A DNA stretch of 64,000 nucleotides from an uncultured Sphingorhabdus sp. (GTDB taxonomy: Bacteria > Pseudomonadota > Alphaproteobacteria > Sphingomonadales > Sphingomonadaceae): positions 62,001 to 126,000 of the forward strand of contig CANMXN010000002.1 of NCBI GenBank assembly GCA_947501885.1, read 5' to 3'. The translations under genes and the position numbers were made by a program. Below the pieces are notes generated by a model. The model worked only from the letters and a program-made list of their open reading frames with translations, made no database searches and was not told the origin of the DNA. Below are positions 1 through 64,000 of this stretch, one piece after another (the first letter of the stretch is position 1; the number at the start of each line of letters is the position of its first letter).

Positions 1-564
1 TAATGCATTTGCAACTGAGGTACGATCTGAATCGCTCTTATTTTGATTAAGTTTCAGCGTATCACGCCACGCCTTTACTTCCATTTCAAAACCCGTGATA
101 GATTTGGTCATTTTTTGCAACAAAGATTGATCCATCTTGTCCATAGTCCATGGTTCTTTATCCGCTAATTTTTTTTCATTCACTCGGCTTAAATCATCCA
201 AATGGGCCAGCAAACCCTCTTCATTCATTTTGCGAACAGGCCCTTCGAGTTCGAGCGCCAAATAATTCCATGTCGGCACTTGATTATCGCCATCATACCA
301 ATCAGGGCTGATATAGCTATCGGGGCCATTAACCACGCATAAAGCATTCATCCCGCCAAGATATTTGGTAAGCGCATTACCATTAGCTAGATGAAATTGC
401 AGCGCCCCATCACCCGTGTAAAATAGCGGAACATGCGCAACCCTTGGGCCATTAGCGGTGGCCGCGAATATCATCCCAAAGCCAATTTGCGCAATCATCG
501 CTTCCATAGCAGCGCGTGCACTGCCATTTTTATCGGGCCAACGAAAATCAGAATTAGGATGCAT
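1..564 (-). CDS. PaiB-type FMN-binding negative regulator (3' end cut by window)
   Basis: Reading the minus strand from the ATG at 562-564 gives 188 codons without a stop up to the window edge. The protein begins MHPNSDFRWPDK and carries the signature of the PaiB family: ARAAMEAMI, RVAHVPLF, LQFHLANGN and ISPDWYDGDNQVPTWNY. PaiB proteins are split-barrel flavin-binding proteins of about 200-210 residues, known in Bacillus as negative regulators of sporulation and protease genes; in proteobacteria the role is unclear. Only some 15-20 C-terminal residues should be missing. The start codon overlaps the stop of the upstream pseudouridine synthase (TAATG), which implies co-transcription and translational coupling. 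Confidence 0.88.
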   Translation of the reverse strand, partial: MHPNSDFRWPDKNGSARAAMEAMIAQIGFGMIFAATANGPRVAHVPLFYTGDGALQFHLANGNALTKYLGGMNALCVVNGPDSYISPDWYDGDNQVPTWNYLALELEGPVRKMNEEGLLAHLDDLSRVNEKKLADKEPWTMDKMDQSLLQKMTKSITGFEMEVKAWRDTLKLNQNKSDSDRTSVANAL

Positions 565-1775
565 TAACGCCCTCCCTTCTTTTTAAAAGACCCTTTGCCT
601 TTGGTCGGACCAGATTTGCGTGCTGGTTTATAATCAGATGTTCCTGTTCTACCTTTAACTTTACCGGTGGCTTTTTTACCGCGCGGAATATCACCACGGG
701 AGCGCCTCTCACCACGCTGTTCTTTACGCATTGATTTGCTATGGTTTTTGGCAATTTTCTTTTTAATGGCCTTGGTAACGGGGCCACGGCCTTCATCAAT
801 CGGCAAATCGCCATCATTTGCATCTAACCCCAACGCATCCATTGTTGCGGCAAAATGTTCTGGCAAATCAGCCCGTACATCGAGCTTACCGCCCGCTGGG
901 TTGGCAATACGAAGGCGCCGCGCATGCAGATGCATTTTTCGGCTAATTTCACCCGCAAGAAAACTCTCTTTGCCGCCATATTTTCCGTCCCCCACAATCG
1001 GATGACCTATCGCCGCCATATGTACGCGCAATTGATGCGTACGCCCCGTATAAGGAGTAAGCTCCACCCAAGCTGCGCGATTGCCAATGCGTTCAATGAT
1101 ACGATAGCGGCTTTTCGCGCTCTGACCATTTTCTTCATCAACATGCATTTTCTCGCCGCCCGATGATGGCTGTTTGGCAAGCGGTAAATCAATAATCCCA
1201 TCATCAATATTGGGGACACCCATCACGATAGCCCAATATATTTTGCGCGCACTGCGTCCAGAAAAATGCTTTGAGAAATGCGAAGCATTGCCTGCTGTTC
1301 GTGCAAGCAAAAGAACACCCGATGTATCTTTATCCAAACGATGCACCAATTTTGGCCGATGATCATTTTCATAGCACAGCGCATCAAGCAATCCATCGAC
1401 ATGCTGGGTCATTTTGGTACCGCCCTGCGTGGCAAGGCCAGGAGGCTTATTGATAATAACCGCTGATTTGTCTTTATAAATCACCATATCTTGCGCCATA
1501 GCAATTTGACTCTCGGTCAGCGGCATACGCTGCCTTGGCGGCGGACGATCATTTTGTTCCTCGATGGGCGGTACGCGAATAATCTGTCCAGCCTCTATAC
1601 GAAGTCCAGGGTCAGCCCGTTTGCCATCAACACGCAATTGCCCCGTGCGCGACCAGCGCGAGACCATAGCAAAAGAAACTTGCTGCATATGGCGTTTAAA
1701 CCAACGGTCTAGCCTGATACCTTCATCATCAGTATCTACGGTAAATTGCTGTACATCATCGCTAATCTTGCTCAT
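564..1775 (-). CDS. RluA-family rRNA/tRNA pseudouridine synthase
   Basis: A 403-residue protein with an N-terminal S4 RNA-binding domain (about residues 19-70) and a RluA-type catalytic domain with HRLDKDTSG at 145-153, whose Asp148 is the expected catalytic residue. It converts specific uridines in RNA (23S rRNA for RluC/RluD types) to pseudouridine. The C-terminal 60 residues are very rich in Lys and Arg, a likely RNA-binding tail. I place the start at 1775 (MSKISDD) rather than further upstream because this ATG overlaps the crcB stop as ATGA. The target uridine cannot be told from sequence, so no gene symbol is given. Confidence 0.9.
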   Translation of the reverse strand: MSKISDDVQQFTVDTDDEGIRLDRWFKRHMQQVSFAMVSRWSRTGQLRVDGKRADPGLRIEAGQIIRVPPIEEQNDRPPPRQRMPLTESQIAMAQDMVIYKDKSAVIINKPPGLATQGGTKMTQHVDGLLDALCYENDHRPKLVHRLDKDTSGVLLLARTAGNASHFSKHFSGRSARKIYWAIVMGVPNIDDGIIDLPLAKQPSSGGEKMHVDEENGQSAKSRYRIIERIGNRAAWVELTPYTGRTHQLRVHMAAIGHPIVGDGKYGGKESFLAGEISRKMHLHARRLRIANPAGGKLDVRADLPEHFAATMDALGLDANDGDLPIDEGRGPVTKAIKKKIAKNHSKSMRKEQRGERRSRGDIPRGKKATGKVKGRTGTSDYKPARKSGPTKGKGSFKKKGGR

Positions 1776-2173
1776 AATGCCCACCGCATAAAGGTCATCC
1801 CAATAAATAGAGCCAAAACAACCGATAGCGCGGCATAGAGTATTGCAATACCCCATTGGCCGCGCTCGACCATCATTGCCATTTCTAAACTAAATGCAGA
1901 AAAGGTAGTAAAACCACCAAGCAAACCAACACCTAATAATAAGCGGTAATTCTCAGTATAAGATGATATTTCAGCTTGATCACGCAACAATATTGCCATC
2001 AAAATACCCATCAAGAAACCACCGATAACATTAACCACCAATGTTCCCATGGGAAACGCGCCCCAGCTCAACATGGAGCCTAATAATCGACCTATATGAA
2101 AACGCAATGCTGCGCCAATGCCGCCGCCTATCATGACCAATAGAGTGGGTATAAAAGAGGATACTATAGTCAT
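1772..2173 (-). CDS. crcB: Fluoride ion exporter CrcB/Fluc
   Basis: A 133-residue protein with four hydrophobic segments and the Fluc family motifs: GGGIGAALRF near residue 16, GTLVVNVIGGFLMG near 43 and GGFTTFSAFSLE near 85. Fluc channels act as antiparallel dimers in the inner membrane and let fluoride leak out of the cytoplasm. It is the first gene of a tightly overlapping leftward run with the pseudouridine synthase and the PaiB protein. I looked for the fluoride riboswitch that often precedes crcB in the 2174-2240 stretch and did not see it. Confidence 0.93.
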   Translation of the reverse strand: MTIVSSFIPTLLVMIGGGIGAALRFHIGRLLGSMLSWGAFPMGTLVVNVIGGFLMGILMAILLRDQAEISSYTENYRLLLGVGLLGGFTTFSAFSLEMAMMVERGQWGIAILYAALSVVLALFIGMTFMRWAL

Positions 2174-2240
2174 GATATTGAAACTGTTCTAAGCTGCATG
2201 CTTAGCCCTTAGCTTTTGTTAGCCCATTTACGCAACTTAT

Positions 2241-2540
2241 TTGCTGAAACAAGTTTAGCGTGACGATTATGTATATTGGTTATACTGAAACAAGTTCAGC
2301 ATGACGATAGGGTTTTAACACCCGTCATCCTACACGCGCCCGCCATCCTACACGCACCTCACCTTGCACACGAGCCTCACCTTGCACGCGCCCGTCATCC
2401 TACACGCGTCCGTCATCCTGAATTTAGTTCAGGATAACAATGGAGAGGAAGCATTAAACAGCTATTATACTGAAACAAGTTTAGCGTGACGAGAAGCTAT
2501 ACTGTTATGCTGAAACAAATTCAGCACGGCGTGGTGGAAG
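2241..2540. repeat. Repeat-rich spacer: dispersed palindromes plus an 18-bp tandem array
   Basis: No gene is seen between 2174 and 2654. Palindromic units of the type TGCTGAAACAAGTTCAGCA followed by TGACG lie at 2241-2266, 2281-2307, 2466-2492 and 2515-2540, and a mirror variant starting CGTCATCCTGAA lies at 2411-2439. Between them 2321-2426 holds six degenerate units of 17-18 bp built on CCCGTCATCCTACACGCG; the last unit merges into the palindrome at 2411. These look like REP-type intergenic repeats of the kind scattered through sphingomonad genomes; related copies occur at 7354-7427 and 11014-11089. Confidence 0.85.
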
Positions 2541-2606
2541 CGAGCTTTTTCCAATCAATTCCATCTTTTAAATCATATTCTATTTCTTAACCCGCTTTCT
2601 ACGCAT

Positions 2607-2634
2607 AAAAAAAGAGACTGAAAAGCCCCTTTTT
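2607..2634 (-). terminator. Intrinsic terminator of the lipoprotein gene
   Basis: On the minus strand AAAAAGGGGC (2634-2625) pairs with GTCTCTTTTT (2618-2609), with two G-U pairs, around a TTTTCA loop, and the T run continues to 2607. It lies about 20 bp after the stop of the lipoprotein gene at 2655. Confidence 0.6.
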
Positions 2635-2654
2635 CATATCATATGGTTTAGCGA

Positions 2655-3431
2655 TTAACGGCCATTATTAGCGACAATATCAACATTCGTTCCGCCTTGC
2701 GGACGTTCAGTAAATGTTATCACAAATGCGCCGCCGTCAACATCACGAACGCCGCCCAATGTATGTTCGCCAGAGCGTAATACATATTCAGCGCTATAAC
2801 CAGTATGCTTGGCCAATGAATAATAATAATCAACTATTTTTTTCAATGCGACATTCGATGCAAAGCTAACAACGCGAATATCACATAAACCGCCATCAAC
2901 ACCAGCCGCTTCCAATACACGGCCGCGCGGATAAACAGGAAACTCAGCAGGCATACGATTGGCCCATGATGCACCATATTCTAATTTTGCATCGCAAGTG
3001 CCTTTGCCGCGTTGGATTGATTGCTGCTCAGCGCGGGCGCCCAATGTTGTGCCGCGGCTGCTTTGACCACAATTATTGCATTCTTCTTCTGAGAGATTGC
3101 TAGGAGCTGGTGCAACAAGTGCAGGGGCATTTCTAATTTCTGCTATAGTAAGAGCATCACGGCTAGAACCTCTATCCGCAGGGCGAGCACCGCTTGCGCT
3201 GCCATTTACATCCTGGACAGCATTATTATTAGAACTACCATTTAAATCACGATCCACCAAAATACGATCATCAAGTGCAACATTGGCTTCTGGATCAGTT
3301 CCTGCAAGCTCTGCATCTAATTCTTCGGTTTGATTTGTATCATCACTACCGCATGCACTTAGCGATAAAGGCAATGCTATTAATGCCAATGGCAACATAA
3401 TTGGGCGTAACTTAATAGGTTTGAGAGGCAT
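2655..3431 (-). CDS. Hypothetical lipoprotein with a CxxC motif
   Basis: A 258-residue protein with a lipoprotein signal: basic start, hydrophobic stretch, and lipobox LSAC with Cys27. After it comes a long low-complexity Asp/Asn/Ser/Ala-rich linker to about residue 100, a CNNC pair near 118-121, and a globular C-terminal half with regular sequence (GYSAEYVLRSGEH, FVITFTERP). I do not recognise a family with a known function. It should be exported and anchored in the inner or outer membrane. It is monocistronic by position, with its own terminator. The C-terminal half with DYYYSLAKHTGYS could be a small sensor or binding domain; that is only a guess. Confidence 0.75.
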   Translation of the reverse strand: MPLKPIKLRPIMLPLALIALPLSLSACGSDDTNQTEELDAELAGTDPEANVALDDRILVDRDLNGSSNNNAVQDVNGSASGARPADRGSSRDALTIAEIRNAPALVAPAPSNLSEEECNNCGQSSRGTTLGARAEQQSIQRGKGTCDAKLEYGASWANRMPAEFPVYPRGRVLEAAGVDGGLCDIRVVSFASNVALKKIVDYYYSLAKHTGYSAEYVLRSGEHTLGGVRDVDGGAFVITFTERPQGGTNVDIVANNGR

Positions 3432-3680
3432 TAATCTGCTCCTTAAAAAACAATTTACTAACTTCTAATATAGGATGATTGCTTATAATCTTACAAATTA
3501 CTAGCCTAATACAAGGTTAACAAAGCATAATATAACCAATGTTACGAATATATTTGCTATGCTGTACCATCAAGAGACAGGCATCTGTGATTGGTTAACA
3601 CATATAGTGGTCAATTATTCAGATAATCATAGAAATTCTAGATTTTGAGTTATTTGTTCACGATTCGCAACGATATGCAG

Positions 3681-4316
3681 CTATTTAACAATTCCATTAA
3701 AAGAAACACTGCCAGAAGAATTTTTGGTGATCACATTATTAAACACCCAACGAACATGCGTGACATCAGCTACTGTTGCTGCGCGCAAAACATTTGTGTC
3801 GCCCGTATCATTATTTGCTTGGACGCTTAAGTCTTCCAATTTGCCCCAGTTTTTTCCGCCATCAACAGAGACTTCAGCCCATTCTTCGGCAGCTTCTATA
3901 TATTGAACGGCCGCTGGTATTGGGTTTGTTGCCTTAAATCCTGTCACATCTTGGCCCGTATTATTAGTATATTTTAATATGAATTTTAATCTATCACCAG
4001 GAATAACAATAACATCTTTAGGGTTTTTAAGGATAATCTTCTCATTGCCTTGTGCATCATTTTCTGTTCGGATAACAAAGACTTCACTACTGAGAGAAAC
4101 TTGATCTTGAACAGCATTTTGCGCAGCACTTATTTGCACATATATCGTCTGAGCATGCGCAGTACTGGAAAATGCAAAAGCCGAACCAATGAAAGCAGAA
4201 ACACCCAATGCCGTAGCATAGAATAGGGTATGATATCGGTTTAAAATATGCTGATTCATACCATCACTCATTTGTGAGAGGGCATTCTGAATATGATCTG
4301 ATATTTTATTGCTCAT
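3681..4316 (-). CDS. Secreted DUF11-like protein
   Basis: A 211-residue protein with a long N-terminal region, a hydrophobic signal segment (about residues 33-50) and a likely cleavage after AHA. The mature part matches the pattern of DUF11/isopeptide-type beta-sandwich domains: LKYTNNTGQDVTG, TNPIPAAVQYI and a final HVRWVFNNVI. Such domains are usually repeated in large surface proteins; here only one is present. The start at 4316 is supported by an AGGA about 8 nt upstream. A later start at the second or third Met, nearer the signal segment, is possible. Function is unknown. Between this gene and the lipoprotein gene (3432-3680) I see no gene. Confidence 0.7.
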   Translation of the reverse strand: MSNKISDHIQNALSQMSDGMNQHILNRYHTLFYATALGVSAFIGSAFAFSSTAHAQTIYVQISAAQNAVQDQVSLSSEVFVIRTENDAQGNEKIILKNPKDVIVIPGDRLKFILKYTNNTGQDVTGFKATNPIPAAVQYIEAAEEWAEVSVDGGKNWGKLEDLSVQANNDTGDTNVLRAATVADVTHVRWVFNNVITKNSSGSVSFNGIVK

Positions 4317-4551
4317 TATTTCAATCCTATTTTTATAATTTTCATTAGAAAACTATGGAATAAACATCAGATATCTCTTTCTATAGTAAATATTTGGTTA
4401 ATATTATGACTGAAACTTATAAATATAATGTTCAATCAATTTTCCTATGTCCAACCGTTGCAGTGACGCTCGCTATCGTCTAAAGCTTGAGCGATTCAAC
4501 CGTCAGCGAAAAACCTAGAATAGGCTGACCATAAAATTCATGGAGCTCCGA

Positions 4552-7227
4552 ATGACAACCACAGGACAAGATACGCTTAATGTGCGCGGCACAATGCAAG
4601 TTGGCGAACAAAATATCGCTTATTATTCGCTCTCAAAAGCGGCTGAAAAATTGGGTGATATTTCACGCCTACCCTTCACATTAAAAGTGCTTCTTGAAAA
4701 TATGCTCCGCTTTGAGGATGGCGTGACCGTCACCACCGATGATGCGCAGGCCGTTGTTGATTGGCAGAAAAATGCAAAAAGCAATGCCGAAATTCAATAT
4801 CGCCCTGCTCGCGTCTTACTCCAAGATTTCACGGGCGTTCCATGCGTGGTAGATCTAGCCGCCATGCGCGATGCGATGAATAATTTGGGTGCGGACGCCG
4901 AAAAAATTAACCCGCAAGTGCCTGTGCATTTGGTAATCGATCACAGCGTCATGGTCGATGAATTTGGCACGGCGCAAGCCTTTGAAAATAATGTTGCATT
5001 GGAATATGACCGTAATGCAGAGCGCTATGAGTTCCTAAAATGGGGCAGCAAAGCCTTGGACAATTTCCACGCTGTTCCTCCCGGAACAGGAATCTGTCAC
5101 CAAGTGAATTTGGAAAATATCGCGCGCGGCGTATGGTCGAGCACCGATCAAAATGGCGATATGGTAGCCTACCCCGATACCTGCGTTGGTACCGATAGCC
5201 ACACCACCATGATTAATGGTCTAGGTGTTTTGGGCTGGGGCGTTGGCGGTATCGAGGCTGAAGCTGCAATGCTCGGCCAACCTGTGTCGATGCTTATTCC
5301 AGAGGTTGTTGGTTTCAAGCTTACGGGTGAATTGGCCGAAGGTATTACCGCGACCGATCTGGTTTTAACCTGTGTTGAGATGCTGCGTAAAGTCGGCGTT
5401 GTTGGCCGCTTTGTAGAATTTTATGGCCCAGGTGTTGCGGCGCTTTCACTTGCTGATCGTGCGACAATTTCTAACATGGCGCCCGAATATGGCGCGACCT
5501 GTGGTTTCTTCCCCATTGATGATAAGACGCTTGATTATATGCGCCTCACGGGCCGTGATGAGCAAGTGATTGCCGTGACCGAAGCCTATGCCAAAGAGCA
5601 AGGATTCTGGCGCGATGATAATGCACCAGAAGCTGTGTTCACCAAAACATTAGAGCTAGACATGAGCAGCGTTGTGCCATCACTGGCGGGGCCAAAACGT
5701 CCGCAAGACCGCGTGGCGTTAAGCGAGCTGGACGAGAGTTATAATAAAGATTTGGTCGATGTCTTTGGCCGCCCTGCCGAAGGTGCACAAGTCGCCGTTG
5801 ATGGCGCGGATTATACCATTGGTGATGGTGATGTCGCTATCGCGGCCATCACGAGCTGTACCAACACATCCAACCCATCGGTGCTTATCGCTGCTGGTCT
5901 TGTGGCCCGTAAAGCGCGTGCAAAAGGATTGTTCGTCAAGCCTTGGGTCAAAACATCCTTGGCTCCCGGTAGCCAAGTGGTGACCGATTATTTGGTCAAA
6001 GCTGGCCTGCAAGAGGATTTGGATGCGCAAGGTTTCAACCTCGTCGGCTATGGCTGCACCACCTGTATTGGTAACTCTGGCCCGCTGCCTGCCCCGATTA
6101 GCAAAGCGATCAATGAAAACTCACTCATTGCAGCGTCCGTACTATCGGGCAACCGTAATTTTGAAGGGCGCGTATCGCCTGACGTTCAGGCCAATTATCT
6201 CGCATCTCCGCCACTCGTTGTGGCCTATGCATTAAAAGGCACAGTACGCGAAGATATTTATAGCACCCCGCTTGGCCAAGGCAGCGATGGGCAAGATATT
6301 TTCCTAAAAGATGTATGGCCCACCAATGATGAAGTACGCGAGGCTATTGAGGCGCATGTTGGCCGCGAGATGTTTGAAAGCCGCTATGCCAATGTTTATG
6401 ATGGCGATGCGGCATGGCAAGACATTAAAGTCGAAGGCACACCAACATTCTCATGGCGCGCTGGTTCAACTTACATCGCGAACCCACCTTATTTTGAAGG
6501 CATGGAAATGGCGCCAGCCCCCGTGGGTAATATTAATGATGCTAAGGTTCTGGCATTGCTCGGCGACAGCATCACCACCGATCATATTTCACCCGCTGGT
6601 GCGATTAAAGAAGATTCTCCTGCTGGCGAATATCTTAAATCGCATCAAGTTTCCAAAGCCGATTTCAACAGCTATGGATCGCGGCGCGGCAACCATGAAG
6701 TGATGATGCGCGGAACATTTGCAAATATCCGTATCAAAAATGAAATGGTCCCAGGCATCGAAGGCGGCATGACCAAATATCAAGGCGAAACCATGGCTAT
6801 TTATGATGCGGCAATGCGCCACAAAGCCGATGGCAAGCAATTGATCGTCATTGGCGGTAAGGAATATGGCACAGGCTCATCACGCGATTGGGCGGCAAAA
6901 GGCACAAATTTGCTTGGCGTTAAGGCCGTAATCGTTGAGAGTTTTGAGCGTATTCACCGTTCCAACCTAGTTGGTATGGGCGTGCTGCCGCTTCAATTCG
7001 AAGAAGGTACAAGTCGCAAAACACTGAATATGACGGGCGAAGAAAGCTTCTGCATCAAAGGCGTCGCATCGCTTGATCCGCGCCAAGTGGTTGAAGTAGA
7101 AATGACCCGTGCCGATGGCAGCGTTGAGACATTTAATACGCTGTGCCGCATTGATACCGCCAATGAAATGGAATATTTCCTCAACGGCGGTATCTTGCAA
7201 TATGTATTGAGAAAATTAGCGGCTTAA
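4552..7227 (+). CDS. acnA: Aconitate hydratase A
   Basis: An 891-residue monomeric aconitase of the AcnA/IRP1 type. It isomerises citrate to isocitrate in the TCA cycle using a 4Fe-4S cluster. The three cluster ligands are visible at Cys436 (SCTNTSNPS), Cys502 and Cys505 ([10 protein letters not shown]), the spacing of E. coli AcnA. The substrate-binding [11 protein letters not shown] and SRDWAAKGT motifs are present. I choose the ATG at 4552 because GGAG sits 7 nt before it; the upstream ATG at 4540 lacks a site. The gene stands alone, with a strong terminator after it. The 223-bp spacer before it probably holds the promoter, but no clear -35/-10 pair was found. Confidence 0.97.
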
Positions 7228-7247
7228 GAAAGCGCATAATAATAACA

Positions 7248-7281
7248 AAAAAACCGTGTGGAGCGATCCATGCGGTTTTTT
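7248..7281 (+). terminator. acnA terminator with GNRA tetraloop
   Basis: AAAAAACCG (7248-7256) pairs with CGGTTTTTT (7273-7281); the inner bases continue the stem through two G-U pairs to a GCGA tetraloop at 7263-7266. A fully paired 15-bp hairpin with a T run 20 bp after the acnA stop. The A-rich left arm would let it work in both directions. Confidence 0.85.
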
Positions 7282-7353
7282 AATGTGCGATAGTATGGGT
7301 CACCATTTAATTGATGCTATCGGAAGTTGCCCCTCTTCACCGTAAATCACAAA

Positions 7354-7427
7354 ACGTCATCCTGAATTTAGTTTAGGATAACCTATGATCATATTCTATC
7401 ATACTGAAACAAGTTCAGCATGACGAA
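7354..7427. repeat. Two dispersed palindromic repeat units
   Basis: 7354-7383 holds the CGTCATCCTGAA type and 7400-7427 the ATACTGAAACAAGTTCAGCATGACG type, in the same relative order as at 2411-2492. They lie in the convergent spacer between acnA and ribH. Confidence 0.8.
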
Positions 7428-7475
7428 TGATTCAATAAAATGAATGCCTCAATAACGGCAGCAGTCATTCAATCC

Positions 7476-7898
7476 TTACCCTCGAAATTGCACCGCCAAA
7501 TCATATAGTGCAATCGCCGCTTTTGCCGCCTCACCGCCTTTGTCTTTTTGCGCAGCATCGGCACGCGCCAAGGCTTGCGCTTCATTTTCAACAGTGATGA
7601 TACCATTGCCAATAGCAACACCATCTAGCGTTAAGGCCATGATAGCCCGTGCGCTCTCATTCGAGACGATTTCAAAATGATAGGTCTCGCCGCGAATGAC
7701 CACGCCAATCGCTACAAAACCATCATATTTCTCAGTGTCCATCGCAAGGCTAATCGCGCCCGGTACTTCCAAAGCCCCTGGAACGGTGATGACTTCATGG
7801 CTATGACCCGCAGCTTCTAAGGCAGCCTTTGCTCCACCAATTAACATATCATTTAGCGTGTCGTAAAAACGGGCTTCAACGATTAAAAAATGCGCCAT
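7476..7898 (-). CDS. ribH: 6,7-dimethyl-8-ribityllumazine synthase
   Basis: A 140-residue lumazine synthase. It condenses 5-amino-6-ribitylamino-uracil with 3,4-dihydroxy-2-butanone 4-phosphate, the penultimate step of riboflavin synthesis, and usually forms pentamers or 60-mer capsids in the cytoplasm. Family motifs are [29 protein letters not shown] and the C-terminal NGIITVEN. The start at 7898 ([12 protein letters not shown]) has GGAG 7 nt upstream; an in-frame TTG four codons earlier overlaps that site and is unlikely. It lies 32 bp downstream of ribB, so the two probably form an operon. Confidence 0.95.
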
Positions 7899-7930
7899 TT
7901 CAGTCTCCAATATCTTTGTTCTGGCCTATA

Positions 7931-9253
7931 TTATGCGGGATCATGCAATTCAACAGCACGCTGTCCCACGATACGCAAGCCATAAGCATCAAGCCCCACC
8001 AATTCATGGCTGCTATTGCTGATTAATTCCATATCTTGCACGCCAAGGTCCGCCAAAATCTGCGCCCCTACGCCATAATCGCGTAATTGATCGGGCATGG
8101 ATGGTGTGGGCTTTTCTTCATCTTGCTTACTCGAATCTTTTTGGCCCAATAGACGTTGCACCTGCGATGAGAGAAAACGCCTGCCCGTTTGTGGTATCAT
8201 GACGATCAATCCATGTCCTTCTTCGCCAATGATACGCATCGATTCCGCTAGCATTCCCGATGGGCGCTCACATTGACCAAAAATATCATCAAATACCGAT
8301 AAAGCATGCATGCGTACCAAGGTCGGATTTTCAGGATCAATATGGCCTTTTTGCAGCACTAATTGCTCAGTTTGCGTGGCATGATTGAAATAGGTTATCG
8401 CATTCCATTCGCCGCCCCAACGGCTGTTGAAACGCGCCTCGATACGTTTCTCGGCTAAATGGTCATTGCGCAAGCGATAGGCAATTAAATCGCGGATTGT
8501 GCCGATTTTCATATTATGCGTATTGGCAAATTCGATCAAATCATCGAGGCGTGCCATCTCGCCATCATCCTTCATAATCTCACAAATAACACCCGATGGA
8601 TTGAGGCCCGCAAGACGCGATACATCAACAGCAGCCTCGGTATGCCCTGCACGTACCAACACGCCGCCATCCTTGGCTTGCAGCGGGAAAATATGCCCGG
8701 GCGTGACAATATCGGTCGCGCCCTTATTGCTATCAACAGCCACCGCAATGGTGCGCGCACGATCCGCCGCACTGATGCCCGTCGTAACCCCTTCACGCGC
8801 TTCGATAGAGATAGTGAAAGCGGTGCTATATTGCGCACGATTATTTTGGCTCATCATATTAAGATCAAGCTCGCCCACACGTTCTTTGGTCATCGCCAAG
8901 CAGATAAGGCCGCGCCCATATTTGGCCATGAAATTCACCGCATCGGGGGTCGCCATTTGCGCGGGGATAATCAAATCGCCTTCATTTTCGCGATCTTCAT
9001 CATCGACCAAAATATACATGCGGCCATTGCGCGCTTCATTGATAATATCTTCGGCGCTCGCCATTACGCTGCCACCATTGCTGGCTAGATATTTTTCCAA
9101 GCGGCTCAATGTATCGGCTGTTGGGTTCCAATCTGCTTGCCCCAAATGGCGCAAGCTATTGGCATGTAATCCCACAGCACGCGCTAGGCCCGCTTTTGAT
9201 ATTTTTCCGCTATCGACCAATTCGATAATTTGTTCTATTAAAGTTTTGCTCAT
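7931..9253 (-). CDS. ribB: 3,4-dihydroxy-2-butanone-4-phosphate synthase with N-terminal HTH and degenerate GTP cyclohydrolase II domain
   Basis: A 440-residue protein in three parts. Residues 1-60 look like an XRE-type helix-turn-helix (ISKAGLARAVGLHANSLRHL, then a PTADTLSRLEKYL helix). Residues about 66-265 are the RibB domain with DDEDRENEGDLI and AGHTEAA, which makes the four-carbon precursor from ribulose 5-phosphate. Residues about 270-440 align in layout with GTP cyclohydrolase II but lack its zinc ligands: FDDIFGQCERPSG stands where CLTGDxxGSxxCDCG is expected. So it should provide RibB only; a complete RibA is encoded at 62887-63930. AAGG lies 5 nt before the ATG. A palindrome over the promoter suggests self-regulation by the HTH part. 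Confidence 0.93.
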   Translation of the reverse strand: MSKTLIEQIIELVDSGKISKAGLARAVGLHANSLRHLGQADWNPTADTLSRLEKYLASNGGSVMASAEDIINEARNGRMYILVDDEDRENEGDLIIPAQMATPDAVNFMAKYGRGLICLAMTKERVGELDLNMMSQNNRAQYSTAFTISIEAREGVTTGISAADRARTIAVAVDSNKGATDIVTPGHIFPLQAKDGGVLVRAGHTEAAVDVSRLAGLNPSGVICEIMKDDGEMARLDDLIEFANTHNMKIGTIRDLIAYRLRNDHLAEKRIEARFNSRWGGEWNAITYFNHATQTEQLVLQKGHIDPENPTLVRMHALSVFDDIFGQCERPSGMLAESMRIIGEEGHGLIVMIPQTGRRFLSSQVQRLLGQKDSSKQDEEKPTPSMPDQLRDYGVGAQILADLGVQDMELISNSSHELVGLDAYGLRIVGQRAVELHDPA

Positions 9254-9264
9254 AAGCCTTCAAT

Positions 9265-9282
9265 ATCACATTATAGTGTGAT
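9265..9282 (-). promoter_or_regulatory. Palindromic operator candidate overlapping the ribB -10 box
   Basis: ATCACATTATAGTGTGAT is an 18-bp palindrome with a single mismatched pair. On the minus strand its centre reads TATAAT, a perfect -10 box, 12-29 nt before the ribB ATG. The half-site ATCACATTA recurs at 9296-9304, 31 bp (three helical turns) away in direct orientation, and inverted as TAATGTGA at 9357-9364. The cluster fills the divergent spacer between ribB and the thiolase-like gene. Binding by the RibB HTH domain is inference. Confidence 0.6.
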
Positions 9283-9363
9283 GTCAATTAATATAATCAC
9301 ATTAAACAGGTGTTATATTGCATTAAAATAGCCAAGATATGAAAAATATGACTGTCTAATGTG

Positions 9364-9400
9364 AATTTAACTTGACGATTAAATTATGAAACCGCACATT
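9364..9400 (+). promoter_or_regulatory. Promoter and 22-bp inverted repeat before the thiolase-like gene
   Basis: AATTTAA (9364-9370) and TTAAATT (9379-9385) form an inverted repeat with an 8-bp centre. It overlaps TTGACG (9372-9377), a fair -35 box, followed after 17 bp by CACATT (9395-9400), a weaker -10. The arm-spacer-arm layout (7-8-7) is the same as at 15832-15853 in front of the racemase gene. Confidence 0.4.
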
Positions 9401-9427
9401 GATCCTACATTTTACTAAGGATTTTTT

Positions 9428-11002
9428 ATGAGCCAGATTCCCGACAATACCCCCATCATTATTGGCGTTGGTCAAGTCAGCGAGCGCATGAGTGATGATG
9501 GTTATGCTGCGCTATCACCGATGGATTTGGCAGGCAATGCCCTGAGTGAAGCCATTAAAGATAGTGGAAGCAATGTTGCTAAATCGATTGATACGATCGC
9601 TGCGATACGGCAATTTGAAATTAGCTCGCAAGTGGCGGTTGCGCCTTTTGGCAAGTCGAATAATCCGCCCCGCTCTATCGCCAAACGCGTTGGCGCAAAC
9701 CCCATACGTACGATATTGGAAATCACGGGTGGCCAAGGTCCGCAAAAATTGGTGGGAGAACTTGCCCAAGATATAGCAGATGGCAAAAGCGATATGGCCG
9801 CAATAGTGGGATCAGAAGCAATCTCAACCATGCTCACATTTTTGCGCACGAACGGCAAACCAGATATACCAAAACCTGATTGGCCAAAACCCAACTGGAA
9901 CGAAGAGGTAGATGGTGATTTGGAAGATCGCGGTTATGGGCTAGAAGGACAGTTTGATAGCGCATTGCTCAAAAATGGATTTACGGGTCCTGTCACTGGC
10001 TATGCCTTATTCGATAATGCACGGCGGCATAAATTGGGTCTCAGCGTTTCAGACTATCAAACACAGATTGGCGCATTATTTGCGCCTTTTACCAATGTTG
10101 CAGCTAGCAACCCGCATTCGGCTAGCCCAAAGTCACTTTCTATCGACACAATAGCGACAATGAGCGACAAAAACCGCATGATTTCGCATCCTTATTTGCG
10201 CCATATGGTATCGCGTGATCAGGTCAACCAAGGGGCCGCAATCATCATATCCTCTGTGGGCAAGGCCCGCGAGCTTGGCATAGCGCAAGATAAATGGGTC
10301 TATATTCACGGCGTGACCTGCGCAAAGGAAGCCTCGATCATGGAACGCAGCGATTTATCAAGCTGTGCCAGCGCGGTAAGTGTCGTGCAACAAGCCCTTA
10401 ATATCGCGGGTCAAGGCGTTGATGATGACGCACCGCTCACCATGCGCGACATGTGCTATTTGGATTTATATAGCTGTTTTAGCTTTCCCGTTTTCACTAT
10501 GATGGAGGCCTTTAATCTGGGCCATGATGATAAGCGCGGATTGACGCTCACGGGCGGCCTGCCCTTCTTTGGCGGGGCAGGCAATAACTATAGTAGCCAT
10601 GCTATTGTCGAGGCCGTCATTCGCGCACGGCGCGATCCGAAAGCCTTTGCTTTTGTAGGCGCAAATGGCGGCGCGATGAGCAAATATGCGTGCGGGATTT
10701 ACTCAACACGCCCCACACCATGGGACATTGCGCGCTATAATTTGATGCCCGATACGCAAGGCTCTTTCGAAGTCGCTGCGGAATATGATGGCGAGGCGAT
10801 AGTTGAGAGCTATACCATCGCACCCAATAAGAAAGGTGCAGTAGCCAGCATTATTGCACGCACAGCCGCTGATCAGCGCGTGGCTGCTATGGTAAATCAA
10901 GATGATACCGCTTCTATGCAGCAACTATCCGATGATGATGCCATAGGCCGCAATGTGAGCATCACCCATCAGGGCAAAGGTGTGCATAATTTTAGTTTTT
11001 AG
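9428..11002 (+). CDS. Thiolase-superfamily protein (acetyl-CoA acetyltransferase-like) lacking the usual nucleophilic Cys
   Basis: A 524-residue protein starting with the thiolase-type strand TPIIIGVGQV and ending in a region with GGLPFFGGAGNNYSSHAI, which replaces the GHPxGxTG motif of ordinary thiolases. Where biosynthetic and degradative thiolases have CGSG with the catalytic Cys, this protein has TGGQGPQ. It belongs to a long thiolase-like family often named acetyl-CoA acetyltransferase in sphingomonads and mycobacteria; the reaction is not established from sequence. It sits opposite a leftward beta-oxidation run that has its own full thiolase, so it may handle a different chain type or a retro-aldol step. 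A weak site precedes the ATG. Confidence 0.8.
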   Translation: MSQIPDNTPIIIGVGQVSERMSDDGYAALSPMDLAGNALSEAIKDSGSNVAKSIDTIAAIRQFEISSQVAVAPFGKSNNPPRSIAKRVGANPIRTILEITGGQGPQKLVGELAQDIADGKSDMAAIVGSEAISTMLTFLRTNGKPDIPKPDWPKPNWNEEVDGDLEDRGYGLEGQFDSALLKNGFTGPVTGYALFDNARRHKLGLSVSDYQTQIGALFAPFTNVAASNPHSASPKSLSIDTIATMSDKNRMISHPYLRHMVSRDQVNQGAAIIISSVGKARELGIAQDKWVYIHGVTCAKEASIMERSDLSSCASAVSVVQQALNIAGQGVDDDAPLTMRDMCYLDLYSCFSFPVFTMMEAFNLGHDDKRGLTLTGGLPFFGGAGNNYSSHAIVEAVIRARRDPKAFAFVGANGGAMSKYACGIYSTRPTPWDIARYNLMPDTQGSFEVAAEYDGEAIVESYTIAPNKKGAVASIIARTAADQRVAAMVNQDDTASMQQLSDDDAIGRNVSITHQGKGVHNFSF

Positions 11003-11013
11003 GTTGCGAAGAG

Positions 11014-11089
11014 ATGCTGAAATAAATTCAGCATGACGAATATATTAGTGCTTTTACTCTGTTATGCTGAAATAAATTCAGCATGACGA
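11014..11089. repeat. Pair of dispersed palindromic repeats
   Basis: Two near-identical units, ATGCTGAAATAAATTCAGCA plus TGACGA, at 11014-11039 and 11064-11089, in the convergent spacer after the thiolase-like gene. They use AAATAAATT as the centre instead of AAACAAGTT seen at 2.2-2.5 and 7.4 kb. Confidence 0.85.
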
Positions 11090-11124
11090 TACACAATTAC
11101 AATGCGACATGACTATATGGATAC

Positions 11125-11158
11125 AAAAAAGGGCGGAAGTTTCCTTCCCCCCCTCTTT
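11125..11158. terminator. Bidirectional terminator between convergent genes
   Basis: GGGCGGAAG (11131-11139) pairs with CTTCCCCCC (11144-11152) around a TTTC loop with one C-C mismatch, flanked by an A run on the left (11125-11130) and CTCTTTG on the right. It serves the rightward thiolase-like gene and the leftward fadJ. Confidence 0.6.
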
Positions 11159-11172
11159 GTTAATTATAAATA

Positions 11173-13365
11173 TTACGCCGCTTTGTAAAAGCTCTCACCT
11201 TTATCGGCTTTCTCGCGGAAGCTCATTGGCGGCTTGAAACGCTCGCCATATTTTTGCGCGAGACTATCGGCCGTACGTACAAAATTATCTACTCCAATAG
11301 TATCGATATGGCTCATCGGGCCGCCCGTCCACGGCGCAAACCCCCAGCCGAATATTGCACCTAAGTCGGCACTTTGCGGGTCAGAAACAACCTCTTCATG
11401 ATAGCATTGGGCGGTCGCAATCAATTGAATATACATCAAACGCTCTTTGACTTCTTCAACGCTAGGCTGCTCTTCGGCAATAGGGAAATACTCGCCAATG
11501 CCTTGCCATAGACCCTTTTTATTGCCTTTATCATCATAATCATAAAAACCAGCACCAAAGCGGCGGCCTTGACGATCAATTTTCTTGACCATCAATTCAG
11601 AGAGGCCTTCGCTACCACTAGGAACATAAGCATCGCCCATTTCTTCTTTGGTCGATTGCATGATGTCATAGCCAAGCTTCAATGTCGTTTCATCGATCAC
11701 AGCGAGCGGCCCAATCGGCATGCCCATAGAAATAGCAGCATTCTCAATGAGTGACATTTTCACGCCTTCGGTCACCATCAGCATCGCTTCATTGGCATAA
11801 GGCGGGAATACGCGGTTGGTATAGAAACCCCGAACATCCTTGACCACAATCGGCGTTTTGCGAATTTTCGCATTATAATCAATCGCTACTGCTAGGGCTT
11901 TATCGCCTGTTTCCTCACCCGGAATGATTTCCAAGAGCGGCATGCGCTCTACCGGAGAGAAAAAGTGCATGCCGATAAATTGATCGGGGCGTTTTGAATG
12001 TTTGGCAAGGCCCGTAATCGGCAAGGTCGATGTGTTTGATGCGAAAACAACATCATCGCGGATAACCGCCTCGGTTTTCTTAATCACATCGGCTTTCACA
12101 TCGGGACGTTCAAATACAGCCTCAATAATCAAATCAACATCTTTCAGATCATCATAATTATCGGTGGGTTTAATACGCGCCATGAAGGCATCCGCTTTCT
12201 CTTGGGTCATCTTGCCGCGTGCTACTTTTTTATCGACAATTTTTTGACTATAATCAACCGCCTTTTGTGCATCTTCCATGCTGCGGTCCAGCACGATAAC
12301 ATCCATCATGCCTTTTGCGGTCACATGCGTAATGCCCGATCCCATCAAGCCGCCACCAATAACGCCAACGGTTTTAAGGTCTGTCTTTTCAATGCCTTCG
12401 GGACGCGCTGCACCTTTTTCGGCTGCTTGTTTGTTAACGAAAAGCGTACGAATCATATTTTTGGATTGCGGCCCAGCCAGCAATTTGGTGAAATATTTGC
12501 TCTCCACACGCAGCGCTGTGTCAATGGGCAGCATAGAACCTTCATATAGGCAGGAAAGAATAGCTTTCACCGCTTCATAATTACCCTTAGATTGTTTAAG
12601 CGCCATAGCGGATGACCCCATATATAAAGGCACAGCGCGCGGATCCATAGAACCTGCACCACCCGGGAATTTATAGCCCTTCTTATCCCAAGGCGCCGAT
12701 GCTTTTGGATTGGCTTTCACCCATGCTTTGGCTTTATCGATCACTTCATCATGCGGCACAACCTCGTTGATGAAACCCTGCGCAAGGCCTGCTTGCGGGT
12801 TGGTAGGTTGCCCCATCATAATCATCATACCAGCCGCTTGTAGGCCAGAGAGACGCGGTAAACGCTGCGTACCGCCGCCTCCGGGAAGCAAACCAACTTG
12901 AACCTCAGGAAGGCCAAGCTGAATTTTCGGATTATCGCTGCATACACGGTAATGACAGGCCAATGCTAATTCTAAACCGCCGCCCAGCGCAAGGCCATGC
13001 AATGCGCAAGCAACGGGCTTCGCGCTTTTGCTGCCTTTGATTAATTCTTTGGCGCTATGGCCGCCCGTTTCCATGCGGCGCAATTCGCCGTTCAGACCCC
13101 AGCTTTGCTCAAAGGCTTCTTTCATGGTTTCTGCTTTTGAGGCACCGAGCATCCGCAAATCAGCCCCAGCCAAGAAACCAGATTTTTTACCCGATGCAAT
13201 CACTGCGCCTTTAATGGCATCATTACTGATAAGCTCATCCACAAATTTTGGGAAATCGGTCATCAAACCTTCATTCCAAACATTCATAGATTGGCCTGGC
13301 AAATCGATCGTCACCAGCGCGATGCCATCGGCATCAATATCCACGGTTAGTGTTTCATATGTCAT
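11173..13365 (-). CDS. fadJ: Multifunctional enoyl-CoA hydratase / 3-hydroxyacyl-CoA dehydrogenase
   Basis: A 730-residue fusion. The N-terminal crotonase half (about 1-190) has SGKKSGFLAGADLRM and LGLPEVQVGLLPGGGGTQRLPR, including the acidic catalytic residue region; the central Rossmann domain begins near residue 310 with VGVIGGGLMGSGI, followed by the dehydrogenase motifs ASNTSTLPI and GMHFFSPVERMPL and a C-terminal 3HCDH domain. It hydrates trans-2-enoyl-CoA and oxidises the product with NAD in beta-oxidation, normally in complex with a thiolase. The thiolase gene lies 33 bp upstream in the same direction. Length and organisation fit FadJ/FadB alpha chains; which of the two names applies is a matter of homology. 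Confidence 0.95.
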   Translation of the reverse strand: MTYETLTVDIDADGIALVTIDLPGQSMNVWNEGLMTDFPKFVDELISNDAIKGAVIASGKKSGFLAGADLRMLGASKAETMKEAFEQSWGLNGELRRMETGGHSAKELIKGSKSAKPVACALHGLALGGGLELALACHYRVCSDNPKIQLGLPEVQVGLLPGGGGTQRLPRLSGLQAAGMMIMMGQPTNPQAGLAQGFINEVVPHDEVIDKAKAWVKANPKASAPWDKKGYKFPGGAGSMDPRAVPLYMGSSAMALKQSKGNYEAVKAILSCLYEGSMLPIDTALRVESKYFTKLLAGPQSKNMIRTLFVNKQAAEKGAARPEGIEKTDLKTVGVIGGGLMGSGITHVTAKGMMDVIVLDRSMEDAQKAVDYSQKIVDKKVARGKMTQEKADAFMARIKPTDNYDDLKDVDLIIEAVFERPDVKADVIKKTEAVIRDDVVFASNTSTLPITGLAKHSKRPDQFIGMHFFSPVERMPLLEIIPGEETGDKALAVAIDYNAKIRKTPIVVKDVRGFYTNRVFPPYANEAMLMVTEGVKMSLIENAAISMGMPIGPLAVIDETTLKLGYDIMQSTKEEMGDAYVPSGSEGLSELMVKKIDRQGRRFGAGFYDYDDKGNKKGLWQGIGEYFPIAEEQPSVEEVKERLMYIQLIATAQCYHEEVVSDPQSADLGAIFGWGFAPWTGGPMSHIDTIGVDNFVRTADSLAQKYGERFKPPMSFREKADKGESFYKAA

Positions 13366-13398
13366 GATAATATTCCTATAATTTCTATAATGTCAGGC

Positions 13399-14610
13399 TC
13401 AAACGCGCTCAATAACCGTGGCAATACCCATGCCGCCGCCGATGCACAGCGTGGTAAGCGCGGTTTGCTTGTTGGTGCGCTCTAACTCGTCCAAAACAGT
13501 ACCCAAAATCATAGCGCCCGTTGCGCCCAATGGGTGACCCATAGCGATAGCACCGCCGTTCACATTCATCACGCTATGATCAACATTCATCGCTTCCATA
13601 AAGCGCAATACTACTGATGCAAAAGCTTCGTTAAGTTCCCATAGATCAATATCACTATTGGTCATGCCAGCGCGTTCCAATGCTTTTTTCGCGGCAAATT
13701 CTGGGCCTGTAAGCATGATAGTAGGCTCGCTACCAATGGATGCCATAGAGACAATGCGCGCACGCGATTTTAGATTATGTTTCGTACCCGCTTCTTTATT
13801 ACCAAGCAATACAGCCGCGCTGCCATCTACAATGCCAGAGCTGTTACCTGCGGTATGCACATGGTTGACGCGCTCTAAATCTGGATGCTTTAAAATGGCC
13901 ACATCATCAAAGCCTGGCATCGCCTCACCCATCATTTGGAATGCAGGTGATAAAGCCCCCAAAGATTGCATATCAGCATCAGGACGCATCAATTCATCAT
14001 GATCTAAAATCACTTCGCCAATAACATCTTTGATCGGCAATATAGATTTTTCAAACCGATTTTCTTTCCAAGCTGTCGCTGCACGCTTTTGGCTCTCAAC
14101 CGCATAGCTATCGACATCATCACGGCTATAACCATATTTGCTGGCAATTAAATCGGCTGAAATGCCTTGGGGTACGAAATATTCTTGAAAGGCCAATTTA
14201 GGATCAGCCATGCCGCCCGCACCATCGCTGCCCATAGGAATGCGGCTCATAGATTCAATGCCGCCGCCTATGGCTAAATCGGTTTCGCCTGATTTTACCT
14301 TGGCTGCTGCGATATTCACCGCTTCTAGGCCAGAGCCACAAAAACGGTTCACTTGAATCGCCGATGTAGTCTCTTTATAGCCTGCTGCTAAAACGGCGCT
14401 GCGCGAGATTACCGCGCCTTGTTCACCCACAGGTGATACACAACCAAAGGCGACATCTTCGACTTCATGGCCTTCTAAATCGTTACGCTCATTCACCGAT
14501 GCAAGTACTTGGGATGCAAGTTCCAACGCCGTAATTTCATGCAATGAACCATCGCTGCGTCCTTTACCGCGCGGAGAGCGCACTGCGTCATAAATATAAG
14601 CTTCAGTCAT
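13399..14610 (-). CDS. fadI: Acetyl-CoA C-acyltransferase (3-ketoacyl-CoA thiolase)
   Basis: A 403-residue thiolase with every catalytic element: Cys91 in [10 protein letters not shown], the His of MGHPLGATG near residue 355 and the C-terminal CIGGGMG. It cleaves 3-ketoacyl-CoA to acetyl-CoA and a shortened acyl-CoA, the last step of the beta-oxidation cycle, as beta partner of the FadJ-like protein encoded next. The gene starts 3 bp after the stop of the racemase gene, so both are surely translated from one message. Assignment to fadI rather than fadA or atoB rests on its pairing with fadJ. Confidence 0.92.
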
Positions 14611-14613
14611 GTT

Positions 14614-15771
14614 TTAATCCTTCTTAATTGATACAATATTCGCATCGGCGAGTTTTGTAATATCATTATCATCATAGCCTAATTCGTTCAAAATATTATG
14701 GCCGTCACTTCCTTTGGGGGTCAAAGTAAATTCATCATATATCTTTGAACCATTAAAGCGTGGAGCCATTTGAGGGTGGTTCCATGGTCCATCTTGAATA
14801 TAAGCATTCCTCTTCACATTAACAGGGTGCGTGGCTGCTTCTTGATAATTCAGTACGGGTGTCACACACGCATCCGTAAGCGCAAATAATGCCTCCCATT
14901 CATCACGGCTTTTACTTGCAAAAATTTTAGCTAGCATTTCATGCTGCGCTGGCCATTTGGCAAAATCATTCTGCTTACCATATGCATCCTTATCGATTGG
15001 CAATCTATCCATCATTTCGGCAAAAAATTGCTTTTCAATACAGCCAACCGCCATATATTTTCCATCAGAAGTTTCATAACAGCGGTAATAGGGCGCCGCT
15101 CCATCCAATATATTGGCTGCTCTTTGCGCTTGCCATTGGCCGCACCCAGCCATACCATGAATGAAACTCATTAATGATGCCGTGCCATCGATAATGGATG
15201 CGTCAACAATATCACCTTGGCCCGTTTTTTCTGCTTTAAGAAGTGCCGCGAGCAAGCCCGTTACCAAAAACATGCTACCCCCGCCAAAATCACCAATCAT
15301 GTTGAGCGGCGGCGGCGGCGGGGCATTGGCTGGGCCGATGGCATGGAGCGCACCCGTCATAGATATATAATTAATATCATGACCCGCCATTTTTGACCAA
15401 GGGCCCTCTTGCCCCCAACCTGTCATGCGGCCATAAATAAGCTTAGGGTTACGAGCATGACATGCCTCTGGACCTATACCCAATCTCTCCATAACCCCAG
15501 GACGCAGACCTTCTATCAATACATCGGATTTCTCGGCTAGTTTTAGGATAATTTCCGCACCTTCAGCGATTTTAATGTCAACGATGATAGATTTTTTACC
15601 GCGCGCATCAATCCCCGCCATATCCATTGCGGGATTTCCTGATGGTGCGCGATCCACAACGGTAACATCAGCACCTAAGTCACTCAATAATTGGCCTGCA
15701 TAAGGGCCCGGACCGATTCCTGCCAATTCTAATATTTTATAGCCCTGTAATGGTTTATCAGAATTTGACAT
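14614..15771 (-). CDS. CaiB/BaiF-family protein, probable alpha-methylacyl-CoA racemase
   Basis: A 385-residue class III CoA-transferase-fold protein. GYKILELAGIGPGPYAGQLLSDLGADV opens the CoA-binding fold (given here as known family start; residues 7-33), and GRMTGWGQEGPWS and AGHDINYISMTG follow. The GHDINY His and the later NMIGDFGG Asp match the acid-base pair of alpha-methylacyl-CoA racemase (AMACR/MCR). Racemases invert the 2-methyl centre so that 2-methyl-branched acyl-CoAs can enter beta-oxidation. The start at 15771 (MSNSDKPLQ) is chosen over an upstream in-frame codon because of family length. A plain CoA-transferase is the alternative. Confidence 0.85.
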   Translation of the reverse strand: MSNSDKPLQGYKILELAGIGPGPYAGQLLSDLGADVTVVDRAPSGNPAMDMAGIDARGKKSIIVDIKIAEGAEIILKLAEKSDVLIEGLRPGVMERLGIGPEACHARNPKLIYGRMTGWGQEGPWSKMAGHDINYISMTGALHAIGPANAPPPPPLNMIGDFGGGSMFLVTGLLAALLKAEKTGQGDIVDASIIDGTASLMSFIHGMAGCGQWQAQRAANILDGAAPYYRCYETSDGKYMAVGCIEKQFFAEMMDRLPIDKDAYGKQNDFAKWPAQHEMLAKIFASKSRDEWEALFALTDACVTPVLNYQEAATHPVNVKRNAYIQDGPWNHPQMAPRFNGSKIYDEFTLTPKGSDGHNILNELGYDDNDITKLADANIVSIKKD

Positions 15772-15831
15772 ATTATTCTCGCTTACAAATAATGGTTTAC
15801 ATCTGCATCTGAGAATAAAATTCAGCAATGC

Positions 15832-15905
15832 AGTTTAATCAGTTGGTTAAACTACAATATAAGCAGAGCTACAAATTGGCAAGGGAATTTACGTTTACGT
15901 TAACG
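15832..15905 (-). promoter_or_regulatory. Two operator candidates in the spacer before the racemase operon
   Basis: The 206-bp gap 15772-15977 carries no gene. AGTTTAA (15832-15838) and TTAAACT (15847-15853) form a 22-bp inverted repeat with an 8-bp centre, 18 of 22 positions symmetric. A second motif, TTTACGTTTACGTTAACG at 15888-15905, ends in the perfect 8-bp palindrome CGTTAACG. Both lie 61-134 nt before the racemase start. They suggest a separate regulated promoter for racemase-thiolase-fadJ inside the longer leftward run. Confidence 0.45.
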
Positions 15906-15977
15906 ACAAGCATAAAATCTTATATAAATATCTCTATCACAACGGTTATTTTTAGTCTTTTTTCTTGCCTATTTAGG

Positions 15978-17252
15978 TTATTTCTGGCCCATAAACCCAA
16001 ATAAATGCCCCGCGACTTTACGCATCTGTATCTCTTCCGCTCCCTCAGTAATACGATAGCGCCTATGGTGCCTATAGATATGTTCAAATGGCTTATGGCG
16101 GCTATAGCCTATCCCGCCATGCACCTGCATCGCCTGATCGGCAGCATTGCAGACCAACCGATTGGCGCGATAATTACAAATAGATATTTGGTCAGATAAT
16201 TTTTCAGAAACTTCTACTTTATCCATCTGATCCATAGCATCGGCTACGCTATAAATATATTGGCGCAGCATTGCGGCTTCACTGTGTAATTCAACGAGAG
16301 GAAATTGTATCGCTTGGTTGACCGCTAAGGGCTTGCCAAAAGGTCTACGCTCCCGTGCATATTGTACCGATTGGTCGATACAATATTGCGCCGCGCCTAA
16401 AGATGAAGCCGCTTGTCTTATGCGGTTTTCATGGACAAAATGCTGCGCACAGGCCAATCCATATTCGGCATCCCCCAATATATCTTCCGTTGGAATCCAA
16501 ACATCCTTATAGGTGCATTTGGGGTGATCGGTGGGCATGTTAAATGTCCACAAATATTCACCAACTTCAAAACCAGCCGCATTGGTCGGCACAATGAAAC
16601 AACCAATGCCTTTAGCATCGCCATCTTTGCCGCTATGGCGTGCAAAGGTCATGACATGGGTTGCCTTGTGCAATCCCGTTGTCCACATTTTCTCGCCATC
16701 AATGCGCCAGCCATCGACGCCATCGCGCACTTCTTTTACAGCGCGCGTTTCCATCCATGTAGCATCCGAACCATGGGCTTCCTCTGTTAAGCCAAAGGAC
16801 CAGCGCATTTCACCATCGAGCATAGCGGGTATATATTCCGCTTTTTGTTTTTCCGTACCAAAATCCCGTACCATCAATGGTTGTACCAAATTACCAACGA
16901 TAGAATTTTCATTCTGAAGATCATTGTGCAGGCCCAGCCCTTTTGCCGCGAGATGCTCTCTGATGCGGGCCATCGATAGATTATTACCATCTTGCCCGCC
17001 AAATTCACGCGGCAAAGCAAAACGGTAATGCCCAGCTTCATCTGCTAAGACACGCATTTGGTCGAGCAAATCTTCCCATTCCTGCGTTGGCAATCCCTGA
17101 TTATCCCAATCGGTACGCGCATTTTCACGCCGATGGTCAAAGAAACGCATATTATCATCGGCCTGCTCTAATGGCTTAATCTTGGCTTCGATAAATGTAT
17201 CAAGCTTTGTTAGATAATCCTCAATCTCTTGAGGGATAGAAAAATTGCTCAT
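15978..17252 (-). CDS. Acyl-CoA dehydrogenase
   Basis: A 424-residue FAD enzyme of the acyl-CoA dehydrogenase family, closest in layout to the ACAD10/11-type group (MRWSFGLTEEAHGSDATWMETRAV, here residues about 140-163; RRPFGKPLAVNQAIQFPL; MQVHGGIGYSRHKPFEHIYRHHRRYRI). It makes the first 2,3-double bond of beta-oxidation and passes electrons to ETF. The motif QVHGGIGY near residue 378 and the final YRITEGAEEIQ are family-typical. The gene follows the phosphotransferase gene with a 1-bp gap; in animals and many bacteria an APH-type kinase and an ACAD11-type dehydrogenase work together on 4-hydroxyacyl-CoAs, so a joint role is likely here. Confidence 0.92.
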   Translation of the reverse strand: MSNFSIPQEIEDYLTKLDTFIEAKIKPLEQADDNMRFFDHRRENARTDWDNQGLPTQEWEDLLDQMRVLADEAGHYRFALPREFGGQDGNNLSMARIREHLAAKGLGLHNDLQNENSIVGNLVQPLMVRDFGTEKQKAEYIPAMLDGEMRWSFGLTEEAHGSDATWMETRAVKEVRDGVDGWRIDGEKMWTTGLHKATHVMTFARHSGKDGDAKGIGCFIVPTNAAGFEVGEYLWTFNMPTDHPKCTYKDVWIPTEDILGDAEYGLACAQHFVHENRIRQAASSLGAAQYCIDQSVQYARERRPFGKPLAVNQAIQFPLVELHSEAAMLRQYIYSVADAMDQMDKVEVSEKLSDQISICNYRANRLVCNAADQAMQVHGGIGYSRHKPFEHIYRHHRRYRITEGAEEIQMRKVAGHLFGFMGQK

Positions 17253-17253
17253 A

Positions 17254-18639
17254 TCATACCTTTACTTTTGGAGTGTTTTGCCATTTTCTCTGCGCCACTT
17301 TGACGGCGGCATAATGGGGTTGGTCAATAGTGGTTTTCTCTAACGCGCAAAGCCGCAAATGATTGATGACATCGCAATCACCGCTCGCGGCGCGCTGCGC
17401 CATATTGTCTTCTGATAGATTGGCTATGCTCTGCATACGTTCTCTTTGTTTGCGCACAAATAGTGCGCCAAATTGTGCAGATCGCTCCACTATAGCAAGC
17501 GCATTTTTGGCAACGCGGGCCTCAAACAAATCACGGCCTTTGGCGGTTTCGATAACGCCTTCATCCCATTCATATAAGGCACGGATTAACTCGCTCGCTT
17601 TGGTTGCGCCGCTTGCATTAAGATTGCGCTGTGGGCGCTCCCAATCCCTTACTGCACTGGAAACAGGAGCATCACCTTCTAGCAATAGCACCAAATCGAG
17701 CTCGACCTCTGACACGCGCGTGCCAATAACGGCGCGTTCCAATGTTCTCTCTGTTTCTGTGCGCCATGAATCGAGCATTCTCAGACACACTATCCCCCAC
17801 CAAAGCGTAGAGAATATCAACCAAAAATCAAAGCGCACCCTATCAACCTTGCACCCGCTTATACTCTCATAATGGTTGATAAAATCATCAATTTTTCCAA
17901 ATCCACCGACAGGATTTTCATAGTGGCCAAAACGCCAAGACGGCGCGCACATATAGGCCAAATCTTGCTCTGCATCGCCAACATGACATAGCTCCCAATC
18001 CAGTACCGCGGATATGCCAGCTTCATCTATCATCAGATTACCCATACGAAAATCACCATGCAAAAACACTGCTTCACCCGCCTCGGGGCATTGCTGCTCA
18101 AGCGTTAGAAAGGCCCAATCAAATATTGGCAATTTTGCACCTAGGGTTTGATAATCTTGCTTCAAATTTTGCAGCATTTGCATGGGGCTGTCATGCCTTA
18201 AAGTCTCTGATAACGGCAGACTATGTATAGATGCTAATTGCACAGCGCATTGCTGTAATAAATCTTCGTAAAATTGCGTGTCTTCATAAGTTTTAAATAT
18301 CTTATGCGGCAGTGCCTCACCCGATGTATATTCCATGATAAAACCATGACCAAGCGCATCGCTCTGTTCTATCTTACCCAATATTTGGGGGACTTTCAGT
18401 CCTTTATTATAGGCAGCCGTCATAATATCCGCCTGATGATTTAAGCTCAGAGCTTCTGACAATGGATTCTCATCTTCTTCGCGCCGCATGATATAGGGAA
18501 TATCATCATATTCAAAATACCAGCTTTGCGCACTCGCACCACCCGTCAGGCGTTGCAACCTATCCACTTCGCCATTGCTACCAAAAATACGATTGCATAA
18601 TCTGCTTAGCTTTGCGCCAATTTCAATATTGGATTGCAT
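17254..18639 (-). CDS. APH-family phosphotransferase (ACAD10/11-associated kinase type)
   Basis: A 461-residue protein with the aminoglycoside/choline kinase fold: GGASAQSWYFEY glycine-rich loop near residue 28, the catalytic Brenner loop FLHGDFRMGNLM near 193 and the metal-binding LDWELCHVGD near 213. In fatty-acid clusters this family is thought to phosphorylate 4-hydroxyacyl-CoA. The C-terminal 110 residues are an extra helical region. It lies between the TetR gene (40 bp) and the acyl-CoA dehydrogenase gene (1 bp) in the same direction. An antibiotic kinase role is unlikely in this setting. Confidence 0.85.
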   Translation of the reverse strand: MQSNIEIGAKLSRLCNRIFGSNGEVDRLQRLTGGASAQSWYFEYDDIPYIMRREEDENPLSEALSLNHQADIMTAAYNKGLKVPQILGKIEQSDALGHGFIMEYTSGEALPHKIFKTYEDTQFYEDLLQQCAVQLASIHSLPLSETLRHDSPMQMLQNLKQDYQTLGAKLPIFDWAFLTLEQQCPEAGEAVFLHGDFRMGNLMIDEAGISAVLDWELCHVGDAEQDLAYMCAPSWRFGHYENPVGGFGKIDDFINHYESISGCKVDRVRFDFWLIFSTLWWGIVCLRMLDSWRTETERTLERAVIGTRVSEVELDLVLLLEGDAPVSSAVRDWERPQRNLNASGATKASELIRALYEWDEGVIETAKGRDLFEARVAKNALAIVERSAQFGALFVRKQRERMQSIANLSEDNMAQRAASGDCDVINHLRLCALEKTTIDQPHYAAVKVAQRKWQNTPKVKV

Positions 18640-18679
18640 ATTGTTAATCTGAAAAACCTCTCAGCAGAGGTGTATAGGC

Positions 18680-19324
18680 TCAGGATACCAAATGCAAATC
18701 CGCTTTATCATTGTGGGTCAAAGCTTCCGTATCCGCTGACAAACCTGTGAGAATAACAGTTATAATTGTCTTTAATTTTTCAACGGGTAATTTTTCATGC
18801 ATCTGACTCAAACTGTCTGGATTCACATAAGGCTGCACCATCAAATTAATAAATGACACAGCCGCATCGATGGTCATCCCTTTGAAATATCCATGATCCA
18901 TAGCCTCTGATACGATCATCGCAAGGTAATGATCGCCAAGATCAACATAACCAATAACCACATCATAATGCTGATCGCCCAATTCACAATAGCTACGAAA
19001 CAGATCAGGTTCTCTCAAAAAATTCTCGCGCATTAGAATGAAACGTCGCGCAAAAAATTCATATAATTTTGCCTCAACGGGTAAGTCAGATGCCGTAACA
19101 TCCTCCATTATTTTTATTTTATCGCTGAACCAATTTTCAGCAATAGCCTCCCAAAGCATCTCTTTGCTCTCAAAGAAACGATATATATTAGATTGTGACA
19201 TATCGGCTTCGCGCGCAATTTCTTGGAGTGTTACTTCGACTGCGCCGCGTTTGCGGATCAATTGTTCCACAATTTCCAATATTTTCTTTTGGCCAGCTTC
19301 TATATCGGTTTGGGGGCGCGCCAT
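18680..19324 (-). CDS. TetR-family transcriptional regulator
   Basis: A 214-residue regulator with an N-terminal TetR HTH (VTLQEIAREADMSQSNIYRFFESKEML, residues about 29-55) and a helical ligand-binding domain. It is the first gene of the leftward fatty-acid run (TetR, kinase, dehydrogenase, then racemase, thiolase, fadJ), so it probably represses that run and responds to an acyl-CoA. A perfect 15-bp palindrome lies 22-36 nt before its start codon, which supports autoregulation. The inducer is unknown. Confidence 0.88.
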   Translation of the reverse strand: MARPQTDIEAGQKKILEIVEQLIRKRGAVEVTLQEIAREADMSQSNIYRFFESKEMLWEAIAENWFSDKIKIMEDVTASDLPVEAKLYEFFARRFILMRENFLREPDLFRSYCELGDQHYDVVIGYVDLGDHYLAMIVSEAMDHGYFKGMTIDAAVSFINLMVQPYVNPDSLSQMHEKLPVEKLKTIITVILTGLSADTEALTHNDKADLHLVS

Positions 19325-19345
19325 GACAATCTCCGTTTTATAATA

Positions 19346-19360
19346 ATAAAACAGTTTTAT
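19346..19360. promoter_or_regulatory. TetR operator candidate
   Basis: ATAAAACAGTTTTAT is a perfect 15-bp palindrome 22 bp before the TetR start and 30 bp after the dinB stop. A second, imperfect palindrome (TTTTATAATAATAAAA, 19336-19351) overlaps it. Size, symmetry and place fit a TetR self-operator. Confidence 0.55.
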
Positions 19361-19389
19361 GATAAATGAATATATTTTTCAATCATCAT

Positions 19390-20514
19390 TTAATCGAAGT
19401 TAAAACTTTCTTGCTGCACCACTAATTTAGCATCAGCCTCTTCTTCATCAGAATCCAAATTAGATAGGGTGAGGCCTAGCAATCTTATGCCTTTTTGTGT
19501 TGGTAAAAGATGCGAAAATATTTGCAAAGATATAGCTCTAAACTCCGCCTCATCGGCCACATTATGATCAAGCGATTGCGATCGTGTAATCTGCTGAAAA
19601 TCGCTATATTTCATCTTCAAAGTGATCGTTCGGCCTCTCGCTTGATATCTTTCAATACGCTCCCAGACAATATCAATAATATGATCAATCGCCTCCATTA
19701 ATTCTTCATCGCTCCATTTATCTTGATCATAAGTACGCTCACCGCCAATAGACTTTCTTATGCGGTTGGGTTTGACTTCACGGTGGTCAATACCACGCGC
19801 TGCATGATAGAGATATTCCCCCCAACTGCCAAAATTTTGCGTAAACCAATGCTCGGGTTTATCGAGTAAGTCAGCGCCTTTATGCACATCAAGTGCCGCC
19901 ATTTTTTCGGCTGTTTTAGGGCCAACACCGTGGAATCTGCGCACCGGCAAGGATGCCACAAATTCAGGGCCATCAACAGGCAATATCACGCACATACCAT
20001 TAGGCTTATTTTGATCACTCGCCATTTTTGCGATAAATTTATTATAAGATACACCCGCACTCGCTGTTAGGCCTGTTACCCTTTCAATATCTGAGCGGAT
20101 CATTTTGGCTATTTTAATCGCACTACCAATGCCTTGTTTATCCTCGCTAACATCCAAATAGGCCTCATCAAGCGATAATGGTTCGATCATATCGGTATAT
20201 TGGGCAAATATTTCGCGTATTTGTTGCGATACTTCGCGGTAAACATCAAATCGGTGCGGCACAAAAATAAGCTCTGGGCATCGCCGCGCTGCCGTAACCG
20301 ATGGCATAGCAGACTTCACGCCAAATTTACGCGCTTCATAGCTCGCCGCAGCCACCACACCGCGCTGTGCATTGCCGCCGACTGCAACGGGTTTACCGCG
20401 CAATTCAGGATGATCGCGCTGCTCTACACTGGCAAAGAAAGCATCCATATCAATATGAATGATTTTGCGATATTTTTGAAGCTCGCTCTTCTGTGGGCTT
20501 GTAGGGGCATTCAT
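19390..20514 (-). CDS. dinB: DNA polymerase IV (Y-family)
   Basis: A 374-residue Y-family translesion polymerase. Catalytic carboxylates lie in IIHIDMDAFFASVEQ (residues about 18-32) and SLDEAYLD (about 117-124); the steric-gate region, the HhH segment RRFHGVGPKTAEKMAALDV and the little finger follow. It copies past damaged bases with low fidelity. The short C-terminal tail ends in QQESFNF, a plausible beta-clamp binding peptide (QxxSF-like). No LexA box was recognised in the short spacer before the gene. It is transcribed alone, divergent from the MFS gene. Confidence 0.95.
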   Translation of the reverse strand: MNAPTSPQKSELQKYRKIIHIDMDAFFASVEQRDHPELRGKPVAVGGNAQRGVVAAASYEARKFGVKSAMPSVTAARRCPELIFVPHRFDVYREVSQQIREIFAQYTDMIEPLSLDEAYLDVSEDKQGIGSAIKIAKMIRSDIERVTGLTASAGVSYNKFIAKMASDQNKPNGMCVILPVDGPEFVASLPVRRFHGVGPKTAEKMAALDVHKGADLLDKPEHWFTQNFGSWGEYLYHAARGIDHREVKPNRIRKSIGGERTYDQDKWSDEELMEAIDHIIDIVWERIERYQARGRTITLKMKYSDFQQITRSQSLDHNVADEAEFRAISLQIFSHLLPTQKGIRLLGLTLSNLDSDEEEADAKLVVQQESFNFD

Positions 20515-20627
20515 ATCATATGATTATCGACTGATATTATTTTCGACAAGAGATGATAGCAGATATTTACAATAAAGCTCTAACCAATACTATATACAAA
20601 GCCATAGAAAGTCCGCATGAGAGCTTG

Positions 20628-21863
20628 ATGAGTAAATCGAAACCATCTGATACCTCTTTTCCCATTGGCGAGAAAGAATTAACGTGGATGATGGCGCTTA
20701 CCATGGCGCTAAATGCTATGGCGTTGGACACGATGCTCCCTGCCTTTCCCAATATGCAGGCCGACTTTCGGCTTCTTGGTAATGATGTTCAATATATTGT
20801 CGGTGTCTATTTGGTTGGCATGGGTGTGGGGTCTCTATTCTATGGACCACTTTCAGATCGCTATGGCCGCAAATATATCATGCTCTGGGCGATCATTAGT
20901 TTTGCTATCTTCAGTATCGCCTGCGCCTTTACGCCAAGCTATATAATTTTGTTGCTATTGAGGTTCGCCCAAGGATTATGCGGCGCGGCGATGGGTGTTT
21001 TGGTCATGTCAATCATCCGCGATAAATTTGAGGGCGATGCGATGGCCAAGCGTATGTCGATGATATTCCTTACTTTTATGATTGTACCTATTATCGCTCC
21101 AAGCATAGGTCAAATCATCTTATGGTTCGCACCATGGCAATTTATATTTTTAGGACTATCGGGCCTAGCGCTATTAATGGCGCTGTGGGTTTCCATGCGT
21201 TTACCAGAGACTTTGTCACCAGATAATATCATTCCCATAGAAGCTAAGCTTATCACAAATATATGGAAAAAGGTGGTGTTCCACCGTTCAGCATTTGCTT
21301 ATATTTGCGCAAGCGGCATGACACAGGCTGGGCTTTACGGTTACCTTAGTAGCGCCCAACAGATATTTGATATTGTTTTTGATGCCGATGATTTCTTTGT
21401 CATTGGCTTTGCTATTATCGCCATTGGCATAGCCATAACCAATTATACCAACAGTCAAATAGTAATGCGTTTTGGCGCACGGCGCGTATCACATAGCGCA
21501 TTATTTTTGTTTATTTTTTGCGGTATATTACAGGTTGTGACGGCCTATTTCATGCCGCAATCTCTGGTTTTATTTCTGATAATTATCACATTAAACATGG
21601 CCATGATTGGTTTTACTTCGTCCAATTTTAGCTCCATCGCCATGCAACCTTTTGGCGCAATGGCTGGGGCTGCATCCTCTTTTCAGACATTTTTACGCAC
21701 CGCTCTAGGCGGTATATTTGGTGCCATCATTGGACAGCAGTTTAATGGCACGATGCTGCCCATTTCATTAGGTTTTGCAGTCACTGGAATGATTGCATTA
21801 TGCTTTATACTCTGGGCGGAGAATGGCAAATTATTCACCCGCCCCAATGCGCCGAGAGTATAG
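20628..21863 (+). CDS. MFS drug/metabolite exporter, Bcr/CflA type
   Basis: A 411-residue major facilitator with twelve predicted membrane segments. MALDTMLPAFPNMQADF in TM1, GMGVGSLFYGPLSDRYGRKY between TM2 and TM3 (motif A) and GAAMGVLVMSIIRDKF in TM5 region are typical of the DHA1 Bcr/CflA subgroup, which exports drugs and small metabolites by proton antiport. I place the start at 20628 (MSKSKPSD), preceded by GAGAG; an ATG at 20553 would add 25 polar residues and has no proper site. Substrate unknown. It faces the sodium symporter gene tail to tail, 31 bp apart. Confidence 0.88.
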   Translation: MSKSKPSDTSFPIGEKELTWMMALTMALNAMALDTMLPAFPNMQADFRLLGNDVQYIVGVYLVGMGVGSLFYGPLSDRYGRKYIMLWAIISFAIFSIACAFTPSYIILLLLRFAQGLCGAAMGVLVMSIIRDKFEGDAMAKRMSMIFLTFMIVPIIAPSIGQIILWFAPWQFIFLGLSGLALLMALWVSMRLPETLSPDNIIPIEAKLITNIWKKVVFHRSAFAYICASGMTQAGLYGYLSSAQQIFDIVFDADDFFVIGFAIIAIGIAITNYTNSQIVMRFGARRVSHSALFLFIFCGILQVVTAYFMPQSLVLFLIIITLNMAMIGFTSSNFSSIAMQPFGAMAGAASSFQTFLRTALGGIFGAIIGQQFNGTMLPISLGFAVTGMIALCFILWAENGKLFTRPNAPRV

Positions 21864-21894
21864 CGCTAATTTATTATCCGCAATAAAGCACCCA

Positions 21895-23316
21895 TTAAGA
21901 TGGTAATAATGATGGGAATAGGCCAAATATAAGGATAAGCGAAACGGCTATCGGGCTAAGCCAAGCGGTTAAGAAACGCCAAAATGCAAGCTTACCCCCG
22001 TTTAGTCCAGATTCTGCATCAACCAATTTTTTATCAGCCTTCCAACCGATAAATATTGTAGTGATTAAAGCTGCAACAGGAAGAAGTACCTTCCCTACAA
22101 AACCATCGATTGTATCCATAATGTTGGTTTCGGCAAAAATACCCCAGAAACCCAATATTCTAAGTTCACTCCAGATATTGAGAGACAGCGCGCAGGCCAC
22201 GCCTACTAAGAATATAACCCCGCCAACACCCCAAGCGGCCATTGCACGGCTGCATTGAAACTTCTTAATCGCCCAAGCCACAACGGCCTCTAATAGCGAT
22301 ATCGAACTTGTCAGCGCTGCAAAGAAAATTAACACGAAAAATAATAAGCCAACAAAAGAACCTGCTGGCATCGACTGAAACGCTATAGGCAAAGATTGGA
22401 AAACCAATGTTGGGCCAGCCGCAACGTCCAAACCAGCCGAAAATACAATTGGAAAAATCATAAGACCCGCCATAATTGCAACACCCGTATCAGCAAAGGC
22501 TATCATAGCTGCGGTAGGCGCCAATTTGGTTTCTTTGGGCACATAGGCGCCATAAGTGATAAGCGCCGCACTGCCCACACTCATAGAGAAAAGCGCTTGT
22601 CCCAGTGCCTCATTAACAACACCTGCATTTAATTTGGAAAAGTCAGGCGTAAATAAGAAGCTAACTGCCCTACCAAATTCCCCTACAAACGCACCATAGA
22701 TAGTAATCAAGATAAGCAAGATAAAGAAAGTTGGCATTAAATAAGTCGCTGCTTTTTCAATCCCATCAGTTACGCCGCGAGCAACAATGGCGATGGTCAA
22801 AAACATAAATATTGTATGCATGGATAATAAAATGAAATTATTTTCGAACAATGCTCCCATGCGTTGAGGGATTTCTTCTTTGGTTTCGTTAAGTAGTGCC
22901 CCAGCAAAAGGATCTCCAGATGTTAGTGCCCCGAAAAAGTCGCTTATGAAAACACCGACATAATAGAGCACCCAGCCCGCAACCACGCTGTAGAAAGTAA
23001 GAATGAGGAAAGCCGCACTAATACCAACACCGCCAAAGGCAGCCCAGCCGCTGGAGACATTAGATTCTTTCGCTAGTTTTTCAGCGCTATGGTAGGCATC
23101 ACTTCCGCCATGACGTCCAACAATAACCTCGGATAATACGAGAGGCAAACCGATGAGAACAACACAAGCAATATAGATAAGCACAAATGCGCCGCCACCA
23201 TTTTCGCCAGCGAGCGTCGGGAATCGCCAAATATTCCCCAAACCAACAGCTGCGCCTACGGCTGCCAAAATAAAGGCGGTGCGCGATGACCAACCTTCTT
23301 GTTTTACTGCTACCAT
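21895..23316 (-). CDS. Sodium-dependent amino-acid transporter (NSS/SNF family)
   Basis: A 473-residue LeuT-fold transporter with the TM1 signature AAVGAAVGLGNIWRFPTLAGENGGGAF (residues about 16-42), carrying the unwound GLGNIWRFP that binds sodium and substrate, and eleven or twelve further hydrophobic segments. It imports an amino acid or related compound with sodium. The sodium coupling agrees with a marine or saline-tolerant life style, but does not prove it. The gene is monocistronic; TM6 region contains SMSVGSAALITYGAY. Confidence 0.92.
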   Translation of the reverse strand: MVAVKQEGWSSRTAFILAAVGAAVGLGNIWRFPTLAGENGGGAFVLIYIACVVLIGLPLVLSEVIVGRHGGSDAYHSAEKLAKESNVSSGWAAFGGVGISAAFLILTFYSVVAGWVLYYVGVFISDFFGALTSGDPFAGALLNETKEEIPQRMGALFENNFILLSMHTIFMFLTIAIVARGVTDGIEKAATYLMPTFFILLILITIYGAFVGEFGRAVSFLFTPDFSKLNAGVVNEALGQALFSMSVGSAALITYGAYVPKETKLAPTAAMIAFADTGVAIMAGLMIFPIVFSAGLDVAAGPTLVFQSLPIAFQSMPAGSFVGLLFFVLIFFAALTSSISLLEAVVAWAIKKFQCSRAMAAWGVGGVIFLVGVACALSLNIWSELRILGFWGIFAETNIMDTIDGFVGKVLLPVAALITTIFIGWKADKKLVDAESGLNGGKLAFWRFLTAWLSPIAVSLILIFGLFPSLLPS

Positions 23317-23374
23317 TACTCTCTCCCAAAAATCTGGCGTTTAAGACCTTTATTATTTTGTAACAAAATTACGT

Positions 23375-23755
23375 CTAACCTGAATTGATCATCGGGCCAA
23401 GTGGTTTTCCTGCAAATATATGAACATGCAAATGCGGGACCTCTTGATGGGCATCATGACCAATATTCGCCATCAAACGATAACCACTGTCAACTAAGCC
23501 AGCTTCGCGCGCAACATGACCCACACCGCGTACAAATGCTGTAATTTCATTATCATTACCACGTGACGAAAAATCATCCCAGCTAACATATGCTCCTTTA
23601 GGGATGACCAAAATATGATGCGGTGCTTGCGGATTGATATCATGAAAAGCCAAGACATAATCATCTTCATAAACCGTTCTATTAGGAATTTCACCGCGTA
23701 ATATTTTTGCAAAAATATTCTGATCGTCATAATCTAATGTCGGGTCGATAGACAT
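23375..23755 (-). CDS. HIT-family nucleotide hydrolase (HINT type)
   Basis: A 126-residue histidine-triad protein with HLHVHIFAG at about residues 108-116, the HxHxH active site, and the HINT-like opening FAKILRGEIPNRTVYEDD. HINT enzymes hydrolyse nucleoside phosphoramidates. It lies 14 bp after hisE in the same direction, an arrangement often seen in Alphaproteobacteria where a HIT gene closes the his operon. Confidence 0.93.
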   Translation of the reverse strand: MSIDPTLDYDDQNIFAKILRGEIPNRTVYEDDYVLAFHDINPQAPHHILVIPKGAYVSWDDFSSRGNDNEITAFVRGVGHVAREAGLVDSGYRLMANIGHDAHQEVPHLHVHIFAGKPLGPMINSG

Positions 23756-23769
23756 AATATGCTCCTAAC

Positions 23770-24090
23770 TTATCTGTCTTTACGCGATGCCTTTTCGGCA
23801 ATCCCTGAAACACCTTCGCGTCGCTGTAATTCAGATTTTATTTCTTCAAAACCGATACCCATATCAGCCAAGAGCATCAGATGATGGAATAATAAGTCTG
23901 CTGACTCAGCTATCATAGCATCACGATCATTCGATAGAGAGGCAATGACTGTTTCCACAGCTTCCTCACCCAGTTTTTTGGCGATTTCACCACGCCCTTT
24001 TGCAGCCAATTTTGCGACATAGCTTGCATCAGGGTCAGCTATACGCCGCTGTGATATTATATCTTCTAAGGTTTTAATAATATCACTCAC
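23770..24090 (-). CDS. hisE: Phosphoribosyl-ATP diphosphatase
   Basis: A 106-residue alpha-helical MazG-like pyrophosphatase. KLGEEAVETVIAS and ESADLLFHHLMLLADMG carry the Glu and Asp residues that bind magnesium. It converts phosphoribosyl-ATP to phosphoribosyl-AMP, the second step of histidine synthesis. Other his genes are not in the window; hisE stands alone with the HIT gene, 6 bp after the MarR gene, suggesting a three-gene transcript. Confidence 0.95.
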   Translation of the reverse strand: MSDIIKTLEDIISQRRIADPDASYVAKLAAKGRGEIAKKLGEEAVETVIASLSNDRDAMIAESADLLFHHLMLLADMGIGFEEIKSELQRREGVSGIAEKASRKDR

Positions 24091-24096
24091 AGACTT

Positions 24097-24642
24097 TTAT
24101 CCTTTCAAATCACGCAATGCAGCGATCATCGGCAAATCTTCTTCAGGTATCAAACCTTCTAATACTCTCCAAAAACCAGAAACACTATCTTGCCCGGCTT
24201 TTGTGTAAGCACGCGACAGCCCCTTGCGCAGTGCATCAAAAAGCTCTCCTTCTAATGCAGCACCATTAGATGTAAGTCGCAATAATTTCTGCCGCCTATC
24301 AACTTGACCAGTGCGCGTTTCTATTAACCCGCGAGAGGATAATTCGCTTAACACTCGGCCTAATGATTGTTTCGTTATAGCAAGAAACTTTAGCAACTCC
24401 CCTACCGTTAGATCTGGTTTTCGTGCGATAAAATATAATGCTCTATGATGCGCCCTACCTAAACCTTGTTCGGCGAGACCTTCATCGATTGATTTTGTCA
24501 ATCGCGTATATCCAAAATAAAGAAGTTCCGCCCCGCGTCTAATTTCATCTTCGCGTAAAAACAGGGGAGACGCGCCAATAGAGGCGCTACGGTCTTGAGA
24601 ATCTATGGCATATGGGTCAGACATGTTGACGTATATATCCAT
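24097..24642 (-). CDS. MarR-family regulator, PetP-like
   Basis: A 181-residue winged-helix protein. The core (GLGRAHHRALYFIARKPDLTVG, residues about 60-82, and ITKQSLGRVLSEL then GQVDRRQKLLRLT) matches the alphaproteobacterial PetP-type MarR group. Members sit beside cytochrome bc1 or branched-chain aminotransferase genes; here the petABC operon is 15 kb away and ilvE is directly divergent. The start is uncertain: MDIYVNMSD has two Met codons and neither has a good site. Regulation of ilvE is a reasonable guess from position. Confidence 0.85.
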   Translation of the reverse strand: MDIYVNMSDPYAIDSQDRSASIGASPLFLREDEIRRGAELLYFGYTRLTKSIDEGLAEQGLGRAHHRALYFIARKPDLTVGELLKFLAITKQSLGRVLSELSSRGLIETRTGQVDRRQKLLRLTSNGAALEGELFDALRKGLSRAYTKAGQDSVSGFWRVLEGLIPEEDLPMIAALRDLKG

Positions 24643-24728
24643 GATGCTAATAACTTGGCAAGCCTATCATGCTAACTTACAATATAAAGCCCCGTTATAA
24701 TCCGTTGAATATGCCTAAGGATATGAAA

Positions 24729-25820
24729 ATGAATGATATAAAATTTGATATTCAACCCAGTCAATCGCCAACACCACAATCCGAGCGCGACGCAGCATTA
24801 CGTGACCCTGGCTTTGGCACGCTATTCAGCGATCATATGGCTATTGTAAAATATAGCGACGACAAGGGATGGCATGATGCTCAAATAACCGCTCGTGCGC
24901 CTATTTCGCTCGACCCTGCGGCATCAGTCCTGCATTATGCTCAAGAAATATTTGAAGGCATGAAAGCCTATAAAACACCCAATGATGGCGTTTCTTTATT
25001 CCGCCCCGATGAAAATGCACGCCGTTTTCAAAGATCAGCAAAACGCATGGCTATGCCTGAACTACCCGAAGAAATATTTTTAGAATCGGTCAAGCAATTG
25101 GTTGCAATCGATAAAGATTGGATCCCTAGCATCGAAGGTGGGTCGCTCTATTTGCGACCTTTCATGTTTGCCAGCGAGGTATTTTTGGGCGTCAGGCCTT
25201 CCAAAGAATATCTCTACATGGTTATTGCCTCTCCTGCTGGTGGTTATTTTAAAAGCGGTGCACCTGCCATCACCATTTGGGCCACAGAAGAATATAGCCG
25301 CGCAGCAAAGGGCGGTACAGGCGCTGCCAAATGCGGCGGAAATTATGCATCAAGCCTGCCTGCACAAGCCGAAGCCATTGCTAATGGATGCGATCAAGTG
25401 GTATTTTTGGATGCAGCAGAAAATAAATGGGTCGAAGAATTAGGCGGTATGAACCTATTTTTCCTATTTGATGGTAATAGTGTCATCACACCACCGCTTT
25501 CAGGCACAATTTTGCCAGGTATAACACGTGACTCTATCATCACATTGCTGCGTGATCATGGTCATGATGTAAGAGAAGAAGCATATTCCATCGATCAGTG
25601 GCGCGAAGACGCACAAAATGGGAAACTTAAAGAGGTATTTGCCTGCGGGACAGCGGCAGTTGTAACATCGGTTGGTAAAGTTTGTTCAAAATCAGGTGAA
25701 TTTTCAATAGGCAATGGGGGACCTGGCGATTTAGCAGCTACTCTGAGGGATCAAATTACACAGATTCAACGCTGCTCTGGAACGGACTCTTATGGCTGGG
25801 GCGTTAAATTAGATTGTTAA
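24729..25820 (+). CDS. ilvE: Branched-chain amino acid aminotransferase
   Basis: A 363-residue class IV (fold type IV) PLP enzyme of the BCAT II form. SLYLRPFMFASEVFLGVRPS and AAKCGGNYASSLPAQ surround the PLP-binding Lys (the K of AAKCGGNYA); EELGGMNLFFLF and SGTILPGITRDS follow. It interconverts Leu, Ile and Val with their keto acids. I choose the ATG at 24729 because AAGG ends 8 nt before it; the upstream in-frame Met codons, including 24669 and 24723, are less well placed. No transcription signal was found in the 86-bp divergent spacer with MarR. Confidence 0.95.
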   Translation: MNDIKFDIQPSQSPTPQSERDAALRDPGFGTLFSDHMAIVKYSDDKGWHDAQITARAPISLDPAASVLHYAQEIFEGMKAYKTPNDGVSLFRPDENARRFQRSAKRMAMPELPEEIFLESVKQLVAIDKDWIPSIEGGSLYLRPFMFASEVFLGVRPSKEYLYMVIASPAGGYFKSGAPAITIWATEEYSRAAKGGTGAAKCGGNYASSLPAQAEAIANGCDQVVFLDAAENKWVEELGGMNLFFLFDGNSVITPPLSGTILPGITRDSIITLLRDHGHDVREEAYSIDQWREDAQNGKLKEVFACGTAAVVTSVGKVCSKSGEFSIGNGGPGDLAATLRDQITQIQRCSGTDSYGWGVKLDC

Positions 25821-25932
25821 GATCATGTTGGATATGAGCTTATAAAGAAATTTTCGAAAAAGCCTCTCTTCTTACTTGCTCTATTCCATTAAGTTCGATA
25901 ATAGCCGCTTTCGTTGACGTTAAGTTGACTGC

Positions 25933-26007
25933 TGGGGTGTAGCCAAGCGGTAAGGCACCGGTTTTTGGTATCGGCATGCGCAGGTTCGAATCCTGCCACC
26001 CCAGCCA
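25933..26007 (+). tRNA. tRNA-Gln (anticodon TTG)
   Basis: The acceptor arm TGGGGTG pairs with CACCCCA, followed by G and an encoded CCA. The D arm carries AGCCAAGCGGTAAGGC, the anticodon arm CCGGT-TTTTGGT-ATCGG shows anticodon TTG (reads CAA), and the T arm GCAGGTTCGAATCCTGC is perfect. Length 75 with CCA. No integrase or attachment-site duplication was seen next to it. The spacer 26008-26216 after it contains no gene. Confidence 0.97.
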
Positions 26008-26216
26008 TAGCTCCTGCGAAAACAGCAGGGAATAGCGCTATATTATTCGCTCAATTAATTTACTTAATCGATCAAACGCTTGCCTTAAATGTAAAGCTTT
26101 GTATCACAAAGTCATATTATGTTGTATGTATTGAAAACCTTTCTATTGTTTCTACCCATGAGAATTAGCTAATATTATTATTAGTTACGTGAGAATTTTA
26201 TCTGAGAGGGAATGGA

Positions 26217-26903
26217 ATGCGCGTTGCATTAGCAGACGATCAACCAGATGTCATTGAATTCATGTCATCCATATTAGAAGAATTGGACCATATTGCGGTT
26301 ACGTTTCCAGATGGGGAACGCTTATCACAAGCTTTAATGCGCGATACTTTTGATTTGGTTATCTTGGATTGGAACATGCCTAAAAAAGATGGTTTGGCTG
26401 TTCTAAATTGGATGAAAGATGCCATTAAAGAAGCTCCACCAGTCATTATGATGACCAGCCGTACCGCTAAAAATGATATTACAGCAGCTCTCAATGCAGG
26501 TGCAGATGATTATATAACAAAACCTGAAGATCGTAATGTTATCGCTGCTCGTATAAGTGCTATGCTGCGCAGATCAGGCAATAGCGGTTCTTTTGAAACC
26601 AAAGCTACATATGGCAAATATACGCTTGATCGTATTGAACATAATGTGTCCTATGATGACAAAGAAGTTACATTGACCGCTAAGGAATTTGAACTTATCG
26701 ATTTACTATTTAGAAACCGCGATCGTACCATGTCACGTGACTATATAATGGAAACAATTTGGCGCACCAATGCTGCGTTAACCACACGTACACTTGACAT
26801 GCATATATCTAGGGTTCGTTCCAAATTAAATCTAAAGCCTGAAAATGGTTTCAGAATTTTCACTGTTTTTGGTTATGGATATCGTTTGGAGACATTATCA
26901 TAA
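26217..26903 (+). CDS. OmpR-family response regulator
   Basis: A 228-residue two-component regulator. The receiver domain (1-118) shows the acidic pair ADD at 6-8, phospho-acceptor Asp51 in VILDWNMP, the Ser/Thr switch in MMTSRT and Lys102 in ITKPED. The C-terminal winged helix (about 130-226) has LTAKEFELIDLLF, TRTLDMHISRVRSKL and FTVFGYGYRL. AGGG lies about 8 nt before the ATG. It opens a three-gene rightward cluster with a LysM-FecR protein and a CHASE2 kinase, its likely partner. The DNA target is unknown. Confidence 0.95.
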   Translation: MRVALADDQPDVIEFMSSILEELDHIAVTFPDGERLSQALMRDTFDLVILDWNMPKKDGLAVLNWMKDAIKEAPPVIMMTSRTAKNDITAALNAGADDYITKPEDRNVIAARISAMLRRSGNSGSFETKATYGKYTLDRIEHNVSYDDKEVTLTAKEFELIDLLFRNRDRTMSRDYIMETIWRTNAALTTRTLDMHISRVRSKLNLKPENGFRIFTVFGYGYRLETLS

Positions 26904-27020
26904 TTTATAATGTTGATTTATACACATATAATTCTGATACTATGTTATCGATAAGTTGACTTATAAAATTGACAAATGGCCCTAGTGATAGGACATCAAT
27001 ATATAAGTTTGGGGAAAAAT

Positions 27021-28403
27021 ATGTATAGTGTTAATCAAATAAATGATAAGAACCATAAATATTATAAAAGTTTATTTATAGTTTTCCTTGCAATTCTTAC
27101 TGCAACCTTAGGTGGTTCTAATCTTCATGCTGCCGAACCAAATGAACGAAAAAACGCTATTCCCTATATTATTAAATCGGGCGATACGCTCATAGAGCTG
27201 ACGAATAAATATATTCGCCCAGAGATTTCTTATCGCCTTATTCAAAAATATAATGGCATCAACAACGAAAAACGCTTAAGAATTGGGTCAAAGTTATTTC
27301 TACCGCGCCAATATCTACGGTTTAACCGTAGCAATGCAGAAATTTTGTCTCTGCGCGGTAATATTACCATTCAAAGTAATACAGCTGAAGCCGCCAAACA
27401 ATATAAGGTGGGTGATGTCATTAGCGAGGGTGCAGTGATTAACACAGGCAGATCATCTTTCATGTCACTCGCATTAGAAGATGGATCACAACTATCACTG
27501 CCATCGAACAGCAATGTGCGATTACGCCGCATGCGCCGCTATATATTAGAGCGTGCTATTGATTATGATTTTGATATTAGCAAAGGCGGTAGCCGAACCA
27601 AAGTGGCACCATTACGGGGCAATAATGACCGTTTCCAAGTCCGCACACCTAAAGCAATCTCTGCTGTACGCGGAACTGAATTTCAGATGCGTGTCGATGA
27701 TAGCACTGACAATGCCATTGCCGAGGTTGTCGAAGGAAGCCTGAATGTATCGAACACCATCACAAAAACGGATGGTCTATTGCCAACGGGTAATGGCCTA
27801 GCCGTGACCAAAACTGGTGGTGAAATAAAAGAAAAATTACTGCCTGCCCCTGAGCTTATTGAAGCCACCAAAACGCAAAAAGATGATATATTAAACTTTC
27901 AGATTAAACCACAAGCGGGAGCAGGAAAATATCGATTGGCATTTGCATCCGATGCCAGCTTTATCGAACAATTTGAAGATAAAATTGTTGACGGAACAGA
28001 GCTTAATTTAACATCAATCGATAATGGCAGATATTATATTAGAGCATCCGCTATTTCACCCAATGGTATCGAGGGTTTATATAATACATATACATTCAAA
28101 CGCAGACTAAATAGTGTTAGCGCCGATAGTTCAGCGGGTGATGAGGGTTTTGTTTTCAAATGGTCCGCAATGGGGGAAGGCAATAGAAGCTTTCATTTCC
28201 AGCTCTTTTCTAGTGATAGTAACAGCAAGCCATTAGACAAAACTGCCTTAGTTGATGAAGCTGGCCTATCACACAATAATATTGTAATTTCCGATATTCC
28301 ACCTGGCCAATATGTATGGCGGCTAGGCACAACATTATTTGATGCTGGTGAGGCAGATGTTAGCTGGACCCCTTATCAAACCATAGCAATAGGCGCAGAG
28401 TAA
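27021..28403 (+). CDS. Exported LysM-FecR domain protein
   Basis: A 460-residue protein with a membrane or signal segment at 17-35 and likely cleavage after HAA. A LysM module at about 47-95 (YIIKSGDTLIELTNKY to RIGSKLFLP) should bind peptidoglycan. A FecR-type domain follows at about 128-243 (AVINTGRSSFMSLALEDGS, and FQVRTPKAISAVRGTEF), and the rest (275-460) looks like beta-sandwich repeats (KYRLAFASD, YYIRASAISPNGIEGLY, GQYVWRLG). GGGG lies 7 nt before the ATG, which decides this start. It stands between a response regulator and a CHASE2 kinase, so it probably senses or transmits an envelope signal in the periplasm. Confidence 0.9.
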   Translation: MYSVNQINDKNHKYYKSLFIVFLAILTATLGGSNLHAAEPNERKNAIPYIIKSGDTLIELTNKYIRPEISYRLIQKYNGINNEKRLRIGSKLFLPRQYLRFNRSNAEILSLRGNITIQSNTAEAAKQYKVGDVISEGAVINTGRSSFMSLALEDGSQLSLPSNSNVRLRRMRRYILERAIDYDFDISKGGSRTKVAPLRGNNDRFQVRTPKAISAVRGTEFQMRVDDSTDNAIAEVVEGSLNVSNTITKTDGLLPTGNGLAVTKTGGEIKEKLLPAPELIEATKTQKDDILNFQIKPQAGAGKYRLAFASDASFIEQFEDKIVDGTELNLTSIDNGRYYIRASAISPNGIEGLYNTYTFKRRLNSVSADSSAGDEGFVFKWSAMGEGNRSFHFQLFSSDSNSKPLDKTALVDEAGLSHNNIVISDIPPGQYVWRLGTTLFDAGEADVSWTPYQTIAIGAE

Positions 28404-28449
28404 ATTATCTATCATTGATATTCTTAGCAATGGCAGACTATAAACATAT

Positions 28450-30792
28450 ATGACAATTCGCCTGCGCCTGATTATTGAATGGTTCATAATCCTACTATTA
28501 GCAAATCTAACTGTAATATGCTTTACTTATTGGAACATCACATCTGCATTTGACAACTTGCTCTATGATGGCATTAGCGACAGCGCCAGACCAGCGGCTG
28601 ATGATAATATATTGATCATTGCAATAGACGAGCAAAGCCTCGCACAAAATGGCAAATGGCCATGGAGTAGATTACTACATGCGCAGCTTATTGAACAAAT
28701 TAAACCATTAAACCCTCGTTCGATAAGTCTGGATATCATTCTAAGTGATAAAAGCACTGAGGAGGAAGATAAAGCACTAGCAGAAGCCTTTTATGCTGAT
28801 AGTCAAGCTCAGCAACCCGCCATTTTTATGCCGCTACATTCCGTAAGTCCAGGCGAAAATGGCAAGGCGTATGACATTATCTACCCAAACCAAGCTTTCA
28901 TAAAAAGCGATGATAATATTGGCCATGTTAATCTAACATTTGATAATGATGGTGTTTTAAGAAGGTTTAATATCTGCTTTCAGGCCGACGAAGCTGGCAA
29001 GCAATGGCCGCATTTAATGGAACGTATTTATCAAAACCGTCATGGCCGCCCATCAGAAACCATGCAAAAGGCGGCGCAAAATAAGCTGTGTGAAAAACCG
29101 AGGATGATCCCATATAGCAAGCGCGATACTATAGCACAAATCTCCTATAGCGATGTACAGAAAGGCAATATCCCAAGAGCATTTGTAGAAGGGAAAGATA
29201 TTATTATCGGTGCCACAGCCAATGGCTTAGGCGATAATTACCCCACACCTTCAAGCGACGGTGGTTTGCTCTCAGGTGTCGAAATTATGGCCAACATGCT
29301 AGGGGCATTAGAGAGAAATGATTTCATAACTCCTGTACCTTTATGGCAAACAATTATAATCTTACTGCTCCCAATATGGTTGTTATTACTTAGCTTTTTA
29401 AGGCTGCAGCCAAGACAAATATTAATAATATCAGCCATCATCTTCTTTGGCTTATTTGGTCTATGCGCCTTCTTATTATATTTTGGATATTGGTTAGCCC
29501 CAGGTCCAGCACTGGTTGCATTACTGATCGCATATCCATTATGGGGATGGCGCAGGCTGCAAACGGTAAGTTATTTTATGGGCAAAAAGTTAAAAGAATT
29601 AGAAGCCGAAGAAGATAGCATTCCATTTCACAGCAAAAAGAAGAAATCTCTTGATCTTATTGGCCGGCAACGTGACACACTTGACCAGGCCATTGATAAT
29701 ATACGCAGTTTACGCCGTTTTGTGACCGATACATTATCGGGTTTGCCCGACCCAATGTTTGTCATCAACTTAGAGAATGAAGTGATATTATCGAATGATA
29801 TTTTAGACAGCAGATTAGAAACATCTCTTGTTGGTCGTTCTTTGTCTGAAGCCATTGAAACATTGGTCTGCGAAGAAGATAGACCCGCAGTCTATAATTA
29901 CATTAATGCTACTGATGACCAAAACCATAATATGCTCATCGACCAAGAAAAAGTGGTTCGCATGAATTATAATGAGACAAGTTCGATGGGTTTCGTCCGT
30001 TTCTCATCAAAACGGGGTCGTAATTTTGTAATGCGCAGAACGGAATTACTCAGTGATGAAGGTGATTTACGCGGCTATATCCACTATTTAGCCGACATAT
30101 CCGCACTCGCAAAAGCGGATGCTCAACGCGAAGAAATGTTGCAACTCTTATCCCATGATATGCGCGCACCGCAATCCGCTATATTAGCATTATTAGACGG
30201 GAAAATTGACGATCAAGCAAAAAAATCAATAGCATCCAATTCTAAACGTACATTGCAATTAGCACAAGATTTTGTCGAAATTGCCCGAATGGGAGAAACG
30301 CCATTTGATGGTGAGGAGATTATGATCGATAATCTTATCGACGATGTAATCGATTCCTTATGGCCTCTAGCAAAAGAGAAAAAGATCAAAATCACACTAT
30401 CAAATAATAATGAAGGCTCATTCATAATAGGAGAGATAGACAGCCTTTCGCGTGCCTTTATGAATTTGCTTGATAATGCTATAAAATTTAGTCCTGAAAG
30501 TTCAGAGGTCTATGTAAAAATAAAAAATATGACTTTTGGAAATACACCTATGATTTCCATAACAATTGAAGATGAAGGCCCTGGCATTGTCAATAACATG
30601 TTACCAACATTATTTGACCGCTTTACCAGCAATCGCTCAAAAGAAGGACGTGCTCAAGGTACAGGATTGGGTCTATCATTCGTATCTGCTGTTATAAGCC
30701 GCCACAATGGTAGTATTAACGCTGATAATAAACGCAATAGCGGTGCTATTTTCAGCATATTATTACCAGAATCTATTATAGAAGAAGCATAA
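28450..30792 (+). CDS. CHASE2 sensor histidine kinase
   Basis: A 780-residue membrane kinase. One membrane segment at about 10-28, a periplasmic CHASE2 domain (about 38-290, ILIIAIDEQSLAQNGKWPWSR and FVEGKDIIIGATANGL), three membrane segments between 298 and 365, a coiled coil, a PAS-like region (about 424-550), then HisKA with His569 in LLSHDMRAPQS and a HATPase domain with LLDNAIKF, DEGPGI and GTGLGLSF. It should phosphorylate the response regulator encoded two genes upstream. The gene follows the LysM-FecR gene after 46 bp. The H box reads HDMRAP rather than HELRTP. Confidence 0.94.
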   Translation: MTIRLRLIIEWFIILLLANLTVICFTYWNITSAFDNLLYDGISDSARPAADDNILIIAIDEQSLAQNGKWPWSRLLHAQLIEQIKPLNPRSISLDIILSDKSTEEEDKALAEAFYADSQAQQPAIFMPLHSVSPGENGKAYDIIYPNQAFIKSDDNIGHVNLTFDNDGVLRRFNICFQADEAGKQWPHLMERIYQNRHGRPSETMQKAAQNKLCEKPRMIPYSKRDTIAQISYSDVQKGNIPRAFVEGKDIIIGATANGLGDNYPTPSSDGGLLSGVEIMANMLGALERNDFITPVPLWQTIIILLLPIWLLLLSFLRLQPRQILIISAIIFFGLFGLCAFLLYFGYWLAPGPALVALLIAYPLWGWRRLQTVSYFMGKKLKELEAEEDSIPFHSKKKKSLDLIGRQRDTLDQAIDNIRSLRRFVTDTLSGLPDPMFVINLENEVILSNDILDSRLETSLVGRSLSEAIETLVCEEDRPAVYNYINATDDQNHNMLIDQEKVVRMNYNETSSMGFVRFSSKRGRNFVMRRTELLSDEGDLRGYIHYLADISALAKADAQREEMLQLLSHDMRAPQSAILALLDGKIDDQAKKSIASNSKRTLQLAQDFVEIARMGETPFDGEEIMIDNLIDDVIDSLWPLAKEKKIKITLSNNNEGSFIIGEIDSLSRAFMNLLDNAIKFSPESSEVYVKIKNMTFGNTPMISITIEDEGPGIVNNMLPTLFDRFTSNRSKEGRAQGTGLGLSFVSAVISRHNGSINADNKRNSGAIFSILLPESIIEEA

Positions 30793-30796
30793 TGGT

Positions 30797-31297
30797 TTAA
30801 CGGTTATGACGCAAATCAGATATAGCCGCGTCAACCAAAGCCTTTACCATTCTTGCTTCATCAAACTCACAGCGATACCGTGTAGCTGACCCTTTATATA
30901 GGGTCTTACCATCCTTTATATCATTAAGCACGACAGCCAATCTTACTGCTCTATCTTTGCAGGTTTTCAAAAATGCTTTATCGCGTGCTTTCGATATTAC
31001 CTCTGCCCCTTGCTCACTTTTGGTAGAAATCGCACTCAATGCATCACGGTCTGACAATGTAATGGTTACATATATTTGACCATTATCGGTGTGATTAAAT
31101 CCTCTACCCACCAATTTATCACGCACCAACTTCTGTGCTAAGATATAAGCATTGCTGCGACTCTCTGTTGTATTTGCGAATTGAAAACTATTGGGTTGTA
31201 AAGATACTGCACCAGGTAAATCGGTTTCCAAAGTATGGTTACATGCAGAAATTAGCATATATGATGATAATATAAAGGCTATAGAATGAGACTTCAT
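30797..31297 (-). CDS. Hypothetical lipoprotein
   Basis: A 166-residue protein with a lipobox ISAC and Cys19. The mature part resembles small DUF4136-like lipoproteins (ANTTESRSNAYILAQKLVRDKLVGRGF, residues about 42-68; YVTITLSDRD; YRCEFDEARMVKALVDAAISDL), but the family call is tentative. It is transcribed towards the CHASE2 kinase gene and ends 4 bp after it. No function can be assigned. Confidence 0.7.
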   Translation of the reverse strand: MKSHSIAFILSSYMLISACNHTLETDLPGAVSLQPNSFQFANTTESRSNAYILAQKLVRDKLVGRGFNHTDNGQIYVTITLSDRDALSAISTKSEQGAEVISKARDKAFLKTCKDRAVRLAVVLNDIKDGKTLYKGSATRYRCEFDEARMVKALVDAAISDLRHNR

Positions 31298-31379
31298 TAT
31301 GTTTCCTTCACACGATTTTACATATATTTATGACTATATAGTCAAATCATCACCTATTTGCTAATATTATTATCAACTA

Positions 31380-31580
31380 TTAGCGCGTAAGTAAAAAGTA
31401 GATGATGTAAAGCCAAGAAAATAAGCCATGAACTATAGCCCAAAAGATGGACTCATTTGTCACATAACTCACCACTATTGCCAATGTAGACCCAAAAGTC
31501 ACACCGCGTTGCACGGTACGATTAGTAGTTACATATTGATATAGTGGAGGTTTTCCTGTGGGTGGTTCCATATCTGTCAT
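31380..31580 (-). CDS. Small hypothetical membrane protein coupled to aroG
   Basis: A 66-residue protein with a polar N-terminus and two hydrophobic segments (about 28-42 and 46-63). Its ATG overlaps the aroG stop as ATGA, a strong sign that it is real and co-translated. Similar two-helix proteins follow class II DAHP synthase genes in other sphingomonads as far as I recall; function unknown. Confidence 0.65.
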
Positions 31581-32947
31581 GCTGCCAATATATTACGTTC
31601 TGATATTTCACGATTAAGCATCTCAGCCAATAAAAATGCTAATTCAATCGACTGTGCAGCATTTAATCTTGGATCACAATGGGTATGATAACGATCTGCT
31701 AAGCTCTCATCTGTAACGGCCACTGCGCCGCCCGTACATTCCGTCACATTTTGCCCAGTCATTTCACAATGAATACCACCTGCAATAGTGCCTTCCGCAC
31801 GATGAACAGCAAAGAAACCACGGACTTCTGCCAATATTCGGTCAAATGGTCGTGTCTTATACCCACTATCGGACTTGATAACATTGCCATGCATAGGATC
31901 ACATGACCATGTCACAGGATGCCCTTCTGCTTTTACCGCTCGCACCAATTTTGGTAATCCCGCTTCAATCTTATCATGCCCATAACGCGTAATCAGCGTC
32001 ATTCGGCCTTCTTCACGATTAGGGTTTAATGTATCAAGCAGGCGAATAAGTGCATCGGGTTCCAGCGAAGGGCCGCATTTCATACCAATCGGATTATCGA
32101 TACCACGCAGAAACTCAACATGAGCACTGCCTTCAAAACGTGTCCTATCCCCAATCCATAAGAAATGCGCCGATGTATCATACCATCTGTCCGTTATCGA
32201 GTCTTGCCGCGTTAATGCTTGTTCATAGGGCAATAATAACGCCTCATGGCTGGTGTAAAATTGCGTCGCTTTCAGCTGTGGTACTGTATCAGGGTTAATA
32301 CCGCAGGCTTCCATAAATTCCAGAGCCTCGCCAATTTTATCGGCCATTTCAGAGAATTTCTTTGCCCATGGGCTACGGCCCATAAATTCCAAGGTCCAAC
32401 CGTGTACTTGTTTTAGATTGGCATAACCACCTTGGCTAAAGGCCCGCAATAAATTAAGCGTCGCAGCGGACTGACTATAGGCTTTGACCATACGCTCTGG
32501 ATCAGGTTCACGCGATACTTTATCGAATGCAATATCATTGATAATATCACCACGGTAACTTGGAAGATCGACGCCATTCATCGATTCAACGTCGCTACTT
32601 CGCGGTTTGGCAAACTGTCCCGCCATACGGCCCAGTTTCACAGTCGGCTGTTTTGATGCATAGGTGAGCACAACCGCCATTTGCAAAATCACCCGGAAAG
32701 TATCTCGAATATTATTAGGGTGAAACTCAGCAAAACTTTCAGCGCAATCACCACCTTGCAATAAAAAAGCTTTACCAGCCGCTACATCAGCCAAATCTGC
32801 CTTCAGACTTCTTGCCTCACCAGCAAAGACCAATGGCGGATATGATCCTAATTTTTCTTCCGTCGCGTTCAATAATGCTTGATCGCTATATGTTGGCATT
32901 TGTATGCCTTCATGATCGCGCCAGCTTTGCGGCGTCCAATTCGCCAT
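31577..32947 (-). CDS. aroG: 3-deoxy-7-phosphoheptulonate synthase, class II
   Basis: A 456-residue plant/mycobacterial-type DAHP synthase. It joins phosphoenolpyruvate and erythrose 4-phosphate, the entry to aromatic amino acid synthesis. Motifs include [60 protein letters not shown] and [19 protein letters not shown] precedes the ATG. A small membrane protein gene overlaps its stop. I see no attenuator-like leader peptide in the 196-bp spacer 32948-33143. Confidence 0.96.
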
Positions 32948-33143
32948 GATATTTCTCCGTTATATTCATCACCATAGCCGGTGAATATCACATCCGTTAT
33001 AGGCTATTTGATAATTCGACTAGAGTTAAGTAATTTCAAACGACACTATTCGAAACTTTCTTGCGCGATAAGTGACATATTCACCCATATGTTAATAGGC
33101 AGCCTAATATTTCAATCAAAATAAGTTGGTTTGCGTGATCGCT

Positions 33144-34391
33144 TTATTCACTCTCATCCAATGACGGCGCTGCTGCTTGTGTATTTTCAACTTCATCCGT
33201 TATTTTAATACCGCGCTGCGTCAAATAGTAAGTCGCAAAGCTTGCAAGCCAATGACTGCCTGAATAATGCTCATCAGACACTGAGGCCAGACCAACATCC
33301 GCATGCTTTTTCTTAGCAGCTTGCAAGGACGCAATGCGCACATCATCTTTTGGCAGCGCACTCGCTATACCATCAAGCGCCCAAGCACGTGATATATTCA
33401 CACCATCCAAATGCACCAATTTACCGTCACTAGGGTCTTTCACCACACCTACATCCAGCCAATTCGCTGACCCATCTTCGGGGATATTGGGTAGAAATTT
33501 GCTGAGCCATGCCGAAAATTCTTCTTGGTTCATTAACCGCCGCATCAAATCAGCTTCCATCAAGCAAGGCGAGAGAAAGTCTTCACCCGATGGTTCATAA
33601 GCAATAGGGCAATTTTCATCATTTTGGTGAAATAATTTGCTCTTATCCCTTACTAACCTACCTAGACCTGCATCACCGCCAGATTGTTCCCAATCCAATA
33701 TCAAGCCAAAGGCAAAGGCGCTTTGATTATGCGTACCCAAACGGATAGGATAGGCCAATTTCGGCAACCATTTTTTTAATTTCTCTATGATGACAAATTC
33801 GAGCGGTGCAAGTTTTTCAACAAACTCTTTTGCTTTTTGAGCTTTAGGTCCATCAGTCTTACTAACTTCTCTTAACTCAGCCATTAATTGCAAATACCAA
33901 GCGACGCCATAAGGCCGCTCAAAACTATCACGGTCATTGCCCAAGAAATATTGCCGTTCAACCGCAATTTTATCTTCCGTAAAGCTTGTCTCCATCAATG
34001 ATTCAATGTCTGCATCTAATTCTGGAACTTTATTTTGGCCCCATAGGCGGACCAATAACCAATGGCCATGCACAGCGCTGTGCCAATCAAAACAACCATA
34101 GAAAATAGGATATAATTCTTGCGGTGATTTAACATCTTCACCGCTGGAAAGGACATGCGCAATTTTATTAGGATATTGCCGCGCTACACAATTCAAGGCT
34201 AGGCGTGCAAACTTTGATTCAAGCGATATAGTTTCATCACTCGCAGCTTCGGCAATTTTTTCTGGAGCAAACTCGCCTGGTGTTTTTTCTGCAATAGTAG
34301 CAGAATTACCTTCATTTGATGCGTCTGAATTACAAGAACTCAACATCAACAAAATGGATAAAGGAATAGCTTTCTTAAGTATCAATGGCAT
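33144..34391 (-). CDS. DUF2891 lipoprotein
   Basis: A 415-residue protein with lipobox LSSC and Cys20. The mature part carries the DUF2891 pattern: FYGCFDWHSAVHGHWLLVRLW, residues about 95-115, then NDRDSFERPYGVAWYLQL and CLMEADLMRRL. DUF2891 proteins are alpha-helical, barrel-like and uncharacterised; sugar or uronate related roles have been suggested by fold only. The start at 34391 has AAAGG 8 nt upstream; a TTG codon 21 bp earlier is not needed. Monocistronic. Confidence 0.88.
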   Translation of the reverse strand: MPLILKKAIPLSILLMLSSCNSDASNEGNSATIAEKTPGEFAPEKIAEAASDETISLESKFARLALNCVARQYPNKIAHVLSSGEDVKSPQELYPIFYGCFDWHSAVHGHWLLVRLWGQNKVPELDADIESLMETSFTEDKIAVERQYFLGNDRDSFERPYGVAWYLQLMAELREVSKTDGPKAQKAKEFVEKLAPLEFVIIEKLKKWLPKLAYPIRLGTHNQSAFAFGLILDWEQSGGDAGLGRLVRDKSKLFHQNDENCPIAYEPSGEDFLSPCLMEADLMRRLMNQEEFSAWLSKFLPNIPEDGSANWLDVGVVKDPSDGKLVHLDGVNISRAWALDGIASALPKDDVRIASLQAAKKKHADVGLASVSDEHYSGSHWLASFATYYLTQRGIKITDEVENTQAAAPSLDESE

Positions 34392-34786
34392 GGGTATAAC
34401 CTTTGGCAGCAAATGGATACTGCTATAGTAATTTTTCTTACGCCACAGCTTAACGCATCTGCATAGCGATAGTAAAGCCTCGTGATTATAAATGTCATAA
34501 TTTCATATGTAACGCAGATTATCCAAACATATCATGCACCTGTAACAGGCATCTTAATCCTCTGAAGAAGATTAACCATCACCATTAATAAAAACAGCAA
34601 ATTATTGATATGATTTTACACAAAAGCACCGTTTTTTGCTGTAAAAACTATAGCTAATTAATTATGGTTGTTTGTCTCGTCCCAAGCTGGCACATAATAA
34701 TTATATAGAGTGATTCGACCTGCGTTCTGGTCTAATTAGGCAACTCTATATGATGCGTCATTGTATATTCGCAAAGGTTTAGTAGT
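34392..34786. other. 395-bp spacer with a structured leader of the SleB gene
   Basis: No gene seen. ATATAGAGT (34703-34711) pairs with ACTCTATAT (34743-34751) and encloses a smaller GACC/GGTC hairpin (34717-34720 with 34729-34732). The structure ends about 35 nt before the TTG start of the hydrolase gene, so it may be a structured 5' leader. TGGCAC at 34689 resembles a sigma-54 -24 element but has no matching -12. Confidence 0.4.
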
Positions 34787-36016
34787 TTGCCAGATAATCA
34801 GATTAATATTGCCCCCATTCATAAGGGACAAAGCGGCAAAAAGCTTAAGCGCAAGCGCTTATTTGGCCTGCGTGAGTGCATTATCGTAGGTATCGCCCTG
34901 ACAGTTGCAATATTAGCACCGTCATCGGGTCAATTCTTCTGGGCCGAAGCCAAAAGCGTTCGTTTCATTGACTCTGGTTTAAGCGAAGCAGAGATTGCTT
35001 CCGAAAACTTCCCAGGTTCAGCCTATTATTTCATGGAAACAAGCGAGGCTGTTTCTGACAATAAGTTTAACATCATTGATGACATAGACAGTTTCGATCT
35101 TGGCCTAAATGATACAATAGAAGTTGATGGAGACCTTTCTATTGCAGCTATAATTAATAGGAAAAGCGGACAACCATTTCCAACACAGCAAAGTTCCGCA
35201 GTAAAACCATTTGTAATTAATCCGCGCAGTGCGTCCTACACGCGCGCTTTAAAATGTTTAACTGATGCGATATATTATGAAGCCGCTACTGAACCTGAGG
35301 TTGGTAAACGAGCTGTGGCTCAAGTCATATTAAATCGCCTTCGTCATCCCACATACCCTACCTCTGTTTGCGGCGTTATCTATCAAGGCTCAGAACGCAG
35401 AACAGGATGCCAATTCTCCTATAGCTGCGATGGTGCATTTTCTCGTAAACCTAATACATCATATTGGAACAAAGCGCGCCGCATTGCATCGGAGGCATTG
35501 GCTGGATATGTTTACAAACCAGTAGGCACTGCAACCCATTATCATACCACTGCCGTTAACCCATATTGGGCGCCTAGCCTCAATTATATCGGTACTGTTG
35601 GTGCACATCGCTTCTATCGTTGGAAGGGCAGTGCTGGACGTCCTTCTGCATTTTTTAAACGTTATGCAGGGCGTGAGCCATTTCCTGGTCCAAAAGCAAG
35701 AGCCTATTCACCGCCCAAAAAGGTGCTCGATCCCGTTCAGTTGCAAAAACAATATGAGCGTGAATATCAAGCAGCTCTGGCAAAGGCTGAAAAAGAAGCC
35801 TCTGAACAACAATTGGCAAAGCAGATAAAACAAACACCCAATAATCCATTAGCTCGTCCGCAACCGATCGTTCAAGCAGCGCCTATTCCTGAATATTCAG
35901 CAAAAGCAAAACAAGCTGGTGGTGAACAACAATATGGCGCCACCAATTTACCGCAAGGCAGCAATGTGAAAGCAGAATATCAAAGCAGCGGTACATGGAA
36001 GAAACAACCAAGCTAA
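34787..36016 (+). CDS. SleB-type cell wall hydrolase
   Basis: A 409-residue protein starting at TTG with AAAGG about 9 nt upstream; the first in-frame ATG is some 80 codons later, after the membrane segment (about residues 29-48), so TTG is preferred. The Hydrolase_2 domain (about 148-262) shows LTDAIYYEAATEPEVGKRAVAQVILNR, with the catalytic-type Glu, plus CGVIYQGSERRTGCQFSYSCDG (residues about 198-220). Such enzymes are probable lytic transglycosylases or amidases acting on peptidoglycan. The C-terminal 120 residues are Gln/Ala/Pro-rich and probably span or bind the wall. Confidence 0.88.
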   Translation: MPDNQINIAPIHKGQSGKKLKRKRLFGLRECIIVGIALTVAILAPSSGQFFWAEAKSVRFIDSGLSEAEIASENFPGSAYYFMETSEAVSDNKFNIIDDIDSFDLGLNDTIEVDGDLSIAAIINRKSGQPFPTQQSSAVKPFVINPRSASYTRALKCLTDAIYYEAATEPEVGKRAVAQVILNRLRHPTYPTSVCGVIYQGSERRTGCQFSYSCDGAFSRKPNTSYWNKARRIASEALAGYVYKPVGTATHYHTTAVNPYWAPSLNYIGTVGAHRFYRWKGSAGRPSAFFKRYAGREPFPGPKARAYSPPKKVLDPVQLQKQYEREYQAALAKAEKEASEQQLAKQIKQTPNNPLARPQPIVQAAPIPEYSAKAKQAGGEQQYGATNLPQGSNVKAEYQSSGTWKKQPS

Positions 36017-36168
36017 CTGCTCATAAAGCTTATTCTCGATCATTCGTAATATTTATCCATATTCGAGGTAATTAAAGAGGTTTGCCTTCATATTGGCGGC
36101 AATTACCACTAATCATGACCTCTCATTAACCATAGCAACCATAACCTTGCTCTTAACAGGAGGCAGAT

Positions 36169-37299
36169 ATGGATGATGACGTTATAGATTATCAGAAGGG
36201 CTTTAGTACAGATAGGCCTGATATAAAAAGACCCCACAAGTCTTATAATTTATTCGATAAATTTGACCTAAGCGAGCAATATGATCACAGATTGATATCA
36301 AAAGTTGATGCTCAATTTATTGGCAATAGCGCCAAAGCACAGCATATTAAACAGATGATCCAATTAGCATCTGACTCCCAATGTCCTATCTTAATCACTG
36401 GTCAAACAGGTTGCGGCAAAGAAATATGCGCAAAAACTATCCATTCTATTTCCTCTCGCAAGGACAAACCTTTTATTGCGCTTAATTGCGGTGCGATTCC
36501 ACATGAACTTATCGAGTCCGAGTTATTTGGTCATAGCAAAGGTAGTTTTACGGGCGCACATCAAGACCATATAGGTTTATTCGAACAGGCCAATGGCGGC
36601 ACATTATTTTTGGATGAAATTGGTGAGATGCCATTAAGTATGCAAGTAAAATTATTACGGTTATTAGAGGATGGTATAATCCGTAAAATTGGCGATCATA
36701 AAGAGAAGCAAACCAATGTTCGCATCATCGCTGCCACCAATCAACATATTACTCATAAAATTGACCAAGGTAGATTTCGTAGTGATTTATATTACCGCAT
36801 ATCTATCCTTTCTATCGATATACCAACGCTAGTAGAAAGGCGTGATGATATTAAGGTTTTAACCCAATATTTTACGGCGCAATTATCAACTAATATTAAA
36901 TTAGATATGGGCCATTCAGCTTGGCAAGCTCTGATCCATCATGATTGGCCTGGGAATGTCCGTGAATTACGCAATTGGGTATCACGCGCTCTATTATTTT
37001 CCAGAGGAAAAAATATTGATGCTACGAAAGTAAAAGCATTAATTGCAATGGGTTGTCATGAACATGATAGCGTTCATGATTCAAGCCACAACCAAACACC
37101 CTATAGTCAGATCGTAAATGGCCAAGAAACATTTGATCTGAAGTCATATATTATCAATGAAGAGAAAAAATATATGCGTATTGCAATGCGCGCATCTGAT
37201 GGCATGATGCAGAAGGCCGCTCAATTACTAGGTATGAAACGCACCACCTTTGTTGAAAAAATGAAACGCTATGAGCTTACAGAATATAGCAAAAAATAA
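36169..37299 (+). CDS. Sigma-54-dependent transcriptional activator without receiver domain
   Basis: A 376-residue bacterial enhancer-binding protein. A short N-terminal region of about 45 residues, with no receiver or GAF domain, precedes the AAA+ domain: Walker A GQTGCGKE (78-85), the sigma-54 contact loop as GSFTGA (125-130, instead of GAFTGA), Walker B TLFLDE (145-150) and the arginine finger region FRSDLYYRI. A Fis-type HTH lies at about 345-370 (MQKAAQLLGMKRTTFVEKM). AGGAGG 5 nt before the ATG is the best ribosome site in the window. Upstream control by partner proteins is likely because a sensory domain is missing. A FliA-type sigma gene converges on it. Confidence 0.92.
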   Translation: MDDDVIDYQKGFSTDRPDIKRPHKSYNLFDKFDLSEQYDHRLISKVDAQFIGNSAKAQHIKQMIQLASDSQCPILITGQTGCGKEICAKTIHSISSRKDKPFIALNCGAIPHELIESELFGHSKGSFTGAHQDHIGLFEQANGGTLFLDEIGEMPLSMQVKLLRLLEDGIIRKIGDHKEKQTNVRIIAATNQHITHKIDQGRFRSDLYYRISILSIDIPTLVERRDDIKVLTQYFTAQLSTNIKLDMGHSAWQALIHHDWPGNVRELRNWVSRALLFSRGKNIDATKVKALIAMGCHEHDSVHDSSHNQTPYSQIVNGQETFDLKSYIINEEKKYMRIAMRASDGMMQKAAQLLGMKRTTFVEKMKRYELTEYSKK

Positions 37300-37322
37300 A
37301 TGCAATATAATTTAAAATATAT

Positions 37323-37434
37323 CGGTAAATACCGTATTATCATAGGAAGGTGCTAGGGCACCATTCAATAGCTGTACTAGTCAATCAGCTTCCATATGGC
37401 TTCTGAAGTACCCCACACTTCAGAAGCCATTTTT
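37323..37434 (+). ncRNA. Three-hairpin 3' element ending in a strong terminator; possible small RNA
   Basis: After the activator stop come CGGTA-AA-TACCG (37323-37334), GGTGC-TAGG-GCACC (37349-37362), and a perfect 14-bp hairpin 37396-37409 / 37417-37430 with loop ACCCCAC followed by TTTTTG. The last is a clear rightward terminator. The two small hairpins before it could belong to the message end or to a separate short RNA processed from it. No promoter of its own is evident. Confidence 0.4.
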
Positions 37435-37435
37435 G
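37396..37435 (+). terminator. Strong intrinsic terminator after the sigma-54 activator
   Basis: ATGGCTTCTGAAGT and its exact complement form a 14-bp stem with the 7-nt loop ACCCCAC; five T residues follow immediately. On the minus strand no T run follows, so it acts rightwards. Confidence 0.9.
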
Positions 37436-37540
37436 TGCATGTCAATTTATAATATGCTCATTATCCCACCCATAAAAAATGCGGCAGATCATGCCGCACT
37501 CTAATATAGCCTATTGAAGATTTTATGATTTCAATGGAAA

Positions 37541-38299
37541 TTACATAATTTCGACATCTTCAACCAACTTACTCCTAATTTTTCTGCGTAAGCTCTCAAT
37601 AGCTTTTTTACGAATTTGGCAAACACGCGCGGCACTAATACCCAAAGTCGCACCAATAGCATCCAACTTCATCTCTTCACCATAACTCATAATCAAGATT
37701 TGCGATTCTACAGTTGGGAGCATCCTTATCATTTCATTCAAAATTTGACTTTGTTGCACATTCTCTAAGGCTTGATCTGGAAGCTCACTACTATCACTAA
37801 AATTCATATTATGATCGCTATAGCTATTATCTAATGATGTCTTTTCTATAGGATTTATTTGTGATTGCAGCGACAACCAAGCTCGTCCATCCAAACCCAG
37901 AGCTTTTGCAAGTACCGCATCACTCGGCTTGCAACCACTTTGTTTTTCCAACTCTAAACGGCTTTGCTCTAACTCGCGCCTTTTGCTTCTTGATGTGCGG
38001 CTTTCATCACTAACAGTGCGCAGAGCATCGACCATAGCCCCACGAACTCGCAACTTGGCATAAGATGCAAAACCAACACCACGGTCCTCAAACCTATCCG
38101 CAGCTTGAATCAGGGCCAACATACCGATCTGTTGTAAATCTTCTATCTCTATAGCCCGTGACATTTTATAAAAAATATCACTCGCAGCCCCTTCCACCAG
38201 AGGTTGGTATCGCAAAACCAAATTATCACGCCGCCGTTTTTTTGCATTTTGCGAAACTTTGTTGCGAAATTGATATTTATGAAATGATAAATCGGCCAT
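37541..38299 (-). CDS. fliA: FliA-type (sigma-28 group) RNA polymerase sigma factor
   Basis: A 252-residue sigma-70 family protein with region 2 (EIEDLQQIGMLALIQAADRF, RGVGFASYAKLRVRGAMVDALR), region 3, and region 4 with the HTH DAIGATLGISAARVCQIRKKAI. FASYAKLRVRGAMVD is typical of FliA/WhiG factors, which direct flagellar and chemotaxis promoters. No flagellar gene is in the window, though a sigma-54 activator converges on it, so the regulon could be motility or something else. The gene symbol is therefore by homology. Upstream, 38300-38668 has no gene. Confidence 0.85.
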   Translation of the reverse strand: MADLSFHKYQFRNKVSQNAKKRRRDNLVLRYQPLVEGAASDIFYKMSRAIEIEDLQQIGMLALIQAADRFEDRGVGFASYAKLRVRGAMVDALRTVSDESRTSRSKRRELEQSRLELEKQSGCKPSDAVLAKALGLDGRAWLSLQSQINPIEKTSLDNSYSDHNMNFSDSSELPDQALENVQQSQILNEMIRMLPTVESQILIMSYGEEMKLDAIGATLGISAARVCQIRKKAIESLRRKIRSKLVEDVEIM

Positions 38300-38668
38300 T
38301 TTGTGTCCCCTACATTATGTGTGGAGACAGAGTTGCAACGGCTGTGCCAGTTTTATAGGGTTCCCAAGATATTATAAACCATTACGGATAGATAATATTC
38401 TCACGGCAAATTATTTTATGATTTCCCAATAAAACCATAGCAATCTGGTTAATCAAATATAATGATATTCGATCATAATGGATCATCATCATCATATTTG
38501 ATGGAGATATAATTCATCCTGAGCATAAGAATGTCATAATAATGACTTGCTACGTCAAAAGTTTGACGAAAATAATAAATAAATTTTAGATATTAAAATA
38601 TTAACCTTAAATGATAACTATAGGTTACCAAATTAGAGTTAGCTATATAAGCGTTCAGAATGATGAAC

Positions 38669-38755
38669 ATATGATAAGTTTCTGTCCAATTTCTTATCAT
38701 ATATGTAATAGGGCAATCGTCCCACTGTCCATTTGCCGGTTGCCCTAGTTACATA
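38669..38755. ncRNA. Twin hairpins with a shared loop motif; candidate RNA element
   Basis: Hairpin one: ATATGATAAG (38669-38678) with CTTATCATAT (38693-38702), loop TTTCTGTCCAATTT. Hairpin two: AGGGCAATCG (38710-38719) with CGGTTGCCCT (38737-38746), loop of 17 nt, extended by TATGTAA/TTACATA (38702-38708 with 38749-38755). Both loops contain CTGTCCA followed by TTT on the plus strand (GGACAG on the minus strand). No T run follows on the plus strand. The element lies between fliA and the DUF1289 gene; strand and boundaries are open. Confidence 0.45.
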
Positions 38756-38779
38756 TCTCATTTAAAAATTTAAATAGTG

Positions 38780-38959
38780 TCAGCCATCATCCGCAACCAT
38801 GTCCATTCTAGCAGGCAATAGCGCTAATATCTCTTGTTTGCGATTATCGCTTGCACTTGCCCATTCGCCAATTTCTTGCAGGTTACGTCCGCAACCTATA
38901 CATAAGCCTTCCTTGAGGGTGCAAATATTGATGCAAGGAGATGAAATAATATCATTCAT
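38780..38959 (-). CDS. DUF1289 small cysteine-rich protein
   Basis: A 59-residue protein read directly on the minus strand: it begins MNDIISSPCINICT and carries LCIGCGR then LQEIGEW, the DUF1289 pattern with four Cys (SPCxxxC and CxGC) that likely bind a metal or iron-sulfur cluster. Many DUF1289 proteins are fused to or cluster with other small alphaproteobacterial genes; function unknown. The ATG lies only 6 nt after the CCA end of tRNA-Gly on the same strand, leaving no room for a ribosome site outside the tRNA. Confidence 0.85.
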   Translation of the reverse strand: MNDIISSPCINICTLKEGLCIGCGRNLQEIGEWASASDNRKQEILALLPARMDMVADDG

Positions 38960-38965
38960 AATGTC

Positions 38966-39039
38966 TGGAGCGGGTAAGGGGAATCGAACCCCTCTAGCTA
39001 GCTTGGAAGGCTAGAGCATTACCACTATGCTATACCCGC
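38966..39039 (-). tRNA. tRNA-Gly (anticodon TCC)
   Basis: On the minus strand GCGGGTA (39039 down) pairs with TACCCGC, followed by T and an encoded CCA ending at 38966. The anticodon arm CTAGC-CTTCCAA-GCTAG gives anticodon TCC (reads GGA). The T arm AGGGGTTCGATTCCCCT is perfect. The DUF1289 gene follows after 6 nt. The opposite strand gives the well-known false peptide GNRTP, not a gene. Confidence 0.97.
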
Positions 39040-39106
39040 TTGTGAGATGCTATTGCCATCATGCACCGTCCTAGTCAATCACAGAAAATCATATTTCTTT
39101 CCATCA

Positions 39107-39156
39107 TCGCCGGAGATGATAATAGCTTTCGTCGCTGGAGATGATAATAGCTTTTC
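39107..39156. repeat. Tandem 25-bp duplication downstream of petC
   Basis: TCGCCGGAGATGATAATAGC (39107 onward) recurs as TCGCTGGAGATGATAATAGC at 39132 with an offset of 25 bp and one difference in the first 23 bases. It lies just past the petC terminator in the gap 39040-39213, which has no gene. Confidence 0.8.
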
Positions 39157-39160
39157 TTCC

Positions 39161-39188
39161 AAATAAAAGGGCCGCCAAATGGCAGCCC
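39161..39188 (-). terminator. petABC operon terminator
   Basis: On the minus strand GGGCTGCC (39188-39181) pairs with GGCGGCCC (39176-39169), one G-U pair, around an ATTT loop, and TTTTATTT follows. It ends the leftward petA-petB-petC transcript 25 bp after petC. Confidence 0.8.
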
Positions 39189-39213
39189 CTTCATTGTCTT
39201 GATAATTACTATA

Positions 39214-40062
39214 TCAATCTTTTTTCTTTTGCGCCTTAATATCCGCCCAAATATTTTGATAGGATAAATAGGCAAGCACCGTAAAGATTAGCAGGAATAT
39301 AATCACGGCAATACCGCCCTGCTTACGTGCTTCTAATTTAGGTTCTGCCGTCCACGTTAAGAATGCAGAAACATCTTTCGCCATTTGATCGACAGTAGCC
39401 TTAGTACCATCATCATAGGTCACTTGCCCCTCGCCCGTTAGCGGAGGCGGCATAGCGATATTCAAATTAGGGAAATAAGCATTATAATAGAGACCCGTTC
39501 CTGGACGGTTTTCTTCCGGTAAATCTGCTGGCGGGTCGCTATAACCTATCAACAGCGAATAAAGATAATTGGTGCCATCATGCCGTGCTTTGGTAATCAA
39601 CGACAAATCAGGTGGCAGCGCATTATTGTTCGCGGCGCGGGCCTGTACATCGTTCAAATAAGGGGATGGGATTTGATCGCTTGGTAAGGAAGGACGGCTT
39701 GTTGCCTCCCCTGTTTCAGGATCAATCGAAGGTGTTTCGGTCAGCCAAGTTTTAGCCAATGTTTTCACCTGACCCGGAGTATAACCCAAATCTTCAAAAT
39801 TACGGAACGCCACCAAATCCATAGAATGGCAAGCGGCGCATACTTCTTGATAGACTTTTAAACCACGCTGTAATTGCGCACGGTCAAATTTACCTAAGAG
39901 ACCATCTTGCGCAAACTCTACTTTTTCAGGATGCTTATGAAATTGATATTCCACCGATTGAACGGGCGGCTCTTCAATATAAGCAATAGCGCCCCTTACA
40001 AAAGAATAGAGCAAGATAATGGTCAATAAAGCGCCAGCACCGATTCCAAATAAACGTATCAT
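39214..40062 (-). CDS. petC: Cytochrome c1 of the bc1 complex
   Basis: A 282-residue membrane-anchored cytochrome c. An N-terminal hydrophobic segment (about 4-24) serves as signal, CAACH at about 75-79 binds the haem, and the axial Met ligand lies in a NIAMPPPL segment. The C-terminal segment (about 252-272) anchors it in the inner membrane. It passes electrons from the Rieske protein to soluble or membrane cytochrome c. The gene follows petB by 11 bp. Length is normal for the alphaproteobacterial form. Confidence 0.95.
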   Translation of the reverse strand: MIRLFGIGAGALLTIILLYSFVRGAIAYIEEPPVQSVEYQFHKHPEKVEFAQDGLLGKFDRAQLQRGLKVYQEVCAACHSMDLVAFRNFEDLGYTPGQVKTLAKTWLTETPSIDPETGEATSRPSLPSDQIPSPYLNDVQARAANNNALPPDLSLITKARHDGTNYLYSLLIGYSDPPADLPEENRPGTGLYYNAYFPNLNIAMPPPLTGEGQVTYDDGTKATVDQMAKDVSAFLTWTAEPKLEARKQGGIAVIIFLLIFTVLAYLSYQNIWADIKAQKKKD

Positions 40063-40073
40063 AATATTATCCT

Positions 40074-41345
40074 TTAAGCCGCCGTTTCAAGGGGTTTACC
40101 TGTCACCGATTCCGTAATGGAGTTTGGCAAGGGTACCGGCTTCTCGAACATTGAGATGAGTGGTAATATGATTAAGAAGTGCGCAAAATAATAGGCTGAT
40201 GCCAATTGCGACAACATTACATATGGTTCTTCTGCTGGTGCTCCACCTAAATATCCAAGCAAAACAATGCATGGGATAAGGCCGAACCAGAAGAATTTTC
40301 TGAATATAGGACGATAATGACCAGAACGTACAGGTGATTTATCGAGCCATGGCAAGAAGAAGAGCAATAAGATTGATCCAAACATAGCCAGCACGCCTAA
40401 TAATTTGGCGGGGATAAACAAGAAATCAAAGGTGAAGGCTCGCAAAATTGCATAAAATGGCCAGAAATACCACTCAGGCACAATATGCGCTGGTGTGGAC
40501 AGCTCATTTGCTGGAATATAATTGTCTGGATGACCTAGCAAATTGGGTGAGAAAAATGTCAGTGCGCAGAATAGGATGAGAAAAATACCCAATCCGAAAC
40601 CATCTTTCGCCGTATAATAAGGGTGGAATGGAACAGTATCTTGCTCCCCTTTTACTTCAATACCCGTCGGATTTGAAGAGCCAGGAATATGCAGCGCCCA
40701 GATATGCAATATAATCACACCCGCGATAACAAATGGCAACACAAAGTGTAGCGAGAAAAAGCGGTTAAGCGTCGCATTATCAGGAGAGAAACCGCCCAAC
40801 AACCATTCTTGCAAAGCAGGACCAACCAGCGGAATAGCTGAGAATAACCCCGTTATAACCTTAGCGCCCCAAAAGCTCATTTGCCCCCAAGGAAGCACAT
40901 AGCCCATAAAGGCAGTCGCCATCATGAGCAGAAATATCACAAGACCAAGCAGCCACACCATTTCGCGCGGTGCTTTATAGGAACTGTAGAATAAACCCCT
41001 AAAAATATGGATATAAACAACAATGAAAAAGAAGCTCGCGCCGTTCATATGGGCATAGCGCAGGAACCAGCCGTAATTTACATTGCGCATAATATGTTCA
41101 ACGCTGTCAAAAGCAACGCCAACATTAGCAGCATAATGCATCGCTAAAATCACGCCCGTTAATATTTGGATGACCAAAGCCACGCCAGCAAGGGCTCCGA
41201 AATTCCAAAAATAATTGAGATTGCGCGGTGTTGGATAGCCCACGCCCACGACATTATAGACCATGCGAGGAAGCGGTAAACGTGTGTCCATCCACTTCAT
41301 AAAGTCATTTTCAGGTGTATATTGTTTAGCCCAAGGGAAGCTCAT
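40074..41345 (-). CDS. petB: Cytochrome b of the bc1 complex
   Basis: A 423-residue fused cytochrome b with eight membrane segments. The four haem ligands lie in helices B and D ([32 protein letters not shown] at residues about 82-103, and [13 protein letters not shown] with HIWALHIPG). PEWYFWPFY holds the Qo-site PEWY motif. It oxidises ubiquinol and pumps protons by the Q cycle. It lies between petA (12 bp) and petC (11 bp). Confidence 0.97.
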
Positions 41346-41357
41346 CTTCTATGCTCC

Positions 41358-41921
41358 TTACCCTATTTTTACGACGGTGTCGGAAACAAATGAAAATTCC
41401 GGCACTTCTAAATTTGTTGGCGCAGGGCCTTTTCTAATACGGCCCACCGCATCATAATGCGAACCATGACAAGGACAAAAATATCCATCATACTCGCCTT
41501 TAATCTCACCTTGAGCAGCCCCAAGAGGAACGCATCCAAGGTGCGTACATACGCCCAGAGTAATAAGCCAATTTTCTTTGCCAGGAAGAGTACGATCTTC
41601 AAAACTCTGCGGATCACGCAAATCAGCAATATCCACTTTCTTTGACTCTTCAATTTCTTTTGGTGTCAAATTGCGAATAAAAATAGGTTGTTTGCGCCAA
41701 CTCGTTTTAATCGCTTGACCAACCTCAATGGAAGATACATCCACTTCGATCGAAGCCAGCGCTAAAACGTCTGCACTAGGAGACATTTGGCTCACAAGCG
41801 GCAAAACCGTTACCCCTGCTCCAACACCTGCGAAACTTACCGCTGCAATGTTGATAAAATCACGGCGGCGTACTTCTCCACCCTCGCCTTCAACTGCTTC
41901 TTTCACTTCTGGCTCAGCCAT
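41358..41921 (-). CDS. petA: Rieske iron-sulfur subunit of the bc1 complex
   Basis: A 187-residue protein with an N-terminal Tat-like [15 protein letters not shown] segment that acts as membrane anchor, and the Rieske cluster motifs CTHLGC and CPCHGSHYD. It shuttles electrons from ubiquinol to cytochrome c1. I set the start at 41921 (MAEPEVKE) because AAGGCAGGG lies just before it and homologues start here; upstream Met codons would add about 20 residues. First gene of the petABC operon. The 198-bp divergent spacer to trmL should hold the promoter; no clear boxes seen. Confidence 0.95.
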
Positions 41922-42119
41922 TAACCCTGCCTTTTTCATTGTTAGAGCGCTAAAACTGCGCAATCTATTATAGCCTCTCAACCAAGTGTAGCAAATTTTG
42001 AATCAAAATACACTATATTATGGTTGATTCAGCGGCCTAATAACCCTCTTTATACCTTTTTGCCAACACTGTTTTTTGCATAATGATGACAAGCCCAATT
42101 TACTTGCTATAGATGCCCA

Positions 42120-42578
42120 ATGAATATAGCGCTTTTTCAACCTGATATCGCTGGTAATGTTGGCACAATATTGCGGCTTTCGGCCTGCCTTGGCATCACT
42201 TGTGATATCATTGAACCTTGTGGTTTCGCTTTTGGTGAGCGAGGATTAAAACGCGCTGGAATGGACTATGCTGCATCCGCAAAGATTAACCGTCACCTTG
42301 ATTGGGCGCATTTTGAAGCGCAAGCTAGCGCCAATAATCAGCGCATTATATTAATGACAATCAAAGGATCAAAGCCAATCCACGAAGCAAAGTTTGAAAG
42401 TAATGATATCATTTTAATGGGTAGTGAGAGCGCTGGCGTGCCGCAATATGTGCATGATCGTGCCGATGCACGCATCCATATTCCCATGCAAGCTGGTTTT
42501 CGTTCGCTCAATGTTGCCGTGTCTGCGGGTATGGCACTAGGAGAGGCACTACGTCAAACAGGTCAATATCCTAATTAA
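42120..42578 (+). CDS. trmL: tRNA (cytidine/uridine-2'-O-)-methyltransferase TrmL
   Basis: A 152-residue SPOUT methyltransferase, the length of TrmL. Motif 1 IAGNVGTILRLSACLG, motif 2 IILMGSESAGVP and motif 3 RSLNVAVSAGMALGEALRQ form the knotted SAM site. It methylates the 2'-O of nucleotide 34 in leucine tRNAs. It is followed after about 90 bp by hemF in the same direction. Confidence 0.93.
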   Translation: MNIALFQPDIAGNVGTILRLSACLGITCDIIEPCGFAFGERGLKRAGMDYAASAKINRHLDWAHFEAQASANNQRIILMTIKGSKPIHEAKFESNDIILMGSESAGVPQYVHDRADARIHIPMQAGFRSLNVAVSAGMALGEALRQTGQYPN

Positions 42579-42671
42579 TGATAATTATTCCTGCACATTC
42601 ATCATAATTGCGATATTATGATGCACACCACATATAGAATCAAACCACCCTATAATGACATGGACTCCATA

Positions 42672-43529
42672 ATGACCCTAACCCTTGATAATCAACAACA
42701 GCAGGCTCGCACTTGGTTCGAAACTCTACGTGATACTATTTGCGCTGAGTTTGAATCGATCGAACGCGAAGCTGGCAGTGATGCCAGCTTTGAATATATA
42801 TCCTGGGACCGTGAGGATCATGATGGATCAAAAGGCGGCGGCGGTGTTCGCGGCGTTATGAAGGGCAAGGTATTTGAAAAAGTTGGCGTTAATGTCTCCA
42901 CCGTTGGCGGTACATTTAACCCTGAGTTTGCGGCCAATATTAATGGTGCAGAAGAAGATCCTCGGTTTTTTGCCACGGGTATTTCTTTGGTTGCCCATAT
43001 GGCCAACCCGCATGTTCCAGCGGTTCATATGAATACACGCTTTCTTGCCACCACCAAACGCTGGTTTGGCGGCGGTGCAGACCTTAACCCGCCAATCCCA
43101 TATAATGAAGATACCGAAGAATTTCATGCAGCTTATCGGGCAGCCTGTGCCCCCTATGGCCCAGATACCTATGAAAAATATAAAAAATGGGCCGATGATT
43201 ATTTTTTCATTCCGCACCGCAATGTTCATCGCGGTGTCGGCGGTGTTTTTTACGACCATTTAGAGATTGAAGATGAAAATAGTTTTGATCGCCATTTTCA
43301 ATTCACCCAAGCTATCGGACAGACATTTGTCGATATATACCCACAGCTCGTGCGCAAGCGTATGGCACAAGAATTTAATGATGCCGAAAAATTACAACAG
43401 CTCAAATGGCGAGGCCGTTATGCCGAGTTTAATCTAATCTATGATCGCGGCACATTATTTGGTCTGAAAACGGGCGGTAATATTGATGCTATTTTAATGA
43501 GCCTACCACCCGAGGCAGTCTGGGAATGA
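42672..43529 (+). CDS. hemF: Oxygen-dependent coproporphyrinogen III oxidase
   Basis: A 285-residue HemF. It makes two oxidative decarboxylations on coproporphyrinogen III in haem synthesis, using oxygen, and so marks an aerobic life style. Conserved blocks are GGGGVRGVMKG, HMNTRFLATTKRWFGGGADLNP (residues about 118-139), HRNVHRGVGGVFYDHL and WRGRYAEFNLIYDRGT. The start is uncertain: ATG 42672 (MTLTLDN) fits family length; an ATG at 42660 is equally possible, and neither has a clear ribosome site. The longer reading from 42618 is unlikely. Confidence 0.94.
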   Translation: MTLTLDNQQQQARTWFETLRDTICAEFESIEREAGSDASFEYISWDREDHDGSKGGGGVRGVMKGKVFEKVGVNVSTVGGTFNPEFAANINGAEEDPRFFATGISLVAHMANPHVPAVHMNTRFLATTKRWFGGGADLNPPIPYNEDTEEFHAAYRAACAPYGPDTYEKYKKWADDYFFIPHRNVHRGVGGVFYDHLEIEDENSFDRHFQFTQAIGQTFVDIYPQLVRKRMAQEFNDAEKLQQLKWRGRYAEFNLIYDRGTLFGLKTGGNIDAILMSLPPEAVWE

Positions 43530-43545
43530 ATCAAACCTAAAAATT

Positions 43546-44301
43546 TTAGGCTGTGGGTATGGCTCCATCAACTTGTGGTTTTAGATGGCGGTATATTGCG
43601 ATCATAATTGCACCGATAAGCAATGATAATATCGCCCCCAAAGCTGAGCCTAAACCTGTTGAGAGCAATGAGGCTGTTGTTCCACCAATAAGGTTAAAGA
43701 TCAAACCAAAGACTAACTCAATGACAGTTGAGACAACAAAACCAACGATTGCTACTACAAATAACATGAGGAAAGCCATCCAACCAACATTCCCCGTCAA
43801 TTTCCATGCATATTGTATTGACCCGAAAATACCGCGTTCACTTTCTGCTGCAACGACACCAGCTACTGTCGAAAATCGCCCCGTTAAATATAAAGCACCA
43901 ATCAACAGAGCAAAAATCCCTAAACCAGTTAAAAAATTGGTGATTATCGAAACAATGAAAAATATAGGAAAGATTATCAGCGCTTTTTTAAGCGCATTGC
44001 CGATAGAACCAATATTATTATGCGTCAACACAACAAAAAAGGACAAAGAGCCAAATGATGTGATGACGGCATTCATCAATATCATCAGCCAGTTTTCACG
44101 AAAATATTCCATCAATATAGCAAGCTGCTGATCATTAGTCGTAGCCCCGGCCATATCTGGATCACCAACAAAATATGCGAACACCCAAGATGGTAAGAAT
44201 ATGAAAACACTCGCTATAGCCAATGCTGCTTCTTTATGATTTTTAAGCATATCGACAGCATCATTCCATACTGCTGTTAAGTCTAACGTCTGCTTTGTCA
44301 T
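43546..44301 (-). CDS. Polytopic membrane protein of unknown function
   Basis: A 251-residue protein with five or six hydrophobic segments (about 20-42, 68-95, 108-135, 140-152, 175-205, 215-240) and a GDPD-membrane-domain-like or DUF975-like layout. The middle segment ERGIFGSIQYAWKLTGNVGWM is a family-like amphipathic stretch. No catalytic residues can be named. It is transcribed against hemF and divergent from lipB. Confidence 0.7.
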   Translation of the reverse strand: MTKQTLDLTAVWNDAVDMLKNHKEAALAIASVFIFLPSWVFAYFVGDPDMAGATTNDQQLAILMEYFRENWLMILMNAVITSFGSLSFFVVLTHNNIGSIGNALKKALIIFPIFFIVSIITNFLTGLGIFALLIGALYLTGRFSTVAGVVAAESERGIFGSIQYAWKLTGNVGWMAFLMLFVVAIVGFVVSTVIELVFGLIFNLIGGTTASLLSTGLGSALGAILSLLIGAIMIAIYRHLKPQVDGAIPTA

Positions 44302-44428
44302 AATTTACCCCTCGTATATATCGTCTACAGCCTATAGGCAGATATGTTTTGATACAAGTTTATTATCTCACAAAATACATATTCTCAATTCACTTGTATG
44401 GCACATCATTCCAGCATAAATAGTGATT

Positions 44429-45097
44429 ATGAATGATAATGAAATAGAATGGGAAACCGCCGAACATCACATTGCTTATCTCGAAGCGGTGTCCCGCATG
44501 GAGCAATTACAAGCCGATATATTCGCACAGCGCGTTAAAGAACATATCTGGTTGATTGAGCACCCACCGCTATACACGGGTGGTACAAGTTCTGACCCTG
44601 CCGAATTATTACATCAAAATTTTCCAGTGTATGACAGCGGGCGCGGTGGTCGCTATACCTATCATGGCCCCGGACAGCGCGTTGGTTATGTTATGCTAAA
44701 CCTTGGTAAACGCAGCAAAGATGTGCGCAATTATGTTCATGCCCTCGAAGGTTGGGTGATTGATAGTCTTGCTACATTTGACATAAAGGCACGCAGAGCC
44801 GAGGGGCGCATCGGCATTTGGTGCGACAATCGTGATGGCAAAGAAGCAAAAATAGGAGCCATTGGCGTGCGTATAAAACGTTGGGTCACGTCGCATGGAT
44901 TTGCGGTCAATATTGATCCTGATCTATCGCATTTTAATGGCATCATACCCTGCGGTATCGCCGAATACCCCGTTACCAGTTTTAAAGATTTGGGTCTCAA
45001 TGTTCATATGGAAGATTTTGATCAAGCCCTCATAAGCACATTCCCAAGCTTTCTATCGGCTATCACTATAAAGGATCATACGGATAATAACCCATAG
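44429..45097 (+). CDS. lipB: Octanoyltransferase LipB
   Basis: A 222-residue enzyme that moves octanoate from acyl carrier protein to lipoyl domains. RGGRYTYHGPGQRVGYVML (about residues 72-90), the active-site Lys in GAIGVRIKRWVTSHG and Cys in GIIPCGIAEYPVTS are all present. Start at the ATG 44429; a GTG two codons earlier is possible. lipA is not in the window. A CCTATAC/GTATAGG hairpin (45143-45161) follows the gene but lacks a T run. Confidence 0.94.
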   Translation: MNDNEIEWETAEHHIAYLEAVSRMEQLQADIFAQRVKEHIWLIEHPPLYTGGTSSDPAELLHQNFPVYDSGRGGRYTYHGPGQRVGYVMLNLGKRSKDVRNYVHALEGWVIDSLATFDIKARRAEGRIGIWCDNRDGKEAKIGAIGVRIKRWVTSHGFAVNIDPDLSHFNGIIPCGIAEYPVTSFKDLGLNVHMEDFDQALISTFPSFLSAITIKDHTDNNP

Positions 45098-45184
45098 ACC
45101 AGACATAAAGCAGCACTGATAGAATTAAGTTTTATTGCAGAGCCTATACCCATAGTATAGGGCAAAATCAGAGGATAAGATTCA

Positions 45185-45487
45185 ATGACCAAAATAGTAT
45201 ATATACCATTCTTATTATTACTTTCTATCAGCCTAACCGCTTGCGAAAAACAAGACGCACAAAGCGCACAAGAAACAAATACAGATAATCAAGTGACAGA
45301 AACCGTTCTTGACGATGTAGATGATATTGAAGGCACAATAAGCGATGCCATGATCAATGTTGAAGATTTGGACAATAGTGAAGCAGAAGAAGAATCTGAA
45401 GATGAAGGAAATGACAATAAAGAAGCCAGTAGCGACGATGTAGACAATAGAGATTCTAATAGCAAAGAGAGCGAAGAGAACGAATAA
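45185..45487 (+). CDS. Small, highly acidic lipoprotein
   Basis: A 100-residue protein with signal and lipobox LTAC, Cys20. The mature 81 residues are almost only Asp, Glu, Asn, Ser and a few hydrophobic residues, strongly negative and probably disordered. GAGG about 11 nt before the ATG. It lies 10 bp before the OYE gene. Unknown function; it may bind cations or act as a surface spacer. Confidence 0.6.
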   Translation: MTKIVYIPFLLLLSISLTACEKQDAQSAQETNTDNQVTETVLDDVDDIEGTISDAMINVEDLDNSEAEEESEDEGNDNKEASSDDVDNRDSNSKESEENE

Positions 45488-45496
45488 ACCTAAAAT

Positions 45497-46807
45497 ATGA
45501 GCAATATTAGAATAGCATCACCATTGACTCTGCCCTGCGGAGCTGTGCTTAAAAATCGCTTGAGCAAAGCTGCGATGACAGAGGGTATGGCGACCATGGC
45601 GGGTGTGCCAACCGATGCCCTCAATAATCTGTATAGATTTTGGGCTGATGGCGGCGCAAGCATGTTATTAAGCGGTAATATTCAGATTGACAAAGACCAT
45701 TTAGAGCGCCCTGGTAATGTCATTATCGATGGCCTTGCTGATGAGCAGCTTAAAGCAGCTTTAAAATCATATACGCAAGCAGCAACACAAAATGATACGC
45801 ATTTTTGGGCGCAATTAAGTCATGGTGGTCGCCAGACAATGAAAAATGTTAATCCTTCACCCAAAGCACCATCAGCAATAAAATTGGGTATTCCTGGCGG
45901 GCAATTTGGAACACCAACTACATTAACTATTGAAGAAATTAAAACAATTATCGGCAAATTCGCTAATGCCGCAAAAGTCTGTCAAGAATGCGGATTTACT
46001 GGTGTACAAATCCATGCAGCGCATGGCTATTTGCTCAGCTCCTTTTTAAGTCCACGTAGCAATATAAGAGATGATGAATATGGCGGTACGCTGGAAAACC
46101 GTGCACGATTATTGCTTGAGATTGTCATGGCGGTACGCAGCAAAGTTGGCCCCAAATTTCCGATCGCCGTAAAACTCAACAGCGCCGATTTTCAGCGCGG
46201 CGGCTTTGCCTTTGAAGACAGTATTACAGTGGCCAAATGGCTCGAAGAAGCGAGCGTTGATTTATTAGAAATTTCTGGCGGCAATTATGAACAACCCAAG
46301 CTTATGGGAATCGAAGGCCTCGAAGCAGCCGAAGAGCAAAATATACCCAAGAAAGCGCAATCAACTATTGCCAAATCTACAATAGAACGCGAGGCTTATT
46401 TCATCGAATTTGCACTGGCGATGCAAGATCATGTCAATATCCCGCTTATGGTAACGGGAGGATTTCGCAAATTGTCAACAATGCAATACGCACTAGATAG
46501 CGGCGCGGCGGACCTTATTGGCTTAGGCCGTCCCATGTGCGTTATGACCGATGCACCGAATAAGTTAATGGCTGGTCTTGAGGAATTACCAAGTTACGAA
46601 AATGAGTTGGCACTTTTACCATCATGGCTTAGTTTTTTAAAAAATATCAAAATGATCCGAGCGATCGATAGTTTCGCCGTACAATATTGGTTTTATGGGC
46701 AGCTTTATGCAATTGGCAAAATGGGTAAGTGGGATCCTATGCTAACACCATTTAAAGCCGCCAAAATTGTTGATAGCATACAAAAATCATTGCTAAAGAC
46801 ACGCTAA
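45497..46807 (+). CDS. NADH:flavin oxidoreductase (Old Yellow Enzyme family)
   Basis: A 436-residue TIM-barrel FMN enzyme. LSHGGRQTMKN, QIHAAHGYLLSSFLSPRSN and RDDEYGGTLENRARLLLEIV (about residues 190-210) are the OYE/2,4-dienoyl-CoA reductase-like motifs, with substrate-binding His in AAHGYL. It lacks the C-terminal FeS/FAD domains of dienoyl-CoA reductase, so it is a single-domain ene reductase. Substrate cannot be told. It follows the acidic lipoprotein gene by 10 bp. Confidence 0.9.
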   Translation: MSNIRIASPLTLPCGAVLKNRLSKAAMTEGMATMAGVPTDALNNLYRFWADGGASMLLSGNIQIDKDHLERPGNVIIDGLADEQLKAALKSYTQAATQNDTHFWAQLSHGGRQTMKNVNPSPKAPSAIKLGIPGGQFGTPTTLTIEEIKTIIGKFANAAKVCQECGFTGVQIHAAHGYLLSSFLSPRSNIRDDEYGGTLENRARLLLEIVMAVRSKVGPKFPIAVKLNSADFQRGGFAFEDSITVAKWLEEASVDLLEISGGNYEQPKLMGIEGLEAAEEQNIPKKAQSTIAKSTIEREAYFIEFALAMQDHVNIPLMVTGGFRKLSTMQYALDSGAADLIGLGRPMCVMTDAPNKLMAGLEELPSYENELALLPSWLSFLKNIKMIRAIDSFAVQYWFYGQLYAIGKMGKWDPMLTPFKAAKIVDSIQKSLLKTR

Positions 46808-46834
46808 TATCTGCTTTTATCTTTTGATACTAAC

Positions 46835-48574
46835 TTAACTCTCGCCCAACTCTGCCTTACCAAGCTCTGCCTTACCAAGCTCTGCCTCGCGCAGCGCTTT
46901 ACGGTCCAACTTACCGATCATGGTTTTGGGCAATTCATCCTTAACAACCACATCAACCACGCGCTCATGCTTGCCAAGTTCACCATTAAGCCATTCCATA
47001 ATTTCTGCACCCGTGTTAGTCGAATCATCTTCTAGCGCAATGTAAGCCTTGGGCCTCTCACCCAAATAATCATCAGGAACACCAATCACCAATGCTTCTC
47101 TGACGCAAATATGTTTATAGAGAATTTCTTCGATCTGGCTCGGGAACACTTTGAACCCACCAACCGAAATCATATCTTTAATGCGATCAACTATTTTTAC
47201 AAAGCCATCACGGTCAATTGTTGCGACGTCGCCTGTACGCAAATATTCGCCCATGAATACATTTTTATCCGCATCGGGGCGCTGCCAATACCCTTGCATC
47301 ACCTGCGGTCCTGCAAATGTTAATTCCCCAGGCCCACAGATTATCTCATCATCAGGGCCACCTTTTGGGGCTTCTTTACTTGGGTCCTCTTTATCAACCA
47401 AACGGATTTTGGTTCCAGGAACTGGTATGCCAATAGTACCCACTTTGCCTTCACCTTCATATGGGTTGCAGCTCACAACGCCGCTGCTTTCGGTCAGGCC
47501 ATAACCTTCGATCAAGATAGAACCTGTTTTCGCTTCAAATTTACGCTTCAAATCAGCTGATAGCGGCGCACCACCCGAGACACAGGCGCGCAAGGTCGAG
47601 AAATTTGTCTTATTAATTTTAGGGTTATCTAATAGTGCGCGGTACATAGTTGGTACCCCTGGCATAGAGGTAATACCCTCTTTATCAATAGCATCCAACG
47701 CTTGATCACCATCAAAACGCGGCAACATAAATATCGAACCACCATTATTTATGGTTCGATTAAGTACGCAAGCATTTGCAAAAACATGAAAAAATGGCAG
47801 CACACCCAATATTTTATCAGTAGCAGGTTCGTTTGGATTATTCATCCGCGCATACCAATCCAAACTATTGATTTGCCGTGCATTTGCGGTGATATTTTGA
47901 TGGCTCAACATCGCACCTTTGGGCGTCCCCGTTGTTCCCCCCGTATATTGCAATAAGACTATATCTTTTACAGGATCAATATTGGGGACATCAAACACGC
48001 CGTCATTGCCCAACAATGTGCGATAATGGACCACATCATCACTACGCGGAATTAAGCTCATTTCGCTACGTTTAAACAAGCGGTATAATATTGACTTAAG
48101 AGGCGGTAACACCTCTTCAATGGTTCCAACGATCAGTTTTTCAAGCGATGATATTTCAAGCACTTTTAACGCATTAGGAAGCAATGAAGCCGCATTCACA
48201 GTAAACAAAAAGCGCGTACCGCTATCCTCTACCTGATGTGCCAATTCTTCGCATGTATAGAGTGGCGAGAAATTAACAACAATACCGCCTGCCATCATTA
48301 TCGCGTAATAAGCGACAACATAATGCGGAACATTGGGAAGAAACAGCCCAACTCTATCACCGCGCTTCATCCCCATATTTTGCAAGGACTTCGCCATCTC
48401 TTTGGCATGCTTTGCTACATGGTTATAGCTATATTTGCGGCCCATAAAATCTAGCAGTTCCGCATCACCAAAAAGATCTACCGATTGCATAAACATATCG
48501 GGCACCGATAGTGGATCAAATATATGATCCGCATCAACAGGATGTTGGTTCAATTTAATATTCATATCATTCAT
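46835..48574 (-). CDS. fadD: Long-chain fatty acid-CoA ligase
   Basis: A 579-residue adenylate-forming enzyme with the AMP-binding loop YTGGTTGTPKGAMLSHQN, the GYGLTESSGVV motif, YLRTGDVATID and the catalytic Lys region DELPKTMIGKLDRKALRE. It activates free fatty acids to acyl-CoA for beta-oxidation. The C-terminus ends in three copies of a five-residue repeat (AELGK, AELGK, AELGE), coded by three 15-bp units at 46841-46885. It follows the MBL hydrolase gene by 3 bp. Confidence 0.93.
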   Translation of the reverse strand: MNDMNIKLNQHPVDADHIFDPLSVPDMFMQSVDLFGDAELLDFMGRKYSYNHVAKHAKEMAKSLQNMGMKRGDRVGLFLPNVPHYVVAYYAIMMAGGIVVNFSPLYTCEELAHQVEDSGTRFLFTVNAASLLPNALKVLEISSLEKLIVGTIEEVLPPLKSILYRLFKRSEMSLIPRSDDVVHYRTLLGNDGVFDVPNIDPVKDIVLLQYTGGTTGTPKGAMLSHQNITANARQINSLDWYARMNNPNEPATDKILGVLPFFHVFANACVLNRTINNGGSIFMLPRFDGDQALDAIDKEGITSMPGVPTMYRALLDNPKINKTNFSTLRACVSGGAPLSADLKRKFEAKTGSILIEGYGLTESSGVVSCNPYEGEGKVGTIGIPVPGTKIRLVDKEDPSKEAPKGGPDDEIICGPGELTFAGPQVMQGYWQRPDADKNVFMGEYLRTGDVATIDRDGFVKIVDRIKDMISVGGFKVFPSQIEEILYKHICVREALVIGVPDDYLGERPKAYIALEDDSTNTGAEIMEWLNGELGKHERVVDVVVKDELPKTMIGKLDRKALREAELGKAELGKAELGES

Positions 48575-48577
48575 AAT

Positions 48578-49711
48578 TTATCCATCTTGTGATGCTGATG
48601 CAAACCAACCCACACCATCTCTTATTTCGACTGCCGCCCGACCTGCTTCAACCAAATAAATCAAATGCGCCATAGCTTCGCCCGTTGCGAGGCCATAAAC
48701 GCTATCATCAATAGGTCTTGAAAATAATATTTCAAAAGTATCTACAGCACGTAATTCTTTTTCTTTAAGCGCGGCTTCTAGATCATCGAGGCGATCATAA
48801 TGCCCTGATGCAAGCTTATCTAATCGCACATATGCGCCCGTAAATGGTTCTCCATGCGCTGGCAATATCAATGTGTCTTCAGCCAATTTCCCGCGAAACT
48901 TTGCTATGCTTTCAAGCCATTCGTTGAGCGGATTAGCAGTTGGTTCGCTTGTCATAAAAGAAACATTTGACGTAATGCGCGGCAAAATTTGATCACCCGC
49001 AATCAACACTGAATTGTCTTCATCATAAAGGCAAACATGCTCTGGCGTATGGCCGCCGCCTGTTATAATGCGCCAATTACGCTTACCTATGGGAAGCAGT
49101 TGCCCCTCTTCGAGGCGAACATGCCCCACTGGCACGGGTGATACAGCACGAGCAAAATTACCCCAACCGCGTTTACGCAGAGCTTCAATCCTATTATCAT
49201 CCCATCCGCAATAACGCATTTGATCAAGCGCTTCTTGTGGTGGTTCTTCACGCACATCCGACGTGAGCATTCGTGCCATCAACCATTCAGTACGGTTCAT
49301 CCATAGCCGTACATTATGTTTATAACATAGCCAGCCTGCCATACCGATATGATCAGGATGAAAGTGCGTCACAATTACGCGCGTAATACGTTTCCCAGCC
49401 AGCGGGCCAGACAATAGTTTATTCCAAGCCTCCTTAGTCTCAGGCATATTGAGGCCCGTATCCACAATCGCAATACCTTCGCCTTGCTCATCATGATCAG
49501 CAAGCAACCATATATTGATATGTTTTAAAGCTCCAGGCACAGGAAGCCGCGCCCAACCAATATCGAATGTAAGCGGATATAATTCACCATATTCAGGGCC
49601 AAACTCACCCAGCGGGTAAGTTAGTCCTTTTAAAATATGCGCATCAAAACCATGATCGGTAAGGGACATATCATAAGCTGGGGGCTGCTTAGGCAGTGAA
49701 GCATCGGTCAT
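48578..49711 (-). CDS. Metallo-beta-lactamase-fold hydrolase
   Basis: A 377-residue MBL protein. VTHFHPDHIGMAGWL carries the HxHxDH metal site; the later GGGHTPEHV and PAHGEPF supply further ligands. The 377-residue length with a C-terminal winged-helix-like region is like the lactonase/thioesterase-type group. It is 3 bp upstream of fadD, so a role as an acyl-CoA thioesterase or lactonase in fatty-acid use is plausible but unproven. Confidence 0.85.
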   Translation of the reverse strand: MTDASLPKQPPAYDMSLTDHGFDAHILKGLTYPLGEFGPEYGELYPLTFDIGWARLPVPGALKHINIWLLADHDEQGEGIAIVDTGLNMPETKEAWNKLLSGPLAGKRITRVIVTHFHPDHIGMAGWLCYKHNVRLWMNRTEWLMARMLTSDVREEPPQEALDQMRYCGWDDNRIEALRKRGWGNFARAVSPVPVGHVRLEEGQLLPIGKRNWRIITGGGHTPEHVCLYDEDNSVLIAGDQILPRITSNVSFMTSEPTANPLNEWLESIAKFRGKLAEDTLILPAHGEPFTGAYVRLDKLASGHYDRLDDLEAALKEKELRAVDTFEILFSRPIDDSVYGLATGEAMAHLIYLVEAGRAAVEIRDGVGWFASASQDG

Positions 49712-49793
49712 AAAACCTGCCTAGCGGTTATTGTATGATGAATGCAACCATGCCGTTAGGGAAGGTAAAGCAATTAATTTTGCGGCTTTAAAG

Positions 49794-49819
49794 GCTTACT
49801 AACACTAGTGTAGGTAAGC
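49794..49819. repeat. 26-bp palindrome after trcR
   Basis: GCTTAC (49794-49799) pairs with GTAAGC (49814-49819) and encloses the perfect 10-bp palindrome ACACTAGTGT (49802-49811). It begins 1 bp after the trcR stop. It could end the trcR message (no T run) or act as an operator. Confidence 0.6.
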
Positions 49820-49820
49820 T

Positions 49821-50516
49821 TCAGTTTTTCTTAAACAAATTATCTGCTGTAATTTCTTCGCTAACCTCTTCACCTGCTTCAACATTAAAAGCAGCCTCAG
49901 CATCAATCTTTTCTTGCGCGCGCTCTGCATGCAATTGCTCGATAAGGGCGTCTTTATCTTGTCCGAAACGCGAATCCACAGTGGGTGCAGCTTCAACTCC
50001 AGCTTTTTTCGCAGCCTTAGCAACCACGGCATCCAATTCACGTTGCGGACACAGCCCCAACGTCACAGGATCTTTTGGTTGAATTTCTGCGCTGTTCCAA
50101 TGGGTACGATCACGAATAGCAGTAATAGTGTTACGGGTTGTGCCGATTAATTTGCAAATTTGCCCATCAGAAATTTCAGGGTGATTGCGCAAAAGCCATG
50201 CAATGCCATCGGGCTTATCTTGGCGCTTAGATACAGGTGTATAGCGCGGTCCTTTGGTACGGCGCACTTGATCAGGGCCTTTGCTAATTACCAGCGCATA
50301 ATCAGGATCATTCTGGGCCTTTTCAATTTCAGCCATAGTAAGCTCGCCCGCTTGCACAGGATCACGCCCTGTATATTTGGTACTGGCCGTATCATCCGCC
50401 ATCGCTTGCACCTCAAGGATATGCAATCCGCAAAACTCTGCGATTTGATCAAAAGCAAGTCCAGTATTATCAACGAGCCAAGTCGCCGTTGCGTGGGGCA
50501 TTAAAGGTAACACCAT
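49821..50516 (-). CDS. trcR: Cell-cycle regulator TrcR (DUF1013)
   Basis: A 231-residue alphaproteobacterial protein. LPLMPHATATWLVDNTGLAFDQIAEFCGLHILEV (residues 3-36) is the family start, and GIAWLLRNHPEISDGQICKLIGTTRNTI contains an HTH (both longer stretches given here by position). In Caulobacter TrcR links to RNA polymerase and CtrA-related expression, as far as I recall. I place the start at 50516 (MVLPLMP) by family length, with GGAG just upstream. A palindrome lies 1 bp past the stop. Confidence 0.9.
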   Translation of the reverse strand: MVLPLMPHATATWLVDNTGLAFDQIAEFCGLHILEVQAMADDTASTKYTGRDPVQAGELTMAEIEKAQNDPDYALVISKGPDQVRRTKGPRYTPVSKRQDKPDGIAWLLRNHPEISDGQICKLIGTTRNTITAIRDRTHWNSAEIQPKDPVTLGLCPQRELDAVVAKAAKKAGVEAAPTVDSRFGQDKDALIEQLHAERAQEKIDAEAAFNVEAGEEVSEEITADNLFKKN

Positions 50517-50648
50517 CATTCTCCATAAAATAAGGGCCACCCCGCACGGGATGGCCTTCTGTTGATATCATCTTTACGCGACATTTTCACAAACGGCAAG
50601 AGGCGAATTTGATAGACTCTCTCAAACCAATTTATTACCAATTATTTT

Positions 50649-51074
50649 ATGAGCGAAACCCAAATTAGTGCGTCATGTCATTGCAAGAGTGTAAATATCA
50701 CACTTCCTGTAAAGCCCAATTATATCAATGATTGTAATTGCAGCCTTTGCAGCAATAGCGGCGCAATATGGGGATATTATAAAAATCATGAGGTTGTTAT
50801 TACAGGCGAGACTATTGCCTATACCCGCATCGATAGAAACAATCCAACTGTGCAAGCCCACAGTTGCAAAATCTGCAGCGCAACCACCCACTGGACATTA
50901 ACCGAAGCATTTGCGGCGCAAAATAAAGATACTAACGCACCCTATGATACTGGTATTAATATGCGTTTATTTGATGATGATGCGTTAATCGGGTGTGAAC
51001 TGCGTTTTCCCGATGGCAAAGCATGGGATGGGATTACACCTTACACTTACCGAAAAGATAGCATCATATTATAG
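50649..51074 (+). CDS. GFA-family (glutathione-dependent formaldehyde-activating-like) zinc protein
   Basis: A 141-residue protein with SCHCKSV, NCSLCSNSGAIWGYY and HSCKICSATTHW, the Cys pattern of the GFA/DUF636 zinc fold. Few family members are proven formaldehyde enzymes, so the function is open. It ends 2 bp before the stop of the convergent quinone oxidoreductase gene. Confidence 0.88.
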   Translation: MSETQISASCHCKSVNITLPVKPNYINDCNCSLCSNSGAIWGYYKNHEVVITGETIAYTRIDRNNPTVQAHSCKICSATTHWTLTEAFAAQNKDTNAPYDTGINMRLFDDDALIGCELRFPDGKAWDGITPYTYRKDSIIL

Positions 51075-51076
51075 TA

Positions 51077-52087
51077 TCACCCCATCGTCAGGACAATTTT
51101 ACCGCAATGCTTACCGCTCTCCATATAGTCATGCGCGGCCTTTACATCTTCCAATGCAAAGCTTTTATCCATCACAGGTTTTAATTTGCCTTCAGCAGCA
51201 AATGGCCAAGCCACACGGCATATTTCATCGACCAACATGGCCTTAAAGCCTGCATCGCGGTGGCGCAGCGTTGATCCGGTCATAGTGATACGTTTCAGCA
51301 TAACCTGCAACATGTTGATATTGGCTTGCATTCCGCCTTGCACAGCGATGGTGACATGCCGACCATCGGGCCGCAAGCAGGCAATATTGCGCTCCATATA
51401 GTCTCCAGCAACCATATCCATAATGACATGAACGCCCTGACCATTGGTGATTTTCATCACTTCTTCGGCAAAATCTTGGGTTTTATAATTGATCGTATGA
51501 TGCGCGCCGACTGCTTTGGCTTGAGCGCATTTTTCATCACTACCGCACGTCACGATAATCTCTACATCGAACAAATTACACAATGTTATTGCCATCGTGC
51601 CAATACCGCTGGTACCGCCATGTACCAGCACCGTTTCGCCATCAACAATATAAGCGCGTTCGAACAAATTATGCCAAACCGTCATCAGCGTTTCTGGCAT
51701 AGCCGCAGCTTCTTCCATAGACAATGCCGGTGGAACGGAAAAACAGTGCGCGGCTGGTACAATGCAATATTCAGCATAGCCGCCGCCTGCCGCTAAGGCA
51801 CATATTTTTTGTCCAATCAGATCTTGCATCACGCCTTTGCCAACGCCAACAATCTCACCCGATATTTCCAATCCTAATATATTGGTTACGCCATCGGGTA
51901 GAGGGTATAATCCCATGCGTTGCAATATATCGGGCCTATTTACACCAGCGGCATATACCTTAACCAATACATCGCCCTCGCCAATTTTGGGCAAAGGGCC
52001 TTCTACCACGATAAGGTTTTCAGAACCTCCTGGCGCGCTTACATCAATATATCGCATCGTCTTTGGTAATATGGTTTCTGGTAACAT
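51077..52087 (-). CDS. NAD(P)H:quinone oxidoreductase, zinc-free MDR family (PIG3-like)
   Basis: A 336-residue medium-chain reductase. AAGVNRPDILQRMGLYPLPDG, AALPETLMTVWHNLFERA-like segment and VLVHGGTSGIGTMAI are PIG3/QOR motifs; the nucleotide site is GGTSGIGT. The start is set at 52087 (MLPETILPK) because an AAGAG-type site lies before it and family proteins start near here; the upstream reading would add 46 non-conserved residues. It reduces quinones or enones with NADPH. Confidence 0.9.
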   Translation of the reverse strand: MLPETILPKTMRYIDVSAPGGSENLIVVEGPLPKIGEGDVLVKVYAAGVNRPDILQRMGLYPLPDGVTNILGLEISGEIVGVGKGVMQDLIGQKICALAAGGGYAEYCIVPAAHCFSVPPALSMEEAAAMPETLMTVWHNLFERAYIVDGETVLVHGGTSGIGTMAITLCNLFDVEIIVTCGSDEKCAQAKAVGAHHTINYKTQDFAEEVMKITNGQGVHVIMDMVAGDYMERNIACLRPDGRHVTIAVQGGMQANINMLQVMLKRITMTGSTLRHRDAGFKAMLVDEICRVAWPFAAEGKLKPVMDKSFALEDVKAAHDYMESGKHCGKIVLTMG

Positions 52088-52192
52088 CACTCTTCCCCAG
52101 CCGAATATTCTCAATCGAAAATTCAGCACCCCCAACATGATTGTTCTGATGACTATATTGACATATCTGGCCATAACGTCAACAATTTGCCA

Positions 52193-52387
52193 ATGGATGA
52201 TGAATTTGACTCGGTAAAAAAACAAAATAATTTGGCTGAATTGCTTGGTAAGGAAGACCTTGACCCCTATTCTGTTGAAGAGTTAAAATCTCGTAAAATA
52301 CTTTTAGAACAAGAAATTAAGCGTATTGATACAAAAATATCATTTGCAAAAGACCATATGAGTGCCGCTGAAAAACTGTTCAAATGA
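52193..52387 (+). CDS. DUF1192 family protein
   Basis: A 64-residue protein with LGKEDLDPYSVEELKSRKILLEQEIKRI (residues about 18-45) and a coiled C-terminal helix, the DUF1192 pattern. It is a small helical protein found across Alphaproteobacteria with unknown function. Start at the ATG 52193. clpA follows after a 237-bp spacer. Confidence 0.85.
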   Translation: MDDEFDSVKKQNNLAELLGKEDLDPYSVEELKSRKILLEQEIKRIDTKISFAKDHMSAAEKLFK

Positions 52388-52624
52388 TTATTATTGATAC
52401 GCTTTAACAAAAATATGATGTAGCCGTTATGATATCATATCAATTCAACAAAATATCGAATTGTCAGAAAATATCGTTATGCCCCCATTGAAAAAGCGTG
52501 CTGAAATGGCAACATAATAGAAAGATATATAGCAAACGCATTGCAAAATAGGAGCAGTTGGTTCAGCTTCTGTTAGTGAAATATCAACATAATATATTTT
52601 ATAGTAAAAGTTACGGAGATTATA
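52388..52624 (+). promoter_or_regulatory. Spacer before clpA with a weak heat-shock-like promoter
   Basis: No gene is seen. TTGTCA (52461-52466) and CCCCAT (52483-52488), 16 bp apart, resemble a heat-shock sigma promoter, but the -35 is poor (no CTTGAA). The closest ribosome site is GGAG before the ATG at 52625. Confidence 0.2.
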
Positions 52625-54967
52625 ATGCCATCATTTGCAGAATCGCTAGAGGCTACGCTTCACCAAGCGTTGACGAATGCCACAGAGCGATCTCACGAAT
52701 ATGCAACATTGGAGCATTTATTATTAGCATTAATCGATGATGATGATGCTGCTCAAGTTATGCGCGCTTGCGGTGTCGACTTGAATGATCTTAGTGAAGC
52801 TGTAAAACAATATCTCGATAGCGAGTTAGATAGTCTGCGTGTAGATGGTAAAATAGACCCATCACCAACCAGCGGCTTTCAACGTGTTGTACAGCGCGCC
52901 ATTTTGCATGTGCAATCCTCAGGAAAAAACCTAGTTACTGGCGCAAATGTACTGGTTGCTTTATTTTCAGAGCGTGAAAGCTATGCCGTTTATTTTCTGC
53001 AACAACAGGATATGAGCCGCCTTGATGCGGTATCTTTCATCAGTCATGGCGTTGGTAAAGATGGAACATCATCGGAACCACGTGAATTGCAAGGAATGGA
53101 AGAAGGCGAAGAAACAAGTCCAGCAGATGGAAAATCAAAAAAAGAAAGCGCATTAGAGCTTTACACTATCAATTTAAACGAAAAAGCCAGGGCAGGTAAA
53201 ATCGACCCCTTAATTGGTCGCAGCGAAGAAGTAGACCGCACAGTACAAATTTTGTGCCGACGTTCGAAAAATAATCCACTCTATGTTGGTGAACCTGGCG
53301 TCGGCAAAACCGCAATAGCAGAAGGACTTGCTCGTAGAATAACCGAAGGTGATGTTCCTGAAGTTTTGGAACCCGCAGAGATATTCTCGCTCGATATGGG
53401 CGCATTATTAGCTGGCACGCGCTATCGTGGTGATTTTGAAGAGCGCCTCAAAGCGGTTGTTAATGAGTTAGAAAAAATGCCTGATGCGATATTATTTATC
53501 GATGAGATTCATACTGTTATTGGTGCTGGCTCCACCAGCGGCGGGGCTATGGACGCATCTAACTTACTAAAACCAGCGCTATCCAATGGCAGCATTAGAT
53601 GCGTTGGTTCAACGACCTATAAAGAATTTCGTAATCATTTTGAAAAAGATCGTGCGCTTTTACGCCGTTTCCAAAAAATTGATGTGAATGAACCTTCTAT
53701 TGATGACACTATCAAAATTTTGGCTGGCTTGCGCAGTGCTTTTGAAGATCACCATAAAGTGAAATATACCAATCCTGCTATTAAATCAGCGGTGGAATTG
53801 GCCGCGCGCTATATCAATGATCGCAAATTACCTGACAAGGCCATTGATGTTATTGATGAGGCTGGTTCTATGCAAATGCTACTGCCGCCCAATAAACGCC
53901 GCAAAACAATCACTCCAAAAGAAGTTGAAGCCGTTATAGCGACTATGGCGCGTATACCGCCTAAGCAAGTATCATCCGATGATCGCAGCACTTTGAAAAA
54001 TCTCGAAACTGATTTAAAACGCGTTGTATTTGGCCAAGATAAAGCCATTGAAACGCTTTCAAGCGCGGTAAAGCTTAGCCGTGCTGGTTTACGTGCCGCC
54101 GAGAAACCTATTGGCAATTATTTGTTCAGCGGTCCAACCGGCGTTGGTAAAACGGAAGTAGCAAAACAATTGGCCTCTATCATGGGTATCCCGCTTAAAC
54201 GCTTTGACATGAGCGAATATATGGAGCGTCACTCGATTAGCCGGCTTATTGGTGCCCCTCCAGGATATGTTGGTTATGACCAAGGCGGCTTATTAACTGA
54301 TGCCGTTGATCAAAATCCGCATTGCGTCTTGCTACTCGACGAAATTGAGAAGGCTCATCCCGATCTCTTCAATATATTATTACAAGTGATGGATAATGGC
54401 CAATTGACCGATCATCATGGTAAGACCGTTGATTTTCGCAATGTTATTTTGATTATGACCACCAATGCAGGTGCCAGTAATATGGCCAAAGATGGTATTG
54501 GTTTTGGTAGCAATATTAGCCGCGAAGATGCTGGTGAAGAAGCCGTTAAAAATATGTTCACACCAGAGTTTCGTAACCGTCTAGATGCTGTTGTGCCCTT
54601 TGGTTATTTGCCAACAGAGGTTGTTATTCGCGTTGTTGATAAATTCTTTATTGAATTGGAATTGCAATTGGCCGAACAAAATGTCCATATCAAATTGGAC
54701 AATGATACACGCCAATGGCTCAGCGAAAAAGGCTATGATAAATTATTTGGTGCCCGACCTATGGCCCGTCTTATCCAAGATAAAATCAAACGCCCGCTTG
54801 CTGAAGAATTGCTATTCGGCAAATTGGCACAGGGCGGTGAAGTCTCTGTTCATATGAAAAATAATGAGCCTAGTTTCGAGATTTCTCCTGCTGCTCCTAA
54901 AGATAGCAAAGCAAAAAAACCTAAGGGCCCAAAAAAGAAGAAAAATGCAAAACAAAATAGCAACTAA
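52625..54967 (+). CDS. clpA: ATP-dependent Clp protease ATPase subunit ClpA
   Basis: A 780-residue Hsp100 protein. An N-terminal Clp_N repeat (about 1-140) that binds ClpS is followed by AAA+ domain 1 (Walker A GEPGVGKTA, Walker B ILFIDEIHT) and domain 2 (GPTGVGKTEVAK, VLLLDEIEKAHPDL). GIGFG is the ClpP-binding loop type. It unfolds proteins and feeds ClpP. The C-terminal 25 residues are almost all Lys, Ser, Pro and Ala. clpS, often just upstream, is not here; DUF1192 is. Confidence 0.95.
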   Translation: MPSFAESLEATLHQALTNATERSHEYATLEHLLLALIDDDDAAQVMRACGVDLNDLSEAVKQYLDSELDSLRVDGKIDPSPTSGFQRVVQRAILHVQSSGKNLVTGANVLVALFSERESYAVYFLQQQDMSRLDAVSFISHGVGKDGTSSEPRELQGMEEGEETSPADGKSKKESALELYTINLNEKARAGKIDPLIGRSEEVDRTVQILCRRSKNNPLYVGEPGVGKTAIAEGLARRITEGDVPEVLEPAEIFSLDMGALLAGTRYRGDFEERLKAVVNELEKMPDAILFIDEIHTVIGAGSTSGGAMDASNLLKPALSNGSIRCVGSTTYKEFRNHFEKDRALLRRFQKIDVNEPSIDDTIKILAGLRSAFEDHHKVKYTNPAIKSAVELAARYINDRKLPDKAIDVIDEAGSMQMLLPPNKRRKTITPKEVEAVIATMARIPPKQVSSDDRSTLKNLETDLKRVVFGQDKAIETLSSAVKLSRAGLRAAEKPIGNYLFSGPTGVGKTEVAKQLASIMGIPLKRFDMSEYMERHSISRLIGAPPGYVGYDQGGLLTDAVDQNPHCVLLLDEIEKAHPDLFNILLQVMDNGQLTDHHGKTVDFRNVILIMTTNAGASNMAKDGIGFGSNISREDAGEEAVKNMFTPEFRNRLDAVVPFGYLPTEVVIRVVDKFFIELELQLAEQNVHIKLDNDTRQWLSEKGYDKLFGARPMARLIQDKIKRPLAEELLFGKLAQGGEVSVHMKNNEPSFEISPAAPKDSKAKKPKGPKKKKNAKQNSN

Positions 54968-55162
54968 TATCAATGATTTACAATTTTTTTAAACTTTTTT
55001 TGAACGAAATTGACTGTCTATGTAACTAAACATACAAGTCCATCGAATGACTAAATATAACCCACTAAAGTAATTTAACAGGTTATTATTTTTGAGACTT
55101 GAGTAGCGTAACCATCAACCTTTTGTTCCCTCATATTAGGTCGGTGATTTATACAGTAAATC

Positions 55163-55297
55163 TAATAAGTCAGGCCCCATCTCCCGTGGCCTACTTATTA
55201 AATATAAAGTTTAGTGAACCAACATACTTCCCCCTCCCCCTTATGTTGGTTCACAGAAGACAACCCTAAAGCCGCTCCCTCTGGCTTTAGGGTTTTT
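55163..55297 (+). ncRNA. Small RNA candidate with three hairpins, C-rich loops and an intrinsic terminator
   Basis: In the 332-bp gap between clpA and bioF lie three strong stems in a row. Hairpin A 55163-55200: TAATAAGT/ACTTATTA plus AGGCC/GGCCT, loop CCATCTCCCGT. Hairpin B 55214-55254: a perfect 13-bp stem, loop CTTCCCCCTCCCCCT. Hairpin C 55263-55293: perfect 11-bp ACCCTAAAGCC/GGCTTTAGGGT, loop GCTCCCTCT, followed by TTTTT. A possible -10 (TATACA, 55150-55155) sits 7 bp before hairpin A. Loop sequences rich in C match anti-Shine-Dalgarno small RNAs of Alphaproteobacteria. The family is not identified. Confidence 0.7.
55263..55297 (+). terminator. Terminator of the small RNA candidate
   Basis: The 11-bp hairpin 55263-55273 / 55283-55293 with loop GCTCCCTCT and five T residues. 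It ends before the bioF start and would separate the RNA from bioFDA. Confidence 0.9.
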
Positions 55298-55365
55298 CTT
55301 TGCTCGTAACATTGATCAAATCTGCTATACTATTTTTATCATTCATGCTGAGCAAAATACCAATA

Positions 55366-56487
55366 ATGCCATTATTCGACTTTCATGCAAAACATCTCGA
55401 CATATTGTCACAAAATTCGCAATATCGAACCCTCAGTATAAGTCATGGGAAAACTTTCTCTTCCAATGATTATTTAGCATTAGCCAATAGTAAAATACTC
55501 AAACAAGCAGCAGCCCGTGCAATTGAGGATAATATATCAATGGGTTCAGGTGGTTCGCGTCTACTTAGCGGTAATCACATGCAGCACATTGCCCTAGAAA
55601 AAGAAGCAAGTGCATTTTTTGGTAGCCAATCAACATTATTCTTTTCTAATGGTTATGCTGCCAATATGGCCGTTATATCCACTCTACCGCAAGCTGGAGA
55701 CATCATCCTATATGATGAATATATCCATGCTAGCAGCCATGATGGGATCCGCCTCGCCAGATGTTCTGCTCAGTCATTTTACCACAATGATATTGATGAT
55801 TTAAAACAAAAAATTAAAATATGGCGCCAAGATAATATACAAGGTCAGATATGGATATTATGTGAGACATTATATTCAATGGATGGAGACTTAGCTCCAA
55901 TTGACGCATTAGAAATATTAGCCAAAGAAAATAATGCGATCCTAATCATTGATGAGGCACATGCAACTGGCGTGTTAGGCCCAATGGGTAAAGGATTAGC
56001 AAGCCATCTTGACGGGCAAGATAATATCATCATCTTACGTACCTGCGGCAAGGCACTGGGGTGCGAGGGTGCTTTATTATCATTACCTATAATAGCACGT
56101 GATTTCATTATTAATCATGCCCGCCATTTTATTTTCTCAACTGCACCCTCTCCATTCATTGCATCATTAGTCAGAGCATCTTTGCAAGTTTTACAAGAAA
56201 AGTCTGAATATGTTGAGCGATTAAAAGCCTTATGCCAATATGCAGAGCGCAAATTATCCCCTTTAGGAGCGATATCGCACGGCACACCTATCATCCCTCT
56301 CATTATAGGAGAGGCAGCGCGCACAATGGATATAGCCGCTCAATTACAGCATGAGGGATTTGACGTGCGCGGCATAAGACCGCCAACTGTACCGCAAGGC
56401 ACATCTCGGCTAAGAATTTGCATTAGTCTTAATATTAGTGAGCAAGACATTGATAATCTCGCCCAAGCTATAGGGAAATATTTATGA
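55366..56487 (+). CDS. bioF: 8-amino-7-oxononanoate synthase
   Basis: A 373-residue PLP enzyme that joins pimeloyl-ACP/CoA and alanine in biotin synthesis. Motifs: YLALANSKIL, GSGGSRLLSGNHMQH, DEAHATGVLGPMGKG and the PLP Lys in RTCGKALGCEGA (usually HTFGKALG). The start at 55366 (MPLFDFH) fits family length; an ATG at 55345 is also in frame, and the ribosome site is weak for both. Its end overlaps bioD (ATGA). Confidence 0.93.
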   Translation: MPLFDFHAKHLDILSQNSQYRTLSISHGKTFSSNDYLALANSKILKQAAARAIEDNISMGSGGSRLLSGNHMQHIALEKEASAFFGSQSTLFFSNGYAANMAVISTLPQAGDIILYDEYIHASSHDGIRLARCSAQSFYHNDIDDLKQKIKIWRQDNIQGQIWILCETLYSMDGDLAPIDALEILAKENNAILIIDEAHATGVLGPMGKGLASHLDGQDNIIILRTCGKALGCEGALLSLPIIARDFIINHARHFIFSTAPSPFIASLVRASLQVLQEKSEYVERLKALCQYAERKLSPLGAISHGTPIIPLIIGEAARTMDIAAQLQHEGFDVRGIRPPTVPQGTSRLRICISLNISEQDIDNLAQAIGKYL

Positions 56488-57113
56488 ACAAAGCGCAATA
56501 TGTCATAACAGGAACCGATACAGATGTTGGCAAGACTATCTTTGCCTCAGCCTTAGCAGGAGCATTAAAAGCACATTATTGGAAACCCGTGCAAGCAGGA
56601 ACAGAAGATGGCACAGACACCAAAACCGTGCGCCAATTAAGTGGTTTATCCGATGATCATATTATAGCAGAGACCTATTGCCTTAATACCCCTTGTTCAC
56701 CGCATCTTGCCGCTGAAATTGATCAAGTGACAATTGATATCGCTGCTCTGCAACCGCCTATTGTTGATAATATCCTCATTATCGAAGGTGCTGGAGGGGC
56801 TCTAGTTCCAATTAATCGCACGACATGCTATGCTGATATTTTTGCCGATTGGCAGATACCAACAATTATAGTAGCCCGTACAGCCCTTGGCACTATTAAC
56901 CACAGCCTATCGACCATAGAAATATTGCGCAATCGCAACGTACCCATCCACGGCATTGCATTTATTGGAGATGAGGTTAGCGATAGCCAAAACATCATAT
57001 GCGATATGGGGGAAGTAAGATCACTTGGACGATTGCCTATTATCGATCCTCTTAATGCAGATAATCTATCACAAGTTTTTCACCACCATTTTGATATGAA
57101 GGATTTCTCATAA
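56484..57113 (+). CDS. bioD: Dethiobiotin synthetase
   Basis: A 209-residue enzyme with the P-loop GTDTDVGKTIFASALAG, KPVQAGTEDG and EGAGGALVPI. It closes the ureido ring of dethiobiotin with CO2 and ATP. Its start overlaps the bioF stop (ATGA) and its stop overlaps the bioA start (TAATG). Confidence 0.94.
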   Translation: MNKAQYVITGTDTDVGKTIFASALAGALKAHYWKPVQAGTEDGTDTKTVRQLSGLSDDHIIAETYCLNTPCSPHLAAEIDQVTIDIAALQPPIVDNILIIEGAGGALVPINRTTCYADIFADWQIPTIIVARTALGTINHSLSTIEILRNRNVPIHGIAFIGDEVSDSQNIICDMGEVRSLGRLPIIDPLNADNLSQVFHHHFDMKDFS

Positions 57114-58387
57114 TGACATCTCCCATATGGCACCCTTTTACACAACATGGTCTTGGCCATGATATTCCCGAAATCACATCGGCAAAAGGAGCATTATTAT
57201 ATGGCAAAGATGGGCGTGAAATCATTGATGCTATTTCATCTTGGTGGGTAACCACGCATGGGCATTGCCACCCTCCCATTATCAAAGCGATACAAAATCA
57301 AGCCGCAAAACTTGACCAACTAATATTTGCAGGCTGGACCCATGACCCCGCTGAAAAATTAGCCGCATCATTAATAGACATGACGCCGTCCAATTTAGAA
57401 CATGTTTTTTATTCTGATAGTGGTTCCACCAGTGTCGAGGTAGCCCTCAAAATGGCGCTTGGATATTGGAGCAATCAAGGCATAAATCGTGATCGTATCA
57501 TCGTGATGGAACATAGCTATCATGGCGACACTATTGGTACTATGTCCATTGGTGAACGCGGTGTATTCAATCAAGCTTATAATGCGCTGATGTTTGATGT
57601 TGATAGCATCCCCTTCCCCGCAATTGGTCAAGAACAAGAAAGTCTCAACCAATTAGAACAATTTTGTGCATCTGGACAAACGGCAGCTTTCATTGTCGAA
57701 CCGTTATTGCTGGGTGCTGGCGGAATGTTGGTATATAGTCCAGAAACATTATGTGCGATGCATGAGATATGCACACGCCATGACGTAATATTTATTGCCG
57801 ATGAAGTTATGACAGGCTGGGGGCGCACCGGCACATTATTAGCATGTGAACAGGCCAATATCGAACCTGATATATTATGTCTTTCAAAAGGCATTACGGG
57901 AGGCAGTATCCCGCTAGCCGTTACATTATCGAACACAGCAATTTTTGATGCGCATTATTCTACAGATCGCAGCAAAGCCTTTTTCCACTCCAGTAGCTAT
58001 ACCGCCAATCCCATAGCGTGTGCAGCGGCCAACGCTAATATTGCCTTATGGCAGGATAGTGCAACATTAAATAATATTCAAAAATTATGCGCAAAACAAA
58101 AAGCGCAATTACAGAAAATTAACATTAATAAGACAGTCCAAAACGCGCGTCAGATAGGAACAATAACAGCCTTTGAATTGGATGACAGCCAAGGCTCATA
58201 TCTATCATCTCTTGGACCAAAATTGCTCGAATTTTTTGTACAACATAATGTTTTGCTACGTCCCCTTGGAAATACCATATATGTGATGCCGCCCTATTGC
58301 ATAAGCGATGAGCAATTAAACAGAGTCTATGAAGTCATTCAAATGGCGATTAATAAATTCACAGGAAGTGAAGCAAATATAGCATAG
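57113..58387 (+). CDS. bioA: Adenosylmethionine-8-amino-7-oxononanoate aminotransferase
   Basis: A 424-residue class III PLP aminotransferase. SSWWVTTHGHCHP, YSDSGSTSVEVALKMA, DEVMTGWGRTG and the PLP Lys in CLSKGITGGSIPLAVT match BioA, which uses SAM as amino donor to make 7,8-diaminononanoate. Last gene of bioF-bioD-bioA. bioB, bioC and bioH are not in the window, and no BirA-type operator was recognised before bioF. Confidence 0.94.
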   Translation: MTSPIWHPFTQHGLGHDIPEITSAKGALLYGKDGREIIDAISSWWVTTHGHCHPPIIKAIQNQAAKLDQLIFAGWTHDPAEKLAASLIDMTPSNLEHVFYSDSGSTSVEVALKMALGYWSNQGINRDRIIVMEHSYHGDTIGTMSIGERGVFNQAYNALMFDVDSIPFPAIGQEQESLNQLEQFCASGQTAAFIVEPLLLGAGGMLVYSPETLCAMHEICTRHDVIFIADEVMTGWGRTGTLLACEQANIEPDILCLSKGITGGSIPLAVTLSNTAIFDAHYSTDRSKAFFHSSSYTANPIACAAANANIALWQDSATLNNIQKLCAKQKAQLQKININKTVQNARQIGTITAFELDDSQGSYLSSLGPKLLEFFVQHNVLLRPLGNTIYVMPPYCISDEQLNRVYEVIQMAINKFTGSEANIA

Positions 58388-58424
58388 ATAGCAGCAATCA
58401 GAAAAGAAACGGTCTTACCCTATA

Positions 58425-59093
58425 TTAATTGCCATATTTGCGTCGCCAATCGGCTAATTCTTTCTCATAGGCTTCGTAGGAATCATAAAAACCAGTGAAG
58501 ATAGCATCAACTCTCGGCAGGGTTCTTTGTGCATAATCCTTTAAATCGGAAGATGACAAAGCCGACATTTCTGATGATATATTGAGCATGGTTGAACAAA
58601 ATTCTGTTTTGACAGGCGGCAACGAAAAATAATTATATAAAGAGGTAATATGTGTATCACGTGCACGTCTGCCAGCTCGCCCTCTATTCTCACGTTGAAA
58701 CTTTCCCTCAATAGCGCGGTTGGCTTGCGCGAGGCGGCGGTCATGCTTTTTTATAAACGCATTATAATCTTGTGCGATACGCGCCCAATTTCCTTGTTGG
58801 CATGTTAAAGCCGCCACATTGAACGATGACCGTAAATGCCACAATGTTTCTTCTGGGCCTAAGTCTTTATTAGGAGTGCTTCTGGTACCATCAGCAGCCA
58901 ATGCAGGAATCGTCAAGCCCGCAGCAGCCCCAAGTGGAGGCAAGGGTGCAGATGGGATAGACACTGGTGCAATGACAACTGGCGGAGGCGCTATAACAGG
59001 GGTGTTAGCTGCTGGTTGACAAGCCGCTAGAACAGATATCCCTGCTAATATTGCTAATCTAAGAGGGCGCTTAAAGGATATGCCTTGCCACAT
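58425..59093 (-). CDS. Hypothetical lipoprotein
   Basis: A 222-residue protein with lipobox LAAC (Cys25), then a Pro/Ala-rich linker and a helical domain (LTCQQGNWARIAQDYNAFI, LFNYF-like segment and YDSYEAYEKELADWRRKYG). Unknown function; the helical part may be periplasmic. I take ATG 59093 as start; the upstream reading adds 23 polar residues and disrupts the signal. Transcribed towards bioA. Confidence 0.7.
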   Translation of the reverse strand: MWQGISFKRPLRLAILAGISVLAACQPAANTPVIAPPPVVIAPVSIPSAPLPPLGAAAGLTIPALAADGTRSTPNKDLGPEETLWHLRSSFNVAALTCQQGNWARIAQDYNAFIKKHDRRLAQANRAIEGKFQRENRGRAGRRARDTHITSLYNYFSLPPVKTEFCSTMLNISSEMSALSSSDLKDYAQRTLPRVDAIFTGFYDSYEAYEKELADWRRKYGN

Positions 59094-59254
59094 TATTTGA
59101 CCATTTTTACCATGGCTTCCATTTTTTAGATTATCATATTTCAAGAAGATTCTCCTAAACATCTACTCTTATCTGTAACACCTACTAAAGATCATCCAAA
59201 TTTCAAGTCTCATTAATGAGATTGTGAATGCCGAAACAGCTTTCATACCCATAA

Positions 59255-59281
59255 CAAAAAAGGCCAGCATCTCTGCCGGCC
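59255..59281 (-). terminator. Terminator after the Bax-inhibitor gene
   Basis: On the minus strand GGCCGGCA (59281-59274) pairs with TGCTGGCC (59269-59262), one G-U, around GAGA, and a T run follows. It is 20 bp after the gene at 59303. Confidence 0.8.
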
Positions 59282-59302
59282 CCCTTAAAATATCATTTGC
59301 TA

Positions 59303-60034
59303 TCAGTCTTGGCTGCCCAAGAAACTGAGCAAGAATTGGAACATATTGACGAAATCAAGATAGAGGTTAAGTGCGCCCATTATGGCGGCTTTACCTAGCA
59401 TTGATGTTCCAGCCAATTGAAAATATGTGCTTTTAATCTTCTTTGTATCATAGGCCGTTAAACCAGCAAAAATAAGCACACCAACCGAGCTAATCACCCA
59501 ATGCAATGTGGATGATGCTAGGAAGATATTAACAATAGATGCAACAATAAGACCAACAAGTCCCATAATAAGGAAAGTGCCCATCCCGCTTAAATCTTTT
59601 TTGGTGGTATAACCAAAAAGGCTAAGACCAATAAAGGCAGCGGAGGTTGCAAAAAATGTTTGCGCAATTGATGCTCCAGAGAATATCATGAAAATCTGAG
59701 ACATTGACAGCCCCATCAAGGTACAAAAGACCCAGAATAAAGTATGCAATGTGCTGGTTTTCATTTTGTTAACGCCAAAGCTCATCGCCAAAATCATAAC
59801 AAGCGGTGAGAACATGATTATCATGCGCAATCCGCCGCCCATATTTTGTGCGAAGGAAGTTTGCGCAAAGACCATGGCGACAATGCCCGTCAAAAATACA
59901 CCGCTCGCCATATAATTATATACTTTGAGCATGTGCGCACGAAGGCCAGCATCAAATGCTACTTCGGCATTTTGCTGCACGCCCTCTAAAGAAGCGCGCT
60001 GCGCCGTTGAACGTGAATCAAAAGGATCAGCCAC
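59303..60034 (-). CDS. Bax inhibitor-1/YccA family membrane protein
   Basis: A 243-residue protein with seven hydrophobic segments and the BI-1 pattern (YNYMASGVFLTGIVAMVFA, GLTAYDTKKIKSTYFQ, NLYLDFVNMFQFLL). Family members are pH-dependent calcium channels or modulators of FtsH. The terminal LYLDFVNMF is nearly invariant. Monocistronic, with GGAG-like site before the ATG. Confidence 0.93.
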   Translation of the reverse strand: MADPFDSRSTAQRASLEGVQQNAEVAFDAGLRAHMLKVYNYMASGVFLTGIVAMVFAQTSFAQNMGGGLRMIIMFSPLVMILAMSFGVNKMKTSTLHTLFWVFCTLMGLSMSQIFMIFSGASIAQTFFATSAAFIGLSLFGYTTKKDLSGMGTFLIMGLVGLIVASIVNIFLASSTLHWVISSVGVLIFAGLTAYDTKKIKSTYFQLAGTSMLGKAAIMGALNLYLDFVNMFQFLLSFLGSQD

Positions 60035-60153
60035 TTTAATCTCCTAAAATAAATTGAGAACTATATCTCATTTAACCAATATTGTACCATTATGCGATTT
60101 TTTCAAGCAAAACCCGCATAAAACGCACTATTTTTTATTTTATAGTAAATATT

Positions 60154-60594
60154 TTATAAATTCCTAACAATCATATTACAAGCATTTGAAACTTGTTGCC
60201 ATACATCCTTAAAATCTTGGATATTACCATAATAAGGATCAGCAACAGATACACCATTAACGCATAATAATGCTAATTCAGCAGGACTTCCATCAGGTCT
60301 AACAGCTAATAAATCACGATAATTTTGATCATCCATAGCAAATATATAATCAAATTTATCAAAGTCAGAGGCTTGCACCTGCCGCGCTTTATAATGGCTT
60401 ATATCAATTTGTGCATATTCCATTGCTATTTCTTGGCTACGCGGATCGGGGGCTTTACCAATATGATAAGCAGCCGTTCCAGCGGAATCTACCTTCACAT
60501 CTTTACCCGCCTTTGTAGCCGCATCACGCATCGCAGCTTCCGCCAATGGAGAGCGGCATATATTACCCAAACATACCATTAAAACTGATGTCAT
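60154..60594 (-). CDS. Low-molecular-weight protein tyrosine phosphatase
   Basis: A 146-residue phosphatase with the CX5R loop VCLGNICRSPLAEA at the N-terminus and the acid DPYYG near residue 120. In bacteria such enzymes act on tyrosine kinases of polysaccharide export or on other phosphoproteins. No kinase gene is next to it. Confidence 0.93.
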   Translation of the reverse strand: MTSVLMVCLGNICRSPLAEAAMRDAATKAGKDVKVDSAGTAAYHIGKAPDPRSQEIAMEYAQIDISHYKARQVQASDFDKFDYIFAMDDQNYRDLLAVRPDGSPAELALLCVNGVSVADPYYGNIQDFKDVWQQVSNACNMIVRNL

Positions 60595-60696
60595 CTACAT
60601 TACCTCGGTCTATTCTGTTATCATAGTAGCAAAGTTACTTGTCATTTCTCTACCCTATGCTAGCCATAGTGCATAGCGACAAAAAGGGAGAGAGTT

Positions 60697-62307
60697 TTGT
60701 CCAATAGTGATTCTGCCGCCAATACGTCCAATGAAACCGCAAATATCACGGATCCAAATACCGCTGATATAGATACGCAAAAGGCCACGCCTTATGCTTG
60801 GTATGGCCTATCTGTGCTTGTTATCGTCTATATGCTCAATTTCATTGATCGCAATATCCTCTCTATCCTCGCCGAGGAAATAAAAGCCGATTTAGGGGTC
60901 AGCGATGCCGAAATGGGCTTTCTCTATGGCACAGCCTTTGGCGTATTTTATGCACTATTTGGCATTCCTCTTGGCAAATTGGCCGATACATCCAGCCGCA
61001 TCAAATTAATGTCATTCGGTTTAGTCCTCTGGTCTAGTATGACGGCTTTGTCAGGCTTTGCGAAGAATTTCACCATGCTCAGCATTGCGCGTATCGGCGT
61101 AGGCGTTGGTGAAGCAACCGCTAGTCCAGCCGCTTATTCGCTGATTTCAGACTGGTTCCCAAAGCGTATGCGCGGCACGGCATTGGCGATTTATTCATCG
61201 GGCCTCTATCTTGGTGCGGGCCTGTCGCTTCTCATAGGAAGCTTAATCGTTGAAAATTGGAACGAGGCTTATCCCACCAACGCACCGCTTGGTTTAGCGG
61301 GTTGGCAAGCCGCATTTGTGATAGTGGGCCTGCCTGGTATTTTCTTAGCAATTTGGGTGGTATCGTTGCGCGAGCCTGTTCGCGGCGCGATAGACGGCGT
61401 TATTAGCACACCGCCAAAACACCCTTATAGAGGTTTCTTCCAAGAATTACTCGCTATTATACCTCCACTGACCTTTATTGGCGCGGCCATGGCAGGGCGG
61501 CGCGTTTTCATTAGCAATGTTAGCGCTGCAATAATAATCGGTCTATTTGCCTATGGCATGTATATTGTAACGGGTAATGGCCCGCAATGGGGCGCTATTG
61601 GTGTTGGTTATTATGCGATATTCACATGGGTCAGTACATTAAAAATACGCGATTATCCAACGTTTAAATTGATCTGGGGAAATCCTGCATTTTTATGTAC
61701 AATATTGGGATATGGTTGCGTGGCATTTCTAACCTATACAACAGGGTTTTGGACAACGCCTTATGCTATAAGAACGCTCGGTATTTCACTTCAAGATGCT
61801 GCATTATTCATTGGCGGCGCTGGTGCTGTTGCAGGTTTCTTAGGCGTTATATTGGGCGGACGCGCATCCGATTGGTTGCTCAAACGTAATCCAAGCGGGC
61901 GTATAATAATAGTAGCATTTGGGCTTCTTGCGCATATACCATTTTATATCACCGCATTTACCACAGATAATGTCATCCTCTTTTATATATGCAGCTTCGT
62001 CGTGACATTATTCACCAGCAGCGCATTGGGAGCGGCGGCGGCCACTACGCAAGATTTGGTATTGCCCAGAATGCGCGGAACGGCAACGGCCACATTCTTC
62101 CTCTCAACCACTCTAATTGGCCTAGCGCTCGGTCCTTATGCGGCAGGGCAGGTTTCAGTTGTCACAGACAGCCTCTCAACAGGTCTTTTATCAATGTTGG
62201 CAATTGCACCCATTGGCACAATCCTTCTCATCATTGCTTATAAAATACTTCCCAAAGCAGAAGCCACGCGCAATGAGAGAGCGCGGGCCGCTGGTGAAGA
62301 TATATAG
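60697..62307 (+). CDS. MFS transporter (spinster-like)
   Basis: A 536-residue carrier with twelve segments. YMLNFIDRNILSILAEEIK in TM1 and GFLYGTAFGVFYALFGIPLGKLAD (residues about 75-98) are spinster-type motifs. It starts at TTG, with GGGAG about 8 nt upstream; the first ATG would cut into TM1, so TTG is preferred. Substrate unknown; spinster-like proteins often export lipids or sugars. Confidence 0.88.
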   Translation: MSNSDSAANTSNETANITDPNTADIDTQKATPYAWYGLSVLVIVYMLNFIDRNILSILAEEIKADLGVSDAEMGFLYGTAFGVFYALFGIPLGKLADTSSRIKLMSFGLVLWSSMTALSGFAKNFTMLSIARIGVGVGEATASPAAYSLISDWFPKRMRGTALAIYSSGLYLGAGLSLLIGSLIVENWNEAYPTNAPLGLAGWQAAFVIVGLPGIFLAIWVVSLREPVRGAIDGVISTPPKHPYRGFFQELLAIIPPLTFIGAAMAGRRVFISNVSAAIIIGLFAYGMYIVTGNGPQWGAIGVGYYAIFTWVSTLKIRDYPTFKLIWGNPAFLCTILGYGCVAFLTYTTGFWTTPYAIRTLGISLQDAALFIGGAGAVAGFLGVILGGRASDWLLKRNPSGRIIIVAFGLLAHIPFYITAFTTDNVILFYICSFVVTLFTSSALGAAAATTQDLVLPRMRGTATATFFLSTTLIGLALGPYAAGQVSVVTDSLSTGLLSMLAIAPIGTILLIIAYKILPKAEATRNERARAAGEDI

Positions 62308-62335
62308 GATAAGATTATTATAATAGTTGAGAGCT

Positions 62336-62857
62336 TCAGATTATTTCCATAATCATATCGCGCGATAGCATCGGCAGTAACTCCATCATCGCATCGCGGG
62401 ATATAGCAACGCATCCCTCTGTCGTGCGCGAATCAACGGGTTTTTCATGATTCCATAGATGGAAAAATATCGCGCTACCTTTGCCAGCGAGCGGCGGATC
62501 ATCATTATGACCGAGTATCACAATAATATCATATAGCGGGTCATCACGGCGCAGCGTTTCCGCCGAATGGTGATGCGGTAAAAATACGGGGCGGTTATAG
62601 CATGGATCACCCGTGCCATCTGACCATCCATCATTTGCGCGGCTCCATCGCCACGGCAATCCTATGCCATCTGGAACGACCAAACGGTTCGGGTTAAACA
62701 CAGCAGCGCGCAATGGATAGCGGCCCAAAGGCGTACAGCCATCGCCTTCGACTTTATCGCTTTCGCTGCATGTTCCGCCACGCCCAATGCTGCACGGGGT
62801 TTCAAAATCTCCAAACTTTAGGACTAATGCCTTTGTATCAACGATGATGTCATTCAT
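62336..62857 (-). CDS. L,D-transpeptidase (YkuD) family protein
   Basis: A 173-residue protein with the YkuD-type HLWNHEKPVDSRTTEGCVAIS at about 126-146; the Cys of GCVA is the nucleophile and His of FFHLW assists. It has no signal peptide, so it may act in the cytoplasm or be exported otherwise. I prefer ATG 62857; an ATG at 62890 overlaps the ribA stop (ATGA). The two starts sit in two copies of an 18-bp sequence. Confidence 0.8.
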   Translation of the reverse strand: MNDIIVDTKALVLKFGDFETPCSIGRGGTCSESDKVEGDGCTPLGRYPLRAAVFNPNRLVVPDGIGLPWRWSRANDGWSDGTGDPCYNRPVFLPHHHSAETLRRDDPLYDIIVILGHNDDPPLAGKGSAIFFHLWNHEKPVDSRTTEGCVAISRDAMMELLPMLSRDMIMEII

Positions 62858-62899
62858 AACTGATGAGCGTCTTTGTTGCTGGTCATTCATAACTGATGA
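62849..62899. repeat. 18-bp direct repeat at the ribA / transpeptidase junction
   Basis: GTCATTCATAACTGATGA occurs at 62849-62866 and 62882-62899, 33 bp (11 codons) apart. It contains both candidate start codons of the transpeptidase gene, and one copy contains the ribA stop. Confidence 0.85.
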
Positions 62900-63930
62900 C
62901 CAGTGCGATCGCGTTTGGTATCCAGATATTTTTCATTATGCGCATTGGGCTGCATCTGTATCGGAACGCGCTCTACCACCTTTATACCTTGCGTTTCTAA
63001 CCCCGCTACTTTTTCAGGGTTATTGGTCATTAAGGCTACTTTATCGAGCCGCAATAGTTTCAACATCTTTGCTGCTATAGAAAAATCACGTGCATCCACG
63101 GCAAACCCCAGACGCACATTGGCATCGACCGTATCAAAGCCCTGGTCTTGCAGCGCATAAGCGCGCAATTTGTTAATGAGTCCAATCGCACGTCCTTCTT
63201 GACGCAGATAGAGAAGCACTCCCCAATTTTGCGCCATTTGATCCAAAGCATGATGAAGCTGCGGCCCGCAATCACATTTCAGCGACCCAAGCACATCACC
63301 TGTCAAACATTCGCTATGCAAACGTGTCAGCGGTGCTGTCTCATCGGGCCTACCAACAATCAGGGCCACATGCTCGCTGCCATCAGCATCACTACGAAAG
63401 GCAATGATCTGCGCATCTTGATGGGCGGTTATTGGCAATTTGGCGCGTGATGCTATACGCAAATTATCACTATCTTGATAAGCCTTAACATCGGCACTGC
63501 TCACCATTTGCGCATCTTTATCAGTATCAACAACCACCAAAGCTGGTAATATACCCGCTAGCCGCGCTAATTCCATAGCCGCTTGTGCCGATTGTGGTTT
63601 TTGCAGTTCATGCGCAACAAATGGTCCTTTCATTGGATATTCTAAATCCAAAACTGGGTCAGCAATGGCTATTGCGCTCTGCGGATTAAGCACTTCTCCC
63701 GTTGAAATACATATCGGCAAATCTGTGTCTGCTGCGGCTTTTTGGTTGGTAATATTAAGCGTTGCAGCACGGCCAGCACTTATAATCATTTTCTCTACGC
63801 CATCATCACCATGCCATGTCTCTACCGCGCGCACACAGAGATGCTCATCGATGCATATTGTCCAGCCCCGTTTTAGCGCATCAATAGCGCGCGCCGCTTG
63901 CCGAGGGTCAGAAGAAGTGCTTACGCTCAA
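62887..63930 (-). CDS. ribA: GTP cyclohydrolase II with degenerate N-terminal domain
   Basis: A 347-residue protein. The C-terminal 190 residues form a full RibA: zinc ligands in CLTGDVLGSLKCDCGPQ, catalytic RQEGRAIGL and DTVDANVRLGF. It opens GTP to the first riboflavin intermediate. The N-terminal 150 residues resemble a worn RibB domain without DDEDRENEGD. It starts at TTG, overlapping the xth stop as TTGA; no ATG is available for about 48 codons. Confidence 0.92.
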   Translation of the reverse strand: MSVSTSSDPRQAARAIDALKRGWTICIDEHLCVRAVETWHGDDGVEKMIISAGRAATLNITNQKAAADTDLPICISTGEVLNPQSAIAIADPVLDLEYPMKGPFVAHELQKPQSAQAAMELARLAGILPALVVVDTDKDAQMVSSADVKAYQDSDNLRIASRAKLPITAHQDAQIIAFRSDADGSEHVALIVGRPDETAPLTRLHSECLTGDVLGSLKCDCGPQLHHALDQMAQNWGVLLYLRQEGRAIGLINKLRAYALQDQGFDTVDANVRLGFAVDARDFSIAAKMLKLLRLDKVALMTNNPEKVAGLETQGIKVVERVPIQMQPNAHNEKYLDTKRDRTGHQL

Positions 63931-64000
63931 AAATTAAACTCGCTGGTTATGGGGATATGATCTGATGGTTTTTCCCAATCACGGCAATATTCCGAGATAT
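63927..64000 (-). CDS. xth: Exodeoxyribonuclease III (C-terminal end only)
   Basis: The last 23 residues read on the minus strand: EYCRDWEKPSDHIPITSEF and stop. WEKPSDHIPI is the conserved C-terminal block of exonuclease III, with the active-site His. It runs off the right edge; its TGA overlaps the ribA TTG. Confidence 0.75.
   Translation of the reverse strand, partial: ISEYCRDWEKPSDHIPITSEFNF

Follow-up and report, generated by a model that had tools for sequence, protein, structure and literature searches.

A probable C-loop small RNA gene between clpA and bioF in an uncultured Sphingorhabdus

The window, that is, the whole 64,000-nucleotide stretch of DNA analysed here, carries on its plus strand a gene for a ClpA-type AAA+ ATPase followed by a gene for a BioF-type protein. 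Pfam assignments of both neighbours agree with the clpA/biotin-gene setting given by the first-pass annotation of this DNA, and the reading frames behind bioF are, judging from the frames themselves, presumably bioD- and bioA-like. Two tRNA genes at 25933–26004 and 38969–39039 are the sole matches in the window at the Rfam gathering threshold. The region between clpA and bioF holds a series of hairpins ending in an intrinsic terminator, and its features are as follows (window positions).

52625–54967, plus strand: clpA, encoding a 780-residue ClpA-type AAA+ ATPase (Pfam Clp_N, AAA_2, AAA_lid_9, ClpB_D2-small)
55000–55005, plus strand: putative −35 element TTGAAC, the same in all five aligned copies
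55023–55028, plus strand: putative −10 element TAACTA, with TAACT the same in all five copies
55035–55302, plus strand: proposed small RNA of about 268 nt, matched by covariance model R1 (fold of 55033–55302, z = −7.97)
55035–55101, plus strand: hairpin A, at the 5′ end, with outer arms CAAGTC / GACTTG
55114–55148, plus strand: hairpin 0, with the C-rich loop TTTGTTCCCTCATATT at 55122–55137
55150–55155, plus strand: TATACA, formerly proposed as a −10 element and rejected here as the main promoter
55164–55199, plus strand: hairpin 1, with the loop CCATCTCCCGT at 55177–55187 and a one-base bulge in its helix
55214–55254, plus strand: hairpin 2, of 13 bp, with the loop CTTCCCCCTCCCCCT at 55227–55241
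55262–55302, plus strand: intrinsic terminator, with a helix of 12–13 bp at 55262–55294, the loop GCTCCCTCT at 55274–55282 and the tail TTTTTCTTTG
55366–56487, plus strand: bioF (Pfam Aminotran_1_2), with a presumed start at MPLFDFHA...

The first-pass annotation had described a small RNA with three C-rich hairpin loops at 55163–55297, and all three hairpins and their loops are found where it placed them. The region 55150–55310 folds with −58 kcal/mol, whereas its dinucleotide shuffles average −26.4 (z = −9.57; none of 200 as good). The last hairpin, already taken for a terminator, is the sole terminator-like site in 54960–55420 (shuffle mean 0.1). Under a strict scripted rule, which asks for at least seven contiguous pairs closing a C-motif loop and misses the bulged hairpin 1, the plus strand of the whole window contains three C-motif hairpins, similar to the number in shuffled strands (mean 2.2). 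Two of these three fall here within 160 nt, an arrangement seen in 1 of 40 Markov-shuffled strands, and three within that distance were seen in none of the 40. The four C-rich loops of the region contain UUCCCUC, CAUCUCCCG, CUUCCCCCUCCCCCU and CUCCCUC, and their predicted anti-Shine–Dalgarno character is as proposed earlier. Complements of the loops show no clear concentration before start codons across the window's 64 kb, in a count made without a control set. Small open reading frames of 31 and 56 codons lie inside the RNA on the plus strand; they were set aside because loop and linker lengths differ between relatives.

The extent first given to the element is truncated on its 5′ side. The conserved unit comprises five hairpins, four of them with C-rich loops, and starts at about 55035, the three hairpins noted earlier forming its 3′ part and two more lying upstream. 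This 5′ end is placed by motif spacing, and the R1 match starts there because the model begins with hairpin A, whose counterpart in relatives reads GAGnCTTGCGA...TCGCAAGnCT. By our reading, the C-loop hairpin that comes first in relatives has its counterpart in hairpin 0; R1, however, aligns its position with hairpin 1. Hairpin 1 can be read in two ways, as an additional hairpin in the window or as that counterpart itself.

The promoter-like motif TTGAAC-N17-TAACT is invariant in the five copies and stands just behind clpA or, in a tandem arrangement described below, behind the first copy. In the genome of the window (G000, 2.65 Mb) it has a single occurrence, at this locus, and it occurs one to three times in each of the four genomes that carry the element, both strands summed, where the backwards motif used as a control occurs zero to three times. 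TAACTA is a poor sigma-70 −10 element, and a formal promoter search of the 54960–55420 region found no promoter-like site on the plus strand. The TATACA hexamer, which the first-pass annotation took for the −10 element, is indeed present at 55150; we reject it as the main promoter because it has no −35 partner and no counterpart in the aligned relatives.

The same element lies between clpA and bioF in three low-GC relatives of the genus, G012, G022 (86% complete) and G035, which brings this form to five copies from four genomes. With the window as sole query, a DNA similarity search returned mostly short chance or terminator matches, yet it led to the homologous loci L009, L011 and L015, and folding of the surroundings revealed the shared clpA–RNA–bioF architecture in the three relatives. 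When the G012 copy was searched against the genus at the DNA level, 4 of 45 genomes gave matches. In G035 the gene stands twice in tandem: both copies (L011/L029) are complete, are preceded by a motif and closed by a terminator of their own, and are found at G035:C1:1187507-1188024, about 305 bases apart. Model R1 was built from the relatives' four copies, with the window left out, and searched against 45 genomes of the genus. Its single match at E ≤ 1 in the window's genome covers 55035–55302 (60.9 bits, E = 3.2e-13), with E-values to be read as rough, since opposite-strand matches on the palindromic training copies of G035 reach 1.0e-8 at best. No convincing match was found in the other 21 PhyR-negative genomes by R1, which was run with strict filters and is insensitive to the phyR-linked form described below; one weak match in G023 lies in coding-looking DNA.

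Compensatory changes in the stems, named beforehand as the check on this RNA, are found among the relatives. The relatives' four copies show both-side changes in 4 of 41 pairs, as many as in 8 of 500 shuffles. When the window is added, hairpin 2 and the terminator show them in 5 of 20 pairs (1 of 500 shuffles has as many), and the stem of hairpin 2 has three compensatory pairs relative to the relatives. In these two hairpins, 98% of cells pair, compared with 20–51% with slid partners. The number of pair types is within the shuffle range (375 of 500 shuffles as high for the relatives and 339 of 500 with the window added), and many stem pairs are invariant across copies.

Outside this clade, the best R1 matches lie directly downstream of phyR in G027, G008 and G064 (E = 7.6e-4, 0.010 and 0.11), and in each of these genomes the phyR-linked RNA is the sole genome-wide match at E ≤ 1. 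At the G008 locus, Pfam confirmed the domains of PhyR and EcfG. Of the 20 genomes of the genus with PhyR, 15 have a C-loop hairpin and a terminator directly behind phyR. There is no C-rich run behind phyR in G001, G062 and G006; for G015 and G061, the phyR stop was not located by script, and a pattern scan of the stretches showed no convincing hairpin. In the remaining 12 genomes that carry a phyR-linked RNA, R1 gave no match at E ≤ 1 under strict filters, and a renewed search of 16 phyR loci, one of them without the RNA, gave R1 matches in nine. The sequence GGAAC-N16-NGTT precedes 14 of the 15 phyR-linked RNAs and the full GGAAC-N16-CGTT, which available text of PMC3892343 reports as the EcfG1 motif of R. 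etli, precedes seven. No C-rich run follows phyR at 11 phyR loci of other genera, and the phyR link is therefore seen only within this genus. Covariation in the C-loop stem extends to 3 of 7 pairs with both-side changes in a nine-sequence set; it is weak in a second subgroup (A7, five sequences), with 1 of 7 pairs in that stem and 2 of 26 pairs overall, as many as in 157 of 500 shuffles.

A second covariance model, R2, built from nine phyR-linked RNAs, matches six phyR-linked RNAs outside its training set at 50–70 bits. It also matches hairpin 2 and the terminator of all five clpA–bioF copies, at 20.7–25.8 bits (window 20.7), a range that overlaps the R2 scores of plain terminators in the family. 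Over 298 family genomes, few of them of this genus, 122 have an R2 match at E ≤ 0.3. R2 is of little use outside the genus because most of the 28 loci inspected outside its training set resemble plain GC-rich terminators. A scan of 18 loci for an EcfG promoter with a C-loop found no match, under settings so strict that it also missed a case recognized by eye. This case (L132, genome G357, near 2712332–2712405) combines GGAAC-N16-CGTT with a hairpin whose loop is CCCTCCCCCACCCCA and, behind it, a terminator, and is a candidate GsrN-like RNA; it adjoins a frame that looks by eye like RNase R, away from the stress locus. At L120, L121, L128 and L146 (G213, G297, G271 and G246, from three other genera), CCTCCCTGAACCTTG is followed by a GC-rich terminator, possibly marking a second CCUCC-type small RNA of the family.

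The window's clade appears to lack the stress system beside which the sister RNAs are encoded. PhyR has no match at E ≤ 1e-5 in any of the four genomes G000, G012, G022 and G035, and the same query finds PhyR in 20 of the 45 genus members and in 48 of 128 genomes overall. NepR likewise has no match in the four, in a search that exceeds the cut-off in 16 of 45 genomes and recovers the Caulobacter control; this alone is weak evidence, because the search also fails to match NepR in G003, G017, G027 and G034, which are PhyR-positive. Across the genus both are patchy, with absences even in nearly complete genomes. For EcfG, the closest matches in the four genomes reach 25–27% identity, compared with 69–92% in four PhyR-positive genomes. 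Since 27 genomes from other genera of the family do encode PhyR, the absence of PhyR here probably reflects loss, to judge by these searches. In a quick, midpoint-rooted ClpA tree of 30 of the 43 clpA-bearing genomes, the four genomes group together on a deep branch and additional PhyR-negative genomes stand close to the base of the other side. A single ECF-type gene was matched in the window's genome (within L172 2199–5876, G000:C2, about 7–10 kb before the window start). It is an open frame of 176 residues with counterparts in G012, G022 and G035, alongside other small genes and an operon partner that we take to be DoxX-like. As a driver of the RNA, this retained sigma gene is not supported, its operon strand being devoid of the motif (at most two mismatches) in all four genomes; three two-mismatch sites lie on the opposite strand of L172 and L173.

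It is possible that the clpA–bioF form descended from the phyR-linked form; common descent is put no higher because the R2 scores overlap those of plain terminators. Convergence of the C-rich loops, with the two RNAs unrelated and that of the window clade-specific and not tied to stress, is quite possible too and falls only a little short of an even chance. It would account for the weakness of the cross-matches (R1 E-values of 7.6e-4 to 0.11 and the 20.7 bits of R2 on the window), for the location of the two forms on different deep ClpA branches and for the occurrence of the tail TTTTTCTTTG, or a near version of it, behind unrelated terminators of the family. It fits less well with the uniqueness of the phyR-linked RNA as the R1 match in G027, G008 and G064, with the reciprocal matches of R2 to every clpA–bioF copy and with the distribution of the two forms, which were not seen together in any of the genomes in hand.

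Other readings concern the nature of the element itself. It lies directly behind clpA on the same strand, and UTR-derived small RNAs exist in alphaproteobacteria, as described in the accessible text of PMC8625941, so that the hairpins could belong to the clpA mRNA as a 3′ UTR, a processed 3′ end or a mere strong terminator region, with a small RNA as a by-product. We consider this unlikely in view of the promoter-like motif that stands behind the clpA stop, ahead of the RNA, and is conserved base for base in all five copies, the tandem copies of G035 with a motif and terminator each, and the similar C-loop RNA that occurs behind phyR without clpA. The position directly before bioF, with the terminator about 64 nt ahead of the bioF start, would suit an attenuator or riboswitch acting in cis as a leader of the biotin operon. 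Such a role is very unlikely: no Rfam riboswitch matches the locus, each complete tandem copy ends in a terminator, the phyR-linked form at L073 and L074 is followed by no bio gene, judging by open reading frames, and an extended −10-like site, TGCTATACT, seen by eye and unmatched in the formal search, lies between the terminator and bioF. Inverted repeats can serve as operators, but a chance or protein-binding cluster of DNA palindromes with no RNA is least credible of all: here the stems vary with pairing kept, the loops are C-rich on one strand only and a terminator stands at the end.

The element at 55035–55302 is thus best explained as a stand-alone gene for a C-loop small RNA that probably acts in trans in the manner of cuckoo RNAs or GsrN. 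Conserved motifs and structure suggest that transcription would start from its own promoter at 55000–55028, just after clpA, and end at the 55302 terminator. The clade has no detectable PhyR or NepR and no close EcfG, and the window's copy would therefore have to use another sigma factor. The predicted fold of the RNA consists of a 5′ hairpin followed by four hairpins with C/U-rich loops. In cuckoo/alpha-r14 RNAs, hairpins with anti-Shine–Dalgarno loops are thought to block ribosome-binding sites, and the loops of NfeR1 act redundantly, according to the portions available of PMC3927594, PMC7143759 and PMC10746234. By analogy, the loops of the window RNA would be single-stranded, anti-Shine–Dalgarno-like seeds for pairing with ribosome-binding sites of the GGAG/GGGGA type on several mRNAs, and pairing might mostly lower translation. 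GsrN acts on katG and other RNAs by its C-rich loop and activates katG (PMC5869019, text available in part); the sign of regulation is uncertain on that account. Several loops may make the RNA redundant or multivalent, and their inequality could bring either redundancy or different target preferences. Sister species with PhyR–NepR–EcfG likely transcribe a similar C-loop RNA from an EcfG-type promoter directly behind phyR, and post-transcriptional reprogramming under stress would therefore be the most likely role.

We tentatively put forward, as a scenario that is conceivable though less likely than not, that a general-stress small RNA has outlived its own stress system. An EcfG-driven ancestor beside phyR would have been kept after the loss of PhyR, NepR and EcfG, and would now lie between clpA and bioF under another promoter, with multiplied anti-Shine–Dalgarno loops and, in one species, with the whole gene in tandem. 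If true, one line of descent would connect RNAs of the GsrN type with the multi-loop RNAs of the cuckoo type, and if the reading is right, RNAs with anti-Shine–Dalgarno loops would be a wider stress output of alphaproteobacteria than the Caulobacter and rhizobial cases. The genus would then offer a natural experiment, in which species that have the stress sigma factor, with an RNA next to it, can be compared with a clade that keeps a C-loop RNA without that factor, and whether selection acts on the targets of the RNA or on its trigger would become testable.

The first-pass annotation had expected a new member of the alphaproteobacterial CCUCC-loop RNAs or a new family. No Rfam family reaches its gathering threshold here or in ten relative loci, no alphaproteobacterial Rfam family is among the eight matches up to E = 10 for 54950–55400, and the exact cuckoo motif CCUCCUCCC is absent. 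Our literature search found no paper on the window RNA or on a phyR-linked C-loop small RNA in sphingomonads. Staphylococcal small RNAs with C-rich loops, RsaE among them, pair with Shine–Dalgarno sites through UCCC-type loops. For this group there is only a match below threshold at the locus (19.3 bits compared with a cut-off of 79, E = 0.79), and the host is unrelated.

Membership in the cuckoo/alpha-r14 family, which includes SmelA075, SmelA099 and NfeR1 of Sinorhizobium and RS0680a/CcsR of Rhodobacter, is not established. As far as the available text of PMC4504443 describes them, cuckoo RNAs consist of two to four hairpins with helices of no conserved sequence and the conserved motif CCUCCUCCC in each loop. 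The window RNA resembles this type in its several hairpins with variable stems and C-rich anti-Shine–Dalgarno loops; cuckoo RNAs are stress-linked and present in several copies per genome (PMC3927594, PMC4504443, PMC7143759, PMC10746234 and PMC10253847, each in part). It has four C-loop hairpins in addition to hairpin A, its outer stem pairs differ from those of relatives with pairing kept, and parts of the stems are conserved within the clade. However, its loops are less uniform and CCUCCUCCC is found in hairpin 2 of one G035 copy instead; the unit has an additional 5′ hairpin without a C-rich loop, and it is longer, at about 268 nt compared with the 116–122 nt that coordinates in PMC7143759 (available in part) give for SmelA075 and NfeR1. 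Unlike the cuckoo/CcsR locus, it has no adjoining DUF1127 gene (ccaF1, CIN1 locus), which also holds for G012, G022 and G035. The alpha-r14 family is placed in Rhizobiaceae, Brucellaceae and Phyllobacteriaceae in the consulted part of PMC7143759. Because CCUCCUCCC, a DUF1127 neighbour and an Rfam match at threshold are all absent, we call the window RNA a variant of small RNAs with anti-Shine–Dalgarno loops and do not file it as a cuckoo member.

The other comparison is with GsrN, the sigT/EcfG-dependent RNA of Caulobacter, to which the window RNA is likened by description. The window's copy lies away from a stress locus, in a host without detectable PhyR or NepR instead of one with PhyR–NepR–EcfG, has several C loops, and is preceded by TTGAAC-N17-TAACT in place of the EcfG promoter GGAAC-N16-CGTT. 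The sphingomonads include Erythrobacter litoralis. For that species, the accessible sections of PMC5869019 note no apparent gsrN-like gene; the same sections give three marks of GsrN-like RNAs, of which evidence of transcription is the third and the other two, an EcfG-type promoter and closeness to the stress locus, are found in the phyR-linked RNAs. These sister RNAs share with GsrN and with ReC64 of R. etli both the PhyR–NepR–EcfG locus and a promoter of the GGAAC-N16-CGTT type (PMC5869019 and PMC3892343, in the parts available), and the window RNA shares with GsrN a C-rich exposed loop and an intrinsic terminator (PMC5869019, in part).
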